From Carex sylvatica (taxonomy: Eukaryota; Streptophyta; Magnoliopsida; Poales; Cyperaceae), in assembly GCA_964058845.1 (NCBI GenBank), contig CAXKVR010000094.1, positions 1 through 64,000 of the forward strand: a stretch of DNA of 64,000 bases. The letters run 5' to 3'. A model generated the notes under the pieces. That model made no database searches and had not been told where the DNA came from. It saw nothing but the letters and a program-made list of their open reading frames with translations. A program made the translations under genes and the position numbers. Of the stretch, positions 1-64,000 are shown piece after piece. Positions within the stretch are counted from its first letter, which is position 1; the number at the start of each line of letters is the position of its first letter.

Positions 1-47
1 GTCAGCAAACTAAGCATGAATAGGCAATAGTATTAGTATCCTAGGCC

Positions 48-1430
48 AGATCTCCCGATTTTTTTTATTTATATAAAAAATATATAAATTTTAAAAACTA
101 ACCAAACTCCAGACGTATTTTAAAAACTATCTAAATCGGAAAAAAAAATTCCAGAAATTTTTTTTTCGGTAAATGAATATTAAAACCGGAATTTTTTTTC
201 CGATTTTAGGATTTTTTCTTTCTTTTTTTTCATTTTTCATTTTTTATATTTTTTTGTATTGAAGAATTAAAAATATTTAATATATTTCTTTAAAAATAGA
301 TAGAATACTATATAATTTGATTTATTCAAAAGACTGCTACAAATAATCCGGATCAACATTTTTAATGCTAGATTTTTTATGGCCGTAAGAAAAATTAATA
401 TATTTTTTATTTGTTATTAAAAAAAATACTTGGATTCTTAGTTATTGATCTCCGTTCAAAAGTCACTTCTAAGTAAATACATAAAATATTATCCTTTTTA
501 TAGTATATTTAATTTCTAAAAAGTCGTATCTAGATGTGACTTTTGAACGGGAATCAATAACTGAGAATCCAAGCATTTTTTTTTCTAATAACAAATAAAG
601 AAATATATTAATTTTTCTTACGACCGTAAAAAATTCGGCATGAAAAATATTGATCCTGGTTATTTGTAGCAGTCTTTATAATAAATTAAATTATATATTA
701 TTTCATCTATTTTCAAAGAAATATATTAAATATTTCTAATACTTCAATACAAAAAATAAATAAATTATAAATATTTATTTTTAAATAAAAAAAAGTCAAA
801 AAATGGAAAAAAAAATAAATCTGGAAAAATATTTAATGATTGTTATTAAAAAGAATTCTCAAAATAGATACAACTTTTTAGAAATTAAATATAATAGAAA
901 GATGATAATATTTTCTGTATTTACTTAGGAGTGACTTTTAAACCGGTAACAGTAACTCAGAATTCAAGCATTTTTATTTTTTTCCAATGAGTCATAAAGA
1001 AATATACTAATTTTTCTTACGGCCGTAAAAAATCCAGCACGAAAAATGTTGATCTGGGTTATTTGTAGCAGTCTTTCTAATAAATCAAATTATATAGTAT
1101 TTCATTTATTTAAAAAAAATATTAAATATTTCTAATACTTCAATACAAAAAATAAATAAATTATAAAAACTGAAAATGAAAAAAAAAGAATCCAAAAAAG
1201 GAAAAAAATTTCCAACAAAAAAAAAATCCAACAAAAAAGAAAAATCCTTAAACCGGAATTTTTTTTTTCCGATTTTGGAACTTAAAATCGGAATTTTTTT
1301 TTTCAAAAATTAGTGTTGAAACCGGAATTTTTTTTCCGATTTTGATAGTTTTCAAAATGCGTCTAAGGTTTGGTTAGTTTTTAAAATTTATATTTTTTTT
1401 GGATATAAATAAAAAAAATCAGACAGATCT
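48..1430. repeat. Foldback-like element with very long inverted arms
   Basis: The left arm (about 48-490) is an inverted copy of the right arm (about 900-1430). Both start with agatct, then (C/T)GATTTTTTTTATTTATAT, and share the landmarks 'aaaaactaaccaaac' and 'agactgctacaaataa'. A third arm-like copy at about 530-850 lies in the same orientation as the right arm, so the right arm looks duplicated. No coding region is evident: the ORF of 66 codons inside it is A/T homopolymer translation. No clear TSD was found, so the superfamily is unassigned; a MULE-like foldback is possible. Confidence 0.7.
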
Positions 1431-1470
1431 CAGTAGGCATTAGAGGGGGGGGGGGGACCCATGTATGTTG

Positions 1471-1658
1471 GGAAATAAATCTGCTGCGATCCAAACGGAA
1501 TTGCAGGGTCCCTGTTATTTCAAATCAAACCTTTCATTTTTCTAAATGCACGAATCTCAATAGAAATTATTTTCATTCACGAATCTGAAAACAAATGAAA
1601 GGTTGGATTTGAAATTACAGGTCCTGCAATTCCTATGGATCACAGCATATTTATTTCC
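1471..1658. mobile_element. Mutator-type MITE, 188 bp, 9-bp TSD
   Basis: The element starts ggaaataaatctgctg and ends with its inverted match, giving terminal inverted repeats of about 70 bp. It is flanked by the perfect 9-bp direct repeat tgtatgttg (1462-1470 and 1659-1667), the TSD length typical of Mutator-like elements. A relative of almost the same length lies at 42995-43181. It is non-coding. Confidence 0.85.
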
Positions 1659-1920
1659 TGTATGTTGATGTTGTAACAGTTTAATGAGTTAATAGACCAA
1701 ACAAACAACCAAACAACCAAACATTAAATTTGCAAAATATCATACTTCATAAATTCTCTTTTATTGTAAAATGACTTTAAGTTTAGCGATATATAAACTT
1801 ACCCATCATGCCATAAGTTTTAACATCTGCAAATATTAATGCATCTGTGACTTTCTATTTGCTTCTATTTATGACAAGCTTGTCAGTACTATTGTTTGTT
1901 CTTTTGGGACATGTTTTTAA

Positions 1921-2349
1921 GAGTAAAAGCTAGGGTGTGATTGTGTTCACCAAGAGAGTTTGGTGAGCACAACTCCAAAAGTATATCGGATCAACGTCAA
2001 ACGTCGAATCCAAACTGTTGAAATCCATGTACTTCATGAGTGATGTATGTACATGCAAAATTTTGAAAGTTTCGAGTTTATTTGTTACACGGTCAAGTGG
2101 TCAAAGAAATAATAAAAATTGAATATATAAAACAACTTATAAATTAACTTATAAAATATTCATTTCTTTGACCGCTTGACCGTGTAGCAAATAAATTCGA
2201 AACTTTTAAAATTTTACATTTACATGCATCACTTATGAAGTACATGGATTTCAACGGTTTAGATTTAGTGTTTGAAGTCGATCCGATGAATTTTTGGAGT
2301 TGTGCTCATCAAACTCTCTTGGTGAGCACATCACACCCTAGCTTTACTC
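1921..2349. mobile_element. Mutator-type MITE, 429 bp, 9-bp TSD
   Basis: The ends are inverted copies (gagtaaaagctagggtgtga at the left, the complement at the right), and the inverted homology continues for about 180 bp towards the centre. The perfect 9-bp direct repeat tgtttttaa flanks it (1912-1920 and 2350-2358). A diverged relative lies at 21655-22071. It is non-coding. Confidence 0.85.
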
Positions 2350-3128
2350 TGTTTTTAATGCAGGATTTTGCTTATTTGCAACATCTTTGCAACCATTGAT
2401 TTGTTTTTTTGCGAAAAATTCTGATCTATGTTCTATTTAAATGGTTCTGATGCATAGTCGATCCATCCATCAGGCAGGCCGCAGTTCAATGGTGATTGTA
2501 CCGGATCGCGAATCTCCTAAAATAGCTCAAATTTTAAGTTTCAGACCCATTTTAATAATTTACGGGTCATTTTAATATTTGTGCCATAGCAGATTGAATG
2601 TTCCAAATCAAAAGTAATTTTTTTTTATTAGTTTAGAATATCCGAACTGACTGCACCGGTACCGGTTCCAGAAGGTTTTGGTTTTTAAATGAAATTGAAC
2701 TATTTAAGGCTTGGTTGGGCTGGGCTAAGCTTATCCAGTAACGTCAGCAGAGCATAAGGCTGGCGTGCAAGCACAAGCAAAAGAGAAAGCGAAGGTGGGG
2801 CCTAGTAACAGTCCGATGGACTAGTCAGTCAATCCTGTCAGGTTCCACTATGGGGTCCACTGAGTAACGGCGAGAATTACGGCCGAAAGTTGCACGTGTA
2901 TTTGTTGAATTTATTACGGGATGATGGCATGATCTGCTGTGTCGGACTCGGTCTGGTTTTTTATTTTTAATGACCTCCTCGTATTGCAATTGAGTTGCTA
3001 CTATTTTTTGGTATTTCAGGGAATTTTATCAATATAATGCTAATTGTTTTGTGTATTATTATATTATTGTTTAATATAAGTTTAATTTATTTTCAGCAAA
3101 TTTGAAGAGGAATTTAAAATTTGAGTCC
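2350..3128. other. Intergenic, no gene seen
   Basis: AT-rich sequence with a more mixed-composition stretch around 2700-2900. No open frame with recognisable protein similarity and no repeat termini were found. Confidence 0.5.
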
Positions 3129-3330
3129 TCTATTTTTTTTTTTTTGAGAGAGTAAGAAAGCAGTTGCCATCTTACAGTTTTCATTTATAAAAAAATATTA
3201 TATTTCATTAGTTCTACAAATTAACACTTATTAATATTAAACTATTTACAATAATAACCTAACTATCTGAATCTTAACAGAATCTGTCCCATCTCAGAGC
3301 CTTTGCTACCTCCTAATTTACCAGTATTAT
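3129..3330 (-). mobile_element. LINE 3'-end fragment
   Basis: Read on the minus strand, it ends in a poly(A)-like run preceded by a hairpin-like 'aagatggcaactgctttctta' motif. The same kind of 3' end (aagatggcaacttgccatctta, then poly(A)) closes the LINE at 51379-53945. It is a 5'-truncated copy with no coding part left; its 5' limit is approximate. Confidence 0.5.
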
Positions 3331-5234
3331 GATTGGTTGCCTCTTGCCTCATGCTGCCTCACATGCCTTGCCACCTTGCTTTAGCTGCCTCGCATCTCTC
3401 TCCAAACACATAAGAGTGTAGAGGAAATGGACGAATTCTTTCCGCCCCTTTCGCAAGCAACCCTCGTTGCTTCACCCGACTACCCGCCCGCCTTAGCCGT
3501 GTCTTCGATCTAAGGTTTCGCTTTATTAATCCCCGCTGCGCTCAACCACCCTCGATCTAAGTCGGAGGGAATAGCCGAACCCGCGCCACCCCTCTCGCAA
3601 GCAACCCTTGCTATCTTGCGTGACTCAACCCTCTCGCCGCGTGCATAGTGGTGGAGAGGAGACGGTCGAAGCCTCTTCGCCTCTCTTGCAAGCATCCTCG
3701 CTGCTAGGATTTCGCCTCAATCGCATTGTCCCCTTTCCCCTCAGCTACCTTGCTGCTAGGATTTTGCTCCACTACTAAGATTTCGCCTCAACCACCTCAT
3801 CTCCTCTATTCATAAAATATATATTTTTTATCAGTGTTTTAAAATGCGACTGCATATGCTTATGTAGTGGTCTTCTGCATACAGAATCTCATGCAGTCAA
3901 GTTCATATAGTTTTGAATATACAGCACATATACGATCCATGTGAACTTGAAAAAAATCTAAGAATTATTTTGCGATGGAGAAGATTAGAATCTATAACCT
4001 TTATAATATACTAAAGAGTACAAACCATTAGACTAAGTAAGTCTTTAGATATAAATTAGTATTATTTTTATATATTTCTTTAACAAAGCATAGTAAAACT
4101 GCAAATATAATTCCGCATACAAATTTGCTTATGCGGCCGCATGCCGCATATGCAATATACAGTGGCCTTCCGCATGCATGAACAAAACAAAAACAAAAAC
4201 TAAATAATGATTATGATTTTTAATAACTCATAATTTATATTTCTATTGAAAAAGTCTGTGCCTATGTTCCTAAAAAACTTATAAAAAATAGTCGATAGAG
4301 ATAAGCTTTTGTACAAATATTCATATTTCTGCTAATTTTATAAATGATTCAAATTATGCACGAGCAATTTCAATAGATCCCTCCAAGTTAATTAATTTGT
4401 TGAAAATATCAAAATTTTGTAGGTTATTCCATTTTACTATTGTTATAATTATTAACTGTGTATTTTATATTTTTAAAAGGACCCTATTTCATATGTAAAC
4501 AATTTAATTTTCTTATTATTTTAGATCCACCTTTTTAAAATCTGAAAAAACTACTGAATTTAAAAAAACAAATTACTGCTACTAATTTTTCATATGGTAA
4601 ACACATTGAATGGCTTAAATAGACTATTTTGATGTAAGAAATAATTTGAGCATAGTGTGACTTGTAAAATAAAATATTAAGTCACAATTACTTTACTAAC
4701 AAGCAATTTGTCAAAAATTGTACGAGGACAATATTAATTTAACTGCAGGTAAAAATGCATTCAAATACGGCTTGTCAGTTGTCACTAACATAATCTTTCC
4801 TCAAAATGTTTTACTTTTATTTATTAAGAAAATGGAATTGTATGTTAAAACTTATACGAGCGAGAGGGCCCCTCTGTCAGGATATCCAGCAAAATACCAA
4901 AAGGAGGCCACAGGATTGACTACCACAATAAATCGCTCCCGCTTACGTGGTCCATGACAGAGACGGCGGGTCAAATGCGCTTAGATCATAAAAGTCCCGT
5001 GGGGCGGGAATCCGTATCTCTCCGGTATTGCAGAGGATCACCCTCACTTCACGATTTGAGATTAAATCTCAACCGCTTTGGGATTCGAGTTGCAATAGGG
5101 GCAGTATTTTTATGCTTTGAGATTCGTGTCAATTTAAAAATAACGGTTTGGATCTAGTAGTTGTAAAAGATTCCCTTATCAGGTATTGGAGAGGATGTGA
5201 ATTCGTGGGGCGGTGCAGCACCTTCATTCAATCC
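3331..5234. other. Intergenic; degenerate repeats
   Basis: Positions 3440-3790 are locally GC-rich and hold imperfect direct repeats around 'cgcaagcaaccctcg', 'ttcgatctaag' and 'gctgctaggatttcgcc'. Positions 3838-4195 have weakly inverted ends (ttttaaaatgcgactgcatatgc against the complement of gcatatgcaatatacagtggcc) and may be a decayed MITE. Positions 4900-5150 include short open frames with no recognisable product. No gene is called. Confidence 0.4.
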
Positions 5235-5251
5235 AACTTCTTTTGTTTCTT

Positions 5252-5267
5252 CCTCAAAAAAAAAAAA
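5252..5267 (+). mobile_element. Ultra-short LINE insertion (poly(A) tail only)
   Basis: The 16-bp insert is cctc followed by twelve A's. It sits between two perfect 17-bp copies of aacttcttttgtttctt (5235-5251 and 5268-5284). This is what target-primed reverse transcription leaves if it aborts just after copying the poly(A) tail. Replication slippage is an alternative. Confidence 0.6.
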
Positions 5268-5364
5268 AACTTCTTTTGTTTCTTTTTTGGTAAATTTAAT
5301 CGAATTTCCAATGCGAAAGGCAGTAACATAAAAGTTACACAAGCGCCTTTGACATCAATCTCTT

Positions 5365-5446
5365 CTGGTTTTTGCTGTAAAGATGTTTTTATATTCGGAT
5401 GATGCATGCAACTGATAGCCTCTATCAGGTTTTCAAAAAAAAAAAA
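5365..5446 (+). mobile_element. 5'-truncated LINE tail, 82 bp, 14-bp TSD
   Basis: The insert ends ctatcaggttttc plus poly(A). It is flanked by the perfect 14-bp direct repeat gacatcaatctctt (5351-5364 and 5447-5460). The same tail motif, in complement, is at 51243-51290, so both come from one LINE family. There is no coding part. Confidence 0.8.
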
Positions 5447-5460
5447 GACATCAATCTCTT

Positions 5461-6517
5461 TTCTTTTTTTTTGATGTGATCAATCTCTCTTATTTGCCGG
5501 GGATGATGGTAAAATATACGGGTTTCAGAGTGGGCCGGCTATTAATAGGCCTTTGAGGGTCAGAAATATTCTTTATGATTTGGGGTTTGCACCTTCTCTT
5601 TCCTCTTTTGTCAGCACCTTTTTTTGAGGGGAAGGCCCGTAGGCAGTCAGACAGAGAGAGGAGGGATTGCCAAGGACTAACTTGAGAAGTTTTGATGACC
5701 AGTTGATTGACAGGATCCTTTTAGAAGAAAGGCCACAAATGGTGTATAAACCGGAGGTATATAATGTTTAAAGATGTGATTTTTTTGGATAAATACGGCT
5801 AGTCAATATATAGTGTATAAACGGTATAATACATGTAGATGTATTATTTAAAAAAAATTATAATTATGAAACAAATAAATAAATGTACAGGTAAGATAAG
5901 AAATATTTGAGCAAAACTCAATAATTAAAATGAATTCTTTTATACCTCCTTAGTAATTTTCTCTATTATCTGCATATAGAAACGTTTATTGATAACAATC
6001 ATAATCTAAATCTGCAGCCGAACTCCCAAGAAAAGAAGGTTAACAGCTGTGATGGTTGCTTATGGAATTAAAGCCGCATACATAATTACAGACCTGAGGG
6101 TAGAGCAGTCCAATAATGGGCCGAAATTGGGGTGAATTGGGCCTACAAAAGGGTGACTGATTGTTGATAATTAACCAAATCTTAGTTTCTTGTAAGATTC
6201 TTAGATGAGATATTTTTTTATTTTGGGAGGACGTTACGAGAATAATTTGAAAAGGGAAAACAATTTTTTTTATCATGAATAGCATTTCTAAGAGGTAAAA
6301 ACAATTTGATCCACTAACAGTCTACATTTCATTTTTCTCAACATGTACAACAGCGGCAGCATAAATCCTCTACAAACCACATAAAATTGAGGACCTAATA
6401 ATAAAACCATGACATGAATTGAAACAACGGTTGGATTTTAAGACTCTACTTGGGCTCGCATTTACCTTAAAAAAATACAGAGAAGATGAACTTCAGCTCG
6501 CATTCTGTTTATTTTTT
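5461..6517. other. Intergenic, no gene seen
   Basis: AT-rich spacer downstream of the CIP7-like gene (which is on the minus strand). It may include that gene's 3'UTR and terminator. No protein match was recognised in any frame. Confidence 0.4.
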
Positions 6518-8004
6518 TTATTTAACAGCACGGGAGGCATGCACAGAGCTCTCTCTAATTTTTGTCTTCCCTACAATATTCAAAAACAATTTCTTTAAAC
6601 CTCTTGTGCCATCCTTCTGTGACTCACCAGAGAACACCAGGGTTTTTTCTGGTACGCCCCATTTCTTTCTTTCTCTAACGACATCAATGGCCTCTCTGTC
6701 CTCCATACTGGAACAGTGATCGGCCGACTCTGATCCACTAGAAGTCAAAGAAGTACTACTAGGTACCAAGAATTCATTCAGTGATTCCTGGCTTGAGCTC
6801 GAGTTACCGCTTATAAAGCTGTAGTCTGTATCCCTTTGTTCACTATCTATACTGCTTCTCTGCTTTGCTATAGCTGCACCAGAACCGGGTCCGATGCCAC
6901 TTCCTTTCTTGAGAAATGACTTTGAAATGTGGTTCTTTCTCGGGTTAGAACTATCGGGATAAGAATTCTTGTCCAATTCTAAGCCCTTAAACTCAGTGGG
7001 ACCCGCTAGGGTGTTTCGCCGGTGATGTGACTGTACTGGCTTGCTTATCTTTTCTTCTCCGGTAATGGTTCTGCTTCGAGATAAGCTCCTTGTAGAAGAC
7101 GTAGAGCTTGATAAGTTAAGGCGATCATTCAAGGTTGGTGCTCTATTTTCCTTTGTTGTAAGAGGCATAGAGAAAGTAGTTCCATCCAAAGTACTTTTCT
7201 TCATGCTATTGTTTCTCAGAGCAGCGGTTTTGTTCTTTTTCTCGCCTTGAATTGATTTTGTCATCTAGTTACAGAGATAAAATTCAATTTTAGCAAAAAT
7301 GAAGGTTCTGTACCTAAACCTCAGTCCAAAAGCATGTATCAGATGGCCCAACCCCAATTTCTACTGGTGCATGTATACTGGTAGCATCCATGGTGGGTCG
7401 GCATGTTCAGTGATTGATTATTATTTAATTCTGGTAAATAATTTTGTTACTATCAGTACTTTAGTTAGGATTAAATAGTGATTTAATTAACTAGCTGGTA
7501 CCTTGCAAACATGATTAAAAATTCTAGTAAGCCTTGAGGTCAGGACTCCCTAGAGATCGATCGGTACCAAGCTGATCAGGTACAGTGCCATTTGGTTATC
7601 CTTTTAACTCTTGGAAATAAAAGTTATAATTATAAAACACGAGAAACACTAATAATTTGACTGTTTTTCTTTGTCTCCTCCTATTATCATGCTGCCTAGC
7701 TAATATTTGGTTTCACCTCATCACCTGATAACAATTAGAAAAGAATCAAAAGATATTGATGTAAACCAACCTTTTGCCTGGTATGTGTATCTGATTGAGC
7801 ATCTGAAAGCCGCGATATCTCCTGATGAGAGCTTGGGGCTCTTGCTCTATCAAAGCGGTCCCACAGGGCCCGCATCTCTGCTTCCTTCTGTTCCATCCGG
7901 AGAAACCATTCCTCTCTCAGCTTGGTTTCTCTCTTCTCACTGTATCTATCATACAGCCTTCCTCTGTGAAGAACCTCCCCCATCTCTGCACAACTAATCT
8001 CCAT
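6518..8004 (-). CDS. CIP7-like (COP1-interacting protein 7-related) short protein, possibly truncated
   Basis: Two exons, 8004-7771 and 7264-6518, join in phase 0 (AAG|GTTGGT donor, ACTAG| acceptor) to give 326 aa. Residues 10-50 hold the charged helical block EVLHRGRLYDRY..KRETKLREEW, typical of COP1-interacting protein 7-related plant proteins. The C-terminal part carries ERKKWGVPEK and SQKDGTRGLKKLF, also seen in that family near the C-terminus. The middle is Ser/Arg-rich and disordered. Family members usually exceed 1,000 aa, so only the distal part is present. TTCTCAACAG just before the start codon could be a splice acceptor, so 8004 may be inside an internal exon whose 5' partners are lost or far away. 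CIP7-type proteins are known as nuclear factors in light and COP1 signalling; any function here is inferred. It could be a pseudogene, although both exons are open. Confidence 0.65.
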
Positions 8005-10413
8005 GGCCTTCTCCTGTTGAGTTGAGAATTCAAGTATGGGACTTATGTAATTGGGGAAAGGGTTTATGGGTGTGAAATTATATGAAATAAATGAGGATGC
8101 TCTCCGCGCCTACCACGAGACATAAATATGGTTTAGAAATTAGAAGTATGAAATTTTGCATATATACCGTCATGTTTTTAGTTTTCACAAAATGGAGCTT
8201 CTCTTATGAATCTTAAAAAATCGTTGTCATTTGATCATACTTTTTAGGCGAACTCCTGAGCTATAAATTTAGTGCAGTTTTTTTTTTTTTTCATTTATAA
8301 TAAAGTAAACTGACAAAAAAATAATAATTAAAGAAAAGTTGTTACATTTCTAAAGTTTAATTAAATTTTAACTATAGGTTGTACATAAAAAGGCTCAAGT
8401 GCCCGCTAATTAACCTTCTATTTTTATTAGGTGCTTCATGCTTATTGGGACGGTAACACTTAAAAAAATCTTACTTGTAATTATCGTTTCATCTAATATT
8501 TTTTTTATATTTTATATCCAACAACTAATGGTAAGTTTTGTTTCATATAATATATATTTTAATATTTTATACAATTTTATTTAATCTAGTTTTTGTTTAT
8601 TTTAATTTTTTTACTAATTTTCTGCCTCGTATACTTTTTCATTATTTTTTTTTTTGTCGCAGAATCGAAAAAAACTTATGAGATAAATTAAAAGCAGTAG
8701 GAAAATTGCATGTTTACAGTACACCTTAATTGAGGTGATATTGGAGACTTCAAAAGTGAAAAAAATATATATTATGATCTTTCAATTTATCATGAATACA
8801 ATAAAAGCTAATGAATAATAATTAGCTGAGAGTTTGAGAGACATGCTGTTATCTTTTGCAGCATATAAAGATGCCATGTTTTGTTGGTACGTCTCTACAA
8901 ATATATACTTCGTAGGAGTTAGAATAGATAATAAATAACATAATATATTAAATAAAGACTTCGAAAATGGCGGGCAGGTAGGTTCGCCTTTGAGAAAGCG
9001 CAGCTAAACTAAACTTGGACCTTCTTTTACGCCTGTGTATGTTGCCTTGATTTATTTTTCTGAAAAGTTATTATGTTATGTTGTTGAATCTAAACTTTTG
9101 ACTTTTTCTCCATGTATTCCGGGACTTGTTCTATGGTCTGGTCGCAAAATCTCAGCTGCAACGTGTCGTTCATTGATTTCTTATTGACTTATTTTTCCTT
9201 TGTTGTCGCTGCAAACATGATCCAGACTTTTCTGTGGCGCTTGTTGTGCAGTAACTGGTGGTCATGAGTCGTACTTTATGCAGGTAGCCAATGTGTTGTT
9301 CACGAGTAGTGACTTGCAAACAGACCGGTCCGGGCGGATCGGGCAAAACCGGTGGCGGGCAACGGATAGGACGGGCACGGATTGAACATCACGGGTAAAA
9401 TTTTGAAAATCCTTGTCCTGTCCGTCTCGGGTTCAGGGACAAAGCGGTCTGAATAGGGGGCAGGGCGGTCCGGTCCGGTCCGAATTCCCGGGTAGGCGGT
9501 TTTTTTTTTCTGTTTTGGGAGACAGTGAGCTCCTGAACAGCAAGCAAGGAATTCTATTTACGATTTAATTACAGCCTAACCGGGATAAGGGAATTAGTGC
9601 ACCGTTTAATATTTCCAGTTTCTACATAAGTGTTGGCGACACTTTTTCTATTGCAACTGTAGGCTGGATGGGGTACAAATTTGAATTTATTGGTTGGTCT
9701 AAATACGAATTAAGTAATTAATTAAATGCGCATTTAGTAAATTAAAATAAATGAAACAATTAAAGAGGGTGTTTTGTAATGGATGAAATTAATAAGTCCA
9801 TTTTGGCTGCCATATTCACGGATCCATCAGTAGTATATAATTAATTAGTTAATGTTGCTCCAATGAATCATTGCACTGTTATTTGATTAAATAAGTCATG
9901 AAATAATGATCTTTGCAGTTCAATAGATTAAACAAAGAGAAGGGTAAAAAATATATATAGTATTAGACTTGGTCAAAGTTTTAGAATTTCAGAATAATTA
10001 TTGAGAATAAATAATTAATTCATCAACAGATATATAGTTAGAGTTCAACAATGGGTCCTCTTAAATGCAAGGCTTTCTATTCTGAGAGAGACGTATATAT
10101 ATCCTTATTTTAAATAATTTAATTATTATTATAATGAAGTGATAATTAATTAATTAAACCCACGCTAACAGACTCATCCGTTACTCTCCCTGGGCATTAA
10201 ATGAATCGGGTACGGGCAACCCGTCGCGGGTGAGAAGAAACTGGGTTCAAATTTAAAAAAAAAAATTGAAACCGGGTTCCAAGTATGATTTCCCCATTAG
10301 GTAGGATTTTGGTCGCCCAAGCCTTTATTTGTTGAGGAGAAACTGGTCCAATTTGAAGTTTTTGATGTTTATACTGGTTAATCATAAAATAAGATTGAAA
10401 TAATGATTAATTC
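8005..10413. other. Intergenic; degenerate GC-rich repeat patches
   Basis: Mostly AT-rich, with no recognisable coding sequence. Positions 9320-9500 are conspicuously G+C-rich with reiterated 'ggtccgg', 'cggatcggg' and 'gggcacgg'. Positions 10195-10275 hold a similar 'cgggtacgggcaacccg' patch. Both look like remnants of the oligomer-rich hAT MITEs found elsewhere in the window, but termini and TSDs were not found. The upstream exons and promoter of the CIP7-like gene would lie here and were not detected. Confidence 0.4.
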
Positions 10414-10416
10414 AGA

Positions 10417-16515
<6,099 letters not shown>

Positions 16516-16726
16516 AAAAATAAATAAATTTCAAACTCATAACTTCCTACATAAATATCATGTGTCTTTGCTATTATACCAAAAAATAATTCTTAATTAA
16601 TAGTGAAACTTGAATATACTTAAATTATTTAAGCGTAAGTATTATTTAGTAAGCTACAGATATTAAGTTTAAACAAATAATTGCTAGCGAATAGATTAGC
16701 AACTGTCATGGGTTCACTGATTGACC

Positions 16727-19150
16727 CTTCTTAGACTGCTTATATTAAGGATATATTAATTCTTGATAATGTGGTTTGTGCACATGAAATACGACATCAA
16801 GTTTGCATTAAAAAAACAAAAGGATGTTTTATTTAAATTGGACTTCGAAAAGGCGTTTGATCATATGTTAATTGGGACTTTTTGCTGGAAGTTCTCAGTG
16901 CTAGAGGATTTGGTTCTAGATTTATTACCTGGATTAAATTAACTTTGCAGGGTAGTAATACTTGTGTAAATTTAAATGGTTCTTTAGGATCCTATTTTTC
17001 ATGTAAGAGGGGAGTGAGGCAAGGCGATCCTCTGTCCCCATTTCTCTTTATTTTAGTAACTGATGTTCTTAATAAAATATTGCACCGAGCTAAATTAGGT
17101 GGCTATGTTGACGGGTTAGGAAATTTTCACAATTTAGGTAACATTATGAATCTGCATTTTGCAGATGATACATTACTCTTTCTTCAAGCTGATAGGCATA
17201 TTATAATGCATATAAAATGGCTTCTTTTAGCATTTGAGAATGTTTATGGTCTTAAAATCAATTATGAGAAGAGTGAAATATTTTCACTCAACTGATCAAC
17301 TTTAGAGAGTCATGAATTATCTTCTATTTTAGATTGTAAAGTTTCTTCTCTACCACTTACCTATTTAGGTGTTCCCATTAATAATAAGGCATTAACAGAT
17401 ATAGATTGGCAATTATTAATCGATAAGATTGAAAAGAGGTTACAATCTTGGAATGGATCTTTACTCTCTTTAGGAGGTAGAGTTACTCTCCTTAATTCGG
17501 TTCTATCTGCTATTCCACTATATTGGTTGTCTATTTATAGGATGCCTGCAAAAATTAGACATAAGATAGATAAAATAAGAAGAAAGTTTCTTTGGCATGG
17601 AGGTAATTCAACAAGGAGAAAATACCATCTGGTTGCATGGAAAGAGGTTTGTAAAAGTAAAAGTCAAGGTGGTTTAGAAGTGCTGGATTTAAGATTAATG
17701 AATCAATCTCTTTTAGCAAAATGGTGGATTAGATTCCTAGATAATTCAGTGTCGGGTACATGAAAAAAAATATTGTTAAGTAAGTATGGTTGTAGAACAT
17801 CTCCTTCTATTTGTTCTTCATTTTGGAGGTCAATTCTTAAAGATCATGTAGTAATTAATTTAGATTTAAATAAAGCAATAGGTAATGGTAAGTTTACCGC
17901 CTTTTGATTGGATAGATGGTGCACCGAGCATGCATTACAACATCAGTATCCTAATTTATTTTTAATTGTTACAAATAGATTTGTATCTGTGTATGATGCA
18001 TTTGCTACTTCTCATCTTCAACTTAGATTTAGACGACAACTTACTGGTATTTTTTTGGAGGAATGGTTAGCTTTACAAAATAGATTATTTCATTTTACAC
18101 TATTTGAACAATTAGAAGATAGGATAATTTGGAGATGGTCCAAAGACGATAACTTTACGGTGCATTCATTTTATAGATGGTTAGAGTTTTGAGGTATACC
18201 AAATTCTGAATATACAACTATATGAAAATCTCATATCCTATTGAAAATTAAAATATTCCTATGGCTTGTCAGGAAGGATAAGATTTTGACTAAGTTTAAT
18301 TTAGTTATTAAGGGATGGCAATGTGATATCACTTGTGTATTTTGTGATCAAATTGAGACTAATGAGCACCTCTTTGTTCACTGTTCTTATATTAGATTAA
18401 TTTGGGAATGGATAGCATCTTATAATAATTTTAATTTTGATTGTGCTTCTTTAGATGATTTATGGCTTATAGATGCAGCTATCCCTTTAAAAGATAGACT
18501 GTTAGTCGAATTAGTACGAGGGGCTGTGTTATGGACAATTTGGTTGGAAAGGAATCGAGTCTGTTTCAATGATACTCAGCTGTTGTCGATTAAATCTATA
18601 GGAGCTAAGATAATTTCCTTAGCATATTTTTGGTGCCAATCTAGTTTGGATAATTCTTTACTTAAAATTAGTTTAATTATTCCATCTGATATTAAGGATA
18701 TGCCAGATCAGGTTATGGAGGAGAACACCACCAGCAGCCCAGATATGGGTCCAGCAGTGACACTGCTGCTATCCATGGTAGAGGAATCAAGCGGGGGCTC
18801 TCAAACTCAAACTCATGTTTCTGGAGTTGGCACCCTATCCAATCAAATGTTTGGAGAAGGGGAGACTGATGGAGATAGGATTAATTGGAAAGAACTTGGT
18901 CCTGATTAGTAGTTCATTTTGCTGTCTTATTTAGTGATGTTTAGTTGACTAAAGTGCTATGTCTTTTCTCTTTTATGTTGTTTTATTTTTCTTTTGGTAG
19001 TTCTGACATATACTTTGGTCAGTATGTTAATTGCTATGCATGTAATCATCTGATGTAAAATTGTAGTTGATTTTAGTATCTATTTTAGATACTAGATCAA
19101 GTATTTTTTGATTTCTTAATGAAATCGGTGGAATACTCCACTATTCTTCA
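16727..19150 (+). mobile_element. LINE 2: 5'-truncated L1-type retrotransposon
   Basis: It begins inside the reverse transcriptase (IDPS*TAYIK..ILDNVVCAHEIRHQ). Then come KLDFEKAFD, KRGVRQGDPLSPFLF and LHFADDTLLFLQ, the linker, and a zf-RVT domain (KIKIFLWLVRKDKILTKFN and CVFCDQIETNEHLFVHC, 18241-18400). ORF2 ends at 18909. The 3'UTR ends 'aatgaaatcggtgg' and 'ctattcttc' plus poly(A) near 19150. Stops at 17295, 17761, 17905 and 18190 disable it. It is a different copy from LINE 1, being diverged in sequence and 3' end. Confidence 0.9.
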
Positions 19151-20785
19151 AAAAAAAGTTTCAACAATAAATGCGACTTTAATTTGAGAACTTTACCTAT
19201 GTTTTCATGAAAACTGTTGAAGTTAGTATGGGTATAAACTTGTCAAGGAGTTATTGAGCGTAACTTAAAAAGTGTGGGTTGTTTCAAATAATAAATTTAA
19301 GGCATTAATCTTGATCTACCTAAAATGTCATTGGTTTTAAAAAATAAAGTAAAGGAGTTGTAACTTGTAAGTGCCTGTCTCGTCAAAGGGATAAGATCAA
19401 TGATTTCAATCAAAATTTTAAATAGTAATTATAGCGGCATAGCTGAGAGAATTTTTTTTTTTACGAATAACGTAGTTATAACAAATGCTATCATACATAG
19501 CAATTATTTTTTTTTCAAAATTTATATTCAATATTTCTATTAATTATCAAATGATCAATATTAGAGAATTAGAATAACAACTAAATAACAACTAACCTAA
19601 GTCTATACTCTTTTCAATCATGAAATTAAGAAGAAGAAAAAAGGATCTACAATGTAACATTATTTAATAGTTATACTTCATAGTATTATAGATTATAATA
19701 GACGAAGAATAATTAATTTTACAAGTGAAATGAAGTCAGTATATCTATTTGAATATTTTATATATTATAATAATCAAAACCAGTTTTCAATGAAACAAAC
19801 AACAATAATTTTACAAGTTAATACTAGACAAAGAGCAAACAAAAGGAAAAATTAATATTTGAATACTTTCCGATAGAATGAGAGACTAAATCACAAATAG
19901 AAACAGAAGCACATAGTTTGATTTAGTATACTTATCATAGCAGACTATGTAGTATCAAAAATAGAAACAAAAACATAGAAGTCCATGTAAATTGCAAAAA
20001 AAAAATGCCTATGTAGTATAGTGGTAGGCAATAGCGCGTAGTGATAATAGTGGTCAGCTATTACAACTATAGCGGTCGTAGTTGAATTAGCATATTTTTA
20101 TCTCATAACTTAACATTTATGTTCCGAAAAAGCTATATCTTGCTATTTAGAACACTAATTTCAATTCGTAGTAATTTCACTCGAAACATTTGTGCGCTGA
20201 TCTAAGACTTCGCAGTGACATTTTTTAAGCAAGAAAGATAGCGCTTAATGAGAATTACAAGACTAAACATATGAAAAATAAGCACTTCCAATGGATTGCT
20301 CAGAGGGCACTTGAGAAAATGAAGTTATGTGCTACCTTTAGATTTTCCATTTCCATTTAATTTAGCAATAAAGAGAAGTCATAAGATCACAATGAGTAAA
20401 GCTGCTTGACTTGCAGGGCCACTTCCATTATTTTGGGTTTCTATGGTTTGCCAATTGAATCTGGTAAACTTTTCCTGATGTGATGGGCCTGATGAGGTTG
20501 TTTTTCTTTGACTTTTTATACTTGGTCAAATTTTACATCGGCAGAATTGACCTGGTATTTAAATATTTTCATTACCATTGGTATACTGAGTTCTAGAAGA
20601 GTAGAACGTTTCCATATTCCACGATCATGTTTAACTTGTTAGCGCGGCTATTCTTTCATCCTAAAATTCAATCAGGACGATTTCGGACGGAATTGAAAGT
20701 GGTCCGAGAGTATTGGATTTCGATCTGATCCAAGTCATAGCCGTCCGTTCAGCATTAAAATTGACATGGCATGACACGATATATA
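19151..20785. other. Intergenic; possible decayed MITE
   Basis: AT-rich, with no coding signal. Positions 19415-20160 have weakly inverted termini (ttttaaatagtaattatagc at the left; the complement of gctatatcttgctatttagaa at the right) and internal 'agcggtcgtag' motifs. This resembles old hAT-type MITEs with ends of the 'taaatagc' type. No TSD was confirmed. Confidence 0.35.
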
Positions 20786-20793
20786 GTCATATC

Positions 20794-21214
20794 ATATATT
20801 GGTTTTGAATCAAATCGAATTAGTTCGAATTAAACGGTTCAGTTTTTTTTTTCTTTTCTGTTTTAATGGTTTGGTTCGGTTCGGATTGGAAAATTACAAA
20901 ACCGAAATAACCGAACTAACCGAACTTTATATATTATGAATTTGATCTGGACCGCCTCAGTTTATTTCTTAATCAATTGCTTTAAATACTGCGGTTTATT
21001 TCTTAATATACTTCGGTTTATTATAAATCAATTGTTTTAAATAAACAAATTAATATATTTCGGTTTGAATCGAACAAACCGAAATAAAACTTTGGTTCGG
21101 TTCGATTCGGTTGCAATGTTAATTCGGTTCGGATCTATTTTTAAAACCAAATTATAACTTTGATTTGTCTAATTCGATTCAGTTTCAACCGAACCGAACT
21201 GATGAACAACCCTA
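20794..21214. mobile_element. Degenerate hAT-like MITE rich in GGTTCGG motifs
   Basis: The right end reads ..gatgaacaaccctA, the complement of a TAGGGTTGTTCATC hAT-type terminus. It is followed by gtcatatg (21215-21222), which matches gtcatatc (20786-20793) on the left at 7 of 8 bases. The interior is made of ggttcggttcgg and its complement. The left terminus is eroded, so the call is moderate. Confidence 0.5.
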
Positions 21215-21654
21215 GTCATATGAGTTATGTTAAATCTAGATTTGATGTGAATTTTTAATAAACTAACTTAAACTATAAAAAATAGTTAAACATAATTAGT
21301 TTTATTTGAATACAATACGTGTTGTCACAAAGTATCTTGGTTACGTCATAATTAATGTACTGTGACTGTTCATTACAATTTGATTAAGATACAGTACAAA
21401 ATACAAAATTCTGACTTAATCACTACACATCATAACACGTAAAAATCTGATTTGATCACAACACAATACATCACAACGCGTAGTTACATCTCTGCTTCCC
21501 ATTCAATGCGAGCTTAATTGATGTAATTCGTCCGTTTAAATTTAATTCGGCTGAAAATAAATCTGGACCGTAAAATTATGAGTTCCACCGTAAGTACTAC
21601 AAAGGATACAGATCCATGTTTTTGTCCATGCATGATAACCAATTTACTGACTTA

Positions 21655-22071
21655 GAAACACAAGTTCACTAATAAGTTTTTTTGTGAACTTAATTCTAAA
21701 ATCTATTAGATTGACTTCAAACGATAAATTCAAACTGTTGAAATCCTTTTGTTTTATGTGTGATGCATGTACAATTCTACATGCAAAAATTTTAAACTTT
21801 TAACTTTCGAATTAATTTAGTGTAAAGTCGAGTGGTCAAAATTAGAAGGTTTATAAATTAATTTTAGTGTATTTATTTTTTTGTATGTTTTTTTATTAGT
21901 TGACTCTATATAAAATTAATTTTTAATTTTTTTTTTTTGCAAGTAGATGTATCACTCGTAAAGTAGAATAATTTCAACGATTTGAATTCGTCATTTGAAA
22001 CCAATCCGATAGATTTTAGAATTGAATTCACAAAGGAACTTGATGTACTTAGGAACACCCTAGTTTTACTC
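21655..22071. mobile_element. Diverged relative of the 1921-2349 MITE
   Basis: The right end is the complement of gagtaaaactagggtgttc, and internal blocks match the 1921-2349 element ('caaactgttgaaatcc', 'gtgatgcatgtac', 'gagtggtcaaa'). Inverted homology between the halves is still visible. The left terminus and TSD have decayed. Confidence 0.65.
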
Positions 22072-22612
22072 CTTATAATTAATTTATATCACTATTAGTA
22101 AATCAGTCTCCTCTTCCAAAAAAGAATTAGGTTAGCACTAAATGAGCTAATCATTGACAAAAGAAAATTAATAGTATGTAATGCAAAAATGAACAAATAT
22201 CTTAGGCCCTTGGCCAGATCAGTCAATACTCAATAAGGCAAATAATAAGTCGGTTTAATAAGAATCATGGTGGCCGGTAATGTTACATTAAACAATTCAC
22301 AGTTAGCACTCACTAAAGTTCAAATCTTATTATTTTTTGTTTTCTGATTGAAACTCGTAGGAGTCCAAATCTTAATTGATTGTGGTTGTGGATTAATTCA
22401 GAGTACAACGAATGGCCACACAATTTATGAATTTGTATCGTTTACGTTAATGTAAAATTCAAATTTGAAATCCGAATAAGAATAATTTTAAACTAATTTT
22501 AAATTTTATGAGACTGCTTTAAAATTTATATCAATTTATAATGAAATATTAGAGTTCAAAAATCAAATTTTAATTACCTCAATGAAATCTGAATTGCACA
22601 GTTCAGTGTTAG
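22072..22612. other. Intergenic, no gene seen
   Basis: AT-rich spacer with no recognised coding sequence or repeat termini. Confidence 0.5.
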
Positions 22613-22620
22613 ACGGTCGC

Positions 22621-23215
22621 TAAGGGTGTCAATGGGTACGATACAGGCAGGGTGTAACCATTTTTATACCCATACCTACCCTTTTTATACCCATACCTAC
22701 TAAGAATTGACCTTACCCATACCCGTTAAGAATTTACCATACCTTACTCTATCTATGCCTGTTAAAATTAGCAGACAACAAAACGGTAGTGAGCAAATAA
22801 CGAATAATGCAAATATAATAGTTTTATTATTTTTACAAATAAACCATCAAAACTTATCATATCATACATATGCAATCACAATTACTAATATAAAATTAAA
22901 ATATAAATATGCAATTAATTCTAAATAATAATTTTTTATTAAGAAAAAAGAATCAAAATTACAAAAAATCTCTTCTAACAAATTTAATTTCTTAACTAAA
23001 CTAAATAATAAAACATTCAAATAAAAAAGTAAAATATTTAGCATAATATTCTTCTTATGATATATTTTATTTTATATAATTACCTGTTACCCAACGGATA
23101 CATCCATATCCGTTTATTTAACGAAATAAAACTCATACCCATACTCATACTCGTCTTATCGAATACGATATGATATAAGTAGAATAAGCGGGTAAACGGG
23201 TCATTGACACCCTTA
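22621..23215. mobile_element. hAT-type MITE, 595 bp, perfect 8-bp TSD
   Basis: The left end is taagggtgtcaatgggta and the right end is its inverted counterpart (acgggtcattgacaccctta). It is flanked by the perfect 8-bp repeat acggtcgc (22613-22620 and 23216-23223). The interior holds 'tacccatacc' oligomers near the ends and an AT-rich, non-coding core. It sits about 500 bp upstream of MFS gene 1. Confidence 0.9.
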
Positions 23216-23719
23216 ACGGTCGCTTTGAGATATGATATTTATTTATGTCATTACCAAGCTTTGCCAAAAAAAATAGGAGAGAGAGAGATGATATTTATAA
23301 TTTATGACAACAACCTCGCAACAATCCAATTAACAAGGTCCCGAGAATGTTAAAAGCTCTAACGCACCACGAAGTAATGAAGCAATTATTCTATTAACAA
23401 AATTTAATTGGATTCCCTCGTCCATTTTTTAGTCAACAAATTAAAACATAATCTAATTATGGTAGCACATTAGCACCTGAGAAACTTACGCTGGTTTACG
23501 CGTCCCTCTACTTCGCACAGCGTGTTCGTTGAAAACAAGTCAAGATCTCCTCCCGACGCCCGTAGTCCCGCTACCTACGGATCCTCAAATTATATCTAGT
23601 AGTGAACTTTGAAGTGCACTTCCTCACCACTCTTCCTTGTACAACAATATACTTTCCCGCTGAAGCGTCGCTGGATCTAGAAACCTCTCTTTCTCAGTCT
23701 CTCTCAATCTGACCAAAAA

Positions 23720-26700
23720 ATGGGCTTATGGGAAGAGAGGAGAACGCTGGTGTTAGTCAATCTTGCCTCAATCATGGAGAGAGCAGATGAGGCTTTGCTT
23801 CCGGCAGTGTACAAGGAGGTCGGTGCGGCGATTCATGCTACGCCAACCGGTCTCGGGTCATTGACTCTCTTCAGATCAATTGTACAGGCGGCGTGCTACC
23901 CGCTTGCAGCCTACATGGCTACTCGGCACAACCGGGCCCATGTGATCGCTCTTGGTGCGTTTTTGTGGGCTGCTGCTACCTTCCTTGTTGGCATTTCTAG
24001 CACCTTTCTACAGGTAGTTAATTTAGACAGGATTTTTATGAGTTTTTGGTTGGAAAACTTTTTTGAGTCCGGATCATCCGAAATAACTCAAATTTTGAGT
24101 TAGATCCGGAACGTCCGATCAGAGTTCGGACCATTTAGGTACACGATTTGTTTAATATTCGTGTTAAAACAGATCGAACGGTCTGGTTCTAAGCTCAAAA
24201 TTGAGTTAACTCAGGTGATATGAATTCATCTTTTTGGGGCTTTTAGGTTGGGGAAATTCGACTCAAAAATCTTGCAAGAGGGGTGGGGTATAATACTTTG
24301 ACTATTCAATTTTCTCTAATTCTTATTTTGACTAATTATTCCAAGTCTTCTATTTTGTCTCTGTTATTGACTAATTTAGTGTTTCCAAAAATCTTGGAAT
24401 TAGAGCTAGCCTTTGGTCTAGTGGCAAAGACACACGGTCTCTATGTATGAGGTTATGGTTCGAAATTCGGATGAAAAAAATTCTTTGTTATAATAACAAA
24501 GATATTATATAGTTGGGTGGCTTGACTTTCCAACTTTTACTCAAAAAATAAAAAATCTTGGAATTTTTATCTTTCGTAATCTTAAATAGATCAGCTAAAT
24601 TTAAAAATGAAAAATATTCTATTTAGTTTAACATCCGTGGTGTAAAAGAATCAAGTATTGTTGAAGGTTAACATTCCATTGTTTCAATTATTAAAAAATA
24701 CATTGTTTTATCAAATAAAATTTTGTTATTGTTGAAGGTTAAAATTTCATTGTTTCAGTTATTAAAAAAAAATATTTTTTATCAAATAAAATTTGGAACA
24801 AAGTATACAGAGAAATTTGTTTTAGTGAGCAAATCAGTACGTACCATTTGCAAAACGGCAAAACTTTTTTATATTATGTATTTATTTGATTGTCCTGAAA
24901 GTTGCAGGTGATAGTTGATTAAAAGATGAGTAAATAGTACTTGCTATAACTGGATTATTATAGTTCATTCTTAATGGCAGGTAGCAATTTCAAGAGGTCT
25001 GAATGGCATCGGGCTAGCCTTGGTCATACCAGCTATCCAATCCCTAGTTGCTGATTCCACTGATGACGAAACACGCGGTTCGGCATTTGGTTGGTTACAA
25101 TTCACTGGATTTTTCGGCTCCATATTCGGAGGATTTTTCTCAATTTACCTAGCTTCTACCACAATAATGGGTATAGCTGGCTGGAGAATGGCTTTCCATC
25201 TAGTTGCACTTATAAGCATGGTAGTTGGATTTCTCGTTTGGCACTTTGCAGTGGATCCACATTTTGCAAGTGGTACCATCTTGACCAACAAGGGAGGTAC
25301 ACACCGGTCGGCATTGGAAGAGGCTAAGGATCTAATAAAAGAAGCCAAAGCTGTCATGCAAGTGCCCTCATTTCAAATTCTCATCGCACAGGGTGTCACT
25401 GGTTCTTTCCCGTGGGCTTCCCTCTCCTTTGTGCCAATGTGGTTTGAGCTTATTGGATTCTCGCACGCATACACAGGATTTCTGATGACACTTTTTTCTG
25501 TTGCCACTTCAATTGGGGGTCTGTTTGGGGGTAAGATGGGAGATTTTCTTGCTCGGCATTTTCCTAATGGAGGAAGGATAATTTTGTCACAGATCAGCTC
25601 TGGTTCAGCAATTCCACTTGCAGCAATTTTGCTACTGGCTTTACCAGATGACCCATCAACTGGGTTGTCACATGCTCTTGCGATATTCATCATGGGCTTG
25701 CTCATCTCTTGGAATGGCGCTGCTACAAACAAGTACGTCAACTAAATTTTTGCTAATTATGTTCTCAGGTTAGTATGTTTACAATTTAAAAATGCTTTAT
25801 TGGAATTATGCTTGCTACCTTAGCAGAGCATGACAAAGTTCTGGTTTTATCTAGTTTGAAAGGAAGATTTCATTTTATTTCCTTGAGTGCAAGAAATATT
25901 ATCCTTGAATTTTTTTTACTTATGTACCTGCCAAATTCTTATTATAAATATATCCAAAGTTTATGAATCCCGTCAAACTATTTTTTTGCTCATTACCAGC
26001 CATCACCAACAAACTAATCAACATCATAGAAAGTTAATACTACCAATATCAAAAACTTCATAATCTTTTCAGACAGAGCTACAATTATTGACTCACCAAA
26101 TCATATTGCAAAATTAAATGCCTAGCATGTTGTGAAGTAAAGCTCTGAGAAGTTGAAATTGTCATACATTAATTTGGCTGTATCCCCTACTAAATTTGTA
26201 CTTGCAGTATCTGATGGAGGTTGTGATGGTATCAGTATGGCATCCCAACCCGGCCTTGCTACATAACAATAATAAAATAAATTACCACATTAGTCTTAAT
26301 TATCACTTAAACAAGGAAAACTGTAATGATTTTTACCTTAATGTTTGATGTAGCCCAATATTTGCTGAGATCGTACCAGAGGAGCAAAGAACAAGCATCT
26401 ATGCACTGGACAGATCTTTTGAGTCTGTACTAGCCTCATTTGCCCCTCCAGTTGTTGGGCTTTTAGCTGAACATGTATATGGATATAAAATAGGAGACAA
26501 TGATAAGAGTGACGATCCTACGATAAATCGAGAAAATGCTGCCTCTTTAGCTAAGGCGCTTTACACTGCCATATCTATTCCAATGTTACTTTGTTGCTCA
26601 ATATATTCCTTCTTGTACTGTACTTATCCAAGAGACAGAGAGCGGGCTCGGATGCATTCTCTGATTGCTACAGAAATGGAGCAGATAGAGTCAACGAGTT

Positions 26701-26840
26701 CAGATGTAGAACGAAATGATCCTCAACTTCAAAATATTGAATTGGTAGATAGCGACGAAATGAGGGTTATGAAATTGGCATACGAGGGGGAACCTGAGAG
26801 AGATACTAGCACAGAGAAGTTGCTTTCACAGAAATTGTAA
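23720..26840 (+). CDS. MFS gene 1: UNE2/spinster-like membrane transporter
   Basis: Three exons, 23720-24013, 24981-25732 and 26354-26840, give 510 aa. Junctions are CAG|GTAG (phase 0) and AA|GTAC (phase 2), with canonical AG acceptors. The protein resembles plant MFS transporters of the UNE2 (At1g78130) type. TM1 carries the charged pair in IMERADEALLP (18-28). A second conserved block is SRGLNGIGLALVIPAIQ (102-118). The MFS motif-A-like loop GGKMGDFLARHF is at about 281-292. The C-terminal tail after YPRDRERAR is acidic and cytosolic-looking. About 12 membrane segments fit. The substrate is unknown: the family has been annotated as sugar or spinster-like by similarity only. It is the first of four tandem paralogues. 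Intron 1 carries a SINE absent from gene 2. The leader is CT-rich (cttcctcaccactcttcc, ctctctttctcagtctctctc). Confidence 0.93.
24402..24551 (+). mobile_element. tRNA-derived SINE in intron 1 of MFS gene 1
   Basis: The 150-bp insert has a pol III A-box-like tggtctagtggc near its 5' end and a B-box-like ggttcgaaattc about 45 bp further on, then a tRNA-unrelated part and an A-rich tail. It is flanked by the 14-bp direct repeat aaaatcttggaatt (24388-24401 and 24552-24565). The paralogous intron of MFS gene 2 has the uninterrupted site near 34630-34645, so this is a real insertion. Confidence 0.85.
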
Positions 26841-27741
26841 ATGTAAGTGCACAATTAGTTTATTGATCGTCTTCCATTTTGATTATTTTTAGCAATCTTG
26901 ACAGGTCAGTTCGTTTATGGTACGAATGCTTTTTTTTTGTGTGCATATTTTACTAATCTTTAGCATGAGGGGGAATTACATATGAGGAGGGTTCAAATGC
27001 ATCATTATTTTGGTGTTCCAATATGCTTCACATGAACTACATCGTTTATCTCCATTTTCAAAGTCTAAACAGTCGATCCGAACCGTTCAACATAATCTTC
27101 ATAATAAAATATACTTGGAGACCAAATTTTATATTTTTTATAATTTTTTTACTATTTTTTAAGATAGATACAAAATCACTTTTTTAAGGAGATTCTGGAC
27201 CATCCGATAAAGTCATATTGTACCTATCTAAAAACATAGTAAACAAATTATAAAAAATAAATCTCATTAACAACTCAAGTTACATAAAATCCGTCACAAT
27301 AAATCTCATGCCCTTCTAAATAACTCTTAAGCTGTTGTTTGAATTTTTTATTTTGTTAGTTGTCTTGTTAATTATATTTGAATTATTTGTATTTAGATAA
27401 ATTTTATTAAATCATTTGACTTATTTTTGTTTAGATAAACTCTTATTAGTATGTATAACTAACAAAATTAAGTGGTCAAACGAGTTGTGAGTCAACTTGA
27501 GTTGGCAATAAGCTGAACTCAAGTTGACTTTACACATTATTGACATTTCAACTCGAATCATTTACTAAATAAGCTAAGTACGAGTTAGAGGTAACTCGTT
27601 CAAACTCAGCTCATTTTCAGCCCCACTCCCAAGTCCAGCTCTTTTTTTTAAACTTCTGTAATTTTCTTTTGACCGAGTTGGATTTTTTTTTTTTGAATTT
27701 TTTATACTTCTTTCTTTTTCTCGTCACCAACCATTTTCTTT
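26841..27741. other. 3' flank of MFS gene 1 and intergenic spacer
   Basis: The first 120 bp or so match the 3' flank of MFS gene 2 (duplication edge near 26960). The rest is AT-rich with no coding signal. Confidence 0.5.
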
Positions 27742-27744
27742 TAA

Positions 27745-27893
27745 GGGCCTGTTCGGCGTGATACTATTCACGTGGAAAAAAGAAAATTCACTCAGACTGA
27801 ATTTTTTTTTCCCACATGAACAGTAATTTTTCAGTTCAAAAATTGTAATTCCTATTCCTATTCCTATTCCCAATGGGAACGCCAAACACGGCC
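27745..27893. mobile_element. PIF/Harbinger-like MITE, 149 bp, TAA TSD
   Basis: The ends gggcctgttcggcgt and gccaaacacggcc are imperfect inverted repeats. A 3-bp TAA lies on each side (27742-27744 and 27894-27896), as expected for Tourist/Harbinger-type elements. A short (cctatt)n array lies inside. Confidence 0.65.
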
Positions 27894-28109
27894 TAAATGT
27901 TTCCAGATAAAGAATTTTTCCTCTGTTGAATATCGCCATGTCTTCGACAATCTGAAAGAAAATTTTTCGAATCTAAAATTACAAATATTTTGTTATTGAT
28001 TTTCTCTTTTAAATGAGGTCTATATTGAAGTACTTTTTGATTTTATATGCTCACAAGTTTTTTTTTACCTTCTTAATATGTTATACAAAGGACCTAATAT
28101 GTTTGGTAT

Positions 28110-28870
28110 GATCGAATTTTTTAATAATAGAAAATTATAAAAACTAATAATTAAAAATAAGATTATTAGGAATATTTTTTAAAAATAGATAAACAGCTGT
28201 AGGCTATGGCGTCTCTTTGGCACGCCATACTAATACCACTTCACAGAGAAAAGAAAAAAATAAATTAATTGTCTGTTAGCAAATGTACTTATGATATGTT
28301 AAATTGTTAATTACAAATTTAGTGAATTAAGTAATGAATTTAGGTGTGTTATGTTTAGATGTGTTGGAAACACATGTCGTGTTTTGACTTGTCATGTTGT
28401 GCTTCGGACAGATATTATGTTTTCACATGTTCAAGAACACGACACGACATGTCTGAAATACGTTAAAAATTTTAGATGTTCCATGCCGTCTAGTATCAGA
28501 GATAAACACAACACGTTTCACAACACAGTACAGTTTAGTAAGTCATATTTTGACACACAGTACAAGATTAACAAGCAATTAAAATTAAAAATTATTACTA
28601 ATTTAATTTAACTAACTAAAAACTAAATATTCATTACTAAATTCACTAAGTTTGTAATTAATACATCATAATTACAAATTTTGCTAATAGAACAAATTTT
28701 TTTTTTTTCTTTTCTCCGTGGACTGATATTAGTACGGCATCCTTAAGGGGCGCCATAGTCTACAGTTGTTTACCTATTTCTTTTTCTATATATATATTCC
28801 TACTGATTTCATTTTTAATTATTAATTTGTATTATTTTCTAGCATTAAAAAATTTGGTTGGTATTCAGAC
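28110..28870. repeat. Long inverted-repeat element (non-coding)
   Basis: The left arm (about 28110-28280) and right arm (about 28690-28870) are inverted copies. Shared landmarks are 'aattttttaat', 'taataattaaaaat', 'aaacarctgtagrctatggcg' and 'ctaatancanttcacngagaaaag'. A similar octamer (tttggtat/gttggtat) borders both ends and may be a TSD. The core has palindromic 'aacacatgtcgtg' and 'cacgacacgacatgt' motifs. Its right arm was later copied in tandem. Confidence 0.6.
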
Positions 28871-29110
28871 TTGAAAGCTTAAGTATTCAGGCTTAAAAAT
28901 AGTATAAGACTTAAAATACATAAATATAAAGACCTAAGGGGCGCCATAGTCTACAGTTGTTTACCTATTTTTTTTTTTTATATATATATATATTCCTACT
29001 GATCTCATTTTTAATTATTAATTTGTATTATTTTCTAGCATTAAAAAATTTGGTTGGTATTCAGACTTAAAAATAGTATAAGACTTAAAATACATAGATA
29101 TAAAGACTTA
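28744..29110. repeat. Direct tandem duplication of about 190 bp
   Basis: Unit 1 (28744-28934) and unit 2 (28935-29110) both start taaggggcgccatagtctac and run through 'gcattaaaaaatttggttgg' to 'aaatataaagac' or 'gatataaagac'. Unit 2 lacks about 22 bp ('cttgaaagcttaagtattca' region), and poly(T) and (AT) lengths differ. The copied segment is the right arm of the inverted-repeat element plus flank. Confidence 0.9.
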
Positions 29111-29120
29111 GTATGCTATG

Positions 29121-30091
29121 TAGGGGTGAAAACGGAGTCGGATTATCCGTTTCGAATCCGATCCGTATCCGATCCGTATCCGGGTATTATCCGAATTCGG
29201 ATAAAATGGATTCAGATTTTAACGGATACGGATTCGGATAAAACGGATTCGGATTTTAATGGATACGGATTCGGATAATTTTTCAATAGGAGCAACAGTC
29301 ACCAAATACGGATACGGATTCGGACAAATATGGTTAAACGGATCGGATATCTGAATCATCCGAACAGTATTCTATCTCTGTTATTTCGCTGTGGTACTCA
29401 TTGAAGTCGGAAAGAGTTATATACTATCTATATATATTCATTTTTTTAGCTGTGGAACTAATGCCTAATCTGAATCATCCGAACAACAGACCTAGCTACC
29501 TCTCCTTTTCTCTGCTTTATAAGGCTCGTACTTCGAGCAAAGCCTTAGCTAGCTTGAAGCCCTTTCTATTCTTTATTAATTGAAGATTCTCTCTCCTATT
29601 CTCTCCTATTTGACAAATAGATATCGTTATTTTTTTAAATGAAAAAATTAATTTGCTCTCATATTAATATATCTTCGCTTTGGAGCAATTTTTTTTGTTT
29701 TTATAAATTTCTGTTAATAATTCTCTTCGTTTATATATCAGTTAGTATTCAATTATATGTTTGATTTTAATTTGATTTTCCCATATATTTAAATTATAAA
29801 TTTAATTAAACTAACTTAAGTTATTCATTTATTTTCATATTTTAATTTTGTTAATTAGTATTTGTATCTTAAAGTTCAAATAATTTAATTATTCGATAAT
29901 TATCCGCTCCGTATCCGTATTCGAATCCGTATTCGTAAATTATCTGTTCCATATCCGTTTAAAGTGGATTTGATTTTGAATTTTAATATCCGTTTACTAT
30001 CCGTATCCGTATTCGTATCCGCTCATTATCCGACAAATGCGAATATGGTATCAGCATTATCCGCTCCGTATCCGCTCCGTTTTCACCCATA
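29121..30091. mobile_element. hAT-type MITE, 971 bp, perfect 8-bp TSD
   Basis: The left end taggggtgaaaacggag and right end ctccgttttcacccata are inverted repeats. The 8-bp flanks atgctatg (29113-29120 and 30092-30099) are identical. Subterminal regions are arrays of 'ggatacggattcgg' and its complement, the reiterated motif seen in several MITEs here. The core is AT-rich and carries no transposase. Confidence 0.92.
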
Positions 30092-30099
30092 ATGCTATG

Positions 30100-31397
30100 T
30101 ATAAAATTTGATATTGTATTTTAAAAAAGAATAATATTGTAGATACAGAGACTTGATATGTCAGGTATAAAATCTCACTGCTATTAATAAATTTTTAAAT
30201 CAATGAAATTTGACTGGACATGATGAAAAGTTTAAATCAATAATTTTCTAATATTTTACACTAACTAGTTCTACTTTTGATATATAGCAATTATAAAAGA
30301 TTACAATTCAAGTTAAAGTCCAACTAGCACAAGTTGTCCCATCTTCATAAATAATTTATGTCCAGTCTTTATAAAGACTTGACATGTTAAGTATAAAAGC
30401 TTTATACCTTATGTATAAAGACTGGACGGAGCCACATTAAACTAAGAATAGATAACTATTTAATTTTAGATTTTGAAAATCGAATATAGGTCTATGTATA
30501 ATCAAACTATAGCCCACATACTAAATTAGTTAATTCACGGCATACCGCAATCTGCTAATTTTATTAGTAAACTAGTTACACCTCTGAAGACTTGAATGCG
30601 TAGGTATAGGTGAAGGCAGCATTGTAAAGGGGTAGGCACTCTGGAAATTTTTTTTTGGACCTGATTATAATTCAGACTTGCCTACCTCTGACGACTGCCT
30701 AAGTCAGAATGGAATCGGCCAAAGACGAGTTAATTTTTTCTGAGTTTTCCCGGTTGGATGAATTTTCTACAGAAAACTGCTAAAATTGAAGCTGAATCGA
30801 AATAATCAACCAAATTTTCACTTAATCTCTTTGCTTCTAGAGAAAAATTACACCGTTTTGGTAGTTCAATCAAACCAATTTTGCATTTTTCATAGTTAAC
30901 TAAGAGATTTGGGGCAGAAAATAGATGTCACAAGCGGCTCAGAAAGAAAGGAAGGAGAAGAGCTTAAAGCATTATAAAATTTTGAATAAACATGGTGTAG
31001 GAGTAGTTTATTGTTCTGCTCTGAGGATATAACTTGATTCTCTCTGAACTATGTTCATACAAGTTATCAAGTAGAAGAGTGGCCTGTGCTGTACAAAATA
31101 TTACTTGATTTTTTGTTTGACTAAGAACATTTCCAAACGAATTTTTAATTAACAACGAATTTTTAATTAGTAAAGAAAAAGTATATCAATCGAGATTTTA
31201 TGATTATACACGTAAAATAATTTAGTATCATTGAAATATTTCATATTATTTTCATTATTTTCTTATCATTATTTACATCCAGTTCAATGATTGTAAGATT
31301 TAATTTAATATTTTATATTATTTTCATATCACCATTTACATCTACTTCAATAATTCTAAGATTTAATCTATGCATTATACTTTGTTTTTTTTAATAC
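30100..31397. other. Intergenic, no gene seen
   Basis: AT-rich spacer. A short palindrome around 30360-30425 ('ctttataaagacttgaca', 'ttatgtataaagac') is the only structure noticed. No coding sequence was recognised. Confidence 0.5.
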
Positions 31398-31405
31398 ATT
31401 ATCAA

Positions 31406-31849
31406 TAGGGGTGGTGAAAAGGCTTGTAGCTCGTGGCTCGATCGTGACTCGCACCTGACTCGCTTGTTATTGGACCGAGCTGTTAACGAGCCAGCTTGTC
31501 ACTAGCTCGGTCCATAATTAACGAGTTCAATCTAGGACCTAGCTTGCCCGCCACCTTGAGAGCTAGCTCGGTTAGGCATCAATTTGTGAATTTGTGTGCA
31601 TTTTATACTGTCTAGCTCGACCCAGCTCGGTTCAGCTCGGCCTAAAAAGTTTATAAAATTCATTTGCTTCTTAAAACAATATCCAATCAGTCCTAGCTCG
31701 TCAGCTCGCGAGCTAGCTCGAGCTGGCTTGTCATGAGTTCAAGCCACTCGGCTATAGCTCGGTCCAGCTCACTCGGCTATAGCTCGGTCCAGAATTAACA
31801 AGCTGAGCTAAGGTCTAGCTTAGACTGAGCCAGCTCGTTGCCACCCCTA
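31406..31849. mobile_element. hAT-type MITE rich in AGCTCG motifs, 444 bp
   Basis: The ends taggggtgg and ccacccct(a) are inverted. The flanks attatcaa (31398-31405) and attattaa (31850-31857) match at 7 of 8 bases. The interior is filled with agctcgg/gctcg oligomers, the same type that forms the ends of the gene-carrying element at 55729-58247. Confidence 0.85.
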
Positions 31850-32192
31850 ATTATTAATAAAGGTAATTTATTTTTTACATTAATTTATTTTTTAATATAA
31901 TTTTTTGACAAATTATTTTTTTATCAAATTTTTTCTTCTTTTTTTATACAAAATAAGATTAAAAAAATATTTCGAATTTCGACTTGATTTAGCAGATTTC
32001 GACCGAATTATTCAATTTTGATTTCACAATCAAATGACTGATTCCGATATTCAAAGCCATAATTTATATTATCTAGACTTCTTGTTTCTTTTATTAATGT
32101 TGTAATTTTTGTTATGTTAATTTTTTTTATAACTATATATGTTCATTTATTCCTGATAAAATTTCTGAGCGCCAGCTGTTAATGCGTTATTG

Positions 32193-32220
<28 letters not shown>
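32193..32220. repeat. (AT)n microsatellite
   Basis: About 14 uninterrupted AT units lie directly beside the 3' end of the neighbouring minus-strand LINE. Confidence 0.95.
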
Positions 32221-32221
<1 letters not shown>

Positions 32222-32223
<2 letters not shown>

Positions 32224-33590
32224 AATAAAAAGGCTAGCGTCCAGTTTCATTTAGAAACACAGTTAATTTACATGACTGGGAGAAGGATGTGAGATTAAAA
32301 CAAAATTCTCTTAGATCCAAATGTATTCCTTAATCCTAAAATAAGCAGATAGCCTCCTACTGCTTTAACCAAAACATAAAACTTGCTAGCTACGAAGTCT
32401 AGCATCAACACACAAAATATGATCAACATATCACAGAAGCATATCAGCAGACCACAAAACAGAAAATAGTATTGTTAATTCTAGCTATCCTTTGCTGTCA
32501 AGGGTTATATTAAAGCAAAAGCCATTAAGTTGGCGATGGGGATGGGAAGGGAGGTGGTGAAGCCATCATCCTCCTGTGTCATTAGCTGGTCATCTCCAGG
32601 GAGCCAAACACACAGTGGAAAGGTCTCCAATACCCCTGCATGCGACATCCATTCCTGAGTAGCCTCCTTGGTCGGCTGTGGAGTGTGGTACCTTTTTGCT
32701 ACCTATCCAATATTCAATCAAAGAGATAGTAAGTAAAATAAGTTGTCGACCTGTTTTAACTTGTATATTGTGAAAACACACTTCATTACGGTGTTTCCAA
32801 ATTGTCCAACATATGCCACTAAAGATCATAAAAAAAGCTTGTCGCTGAAATTTATCTAAAGTTTTAGCAAATGCCATGATGTCATTTAAAGATTTCCATT
32901 GTTTGATATAATTTTGGTTGTTTCCCATCCAAAACCACACTTGTTGAGCAAGTGTACAAGTGAGGAACAAATGGTTAGCCGTTTCAATGTTATTACAAAA
33001 ATGACATTTGGTATTGCCTTTCCAACCTCTGATTTTCAGTTTGTTTTTTGTAAGTATTTTTTTCCTATAAGTTAACCACATGAAAAGTTTAATTTTATGA
33101 GGTATGGGTGTCTACCACCAAATCATGGGATAATCTATATTAATGCCTCTAAATATAAGCATTTTATACAAAGATTGAACTGTGAAGCTCCCTGTGTTTT
33201 TTCATCTCCATGAGATCCTATTAAATGTATGTGCGAAAGAAATGGAACAAATGATGTGAAGAATTTGACCCCAATCTGTTTGATCAACTCCCGTAAGAAT
33301 TCATCTAAAGTGAACACAATGTCCTTGTGAATTTATCACATCGAAAAGCAACACCTGTAGATTAGTACATAGTTCATATACTTAAAAATACGCTGCAGAT
33401 AAGGAGCAGTTACCATACCAAATATCTTCTCAAAATTGAAATTGTGTTTCAGATTTATATGCATGCTACAATTGTCTAGTGACTCTAGTTTTATAATTTC
33501 TGACCAAAAAGGAGAAAAGGCATTACTCTGGCCGGAACTGTAATACAAGTCACTAATGTTTAGCGGAAGTCTGAGACTATTATCACGTTC
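32222..33590 (-). mobile_element. LINE 3: 5'-truncated L1-type fragment
   Basis: Minus-strand frames encode the post-RT linker (AFSPFWSEIIKLES, 33336-33548) and the zf-RVT region (TYRKKILTKNKLKIRGW, KCHFCNNIETANHLFLTC, 32850-33075; then ICWTIWKHRNEVCF). The 3'UTR runs down to about 32222, ending '..ggacgctagcctttttattc'. The endonuclease and most of the RT are missing. Confidence 0.85.
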
Positions 33591-33705
33591 CTAGAAATTA
33601 AATTAATGATGTTATTTTAAAATTTGGATTGGATTCACGTTCCTAGAAATGTTATCAGAAATTAATAATGTTATTTTAAAATTTGGATTGAAAGAAACTA
33701 AAACA
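33584..33705. repeat. Local direct duplication of about 55-60 bp
   Basis: The sequence 'cacgttcctagaaat .. ttattttaaaatttggatt' occurs twice in a row (about 33584-33635 and 33637-33700) at the upstream border of LINE 3. It may be a LINE target-site product or slippage. Confidence 0.7.
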
Positions 33706-33947
33706 TATATCTACTCCTGATATGACATGAGAAAACTACGCTGGTTTACGCATCCCTCTACTTTGCACAGTCTTCGACTTCGACAGTTCGACGGTTCGAC
33801 CCAAACAAGATCTCCTTCCCTCCATCTAGTTGTGAACTTCTGAAGTACACTTTCTCACCGCTCTTCCTTGTACAAAAATATACTTTCCCGCTGAAGCGTT
33901 GCTGGATTTAAAAACCTCTCTTTCTCAGTCTCTCAATCTGACCAAAA

Positions 33948-36788
33948 ATGGGCTTATGGGAAGAGAGGAGAACGCTGGTATTAGTCAATCTTGCCTCAAT
34001 CATGGAGAGAGCAGATGAGGCTTTGCTACCGGCAGTGTACAAGGAGGTCGGTGCTGCGATTCATGCCACGCCGAGCGGTCTCGGGTCATTGACTCTCTTC
34101 AGGTCAATTGTACAGGCGGCGTGCTACCCGCTCGCAGCCTACATGGCTACTCGACACAACCGAGCCCATGTGATTGCTCTTGGTGCGTTTTTGTGGGCTG
34201 CTGCTACCTTCCTTGTCGGCATTTCTAGCACCTTTCTACAGGTGGTTAATTTAGACAAGCTTTTTGTGAGTTTTCGTTTTTGGTTTTTGATTGGAAAACA
34301 ATATAGCTCCCGCTTTTTTGGGCTTTTAGTGGGGAACTGGGGTCTTGGGTGCAAGTCTGGATCCTATGAGGTAATATACCATTGAGTTGAATACAGAAAA
34401 AAAAAAAATACACCATTGAGTTTCAATCCGGACCGTCCGATTAGAATCCGAGTTAATCTGGTCAAGCTTGTAATGCACGAGGTCCCTTTAAGATTTGTAT
34501 TACTGTATAACAAATGGACCGGATTCAAACTAAAGAAAATTGAGTATTCACTTTTGTCTAATTTCTTCTTTTGGCTTATTATTCGAATCTCCTATTGTGT
34601 CTATCTGTTATTGACCAATTTAGTGTTTCCAAGAGATCTTGGAATTTTATCTTTTAATCTTCAATAGATCAGCTAAATTGAAAAATGAAAAATGATCCAT
34701 TTTATCTGCTGTTGAATGTTAGAATTTCATTGTTTTATCTTTTTAAAAAGATTTCATTGCTTTATCAAATCAAATTGGAAATTTGAAGTTTATATGATAG
34801 GTTTTTGAGGCCGTAGCACGGATGGCCTTATGCTATTCATAGCACCCAAGCCTTACTCATACATTAATACTCACAAAAACTGGTTTTTATAGCTCAATGA
34901 AGCCCTTACTTTTTTATAGTTAATTCAGTAAATTACTTGGTGAAGCAGGTAGCAATCTCAAGAGGGCTAGCCTTGGTCATACCAGCTATCCAATCCCTAG
35001 TTGCTGATTCCACTGATGACAAAACACGTGGTTCGGCATTTGGTTGGTTACAATTCACTGGATTTTTCGGCTCCATATTCGGAGGGTTTTTCTCAATTTA
35101 CCTAGCTTCTACCACAATGATGGGTATAGCTGGCTGGAGGATCGCTTTCCATCTAGTTGCACTTATAAGCATGGTAGTTGGATTTCTCGTTTGGCACTTT
35201 GCTGTAGATCCACATTTTGCAGGTGGTGCTATCTTGACTAACAAGCGAGGTATACACAGGTCGGCATTGGAAGAGGCTAAGGATCTAATAAAAGAGGCTA
35301 AATCTGTCATGCAAGTGCCGTCATTTCAAGTTATTGTCGCACAGGGTGTCGCTGGTAGTTTCCCGTGGGCTTCCCTCTCGTTTGTGCCAATGTGGTTTGA
35401 GCTTATTGGATTCTCTCACGCGTACACAGGATTCCTGATGACTCTTTTTTCTGTTGCCACTTCAATTGGGGGTCTGTTTGGGGGTAAGATGGGAGATTTT
35501 CTTTCTCAGCATTTTCCTAATGGAGGAAGGATAATTTTGGCACAGATCAGCTCTGGTTCAGTAATTCCACTTGCAGCAATTTTGCTACTGGCTTTACCAG
35601 ATGACCCATCAACTGGGTTTTCACATGCTCTTGCGATATTCATCATGGGCTTGATCATCTCTTGGAACGGTGCTGCTACAAACAAGTACATCACCTAAAT
35701 TTGTTATGAATATTTTTCTTTTTGTTAAATTTTTGCTAATTATGGGCTCAGGTTAGTATGTTAACAATTTAACAAGCAGAACTGGACAATGTTTTGGTTT
35801 TATCTAGTTTGAACAAAACATCTCATTTGTTTCCCTGGTTGCAAAAAATATGATTATCCTCGAGTTTTTTGCTCATGTACCAACCAAATTCCTCTTATTA
35901 GTATATCCAAAGTTGATGAGTCCCAACAAACTAATTTTTTGCTCCTTACCATCCGGCACTAAGTTATTACTGTCAGACAATGAATGTGATAGAAAGTCAA
36001 TACTACCAACATCAAACTAAATCTTTTCTGACAGAGCTACAACTATGAGTCATCAAGTCGGACTGCAAAATGCAATGCCTAACATGGTGTGAAGTAAACT
36101 CTGAGAAGTTCAAACTGTCAAACCTTAATTTAGTTGTATCCCTTTACTAAATTTATACTTGCAATATCTGATGGAGGTTGTGATGGTATCAGTATGGCAT
36201 CCCAACCTGGCCTTGCTACATAACAATAATAAAATAAATTACCACATTAGTCTTAATTATCACTTAAACAAGGAAAACTGTAATGATTTTTACCTTAATG
36301 TTTGATGTAGCCCAATATTTGCTGAGATCGTACCAGAGGAGCAAAGAACAAGCATCTATGCACTGGACAGATCTTTTGAGTCTGTACTAGCCTCATTTGC
36401 CCCTCCAGTTGTTGGGCTTTTAGCTGAACATGTATATGGATATAAAATAGGAGACAACAATAAGAGTGACGATCCTACGATAAATCAAGAAAATGCTGCC
36501 TCTTTAGCTAAGGCACTTTACACTGCCGTATCTATTCCATATCTGCTTTGTTGCTCGATATATTCCTTCTTGTACTGTACTTATCCAAGAGACAGAGAGC
36601 GGGCTCGGATGCATTCTCTAATTGCTGCAGAAATTGAGCAGATAGAGTCGGATAGTTCAGATATAGAGCAAAATGATCCTCAACTTCAAAATATTCAATT
36701 GGTAGATGTGAACAAAATGAGGATTATGAATTTGGCATATGAGGGGGAACCTGAGCGAGATACTAGCACAGAGAAGTTGCTTTCATAG
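33948..36788 (+). CDS. MFS gene 2: UNE2/spinster-like transporter, near-copy of gene 1
   Basis: Exons 33948-34241, 34949-35685 and 36311-36788 give 502 aa, with the splice sites and phases of gene 1. Exon 1 and most of exon 2 differ from gene 1 by only a few residues. Two changes stand out. A 15-bp in-frame deletion at the start of exon 2 turns SRGLNGIGLALV into SRGLALV, removing five residues from a conserved block at the start of a membrane helix. A TAG ends the protein three codons before gene 1's stop (KLLS* instead of KLLSQKL*). The motif-A-like loop reads GGKMGDFLSQHF. The duplication covers the leader, introns and 3' flank. It may be functional or decaying; the missing NGIGL makes reduced function plausible. 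Confidence 0.88.
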
Positions 36789-37142
36789 AAATTGTAAATG
36801 TAAGTGCACCATTAGTTTATTGATTCGTCTTCCATTTTGATTATTTTTAGCAATCTTAACAGGATCAGTTCGTTTTTTTGTACGAGTGCCTTTTTTTTAT
36901 TTGCATATTTTACTTATCTTTAGCAAGAACGGGATTATATTATATGTAGCTTTCCTTTTCAAAAATATGGATCCATTAATCCTGGACAATGTATCCTATG
37001 AATATTAAAATAAAAAATGAAGACTACGAATCTCCCTAGCTAAAATTACTCGGCAATCGTCATTATTTCCATTTGAGGATGCAAATTGGGAACCGGTTTT
37101 TATTTGAGAAATTTCAGAGCCGTTTTAATTTAATGTTTTTTT

Positions 37143-37660
37143 TGAAAAAAATGTTAGAAACCCGTTTCATTACCATGAAACATTTCACTTACATTCTTCT
37201 AGTTAACTACTAGTTAGCTTATAGCATTGTAGTTGCAACCTACTGTTTTGCAACACCTGCAGTGGAATTACTTTCAGGTCTTCTGGGATTCAGGCTCCAG
37301 CTGCTTCTTTGACATCTGCTGCCACATGACCTAGCCAATAATGCAACACTGAAATAATAAGTAAAACCATATTCATGTGGAATTCTGTTTTTATTAGTAT
37401 ATTGGTGTTGCCATATTGACCACATAATTGCACTAACTACAAGAACAAAAACAGTTCTCTGTTTTGTATCTAAGTTATATGAAAATTGGATTACATCACT
37501 TATTGACTTCTTTATGAAGTGGTTTTGTCAATCCCCCGTCCAAAATCATATGTCTATCAAATGTACATATCAGAAATAAATGATTCACATCTTGTTCCGT
37601 ACAGAATTGGCAATTTGTATTTCGGGACCATCCTTTTTTCTGCAAGTTGATAGAGCAATG
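37143..37660 (-). mobile_element. LINE 4: 3'-terminal fragment
   Basis: Minus-strand reading gives a zf-RVT remnant (GWSRNTNCQFCTEQDVNHLFL, about 37535-37645), then MWSIWQHQYTNKNRIPHEYG (37350-37425), and a 3' end 'catggtaatgaaacgggt' plus an A-rich tract near 37143. The RT and endonuclease are absent. Confidence 0.75.
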
Positions 37661-37914
37661 TAAGCAATTGGTTCTTAAACAAAAATTGAGAATGTCAATT
37701 AAAGAACTGGTTCTTAAGCAAAAAAAAAAAAAATGGGGACTAATGTCGTATTCGTATCATGGAGTTGGTATTTGTATTTGATATATCGTGAGGAGGAAAC
37801 AGAGGATGTAACGAGACAGAAGAGGCGACTGAATCTGACGAAAGAGAGCGACGAGAAAGAAGGCCTGCGCACGAGAGAGATGAGTTTTTAAGTTTTAATT
37901 AGTCTTTTAATTTT

Positions 37915-38455
37915 TTGTTTTTTTGAGAATAAGTGAAAAGTTCCAATAAAAAAATATATTAATAAAGAAAGTATTTACATAGCCATTATGTCAATTCAGT
38001 GGTTTTCGTATGATGTCTAAATATGGTTACATTACAATTAACTAGTAAATAACTTCTCTAAAAAAATTTAAAATGCATCAATGGTGTCAAAGCCATTTCT
38101 CTCAATTTGTACTTTACGCAAAAAGCATCCAGTTGTGTACATCGATTGTTGCCGTATTGATTGTGATGTGCTCTGGTTTCCTTAGTTGAGAAAAAGTTCT
38201 CATATTTCTTTCTTTCTAAATGGCCCAGACTCCTGCTACTCACGCTGTATCCCAACGCAGCTGTCCTTATAGTTGACTGCGCCCTTTCTACTAGATGTCA
38301 ATTGGATTGTTGCCCGTCAACGGCAGTAGGTTTAGTTGTGCCCCCAGACTTCTCCATACCCTGTTAATCTCTTGTTTCCAACTGTGGACCTCTACATAAC
38401 ACATAACTTGGCGCGACCGTGCATCCTCTACTTGCCAGTACTTCTTGTGTTAATT
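37915..38455 (-). mobile_element. LINE 5: 3'-terminal fragment, highly decayed
   Basis: The minus strand carries a broken frame with the VWAI*KERNMRTFS block near 38200, the typical end of a plant LINE ORF2 (compare GLWALCHERNNRIFS in the LINE at 51379-53945). The 3'UTR ends near 37915 with a loose A-rich tail. Several stops are present. Confidence 0.65.
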
Positions 38456-38699
38456 AGTCTTTTAATTAAACTAGTCAATCAGGTTTAAAACCAATAAATC
38501 TAATTCGTCCAGGAAATGCTCCGTTAATTAAATCAGGGAATAATATATGAAGTTAGACGGTGGATGTGCTCATGAACTCAAAACTGGTTTGATGGACATC
38601 AGAATATTACTTTTCCGGATTTGTAACCTAGTGATTTTACTATAATTTTTTAATTTCTAATTTGTTTTTGTGAATATTTGAATTTAAATTGCGATCATA

Positions 38700-38914
38700 C
38701 ATTATTTATTTTAAATTTTAGCTTGTCGATATATATATATATATTTTTTAATGCAGATTATGAGTCAATACTAGCGTTTTTTTTATTTGAATTTAAATTC
38801 TGATCATACGTTAATTTCGGATTATGAGTCAATTTGAATTCCGATCATACGTTTAATTCGGATTCGGATTATTTTCGAATTCGGAGCGGATTATCCGTGT
38901 TCGTTTTCAGCCCT
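38700..38914. mobile_element. Remnant of a hAT-type MITE (right end only)
   Basis: The oligomers 'attcggattcgg' and 'gcggattatccg', and the terminus cgttttcagcccta at 38901-38914, match the right end of the 29121-30091 type. The left terminus was not found. Confidence 0.5.
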
Positions 38915-38939
38915 ACTTGCAGTCGCAGGTGAATTTAAA

Positions 38940-39172
38940 ATATAAAATTTCATTTCGGAGTAGGTCCGATGCTCATTGGACCTACTTTGGTTAGATGGGT
39001 GATCTGGCCATCCAATTGCATCAATAATCGTGTGCTCTGTATTAAAATTCGTATGAGTTTTTATCAATTTCCGTGTACACATATCTTAATGCTAATCTTA
39101 CGATGATAGATCTAATTGAACTTAAAAGTAGGTTCAATGCCCATCGGACCTACTTCTGTCTCATAAAATTTA
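38940..39172. mobile_element. MITE in the promoter region of MFS gene 3
   Basis: Inverted ends: 'aaaatttcatttcggagtag' and 'gtccgatgctcattggacc' at the left against the complement of 'ggttcaatgcccatcggac' and 'ctacttctgtctcataaaat' at the right. The arms are about 60 bp. It ends less than 100 bp before the start codon of MFS gene 3. No TSD was resolved, so the superfamily is open. Confidence 0.7.
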
Positions 39173-39259
39173 GCCTAGTCTGTCCCACACTTCCTCAGTT
39201 CCTCCACTTTTTTAGTGATAGCTGTCTCCATCTCTCTCTCTCTCTCTCACTCAGATCAG

Positions 39260-41280
39260 ATGGCTTTTGGAGAGGATAGAACAACCCTCGTCTTAGTCAA
39301 TCTTGCCTCTATCATGGAGAGCGCCGACGAAGCATTGCTCCCAGCGGTTTACAAGGAGGTGGGTGCCGCATTACACGCCACTCCTACTGGTCTCGGATCG
39401 CTAACTCTGTTTCGCTCAGTCGTACAATCATTGTGCTATCCCCTTGCCGCCTACATGGCATCCCGCTACAACCGGACACGCGTCATCGCTCTAGGCGCCT
39501 TCCTCTGGTCTGCCGCAACCTTCCTTGTAGCCATTTCCACCACTTTCCTTCAGGTTATTGAGTCGATTTTTTTTCATTTTCTTGTTTTTTTTTTTGTCTA
39601 TAATGGGTTTTTTTTTGTTTTTGTTTTGATTATTGACTCTCATATTGAACAAAATTGGTAAAGCCAGGTTGCAGTCTCAAGAGGTCTAAATGGCATTGGA
39701 CTAGCATTAGTGATACCAACAATCCAATCGCTGGTCGCCGATTTGACTGAAGAAGAATCGCGCGGTTCGGCATTTGGATGGTTGCAATTCACCGGAAGTA
39801 TGGGCTCCATAATTGGAACCTTCTTTGGCCTCCTCCTTGCATCCACCACAGTCATGGGTATAGCCGGATGGCGAATCGCTTTCCATCTAGTTGCGGCTAT
39901 AAGCACCATAGTTGGATCACTCGTCTGGTTCTACGCTGTTGACCCTCATTTTGCAACCAAATCCATTTCGTCAAAGAATGAGACCACACAGCAATCCACA
40001 CTCGAAGATATGCGAGAATTTTTGAAAGAAGGAAAGGGTGTCTTGCAGATACCAACATTTCAAATAATTGTTGCTCAAGGTGTTGCCGGCTCGTTTGGAG
40101 GATCTGGTCTCTCTTTTGTCCCAATGTGGTTCGAACTCATCGGGTTCTCTCACGAGTACACTGGTTTTCTGATAGGTGTTTTCCATGTTGCAACTTCAAT
40201 TGGGGGAGTTTTTGGGGGGAAGTTGGGGGATTTTCTTGCTCGGCGTTTCCCTAATGCCGGGAGGATTGTTTTGTCACAGATTAGCGCGGCCTCGGCAATT
40301 CCATTTGCAGCCATTTTGTTGCTGGTGCTACCATATAACCCCTCTACAGGAATTTTGCATGCTGTTGTAATCTTTGTAATGGGTGTACTTGTCTCATGGA
40401 ATGCCCCCGCCACAAACAAGTATGCTTCTTTATTGACATCAATTTATGGCTACTTTGCACAAATTATGTTTATAGATTGCATCACTATCTGTCCTCTCAT
40501 ATGTACTGCTGAAAGCCTGAAACTTCGTTGAAACTTTTAGTTTGGACATAAATTCCCTATTGTTCAATTAAGCATTTTAACCAACTTAACTCATTTTTAT
40601 GTTGGGCAATTAAACACGAAACAACCTGACCTTACCCATATGAGTCTTATTTTCCAAATTTGATCATAAGTCTTGCATGTGTAGCTTCTTTGGGTAATTT
40701 TGAAGTCATTTTTTGTATAGAAACAGCTGTGTTCTCTTGGTCATCCACTATAATTTATTTTGTTTATTGAACTACTTTGAACATATGCAGTCCAATATTT
40801 TCTGAGATTGTACCGGTGAAATCAAGAACAAGCATCTATGCACTGGACAATTCTTGTGAGTCAATACTAGCGTCTTTCGCCCCTCCAATTGTTGGTGCTT
40901 TAGCTGAACATGTCTATGGTTACAAAATAGGAGATTACGACAGGAGCGATGATCCGAAGACCAATCAAGAAAATGCGGCCTCTCTAGCCAAGGCGCTTTA
41001 CACATCTGTATCCATTTCAATGCTACTTTGCTGCTCCATCTATTCCTTCCTGTACTGCACTTACCCGAGAGACAGAGAGCGAGCCCGGATGGATTATCTA
41101 ATAGCTTCAGAAATTGAGCAGATAGACTTAGACAGTTCAGAACAGGTGAGAGATCATACTTCCCTCCAGAATTTTGAATCAGAATATGACAATGAAATGA
41201 GTACTATTGACTTATATCATGAAGGAGGAGGTTTTGAGAGTGATGTTAGTGCGGAGAAACTGCTAGGACATCAATTATAA
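39260..41280 (+). CDS. MFS gene 3: UNE2/spinster-like transporter
   Basis: Exons 39260-39553, 39668-40419 and 40791-41280 give 511 aa with the same phases as gene 1. The first intron is only 114 bp. The start MAFGEDRTTLVLVN aligns with MGLWEERRTLVLVN of genes 1 and 2. TM1 reads IMESADEALLP, with Ser where the paralogues have Arg. The block SRGLNGIGLALVIPTIQ and the loop GGKLGDFLARRF are intact. The central loop (SKNETTQQSTLEDMREFLKE) and the acidic tail differ clearly from genes 1 and 2, so this is an older duplicate. A (CT)n leader lies at 39229-39250, and a MITE lies immediately upstream. Substrate unknown. Confidence 0.93.
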
Positions 41281-42985
41281 TTATAGAGAAATAGGTTGAT
41301 ATTTCATTCTTGGTCAATTTAAGTTATCTAAAATACAAAAATTGATAAATCGTAGAGTAGCTGATACTATGGAGAAAGTGGGCTGTTTATTAATTAATTC
41401 TCAGTTGACATGTTGCAATTATATATGTTCGATCTCGTAATGCAAATTTGTATAGATAGAACAGGGTGTAAACTGTAAACTACTGAAATTATTAATTGAT
41501 ATTCTGTTTACTCCCGGAATGTGTTTTGTCAAATTAGGTTGTCAAAGAAACATCTTTACTCATTCATCAGTGTCGTAAAAAATGGTCAATTAGTTGGTGG
41601 TGGTGATCAAACTGTCACCAACAGATTTGTTGGAAGACTGTTTGTGGGTGGATAAGATCAACTAATCGGCTGATTTATCTGATTAATCGCTCATTTTTTG
41701 TTTAAATAATCTGATTAATCGTCCGTTTCTGTTATACGTCCAATTAGTCGATCATTTTGATTATTTTTTTCTGCATTTATTTGTTATATACACTATACCT
41801 TGTCTTGTCTTATCTTATATGGAGTTTTATAAATGGCAATTTCCTAAAACTTTTTAGTTAACAAGAAAATTAAGTTAAAATAAATATATTTGATAAATTA
41901 AATTAATTATTATTAATAAATTATGAGTTTATGCACATAATTTTAATGAAAATGTAAAATTGTCTGCAAAATTTCAATTAGTCAGTCTCATACCGATTAA
42001 TCATTTGGTGTGATCCTATTCGACCGACGAGCACATGCCGTTATTTACAACACTGATTTATCATATTCGTATTGTATTCAGTAAGACATACAAATAAGAA
42101 TATTTTTGCATAAGAAAAAACTTCCGTTAACTAATAAGAATATGAAAATGTTTTTTTCCCATATGTTAATCTATTAGACTATTGGATAAACACAAAAAAA
42201 ATTATGATAATTTTTTATTGATACATATAATTATATAACTTCTTTTATTTATACAATATTTTATATAGTTTTATTCTGTTAATAATTTATATAATTTTAA
42301 ATAATAGAATCAATCAAAAAAAAATTTCATATTTAAGATATTATGCACATAATGTGTTAAAAGTAATATCTACGTTTTTTTAATTTTTGAATTAGACACT
42401 TAATTTTTACAGGCTATAATTTATTTAATATTTATTCATGGATGCCTGATATAAATTATGATTTGTGTGATGTTACAAAAAACACAACTATATTTGTATG
42501 TCTGATATAAAAGCTATTGCTAAATAAAGCAAGTATACATTTACATTTTCATCGATTCACTGTATACCAGTCTTTCTCAGTATCCCTTTTGCCTGAAGTA
42601 ATTCTTATTTACTCGAATACTTAAACTTCAGAACCTTTTAATATGGTCACCAATTTAGCTTTAAAAATCAGACAAAAATGGTCAACTATGTTTTGTTTAT
42701 CTGATTATTAATTTGAAAGTTTTATTACCTGAGATCCACATTGATTAAATCTGAACCGAGAAAACCTCATCCATACTCCTATATTTAAATAAATTGGATC
42801 TCCACCACATACGGGGAAGCTTGCAAAGCCATTTAGCCTATCATGAGTATCACCAACCAAAAATAAACTCGTGCAGCGCCAGTACCAAAAACAACTTTGA
42901 CAAGTCAACGGAATTCCCAACACAAGTTGCGTTGTGTTGATTGGCGAGTCAAATTCAAACGCGACCCAAAGTCAACTTTAAACCC
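41281..42985. other. Intergenic, no gene seen
   Basis: AT-rich spacer between MFS genes 3 and 4. Repeated 'attagtcgatcattttg' and 'gattaatcgtccg' motifs around 41650-42010 suggest an eroded repeat, but no termini were identified. No coding sequence was recognised. Confidence 0.45.
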
Positions 42986-42994
42986 AAGTAACTC

Positions 42995-43181
42995 GATTCC
43001 GAATCTGCTGTAATTGTGAGGGGAATTACAGATCCTGAAATCTCGATGTCAACCATTTAAATTTTTCCGTGTGCAGATCTTGAAACGTTTTCGAAAAAAT
43101 AAATTTTTATGCACGCATCTTGAAAAAAAACAACGGTCAGAATCGGAATTACAGTCCTGTAGTTCTCACAGATTTATTTTC
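42995..43181. mobile_element. Mutator-type MITE, 187 bp (same family as 1471-1658)
   Basis: Its ends contain 'aatctgctg' and 'ggaattacag', matching the 1471-1658 element, and its length is 187 against 188 bp. The flanks aagtaactc (42986-42994) and gagtaactc (43182-43190) match at 8 of 9 bases, consistent with a 9-bp TSD. It lies about 620 bp upstream of the start codon of MFS gene 4. Confidence 0.75.
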
Positions 43182-43803
43182 GAGTAACTCAGTAGGAGAA
43201 TATGCCTCGGCTAGTTGGCTATCATTAAAAAAAAAAGGAAAAGAAATCAAAACGAATATCAATTGAAAATCCCGCGACGAAAGCCCAACCAAACCAAAAC
43301 AAGTCATTTACCGTTACCCCAAATCGGACTAATAGATCAACCTATACCCGAATCCGATCAACATTAAAAGCGAAATGATTCGCTTCTGAGTTTGAATAAT
43401 TAGAGATTTATTCAAGAACTAGCAATTTGCAATGAACCTTACTTAAACCCCCAACCTTGATCTATAACCCGTCCATGTGGATATCTTGCTTGGGCGCTTT
43501 AATTACGTGCTCTCACTTCCGGTCTTGGAAACCAAAAATAATAATAAATAAAACAAATAAAATAAACCAAAGAAAAGTGGGAAGTGGCTGGAGTACTGCT
43601 GGCTAATGTTTCTTTATTGAGATATGGCCAATAAAATGCAAGTTATTTTTATGCATTTTGGTTCTAATCTTTCGGAAACTTTCTCAAATCAACATTTACC
43701 ATACTCCCAAAGTATATTCCCTCACTATGTTCCCTGCCCCTTTACAAATACATCTGTTTTCCCGCTTGTAGATCTGAGTCAACCTCTCTCGGCAGACAAC
43801 AAA

Positions 43804-45531
43804 ATGGAAATGGATAAAATGAAGATGAAGACAACCTTAATATTAGTCAATCTTGCCTCAATCATGGAGAGGGCAGATGAGGCGCTGCTTCCGGCAGTGT
43901 ACAACGAGGTTGGTGCCGCACTACACACCACGCCAACTGGTCTTGGGTCATTAACTTTGTTCAGATCACTAATTCAAGCATCCTGCTATCCTCTAGCTGC
44001 CTACATGGCATCACGGTACAACCGTACCCATGTCATTGCATTGGGTGCATTCTTGTGGGCTGGAGCCACTTTCCTAGTTGGCATTTCTAATTCATTCCTT
44101 CAGGTATATCTTGCAGCCTTCCCTGCTTCATTAATTAATTTTATTGCTCTTTGGTTCCCTTGACCTTAATTTCGTCCTACATCTGTTGTCATTGATATAA
44201 ACTAGGTAGCAATATCAAGAGGCCTAAATGGCATTGGGTTAGCACTAGTATCACCAGCTATCACTTCATTAGTTGCCGACTGCGCTGAGGCAGAATCACG
44301 GGGTGTGGCATTTGGATGGTTGCAATTCACTGGATGCATGGGCGCTATATTAGGAGGCTTCATTGGCCTTCTCCTAGCACCAACTACATTCATGGGTATA
44401 GCCGGCTGGCGATTTTCTTTTCATCTAGTCGCAATCATAAGTATAATTGTTGGTTTGCTCGTCCGGGCTTTCGCAATAGACCCACATTTCCCTTGCAAAG
44501 CAAATGCTGTTTCAAGAATGAAAGATACCGAAGAAGAATCTGTACTTGATGGCGTGAAGGATTTTCTGAGAGAGGCGAAGTCCGTCATGCAAATACCTAC
44601 ATTTCAAATTATTGTTGCTCAAGGTGTCATGGGATGTTTTCCCTGGTATGCCCTTTCTTTTCTGTCGATGTGGTTCGAGCTGATTGGTTTCTCTCATGGA
44701 TATACCGCATTTCTTGTGACCCTTTTCTCGATCGCCACATCACTTGGTGGACTTTTTGGGGGGATTATGGGGGATTTTCTTGCTCGGCATTTTCCAAATG
44801 GAGGAAGAATAATTTTGTCCCAAATCAGTGCAGGTTCTGCAATTCCGCTAGGAGCTGTGTTGCTATTGGCAATACCATATGATCCATCCAAAGGATTTTG
44901 GTATGCTATTGTTATTTTTGTTATGGGTCTGATTATCTCCTGGAATGCACCGGCAACCAATGGGTATGTTACTCCAATTTATTTGTTTTATCTTTCACTA
45001 CTTCTGGTACTCTGGTTTTCTTTGATCTTCAGCTAGTATTATTTTGTTAATTATTTTCCTATTCTTGGCCTGTATATCTACTATTTGCACAGTCCAATTT
45101 TTGCGGAGATTGTACCAGAGAGATCAAGAGCAAGCATCTATGCACTAGACAATGCGTTTGAGTCGATACTTGCCTCTTTCGCTCCTCCAATTGTCGGCAT
45201 TCTTGCCGAGAAAGTGTACGGTTATAAAATCGGAGATAGCAACATGAGTGATGATCCTACCATCAATCGAGAAAATGCAGCCTCATTGGCCAAGGCACTT
45301 TACACTGCCGTGGCGATTCCTATGGTATTCTGTTCCTCCATCTACTCTTTCCTGTACTGCAGTTACCCGATAGACAGGGACCGTGCCCAGGCCTATTCTC
45401 TTATGGCTCTTGAAGATCAGCATATTGAGTTGGCAAATCCCAGAATGGTTGATAACAAGATTCAATTTGGCAACTTCGGTACAGAATTTGGAGATGAAAT
45501 GAGTGATGACATGGAGAAATCATCAACATAA
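43804..45531 (+). CDS. MFS gene 4: UNE2/spinster-like transporter
   Basis: Exons 43804-44103, 44206-44963 and 45093-45531 give 498 aa. Both introns are short (102 and 129 bp), and the phases match the other three genes. An upstream in-frame ATG at 43624 would add 60 residues with no family counterpart, so 43804 (MEMDKMKMKTTLILVN) is preferred. TM1 has IMERADEALLP. Exon 2 carries SRGLNGIGLALVSPAIT and the loop GGIMGDFLARHFPNGGR. Exon 2 is two codons longer than in the paralogues and ends in NG rather than NN at the splice junction. The C-terminal tail is shorter and Asp/Met-rich. It is the most diverged copy, convergent with the methyltransferase gene 485 bp away. It is probably the ancestral member, since it borders the conserved neighbour. 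Confidence 0.93.
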
Positions 45532-45559
45532 CAGCAGCAAAATAGGATATAGCATGTTT

Positions 45560-45609
45560 TAAAGTTCTGTAATGAAACCGGTGGGCATACCCACTTTTGT
45601 TAAATAAAA
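45560..45609 (+). mobile_element. 50-bp LINE 3'-end insertion in the 3'UTR of MFS gene 4
   Basis: The insert contains taatgaaaccggtgggcata, close to the 3' end of LINE 2 (aatgaaatcggtggaatact), and ends in an A-rich tail. It is flanked by perfect 16-bp copies of aggatatagcatgttt (45544-45559 and 45610-45625). It is a severely 5'-truncated LINE insertion about 30 bp after the stop codon. Confidence 0.85.
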
Positions 45610-46016
45610 AGGATATAGCATGTTTGTTGTTCCTTTTCTTTCTATCTTTTTTTTTCCTCCTAAAAAAATTATTCTTTCACTAATATTATCTTGAGTTGTA
45701 GAGGAAAGGTATTGAAAGGACTACTTATATTGTTGGAACCACGATGTTTGAAATAACTCTGATCGACCAAAAATAAATGTTTGTAAAATAATTAATTTGC
45801 TCAAAGGATTTAAAGAAACTATGTCGAGAAATTAGGTTAATGCCTAAGAAATATATATGTTACACTATATTTCGCTCCACATGTTTAAAAAGTTTACTAG
45901 ATGTCTGTACAAATTTACGTCACATATAAAAATTACTTCCGTACTGCATGACAGCAGCTGTATTTATACTTACGAAAGAATAATTAAAAACATAATACAA
46001 AACTTTAGGATAAACA

Positions 46017-49000
46017 TTAGCTAGGTTTAGTGGCAGATATCATTACAAAGAACCCATTTCTTACACATGTAAAACCAAACAGCCCACATGCACTACAGAG
46101 GTCCTCCAGTTCTGTTTCTGACACATACACCGTGTTGCTTGTGAACTGAGCAAAATACTGCATGTATTATACAACCAAAATCATGAAGTCGCCTACATAA
46201 AACTTGTAGCATAACATAGTTCTGAATGTTGTCAATAGTGTTACCATAGTATTTACCTGGCGAGTAAATCTCAAGACAGGAACAGCTGGGGGAACAACGT
46301 CAGCAATGAAAGTTGTTGCAACAAACACACCTCCTGGACGAAGAACTCGGCTTATTTCTGCCACCTGGAAGAAATGTGAAGCAAAAAAAAGGTCAAGATA
46401 GGCAAGAGTTGGTTACAAATTATAAACCGGTTCACAAAAGGGCAATAGAGGTTTTGAAGTCTTATCACATTAAGAATTCATCCTTTTAATTTATAGAAAA
46501 TAGCCTATTCGTCCACCTCTTCAAAATATATACATCTGATTGCTAAAACCAAATTATACATCTAATTGCCAAAACGATTATGGATTGTTCAAATTTTTGT
46601 CCAGAAAATAGTTCTATTTGGAATTCTTAAGATTAATCTTTCTATTCTCTTCACTCTTATTTGGCAATATCACGTCCTGTATATTGTGCTCCCTCCTCTC
46701 TCCAGAGGCTGCCTGGTGTCTCTCCCACTCTCTCTAAGATCCTAATGCATTTGATTTCAAGGATTTAAAATCTTTTTGAGTTTGCTTCAAAAGCGTGTAG
46801 TGGGAGAAAGAAAGCATCTAGCCATGTGCGACCCACTGTCCAAAGTATATCATAATATAAAGCACTACACAACCATTGTTGCTAGTTGGACTAACATGAC
46901 CAACTTGAACAATCTAAAACACTTTTGAAAGTCAATCAGGACAAAAAAGATGTTATATAGTGATTTGAATGATACTTTACTGTCTGGTTCACAATTGGAA
47001 CAAAACAAAAATACATAGTTTAACTTGAATCATTCAAGGTAGTTTTAGAATTAGATGCACAACTTGGCCTGAAAATAAATTATTAAATAACAACAGAATC
47101 AACTTGAACAATCAAGTAGTTTAGGACCAACAGAAACAAAACAGAAGCGCATGTGAACCTCAACAAAAAATAAAAAATAAGAACTTGACAAAATAGTTTT
47201 TGAGTATCAGGACCAAGTGGAACAACACAAATACTATTGCAACTTGCACAATCAATAATATTAAAAACCAATGTGTAACTTAGCCTTAATAAAATCAAAA
47301 CTATAAGAAACAGAACTCAAGACAAGAGTTACAGTTGATTGAATTGAAGAAGAGAGCTTACAGCAGAGACCGGTGATGGCCAACAATGGAGAGCTGCTCC
47401 AGCATGGACAGCATCAACGGAGCCAGAAGGGAATGGTAACCGTGATATGTCTGCCCTTACCAAGACTAGATTCCTAAAAAGCAGGAAACAGTTCCAAAAA
47501 GACTTATCACATGACTATTATTAGAGACATAAAAGGTAAACAAAATTAACAAATAACAGGGGTGGTCAAAAGTGTACTCATTTGGGATGCTCTCCTTCTC
47601 AACAAACTCACTGCATTGACGCAACATATTTTCTGAGAAGTCCAAGGCAATGACTTGAGAAAACATCGCACTTTTGACAAAAAGCCTTGAAAATAGCCCA
47701 CTACCGCAACTGGCATCGACAATCGTTCCTCCTATGGTTGGCTTTAGGTACTCCTTCGCCATTTCAAACTGCATGTTCCCAGGTTAATATCATAGTATGA
47801 TATTGTTCCAAAAAAAGCTTAGAAAAATAGACAATCTTCAAGATATGGGGTGTAAGGAACCTCTTTTGCAGGGCCGGGAAAACCACCCCATACGAAATTT
47901 TGGCGCCAGCCTCTCTCATAGAGAAAAGATACCAAGGGGCTCCTGTTGGAACAAACCATGCGTGATAAATAATTTTTTCAACAGGTTAAATGCAGTCAGT
48001 AGCTCATAAATCCTATCTAATTTTCACTGCCTCAAAAATTCTTTCAGGCGCCAAAATTTATTAATCCATTGACCAAAATTAAATTTTGAAAAATTATCAA
48101 GATGAGGAAATGTCAAACCTAAAGAGCTCTGTTGCCACAGGCATGGATTCAGTATATTCCCCAGAACTAGCTGCTACAGTCAAATCAAGATATGTTCCAT
48201 TATTTTGGTAGTCTTTCTTGCATCTGTCACACTTGAGAAGAGGCCCATATATAGAACTCCTGTCATAAGTTTGAAGAAAAGAAGTGGTAAGACCATAACA
48301 AGAATTCTTTTAAGAGTGATATTACTTACTAAGCAAGGTTAGTTGCTTACGAAGATTCATCAGATTTCTTCACAAGAGGATAGTAACAGATTGGACAAGC
48401 CAGCTTAGCTGCTCTTTGTTCAGTTTTGGCATCCAATTCAAGATCTTGTTGAATCCGGATCTGTACAAAAATAGAAAAATTTATAATGTGTTATTGAGAT
48501 TAGACTTATACATAAATATTAAGAAAGTAAATTCGCTAAACTGTTGTGAATTGAACAAATGGATAGTTGTTTTATAACATTACTGAGAGTTCGCAATAAA
48601 GGACATATGAGCATCTCAATCCCAGCACTGTTTTTGGTAAAGTTTAATGTTTTGACAGTTTTAACTAGCAGTTATCTGATTCCGATGGGTCCCACTAACT
48701 GCCACATCTCTTGAAGTCAATACAAAGTTTCAACCCATGACAATTTCTATTTATCTGTTAGCTTTATCCATGCAAAATTAATAATATCCTACATAGATTA
48801 AGACTCAACAAACAACTAAAAACAATTATGACAGGGAGATGGCTGATAAATTTGATCCAAGCAGCAAACCAATTTGAATTAACAACTGCATACCAATAAA
48901 TTTGAATTAACAATTAGGCCGGCTTAAACACCAACGCATATTTTTTCTGTCATCATGATAACCACTTATGGCAAGATGAAATTCTCAGTTCACCATCCAA

Positions 49001-49374
49001 AAATGATACCAAAATACGTTTCTAAAACTGTACCCATTGCAGCGGATGATTGATTGCTACAATGTTTTGCTATTTTTATTTGGTTAATGAAATTTAGTAT
49101 GCAAAAGCCTAAGAAAAGGAAGTGATACCAAATGTACATGTAACGAAAAATGTCGTCGCTTCTAAAAAAACACAGAATGAAAACGGAGAAACAATAAGCA
49201 TACTTGACTGATTTCCTCAGTGGGGGAGGAAGTAGAAGCAGAGGCCGCAATTCGAAGCATGGTTGCGGGTAGGAATACCAAAGGTCTGGTGGCGCACTGT
49301 GCGCCTCTACCTCTGTTCAACCAGACGCATCGCCGAGGGAGGATCGTGCCGATGCTTCCCACCGCTCCCGCCAT
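46017..49374 (-). CDS. SAM-dependent methyltransferase, plastid-type (At1g78140/At2g41040-like)
   Basis: Eight exons (minus strand): 49374-49204, 48460-48351, 48259-48119, 47942-47861, 47768-47578, 47473-47362, 46364-46257 and 46157-46017. All have GT-AG borders and join in frame to 351 aa. Residues 1-57 are rich in Ala/Ser/Arg and lack acidic residues early on, like a plastid transit peptide. A zinc-ribbon-like pair follows: CPIC (79-82) and CDRC (104-107). The Rossmann methyltransferase fold has motif I VDASCGSGLFSR (185-196), the acidic end of beta-2 in ALDFSENML (209-217), and RADISRLPFPSGSVDAVHAG before ISRVLRPGGVFVATTF. The protein ends FFVMISATKPS. Length and architecture match the Arabidopsis At1g78140/At2g41040 family, reported in plastoglobules. 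The substrate is unknown. The 3' end faces MFS gene 4. Confidence 0.94.
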
Positions 49375-49577
49375 TGCCTCTCTCTATCTCCCAAACCGCG
49401 CCCCTTTTTTAATATATATTTTCTTTTCCGTGCAAATTTGTATTTCCTTTTTGGGTCAATTAGGTGATGGGCGTTCTTTATCCACGATGCGAGATTGCCG
49501 AACACGAATTACTTATGGGTCGTTTTGGGTCGATCAGGGGGTTAGGTGTCGTATCCCGTATCTTCTAGGCCTGAAAG

Positions 49578-50063
49578 TAGAGGTGTAACGGATCGGATAA
49601 TATCCAATTTTGTCCGAATCCGAATCCGAAAAAAATGTTTAAATTATCTGATTTGTATTCGTATTCGAGGCTATCTGTATTCATATCCGTATTCAAAAAA
49701 TTGTAACGGATACAGATATAGTAAGTTTTTTACTATCTGTATCCGACCGTTTACACTTTAAACCACAACAAATATAATATATGTTCTTAAATTGATTTAT
49801 TAAATTGCATATTATACGAATAATTTATTACATTGCATATAGATAATAATTAGTGACTAATATTTTAATAATATAATAGATGTTTTGTAACTAACAAGCT
49901 AATTATGAAAAATATCTGTATCCATCCAATATCTGATCCGTATCCGTAACATTTAATATCCGATTCGTATCCATATCCGATACTATCCGTATCCGTATCC
50001 GAAAAATTATAACGGATACAAATATAATAAGATCACGATCCGTATCCAACTGTTACACCGCTA
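49578..50063. mobile_element. hAT-type MITE, 486 bp, perfect 8-bp TSD
   Basis: The left end tagaggtgtaacggatcgga and right end (complement of tagcggtgtaaca) are inverted. The flanks cctgaaag (49570-49577 and 50064-50071) are identical. Subterminal 'tatccgtatccg' oligomers surround an AT-rich core. It sits about 200 bp upstream of the methyltransferase start codon. Confidence 0.92.
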
Positions 50064-50071
50064 CCTGAAAG

Positions 50072-51242
50072 AAGGCCCTAGTTTTATTTATAAACAACCA
50101 AGGATCTGCCTCAGAGTTAAAAAAGAAAAGAAAAAAAAAAGACTAAGTTTGTTATCGTCTAAATTAAAACAGAATATTTTTTTAATAGATTGATTTTTTT
50201 CTTATTTCCTTGCGTTACCTTTTCTTCTTTTGAAATTAAAAATTGAAAGCAAGGTCAATATTTATTTTCCTTTTTAATAGATGTTGTCGTATAATGGCAA
50301 AGAGGGAGGCACTTGCTCCATAACCTTAAGAGCGTGCTTCAGAAACTACTCACGCATATAAAGGTGACAAGAGGTGTTGGAAGGAACACAGAGCGCGTGT
50401 TACTCTCTCTACATTCAGAATCGGGGAGGAGGTGGTGGGGCGCAAATTTCAGAGCTTTGTACGTTGATTTCTCCCTAACACAATACCATTTTCCTTCCTC
50501 TCCTCTCCAATCTTCTTATTTCTGAAGCGAATAAATGTGGTGGGCAGCTCCGATCTGAAAGTGTGTCCCCTTCCTTTTCTTTAATGAAGAATTTATCCCT
50601 CTAATTAAAGTACAGCATAAAAACATTTCAAAAATATATTTCTAATGCAATAATTTTTAAAAAATATAACAATATAAATTTTGTTTAAAATAATTGTAAA
50701 ATTGTACTCATCCTAAAATTTTGTTCCTTGTACATATCTTTACATTCACTTTTTATTACCAGGAGCAGATCGTAAGTATAATTATCCTCATACAGTACAT
50801 ATAGTTAGTACGGATACGTGATGCCAACAAAAGATATTCAGGAAGCACAACGGTATTCACATCAACAGTGGCATAGCTGTGATTTGAGTTAGGAGTGAAT
50901 AAAGAGTTTTGAATTACCGAGTCAGTGAGTAAAATTTATTTATGTACTTAATTATTTTAATCAATCTTATCAAATTATTAATCAGATTTAAACAAAAATT
51001 AATAAAAAAATTAACACTCAACTATTTTAGTCAATTATCAGTCGCAATTTGCAATTTAATTCATTCGATTGGATTGCAGTATTGAATTGTCAAAAAACAG
51101 AAGTAGACAATCTAATTTTCAAAAATAAGCAGACTAACATATTTATACTATTTCATATCCGACATGGTGGCTCCGCCACTGCACATCAACATCTAAACCA
51201 CCAACTGTTTAGCATTTAATCGAGTTTAATTATTAGTGGGAT
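50072..51242. other. Intergenic, no gene recognised
   Basis: Positions 50300-50560 are less AT-rich and CT-rich in part (tccttcctctcctctcc), with a short open frame of 70 codons that matches nothing I recognise. It could be an untranslated leader of an unseen gene. The rest is AT-rich spacer. Confidence 0.4.
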
Positions 51243-51378
51243 TTTTTTTTTTTTTTTGAAAACCTGATAGATGTTATCAGGGTGTACATCAGTGTATATA
51301 ATTAAAATTAATACAGAGCTACCAATACAATAAAAAAAACTCCAAACACCAACAATTTTGCAGCCACAACAAATATTC
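51243..51378 (-). mobile_element. LINE 3'-end fragment
   Basis: On the minus strand it ends 'ctgataacatctatcaggtt' then ttc plus poly(A), the same tail as the 82-bp insertion at 5365-5446. It abuts the 3' end of the next LINE, so the two insertions are adjacent or nested. Confidence 0.65.
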
Positions 51379-53945
51379 TTTTTTTTTAAGGGTAAGATGG
51401 CAAGTTGCCATCTTATGATTTTCATTGATAAGAATAAATTATACAACCCAAATGAGCTAAAAGTTTGAAACTTAATTACAATTAATTACATTATCTCAAA
51501 CAAACCTCAAATTTCATCTACCGACTAGTCTATTATTGTATCAATTATTCTCGTCATCTAACTGTTGTTAATCCATTGCCTAATATCACCTCTCGTGAGT
51601 ATTTCCTGAGATTTCGATCTCAGGCTAAAGATTCTATTGTTCCTCTCGTGACATAGAGCCCATAGCCCTGCCGACCAAACCGTATCCCAGGTCCTCCTCC
51701 CAAGCTCATCCAATTGCCGAGCTATGGCTATCCATAGTTGCACATGTGACCTGGCATTTATCGGTCGTCGGTAGTTGTAGGATGTCAGAAGCATACGCCA
51801 GTATATAGCCGTATAGGCACATTCCCAGAGAAGGTGCACGTCCGTTTCCGTTACCGTGTCTCCACACAATACACAATCTCCAGGCACTTGACATCCTCTG
51901 CGTAAGAGTACCCCCCTAGTCAATAGTTTGTTATGTAATAGGACCCATAGAAAAATCTTCACTTTAGGCTGTGCCCTGATCTTCCATAATCTCTTTTGGT
52001 AGCCGCAAATCATCTCCGTGTTGTGCAGCATCCTATAGGTGGAAGCTGTTGTGAATCTACCACTTGTTTCCCATCTCCACATGAGTTGTAGAGAATTTGG
52101 ATCCTACTTGGTTGAGACCTATATAATGGTGCTAGTTGCTGAAGATCTTTGAGGAAGAAAGAAAACCGCTGTTGCAACGGTTCCTCAGATAAATCTTGAA
52201 TACCATATAGGTCCATCAAAGTGGCGGCCCAATTACCCTGTCTATCCGAGTGGCATATCCAGATCCATTTCATCAGGAGAGCATCATTTTGAGTTTTTAA
52301 ATCCATAATCTTCAACCCTCCATTCTCCTTGAGCGCACAAGTTTTTTTTCAATTAACTAAACAATTGATCGGTTTGCACATCTGGTGACCCTTCCATAGA
52401 AAGTTTCGTCTTACCCTATCAATAGCCTGAAATATCCATTTTGGTATTTTTAGAGTCTGCATGTAGTGAAGCGGAACTGCTGATAAGACTGATTTAATGA
52501 GTATTAGCCTCCCTCCATAGGACAGAAGAGCTGATTTCCAGCTCGCTACTCTAGTCTCGACCGCCACAATTAGCAGAAGGAAGTCACTTCTCTTGGGTTT
52601 TCTATCCAAAAGCGGAAGTCCCAAATATTTAATCGGCAATTCAGTTGTGGGGCATCCCAGAATTATCTCAATTACCTCCCTGAGGCTGCCTGGGATAGCT
52701 ATCGGAACAAAGATGCTTTTCATTTTATTGATCTTCAGTCCCGTAATCTTCTCGTAAATTGCCAGTATGAGAGCAATTATTTTAATAGTTTTCGGGTGTG
52801 CCTCGGCTATGATAATTGTATCATCTGCATACTGTATGAATTTTGGTGGGATATGAATGGGTTGATGCATCAAACTTAGTGAGTTTTTTATCAGCCAGTT
52901 TAATGAATCTGCGACAATTATGAACAACATCGGTGAGAGAGGATCCCCCTGTCTCAAGCCTCTTGAGTGGGCGAAGTATTCTGTTAAGTTTCCATTGACG
53001 CATATCGTTGATGATGAAGTTCTTAGAATCAAAAGTACCGCCGATATCCATTTTGGCGAAAAATTGCGCTCTATGAGTAGGTTAATTAGAAATGTCTAAC
53101 TTGTTGTATCAAATGCCTTAGCAAAATCTACCTTGAAGAGAATTGATGGGATCTTCCTTTTACTACATAAGTTCAGGAATTCTCGCGCCACTAAGAAGGA
53201 TTCGATAATTGATCTTTCTTTCACAAAAGCCGTCTGGTTGTTGGAAACTAGAGCCTTTAAATGTGGTTGCAGTCTATTAGCCAGGATCTTTGTAATGATT
53301 TTAACCGAAGTGTTTATCACGCTAATGGGTCTAAAGTCAGCAATTTTCACTGGGTTTTATTTTTTCTTGTTCTAGATTACCGATGCTCTGTTTATGCTCG
53401 ATATATCAATCCTTCCCATTTGAACCCTCGTTATCACCCGCATGAGGTCAGGTGCAATGATTTTCCATAAATGTTGATAGAACTCAGTAGAGAATCCATC
53501 AGGCCCACTGGTCTTATTCTTCGATAACTGCATGACCACTTGTTGAACCTCCTGTGCTGAAATCGGGTCATCCAAACCCGCTAATTCGGCTATCATATCG
53601 GGCCCTACCCGGCCTGATAAGTCGAATGGATGATTATGAAGTTCTCGTTCTCCCAATAGGCCTTTATAGAAGTTGAGAATTGTTCCTTCCAGGAGCTCCG
53701 ATTGAATTTCAGAGCCGTCTTGATTTTTGAGACCCGCAATAAAATTGTTGTTTTTTCTCACATTAGCAGAAGCATGGAAATACTTAGTATTTTTATCTCC
53801 CAGTTGTAGCCACCTGCAACCCAATCTCTGTTTCTATTTAGACTCAGTGATTGAAACTAAATGAAAGATGTGTTCCTTGAGTCTAATTCTTAGAACCCTT
53901 TCATTTTCATTTAAATTTCTCCTTTCTTCTACCCGATCCAGTTTA
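51379..53945 (-). mobile_element. LINE 6: 5'-truncated L1-type retrotransposon
   Basis: The minus strand, from 53945 downwards, encodes the linker (RWLQLGDKNTKYFHASANV), KNKTSGPDGFSTEFYQHLW, and reverse transcriptase (MKIADFRPISVINTSVKIIT, 53290-53350; LFKVDFAKAFD; HSRGLRQGDPLSPMLF; QYADDTIIIAEA, 52800-52830). The zf-RVT domain (KIRAQPKVKIFLWVLLHNKL, CVLCGDTVTETDVHLLWEC) and GLWALCHERNNRIF follow. The 3' end is near 51385 with a hairpin and poly(A). Frameshifts at about 53096, 53060, 52340 and 52085 break ORF2. The 5' end joins LINE 7 directly. The endonuclease is missing. Confidence 0.9.
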
Positions 53946-56216
53946 TGAACCACAACAGATATTCATTCCAGGCTTTGTATGCAGCCCCTCGCGGTTCTAA
54001 CCTTTTCCCTTCAAAATTTTTGTTGTTTCTTTCCTTCCAAAGAATCCAACATGCAGAGAAGAAGAAAACCCCCCAACATCTTCCTTGTTACCCAGCCTTT
54101 ACATGCCCGCCACGATTTAGTAACCGTTGCCTGAACAGAGTTTCCTACATGCACAATAGTATATCCCAGCAAGCTACTATACCACCTCCAAAAGTTTTTC
54201 ATATACTCGCAATGAAAAAGAATATGTGATATGGTTTCGAGATGAAACGATTGGCACATTACACAATCTGGAATACATTGCAGACCTCTTCTGAGCATTA
54301 CATCATGTGTTAAAAGTTTTCCTTTTAAACACAAAAAATGAAAATTCTCACAGTTGGTGGAATTTGAAGTCTCCAAGTAAAGTCAAACCTCCATCTCATT
54401 TTACCTCTAGCCACTACTGTATCATGATAAGATTTGGCAGAGTACTCACCGGTTGAAGTCCATCGCCAAATTAAATTCTCTTCTGAAGCCGTACCCAGTA
54501 TATCCTATTGTATACCTTCCTGTACTGCCCGATGTAAAGACCAATTCCTTGTACCAGGCAGGATATCCATCTGTGCCCGCATAGTAGGATATAACCAAAC
54601 ATCAAACCAGTACGAAATTGCAGCCCCTGAGTCAATGTTCCAATTGGTGCTCCAATCGAAAAAATGTTTCAATTTGAGCAAGTCTTTCCAAAAGAATGAT
54701 CCATGTAGCATCCAAACTCGGTGACTTTGTTGTGTACTAGTGACCGAGAGAATAACTGTCCCCATTTGGGTCCATAATGATTACAGATGTTGATATAGTT
54801 TCCACCACCAACGCATCAACAGTGACCAATTTCTGATTTGGGGCTCTGCTCCTCCCATGCCACCATTACTTTTAGGAAGACAAACAACAGACCAATTGAT
54901 TAATGAAATACCGTTTTTATTCTCATCTTTCCCCAAAGAAACTTTCTTCGTATCATATACAACCTCTTAGTTACCCATTTAGGCAACAAAAAGGACGACA
55001 TGAAGTATATCGGAATAGAACTGAGTACCGAATTCATGAGTAACAGCCTGCCTCCTCTTGATATGAGGCGACTCTTCCACCCTTCTAATTTATGCTCTAC
55101 CTTTTAAATGAGAGGCATAAATAACTCCTTGTTAGGTCTGTTTGAAGTTAAAGGTAACCCTAAGTACGTTATTGGGAAGTTAGTTTCTGAGCACCCAAGA
55201 ATTGCTGATATAATCGGCACTTGAGTTGAATCTACATTGATTGGAATCCATAAGCTTTTACCATAATTAATTTCCAATCCAGAAACTGTTGTGAAGAGGC
55301 GTAAAATGATTTTAAGGGAAACAATAGTAGTAGTGTCGGTTTTGGATATGAGAACAGTATCATCAGCATATTGATGTACTATCACCGAACTCTTTAGTTT
55401 CCTTGTTAACCGGCTATTAAGAGTACTATTGAGAACTTCGATCATCTTTTGAAATACATCCACCGCTATATCAAACAGCATGGGAGATAAAGGATCTCCC
55501 TGCCGCAGCCCCTTTTTGTGCTTGAAAAAATCAGATTGATCACCATTTGACAGTACTCTAGAAGATGCCGTAATCAGCAACTCTTCAATCCATTTAATTC
55601 ATTTAGCGGGGAATCCACGTGCTACCATCACTCTTTTTAGGAAGGACCAATTAACCGAATCGAAGGCTTTTGCAAAGTCGATCTTTATAAAAGCCGCTGG
55701 TTTACCCTTCTTTGATATGTGGTGTAATTAAGGCTGCTAATGATTAAGGCTCGACTCAAACTCGGCTCGGCTTGTCAATTGTAGCTCAATGATTCGGCTC
55801 TTAACTCGGCTCGATTTTGAAAGAAAAAACTCGACTCAGCTCGGCTCATACAGTGAAGTTAACAATCCCAGTATTAGAAATTAATACACCCCATGTGCAC
55901 CTAAATAGGGACCGTTTAAAATCTGGCCCGTAAATCCATCAACTCAAAAGTATTGTACAAAATAAAGAGCGAATGATTTAATTCATTTGTGAACTGCCTT
56001 TTCATGTCTAACAGCTCAGAATTTGTAGAACCACTGTTTGGTTCAGTCTTTAAGAAAATGAGAAAGAAGGTTACACACTTCCATAAAATGAGAATGAAAA
56101 CTTTTATATACTTGTAGGCACATCAAATGTTTCCATTTACATGCTGACAGTGGCAACCTCACAGTTTTAAGAGTAAACATGAGATAACATAAACAATGGA
56201 GATAAAAAGAACGTAC

Positions 56217-56626
56217 ATCATCAGACTCTTCTTTCTCTTCAACCTTATCTTCTTTCTTGGCCTCAGCAGCTACTGGAGCAGCACCACCACCTGCAGTAGG
56301 TGCAGCAACAGCAACTGCAACACCTCCACCTGATGGCACTGAAGCGAACTTCTCCCTACCAGCAGCAACAACCTCAGCTAGGTCTTTGCCTTTAAGCTCA
56401 GACAAGGAATTCCATCCTCTTCTTGTCAGACTCAGCTCTAACTATAATAATTTTAAAACAAAAATAATGTTAATTGCAAAGTTTTAACCTTTTGAGTTTA
56501 TACTGTAATAATAAGAAATTAAGTAAAGGTTTATAACCTGATTCGAGGATGCCCTCGATATCCTCACAAGAGGGGGAGGTGTTACCACCGAGAGGTAGCA
56601 GGAAGTAAGCAGCAATAACCTTCATC
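56217..56626 (-). pseudogene. RPP2: Captured 60S acidic ribosomal protein P2 fragment
   Basis: The first exon (56626-56538) starts ATG and reads MKVIAAYFLLPLGGNTSPS, then CEDIEGILES, with a phase-1 donor. The second (56441-56217) continues V.AESDKKRMEF, then KGKDLAEVVAAGREKFASVP, the Ala/Gly-rich hinge, and KKEDKVEEKEESDD, ending at a GT donor. This is the stalk protein P2 architecture (normally about 113 aa, ending in an acidic tail plus DDMGFSLFD-like end). Two bases are missing near 56406, shifting the frame between EF and LSELKG. The final exon with the conserved C-terminus was not found inside the element. It is therefore a dead, 3'-truncated copy. Introns are present, so it is a genomic-DNA capture. 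Confidence 0.9.
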
Positions 56627-57196
56627 CTATGAAATTTAAATATACATTATCAGTAACAATCTCAACAGACAGAATTACATGCCAGAAAAGCACCATACGT
56701 AACGATTATACCAAGCAAACAAATAAACATATGATCATTTCACATAATTGTTGTGAGACAAACATATGATTATTTTTAACACATACTAATTTTCATAAAC
56801 ACTCTAGGTTCAGTTTCAAGTAACATTCCATGATTAGTGAGTACTGACAGAAATAAATTGCTAATTCTGGAGTTGATAACAAATTATTTATAACTAAAAT
56901 ACAGCATATAAAATCTATTTATTACAAGTACATATGCATCTCGAAACAACAACATAGCATTTCGAAATTTATTTCACATTTCAAAGCAGTCTAAGCAATT
57001 AAATCAAGCTGTAATCGGCACATAAGCTCTGATCACGCGTGACCTCGTGTTGTGCTGTGATCATACCAGTTAGCGTGTTGCGTCGTACCAATTTTCTGAA
57101 TAAACATGGTATAGCCTACTGGGTATTTTTTTTCATGAGATAACATAAACTTGAATTCTTAATTTAGCATGAGAGCATTTTCAGTTAAAATAATAC

Positions 57197-57860
57197 CTTC
57201 AGCACGCTAGAGAGCATTTTCAGGTTTCGCAAAAGTCGCCATGATTGAACAAAGGATTCAAAAGGTGTCCGCTTCCCTCAAGCAGGAGCTAGATAGCCTG
57301 AAACACATCAAAGAAAATGCACCAACAAAATGTTTCAGTACCAAATTCAAAATTTATATGTACCACCACAGATTTTCTTTGGGATCAACAAGATGCTTCT
57401 TATATGCACAATGAAGATTATATACCACATACACTTCAAAGAAGTAAAACTTGGAACTTTCTGGGTATAATTGCACAGATTTAAAATTCTCAAAAAATAG
57501 CAAACAAATGAACCATGAATTTCAGATGATACGCAGACCTTTATAGGAGAAAACAATATGAAGTCTAAAACATGAAAGAATGATCTTTCAAACTAGGTAA
57601 TGCATGCATGACAGATAATTGAAAAGAAACCAAATTTTCAATAAAACCAATGATGGATGGATCCAAAAACAACTTACTTAGTTTGGTAGGTATCTGCTAG
57701 GGTTCTTCAACAAAAGTCGAACAAAAAGGAATCAAATCAAAGCACGATCTGAAGTAACACTCGTTCGTCGCGACGCTGCTCTAGCCTCAGATTAAAGGAT
57801 GCGATTTTGCGAGAGATAAGAAAAAGGCGGCAACGAATTAGAGAGAGAGAGTTAGGGTTT
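57197..57860 (-). pseudogene. TIF3A1: Captured eIF3a first coding exon and leader
   Basis: The ATG at 57242-57240 (minus) opens MATFAKPENAL, the invariant start of plant eIF3a (translation initiation factor 3 subunit A). The next codon is TAG where the family has Lys (ALKRAEE). The exon stops at GAAG|GTATT (57197), a donor-like site. Upstream, a CAG acceptor at 57298-57300 and a donor CTAA|GTAAGT at 57678-57676 frame a leader intron. The exon above 57678 (up to about 57860) looks like a 5'UTR, with 'gaagaaccctagcag' and CT-rich sequence. Only about 16 codons of a gene of roughly 1,000 codons were taken. The stop makes it non-functional as eIF3a. Confidence 0.82.
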
Positions 57861-57873
57861 CTCTCCAGAGACG

Positions 57874-57907
<34 letters not shown>

Positions 57908-58015
57908 GGAGAGAGCTAGAGAGTGCTCACTAAACTGAGCGAGAGGTGAATTAGAGAGAGAGTTCGGGTTTCTCTCCAGAGACGGAAGAGAGAGAGAGAG
58001 ACGGAGAGAGCGCTC
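57835..58015 (-). promoter_or_regulatory. Duplicated telo-box/GA-rich leader segment
   Basis: A block of about 50 bp occurs twice (57835-57885 and 57948-57995): gaattagagagagag, then agggtttctctccagag (cgggtttctctccagag in the second copy), each followed by (GA)n. On the minus strand copy 1 contains AAACCCTAA, a telo-box found in promoters and leaders of plant translation genes, beside CT-rich leader sequence. Copy 2 has a one-base change in the motif. It probably came with one of the captured genes. Promoter activity is inferred only. Confidence 0.55.
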
Positions 58016-59099
58016 TCGATGGGCCGAACCTAGCCTATTTGATTAATAGTTTAAAAGTATGAGTCGGCTCGCGAGCTCACGAGTCGAATCAATAATTTAC
58101 ATGAGCCGAGTTGAGCTGAGTTTTCTTTTTTTAAAACGAGCCGAGTCAAGTTTGACTTTTTTTTCAGTTTTGAGTTCGATTCATTATAAAATATTGAGCC
58201 GCTCAACTCATTGATTCGTGAGCCGGCTCGACTCATTAGTAGCCCTAGGTGTAATATTTCTCGGGTGGCATTGAAGTTTTCTGTGATTTGACGCCCATGA
58301 ATATAAAGGCAGTTTGGCATGGAGCAATCAAAGATGGTAGTAGCCCCCGAGCCGGTTAGCTAGAATTTTAGAGATGCATTAATCACGCTAATAGGTCTAT
58401 AATCCCCAACCTCCTCAGAAACATTCTTCTTTGGAATCATAACAATATTAGCATGGTTAATTGGAGATAAGTCTACTGTATGATCATAAAACCCCTTGAT
58501 TAATGAGATAACTTGATCTTTTACAACTGACCAGTGCACTTGAAGAAATTCATTGGGCAACCCATCGGGGCCGATGCTTTATTTCTTGCAAGTTTCTTAC
58601 TCGATTTCTATTTCTGTAATTGAATCCTGCAAAGTATCAACATTTGGATTAGTCGGATATAGAACCTCAGGATTGAAATCAATCACATTATTTTCTGTAC
58701 CAAGAATAGATTCCATATGCCCTTTAAAAGCATCTCGGATTTGAACATCTTGAGTGAGGACCTGATTTTGGTGTAACAGAGATGCAACCTTATTCCTTCG
58801 GTATCTTGTCGATGCAACCGCATGAAAATAACGCGTGTTTTTATCACCCACCTTTAACCACTTACATCGCGATCGATGATGCCATCTAGATTCAATTATG
58901 CATGAAATCTTGTATGCCAATTATTAGTGGAATCTTAAAATGCCTGGTCAACATCTGTGTTTATAAGTTGCCCTTCTTTGATTTTCAAGTTTGTTTTTAC
59001 TTAACAAGATCCTAATTTTAAGAACACACACTCCAAATTATTTCCAGTTAGATTCGGTTGAACTTTCTCCATCTATGCCTTTATAATTGTGTATAGTTT

Positions 59100-60123
59100 T
59101 TTTTTTTTTTAGGAAATAAAGGAGTTCATTCTTCCTCTTTTTTTTATTTTTAAATCCAATAGATACTGAATTTTCAACCTTGTATATGATTATTCTTATA
59201 GCATAAATCCTTACCGGTTGCCAAATATGGTAAAAAAAAAAAAACTAAGTGGCACTAGAGGTGCCACTTTTATTTGATTATCCGGTCCCAATCTGGTACC
59301 AAACTGGATCCGAACCGAAATCAATTTGGATCCAATTAAGTTGGGTATGATATGGTTTTAAAAATATAACTGGCTAAATTATGAGTACAGTTACAAAATT
59401 AATACTTAAATATCCGATCTGAATTCAAACCGGGACCAATATTATAATTGATAAGATATGAGTTTGATTTAATTATCTGACTGGCAACCGAATTCGACCT
59501 GATACCCGTATAATACCGATACAATACTAATACAATTCTTTATAATTAATATGTAGTATTTTTTTAGGAAACAAACTTTTATTTAAGTAAGAAGTTATAC
59601 TATAAAGATACAGAGAGTTTTCTTCTGTTACTATTTGGCATACAAAAAGAGAAGAACAAAAAGAAGAATTGGATTTTTAGTTCAACAATATGTGCTTCGA
59701 AAACAAGAATCAGTTTGTTAGAAAAGTACAGAATATCTTGTCCAAATTCCAATATTCAATATAATTCTATAAGATCGCTTTTCATTCAAGTGATTCGAGA
59801 TAATTGAAAGGATCTGCACTTGTTTTGGATCTGGACCGGATTCAATAATTCACAAACAAATTTTGAGTATATATTTATTCGGAATTAAAATTTTGGACCG
59901 TATATAAAATTTTATTTCGAGCAATACGGGCTCTTTTCACTACAAATTTGCTAATTTCTGAAGTACATGACCGTATGTAAAATTTTATTTGGAGCAATAG
60001 CAAGAAACTAAGAATTAATATTTATTTTTTTCATTTTAGAAGTTTTTAGAAGTTTTTTCACTGGATAATCAGAAGGGATCACAGAATAGTGTGTAATATT
60101 TTTTTATTGATTGATTGTGAAAT
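59100..60123. other. Intergenic; eroded repeat
   Basis: A poly(T) run lies at 59098-59111. From 59268 there is a hAT-like start (tagaggtgccactttta) followed by 'ggatccgaaccg' and 'ctgatacccgt' oligomers to about 59530, without a recognisable right end. The remainder is AT-rich. No gene was seen. Confidence 0.4.
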
Positions 60124-60141
60124 AATACATAATTCTGCAAC

Positions 60142-61076
60142 ATCGTTCACAGCCTCTCATGATAAAATTGAGTGAAAATTGGAAGTATCAGGAAGTTTCT
60201 CAACTCATTTAATTTATAGAATACTTAACTTTGGTGAGCTACAACCCAAGGATTCAATGTTATGGTGGAATTTACCAATACTTTCAAAAATTAGAGTTTT
60301 TATGTGGTTAGTATCTTATAATACAATTCTCACAAAAGACAACATTGCCCTTGAAGGCTGGGTTGGAGATCCCAAATGTCAATTTTGTTTGGAAAATAAA
60401 ACTATTGATCATCTGTTTATTCATTGTATACTAGCTCAACAAGTTTGGTTTTGGTTAGGAAGAAGTCAATTTGTGATGCACACATGGTCAGATTGAAATA
60501 GTATCATTAAATTTGCGTATTCTTTGTCTTTTATTAATAGAATAGGTTTTTGTATTGTACTTAGTGTTGTTAATTGGAGCCTATGGAAACACATAAATTA
60601 ATTATGCTAGGGCTTTAATCTTGCTAATTAAATCTTTGTGTTATTATTGGACATGGAACATGCAAAAGAAAATTAGGGATGCTATTGGTGCATGACTTCC
60701 TATTATAGAAGATGCAATTCCACTTAACCAATACATGCCACACGAGATAGTGCCATTCCAAGCAAGTGCTATAGAGGAGGCTACAGCTCAGCCTGGAGAG
60801 GTCTTTGATGAGGCCATCTGATGAAGATGAAGCACTTCCCACAATTTTATCAAATAGGATTAGTTTACCTCAGTCCAATACTATGTGGTTTACTATTAGC
60901 AAACTTATCTTTCTTTTGGTCTCTTGCTAATTGCAAGTTATGGTTGATGTATGCACTTTACTTAGCTTTTGTTTGTAATGATCTGAAACTCCAGTCTACT
61001 GGAAGCAACACCGGGTCTGTATATTTAAAACCAAATTTAAGCAATGAAATGGGCATGTCTTGCCTTTTAAAAAAAA
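60142..61076 (+). mobile_element. LINE 8: 5'-truncated L1-type insertion with 18-bp TSD
   Basis: It starts in the zf-RVT region: FSTHLIYRILNFG, LPILSKIRVFMWLVSYNTIL, CQFCLENKTIDHLFIHC, then WSLWKHIN. It runs through a 3'UTR to 'aatgaaatgggcatgtcttg' and a poly(A) tail. The flanks aatacataattctgcaac (60124-60141) and aatacataattccgcaac (61077-61094) match at 17 of 18 bases. Stops at 60496 and later show it is dead. Confidence 0.9.
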
Positions 61077-61165
61077 AATACATAATTCCGCAACTATATT
61101 AACATTTTAGCTATATTTAAATACAAATATATGAGTGATGTGTTTAAATACAAATGCTGCACAAT

Positions 61166-62448
61166 TAGGGATGCAAACGGATCGGATATTATTCATGCGG
61201 ATTCAGATTCGGATCTAGATTTTTGTAGATTCTAATATTCAGATAGTTTACGAATACAGATACGGATTCAGATACATATAGTTATCCGTATCCGTAAGTT
61301 AAATTTAAACGGATATCTGTTATCAGTTTAGCATCCAGTAAAACTTTGCCACCCTTCTGACTTCTTCTCTTGATCCCAATTCTCGTCGTTTCAAACCTCC
61401 TCTCACAAAGCTACATGAAATTTCCTCTACCGAATAGATTAATCGTCAGTCGAAGTGCTTGGTGAAATGCTCTTCCCGCCCTTCTTCTCTCCATAACTCT
61501 TTTTTTTTTTTTTTTTTTTTCTCCTGATTCTTCCTCTATTCACCTTCTTCTTCTTCTTCTTCTTCTTCTTCTTCTTCTTCTTCTTCTTCTTCTTCTTCTT
61601 CTTCTTCTTCTTCTTCTTCTTCTTCTTCTTCTTCAATTTGCTAGGTTTTCTCTTTGTTGCAAACTTAATCGTTGCGATTTAGTCGCTGACCAGGTTGCTC
61701 TTTCTCTCTCAATAGAGCTTGTGTATCTTCCCCTTCTTATTTGATTCTAATTTTTCTCTCTCGTTTTTAATTTGGTAACTTGTAAAGTCAATTTTTCTGT
61801 AAATTAGGGTTAAGCAAGTTTATTGATTGAAATTTCTCTTCTTTTACCTTTGAATATCTGTAACCCTCTCAAATACTGATACCTGTTGATTGTGCTTACT
61901 GATATGTTATATTTGTTGTTCCAGAAGCTTGTGAACAACAAAAATGAATATAAAGAACGAAAATTGAAAAATTATCTAAGTTGGTAATTAGATTATGTCA
62001 GAAAAATTAAATTGCGTAATTGCATAATAGTGATACTTTATTAAACAATGAAGTTTGACACCATGTGACATGTCTGACATGTCTATTCAAACTAATTTAT
62101 CCATTTTAAAAAAAAAGAAATCAAAGATGTCAGAATTGCATTTTTGTATATAATTAGCTGTGTGATTACTGTAACTTCAATCATTTTATGTTAGTAACTA
62201 ATTTTGTTAATTATATTTATATTTTGTAATGACTTAACAAATTTACCATGAGACAAAATAATATTGTTTGTAATAACGATCAAATATCATAATTATATTT
62301 GTATCCATATTTGTATCCGTTAATATCTGATCCATATGCATATCTGTATCCATCTAATATCCGATCCTTATCCGTATCTTAAAATAAATGTGAATACGGA
62401 TATGATTTTACCACTATCCAATCCGTATCAGATCTGTTTGCACCTCTA
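61166..62448. mobile_element. hAT-like element with a CT-rich, leader-like interior
   Basis: The left end tagggatgcaaacggatcgg and right end (complement of tagaggtgcaaacagatctg) are inverted repeats, with 'tatccgtatccg' oligomers next to both. The interior 61340-61830 is unlike a MITE core: it is CT-rich, with poly(T), a long (TTC)n array, 'tttctctctcgt' and 'attagggttaagc', and resembles a plant gene leader. No coding exon was recognised. The flanking octamers (tgcacaat and gcataacc) do not match, so it may be two elements, or one whose flank has changed. Confidence 0.6.
61501..61634. repeat. Poly(T) and (TTC)n microsatellite
   Basis: A run of about 20 T's ends at 61520. Then (CTT)n spans 61543-61634 with about 30 uninterrupted units. 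Length errors in assembly are likely here. The lysine-rich minus-strand frame across it is an artefact of the repeat. Confidence 0.95.
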
Positions 62449-64000
62449 GCATAACCATCTCTCTGGATGTATACTGGAGAGCGCATATTGAGATCTGGAA
62501 AAACTTCAATTAACAAGTCTCTAACCTGCAGGTATAGATCAAAATGATTTGGCCTATACAAACTAGCAAGAATGGCTAGGGTGCAGGGATGGAATTGCCA
62601 GGGTTACACTTTTCCAATATTCAGGAACTGATACCGGGTTGTGCCAGTAGCAAATGGGGGATTTTAGAACATATCCATGATGTTTGTTTTGAATCTTTTG
62701 ATGTATTGATACTTGATGTAATACCCACGTGCTTTGAAATAAAAATAAATAAAAAAATTCAAATTAATTTAGTATAAATTCAAATAATTAAAACATAACA
62801 AAAAAAATTATTATATTGAAGTTAAAAGACGCATCATATTATGAATTATGTAAAATTCACGTATATATATATGTAGTCATACAACATATAAATTTATAGC
62901 ACTCAATATACGCAAAGCGTTAAAGCCCACTTTGTAATAGAAAGGCTGAAATTAAACTTTGAAAATTAGCTGTTCGTTAAGAAAAATGGATTTCTAATAT
63001 AGTAAATTCTAAATTTGATTTTGAAATTTTCATAATTAGCAAAATCATGTTTCCTTTGGCAGTATCCGAGTTTTTAGACTATAGAAGGTACAGAGGACCC
63101 CTTGACATAATCATTCACGTGCATTTGTCTAACATGCCTTAGACACGGTGAGACTTGTACATTAGCCTAATTATAACATAACATGGATTGATCATTGATG
63201 CAAACCATTATACCCCGAAACAGTTCCCCTTTTCTTTATTTTCAGGATCTTTTACATCACAGCCTGAAAAATAGCATTTTTTTTCTCTCAATTTATGCTA
63301 TACCGGCGGCAATCCGGTATTAATTGAATTATTTCAATCCTCATCCTCTACAATCATGAAATCATTGTATAGCTTATGCAAATAAATAAATCAATCAATC
63401 ATTTATTTTTATGAAATGCTCCTAGATCCATAGTATACTTCTAAATTAAAATAAACATTCCATCGGTTTAATAACCGAAACAGCCAACAATTACAACATT
63501 TATTATTATAATTTTTGTGAGAAAACCAACCCAAATCTTCTACATGAAACACAAGCCTCTTTCCTATCAGAATGTAAATTTAAATTTTAATATCAGCGTC
63601 AAAATGAAAAGATATGATCTCATGATCTATTATATTCAATTTGAGAAATCAAATCTGATTATGGGTCAATTGACCATAAGTTTAACTCGATAAATTTGGT
63701 AATTTTTTTTAGTTAAGTAAAAAAAAACATTATAAACACGTTTTTAAGGTTATAGATTGTTGTGTATAATTTTCGTTGATGTATAAATATTATTGAAGAT
63801 AATTTAAAAGTCATATAAAGTATTACTTCAAAAATTCTATAAGGATTTAAATTAAAGTAAATGGCAAGGTCACAATAAAGATTTTTTTTTTTCTGAGGTG
63901 CATAAAAAAGAAGTTCAAAAAATATTCACCAAAAACAGCTAATACATAAGAATCAGTATTTAATCTTGTAAAAAAAAATTAACATTCTTTACGTGGGAGG
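62449..64000. other. Intergenic; one possible orphan exon
   Basis: On the minus strand at 62526-62449 an open segment reads VRDLLIEVFPDLNMRSPVYI, then QRDGYA, preceded by CTGCAG that could be an acceptor. It looks protein-like, but I do not recognise the family, and it ends exactly at the neighbouring hAT-like terminus. The rest to 64000 is AT-rich, with no gene seen. Confidence 0.3.

Follow-up and report, generated by a model that had tools for sequence, protein, structure and literature searches.

A probable Pack-hAT element in Carex sylvatica whose interior appears to derive from two translation genes

Results

The window analysed here is a stretch of 64,000 nucleotides from a Carex sylvatica contig (CAXKVR010000094.1, positions 1 to 64,000 of the forward strand). 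A whole non-autonomous hAT-type element of 2,519 bp occupies positions 55729..58247 (plus strand) and was delimited by its ends, its target site duplication (TSD) and empty-site alignments. The 8-bp sequence GGTGTAAT stands immediately to its left (55721..55728) and right (58248..58255) in two identical, unstranded copies and constitutes a perfect TSD. The left terminus reads TAAGGCTGCTAATGA and the right terminus, as reverse complement, reads TAGGGCTACTAATGA; hAT elements have short terminal inverted repeats of the TAGGG(N)TG type, and such repeats are present at both ends. An inner inverted repeat of 50 nt is 82% complementary. The host sequence is a LINE on the minus strand with a reverse transcriptase match (PF00078), identified at 55104..55720 by profile match and by alignments to LINE copies, which resumes at 58256. 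When the two flanks were joined with a single GGTGTAAT, their alignments to LINE copies on C168, C28, C199 and C184 ran ungapped across the junction, giving four related copies that lack the element at this site. The identical TSD copies and the four empty sites bear out the initial annotation in its reading of inverted ends and a perfect TSD as one insertion: the element landed once in the LINE.

The interior contains two coding exons of ribosomal protein P2 on the minus strand. The first (56538..56626; ATG at 56625-56623) is preceded by the acceptor TTTCATAG and followed by a GTTATA donor; the second (56217..56441), placed by comparison with solved P2 chains, has an early frame-shift and ends at a GTACGT donor. 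We joined the exons by hand for a Pfam scan, and the product matched PF00428 (E 7.4e-15); solved P2 chains match the exons as well. The best protein match is P2 of Carex rostrata, from which the cargo differs at 11 of 105 residues; one of these differences falls on the frame-shift and could stem from the exon join.

Upstream on the same strand lies an exon of eIF3a (57197..57297) that comprises the end of the leader and the first coding exon, bounded by the acceptor CAG and the donor GTATTA. It reads from an ATG at 57242-57240 through MATFAKPENAL to a TAG stop at 57209-57207, followed by RAE and the GT of the GTATTA donor; MATFAKPENAL was found in 6 of 120 eIF3a records, many of which are fragments or non-plant. 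A probable first leader exon (57678..57860, minus strand, upper limit inferred) is followed by a GTAAGT donor after 57678 and contains, at 57860-57852, the motif AAACCCTAA, which we take to be a telo-box.

Both gene pieces thus lie on the minus strand with their introns retained, and the protein and Pfam matches and the splice sites uphold the earlier description of a P2 fragment and an eIF3a first coding exon with leader, on one strand and with introns kept. These features support the view that the cargo was captured at the DNA level as pieces of two unrelated translation genes. Since the stop in eIF3a exon 1 and the P2 frame-shift disrupt the cargo as protein, a function, if there is one, would be that of an RNA or a promoter.

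The boundary between the gene pieces is marked by short repeats. A repeat search found a 17-bp direct repeat (plus strand) with one copy beyond the donor of P2 exon 2 (56178..56194) and the other at the eIF3a/P2 junction (57134..57150). Close by, 14 bp of eIF3a exon 1 recur at 57171..57184 (plus strand), separated by 39 bp from their counterpart in the exon (57210-57223). The 17-bp repeat is the longest exact direct repeat in 55851-57830, and 500 dinucleotide shuffles of this interval gave repeats of at most 14 bp; a 14-mer repeated within 60 bp occurred in 0 of 500 such shuffles. The junction copy of the 17-bp repeat and the 14-bp copy could be templated filler, and the 17-bp repeat might instead be native to P2 introns.

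The shared strand is also what would be seen after a single capture from a locus where a P2 copy already lay in or next to eIF3a, for example as a duplicate in an eIF3a intron, and the eIF3a piece stops 12 nt into its own intron, before the junction repeats start, which suits that reading too. Retention of the P2 introns would then require the P2 copy to be a DNA-level duplicate, and the 64-Mb partial assembly yielded no such locus, a result of little force since eIF3a itself was not found there. We consider a single capture of this kind unlikely.

Two further interior segments were noted. A segment of about 70-80 bp (55878..55957, plus strand) matched two places on C114 in a DNA search at 81-83% identity, one of them near an NB-ARC gene, and may represent a third capture or else just a small repeat. 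A GA-rich stretch (57842..58010, plus strand) contains a 58-nt repeat (57842-57899 and 57953-58010, 93%). Because it has an exact 20-mer in common with the GA-rich interior of the family copy on C105, it may come either from the eIF3a promoter or from the element scaffold.

No transposase was detected inside the element, as the initial annotation had it: no row for contig C94, which carries it, occurs among the best 150 of 198 PF05699 candidates, and the only open reading frame of at least 120 amino acids within 55729-58247 is derived from P2.

Neither a DNA search for P2 and eIF3a donor loci nor a P-protein family search for the donor P2 found a source in the 64-Mb partial assembly. P-protein matches on C88 belong to a different acidic P-protein (50% over 48 residues, with no DNA match to the cargo), and a match on C53 from the same family search yielded no alignment. 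A protein search for eIF3a in this partial assembly gave no match, an empty result that carries little weight. With both donors missing from this assembly, the breakpoints, age and mechanism of capture are inferences, and the separateness of the two captures is putative.

The cargo is single-copy in the same 64-Mb assembly, which is partial. This is compatible with loading in place, in which gap filling added the gene pieces to an element already resident at this site, and the element did not move again once loaded; single-copy animal Pack-TIRs mostly arose by gap filling without transposition, according to the available text of Tan et al. (PMC8277862). We found nothing that contradicts such a history: the perfect 8-bp TSD shows only that the ends landed once, and loaded copies may exist elsewhere, the assembly being partial. 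Loading in place is a variant of the explanation that we prefer below, and we regard it as a real possibility, somewhat short of an even chance.

The ends define a family in the assembly. DNA searches with the 5' end (55729..55850, plus strand, beginning TAAGGCTGCTAATGATTAAGGCTCGACTC) and the 3' end (58058..58247, plus strand) each found at least 39 other places, some on duplicate contigs, when the best 40 candidates per end were scored (of 74 and 79, respectively). The copies on C105 and C51 share 90% identity with the 5' end, and TAGGGCTGCTAATGA recurs as the terminal form, at one or both ends, in many other copies. The 64-Mb partial assembly holds 20 distinct complete copies (30 locus rows). 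With each boundary allowed to shift by at most 1, the TSDs of these copies agreed at 8 of 8 bases in 12, at 7 of 8 in three and at six or fewer in five; displaced boundaries gave 8/8 in 0 of 924 controls and 7/8 in 6 of 924. The TSD and ends of the window's element obey this family rule and the gene identities lie far above chance, which makes an artefact, by chance resemblance or by a join in assembly, extremely improbable; we found no positive support for one, in an assembly that is partial and includes duplicate contigs (C103 and C694, which carry one and the same copy).

The initial annotation had also tied the ends to a MITE at 31406-31849. That tie failed: the MITE ends (TAGGGGTGG...) differ, and neither ends nor body align, the best local scores being 18-25 over few bases with the body included.

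Interiors vary across the family. Compared on the plus strand (E 1e-5), six of the 20 copies had no middle match to any other, two matched only each other, and 12 had common AT-rich patches. Besides that of the window's element, the private interiors of C399, C103, C232 and C859 were searched, with C105, C121 and C788 left out. About 190 bp of the C399 copy recur on C36 and C93, at four places in all, and aminotransferase-like exons stand beside the match at the two of these places that were opened; a further 201 bp match C118 at 82%. Interpreted as a second putative loaded copy, with a piece of an aminotransferase-gene intron and DNA from a second locus, C399 holds up on these matches. In the 64-Mb partial assembly, no gene source emerged for the other three interiors: C232 and C859 had only self-matches, and C103 had, besides self-matches on two contigs, matches to a dispersed repeat at 14 places. 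The suggestion that the family can carry gene DNA is supported by the search with the terminal ends, the common ends, the varying interiors and the C399 cargo.

Domains of hAT dimerisation are plentiful in the assembly (at least 150 matches, in the best 150 of 198 candidates). One on C44 (61.7 bits, one internal stop) precedes a decayed family 3' end by about 1 kb, in the same orientation. The 3' end is damaged and the family 5' end was not seen at this locus; a Pfam scan of one badly chosen piece of it gave no match. C44 is a possible source of enzyme for the family, on the strength of one decayed locus.

Family copies can adjoin: three paired copies lie within about 8.3 kb on C9. Such neighbours matter for a different account of the cargo, in which two nearby family copies flanking host DNA lose their inner ends and move as one, repeated rounds giving two genes. 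This model was proposed for Pack-CACTA and has been widened to Pack-TYPE elements, hAT among them (PMC8903248, as far as the available text goes), and it would also load DNA. The support from C9 is weakened by two of its three copies, whose duplications agree at just 3 of 8 bases. Moreover, no trace of an inner family end turned up between the gene pieces, the end queries matching only the outer parts of the element (E 1e-5), and two genes would require two rounds. Fusion of neighbours seems doubtful, if less so than the single capture considered above.

Discussion

The element at 55729-58247 is very probably a Pack-type non-autonomous hAT element (Pack-hAT): it has host gene DNA between its ends, and a transposase was not found inside. 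The conserved ends, about 120-200 bp each, would be the parts recognised by a trans-acting hAT transposase, and the sequence between them would be genomic DNA of the host's eIF3a and RPP2 genes. The middle may have been loaded during repair of a break within a family copy, by synthesis that copied other loci and switched templates. Such repair is consistent with the short duplicates of adjacent sequence where eIF3a meets P2, and we give it roughly even chances as the route of loading. A much bolder proposal would make this sedge hAT family a general gene loader: in one repair event the polymerase would have jumped between two unlinked translation genes, leaving templated copies at the jump and linking P2 exons to the promoter and leader of eIF3a on a single strand, with a chimeric transcript possible that could in turn affect both donors through small RNAs. 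We think that improbable.

Pack-MULEs capture intron-bearing gene pieces, as in the present element, and have Mutator-like inverted ends and 9-11-bp duplications. The 8-bp duplication and hAT-type ends rule out that identity here. Pack-MULEs are named in a 2026 review (PMC13317346, available text), which allows for a possibly still undiscovered way for DNA elements to capture unlinked genes.

The element is a clear further example of a Pack-hAT and not a new kind of thing. The initial annotation overstated the rarity, as capture by hAT elements is published (PMC2528002, PMC3260210, PMC8277862, PMC8903248). Neither the available portions of these papers nor the titles and opening abstract lines listed in literature searches mention two named genes within a single hAT copy, which does not prove that none exists. 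The following comparisons draw on the same portions. The Pack-hATs of rice and maize (Gisby and Catoni 2022, PMC8903248) are likewise non-autonomous and hAT-type, duplicate 8 bp of target and enclose coding DNA, with less repeated DNA in the interior; they occur in other species, and it is ours that combines pieces of two named genes. In that paper the example with two genes is a PIF element, not a hAT. Maize Ds2 and Ds-l4 (Du et al. 2011, PMC3260210) belong to the hAT superfamily and, like our element, have variable filler and intron-bearing gene pieces; Ds2 retains about 200 bp of Ac per end. Gene fragments occur in two Ds2 and nine Ds-l4 elements, and Ds2-22 and Ds-l4-354, for which a donor is named, have one gene each as opposed to two; one compound element combines a retrotransposon piece with transcribed sequence.

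Grapevine Hatvine-6 (Benjak et al. 2008, PMC2528002) resembles the sedge family in being hAT with common ends and element-specific interiors that match introns, exons and non-genic DNA, and differs in that its copies have common transposase sequence, none of which was found in 55729-58247. Among animal Pack-TIRs, 208 of 370 are hAT (Tan et al. 2021, PMC8277862), and gap filling with template switching and microhomology has been proposed for them; they differ by host, and their single-copy cases were mostly loaded in place.

What the sedge adds is a well-bounded hAT element with two named gene pieces, together with a family of differing interiors. One route, template-switching repair, could be put to a direct test through the junction repeats once this species' two donor genes are available for comparison. 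There is also a practical warning, in that automatic annotation could take the element for an RPP2 or eIF3a gene.

Insertion and cargo of the loaded element

The loaded element, a non-autonomous hAT-type element, is one insertion of 2,519 bp (55729-58247) with termini TAAGGCTGCTAATGA and, on the opposite strand, TAGGGCTACTAATGA. It lies in the reverse transcriptase (PF00078) of a minus-strand LINE, between two copies of an 8-bp target site duplication, GGTGTAAT (55721-55728 and 58248-58255). For an empty-site test, the flanks were joined through a single 8-bp copy, and the resulting sequence aligned gap-free at the join to LINE copies on four other contigs of the partial 64-Mb assembly of the same plant (C168, C28, C199 and C184; 66-69% identity to the joined flanks). 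No alignment spanning the join was found for LINE places on C56 and C45. The duplication on both sides and the four LINE copies reading through the join bear out the single bounded insertion described in the initial annotation.

The cargo reads on the minus strand as a GA-rich stretch, a probable eIF3a leader (with AAACCCTAA at 57860-57852, which we take to be a telo-box), an intron, an eIF3a exon (57297-57197, encoding MATFAKPENAL*RAE), 12 bases of the following intron, a short junction and ribosomal protein P2 sequence. The first P2 exon here (56626-56538) is preceded by an intron acceptor, and the second (56441-56217) has an intron before it and a donor after it; splice sites were predicted from GT/AG and coding frame. 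P2 was identified by matches to solved P2 chains in the PDB and by Pfam (PF00428). Carex rostrata gave the best of 2,154 protein matches to the P2 cargo; compared with its P2, the joined exons differ in 11 residues out of 105, including one at a frame-shift. Both gene pieces are broken, by a stop within eIF3a exon 1 and by this frame-shift within P2 exon 2, and the final P2 exon (MGFSLFD in relatives) was not seen in the loaded element. A stretch of 70-80 bp at 55878-55957 is similar to two places on C114, one adjoined by an NB-ARC gene, and may be a third captured piece or a small repeat.

A native transporter gene of the window, joined from three ORFs, was also nearest to Carex rostrata (89%), followed by Rhynchospora tenuis and R. 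breviuscula (79%); host transporter and P2 cargo therefore both indicate one plant family, Cyperaceae.

Pieces of two translation genes on the same strand with introns kept were correctly recognised at the outset, as was the main point, a hAT element carrying two host gene pieces. We are highly confident that the loaded element is a real, well-bounded, gene-carrying hAT element.

Route of loading

Two short copies lie near the eIF3a/P2 junction: 14 bp duplicate part of eIF3a exon 1 (the original being 39 bp away), and 17 bp duplicate sequence just past the P2 exon 2 donor, although the 17-mer may instead be native to P2. Across 500 dinucleotide-preserving shuffles, repeats grew no longer than 14 bp, and no shuffle contained a 14-mer twice within 60 bp. 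Repair synthesis jumping between templates would leave such short copies at a junction; Tan et al. (PMC8277862) argue for template switching in animal Pack-TIRs. A competing model is fusion of neighbouring family copies, which PMC8903248 describes for Pack-TYPE elements, but a search with both ends revealed no inner family-end remnants in the window copy. We give the repair route roughly even chances. Given donors, the junction would make the capture route testable.

The element family

Family copies were defined by the same 5' and 3' ends as the loaded element. The 5' end gave at least 44 matching stretches, of which at least 40, the window's own among them, were close to full length (best 40 of 74 candidates), and the 3' end at least 40 matches, likewise including the window's own (best 40 of 79 candidates). 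Thirty paired rows yielded at least 20 distinct complete copies, a set built from end matches with surrounding sequence at hand and counting C103 and C694 as one. With each boundary free to shift by one base, duplicated bases agreed at 8/8 positions in 12 of the 20 copies, at 7/8 in three and at six or fewer in five; with displaced boundaries as a control, the counts were 0/924 for 8/8 and 6/924 for 7/8.

Interiors of the 20 copies were compared on the plus strand at E 1e-5. Six had a middle matching no other copy (the window copy, C399, C232, C859, C103 and C105), the middles of C121 and C788 matched each other only, and the remaining 12 had patches of AT-rich DNA in common with one another. 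Among the matches listed, C105 and C51 were the nearest 5'-end relatives of the loaded element (90%), and C105 shares an exact GA-rich 20-mer with the window copy. Three paired family copies lie within ~8.3 kb at C9:173346-181659, two without a clear 8-bp duplication. C103:54489-55913 and C694:3486-4910 carry one and the same family copy, its interior identical on both contigs, which suggests duplicate haplotype contigs in the assembly.

Besides the window's, four of the five private interiors were searched for sources (C399, C103, C232 and C859). The C399 copy (element at 660-1715) contains ~190 bp also present on C36 and C93, at four places in all. Two of these places were examined (C36:127250 and C93:320201), and both adjoin exons that look aminotransferase-like; one exon matched Pfam PF01063 at a level short of the curated cut-off (E 0.00045), and two others had no Pfam match. 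A further stretch of C399 matches 201 bp of C118 (82%), and this source may be a repeat because C118 also has, close by, a weak match to a reverse-transcriptase-like domain (PF13456, E 0.0077, below cut-off). C399 thus appears to hold an aminotransferase-gene intron piece together with the piece matching C118. The C103 interior includes a dispersed repeat with 14 other places (72-78%), and the C232 and C859 interiors matched only themselves in the assembly. As judged from sequence, gene-derived filler is present in one further copy of the four searched; the proposal that the family can load gene DNA, pursued by searching with the ends, gains from C399, while C103, C232 and C859 gave no gene source.

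The MITE at 31406-31849, assigned to the same family in the initial annotation, starts and ends TAGGGGTGG... and has flanks ATTATCAA / ATTATTAA, alike at 7/8 bases. It looks hAT-like as well, but its alignment with the loaded element ends after a few bases, and we rejected it as kin.

hAT dimerisation-domain matches numbered at least 150 in the assembly (best 150 of 198 candidates). One, at C44:2039-2257, is followed after ~1 kb by a family 3' end in the same orientation, itself decayed (C44:3254-3437). At this locus (1-3500) the domain contains a stop, the 3' end is damaged and no family 5' end was seen. This hAT transposase relic is at most a suggestive candidate for an enzyme-coding relative of the family.

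Relation to known gene capture by hAT elements

Gene-carrying hAT elements are already known, and the loaded element adds another one. Benjak et al. (2008; PMC2528002) describe a hAT family, Hatvine-6, whose variable interiors match introns and exons; gene fragments occur in two Ds2 and nine Ds-l4 elements, which Du et al. (2011; PMC3260210) call rare for hAT; Pack-hATs have been catalogued by Gisby and Catoni (2022; PMC8903248); and a 2026 review (PMC13317346) allows that an undiscovered route for capture of unlinked genes may exist. Within the accessible hAT-capture literature, with subscription journals mostly outside its scope, we came across no hAT copy holding two named genes. The points of note here are the second gene within one hAT copy and a variable family in a sedge.

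Other features of the window

A cytochrome b6 (petB-type) reading frame at 11929-12573 (PF00033, E 3.4e-75) is probably plastid DNA in the nucleus; a LINE endonuclease frame (PF03372) follows it from 12570. A spinster-like major-facilitator transporter gene seems to be present in four tandem copies at 23720-45531; each has a reading frame with PF07690, and the last copy is closest to Carex rostrata.
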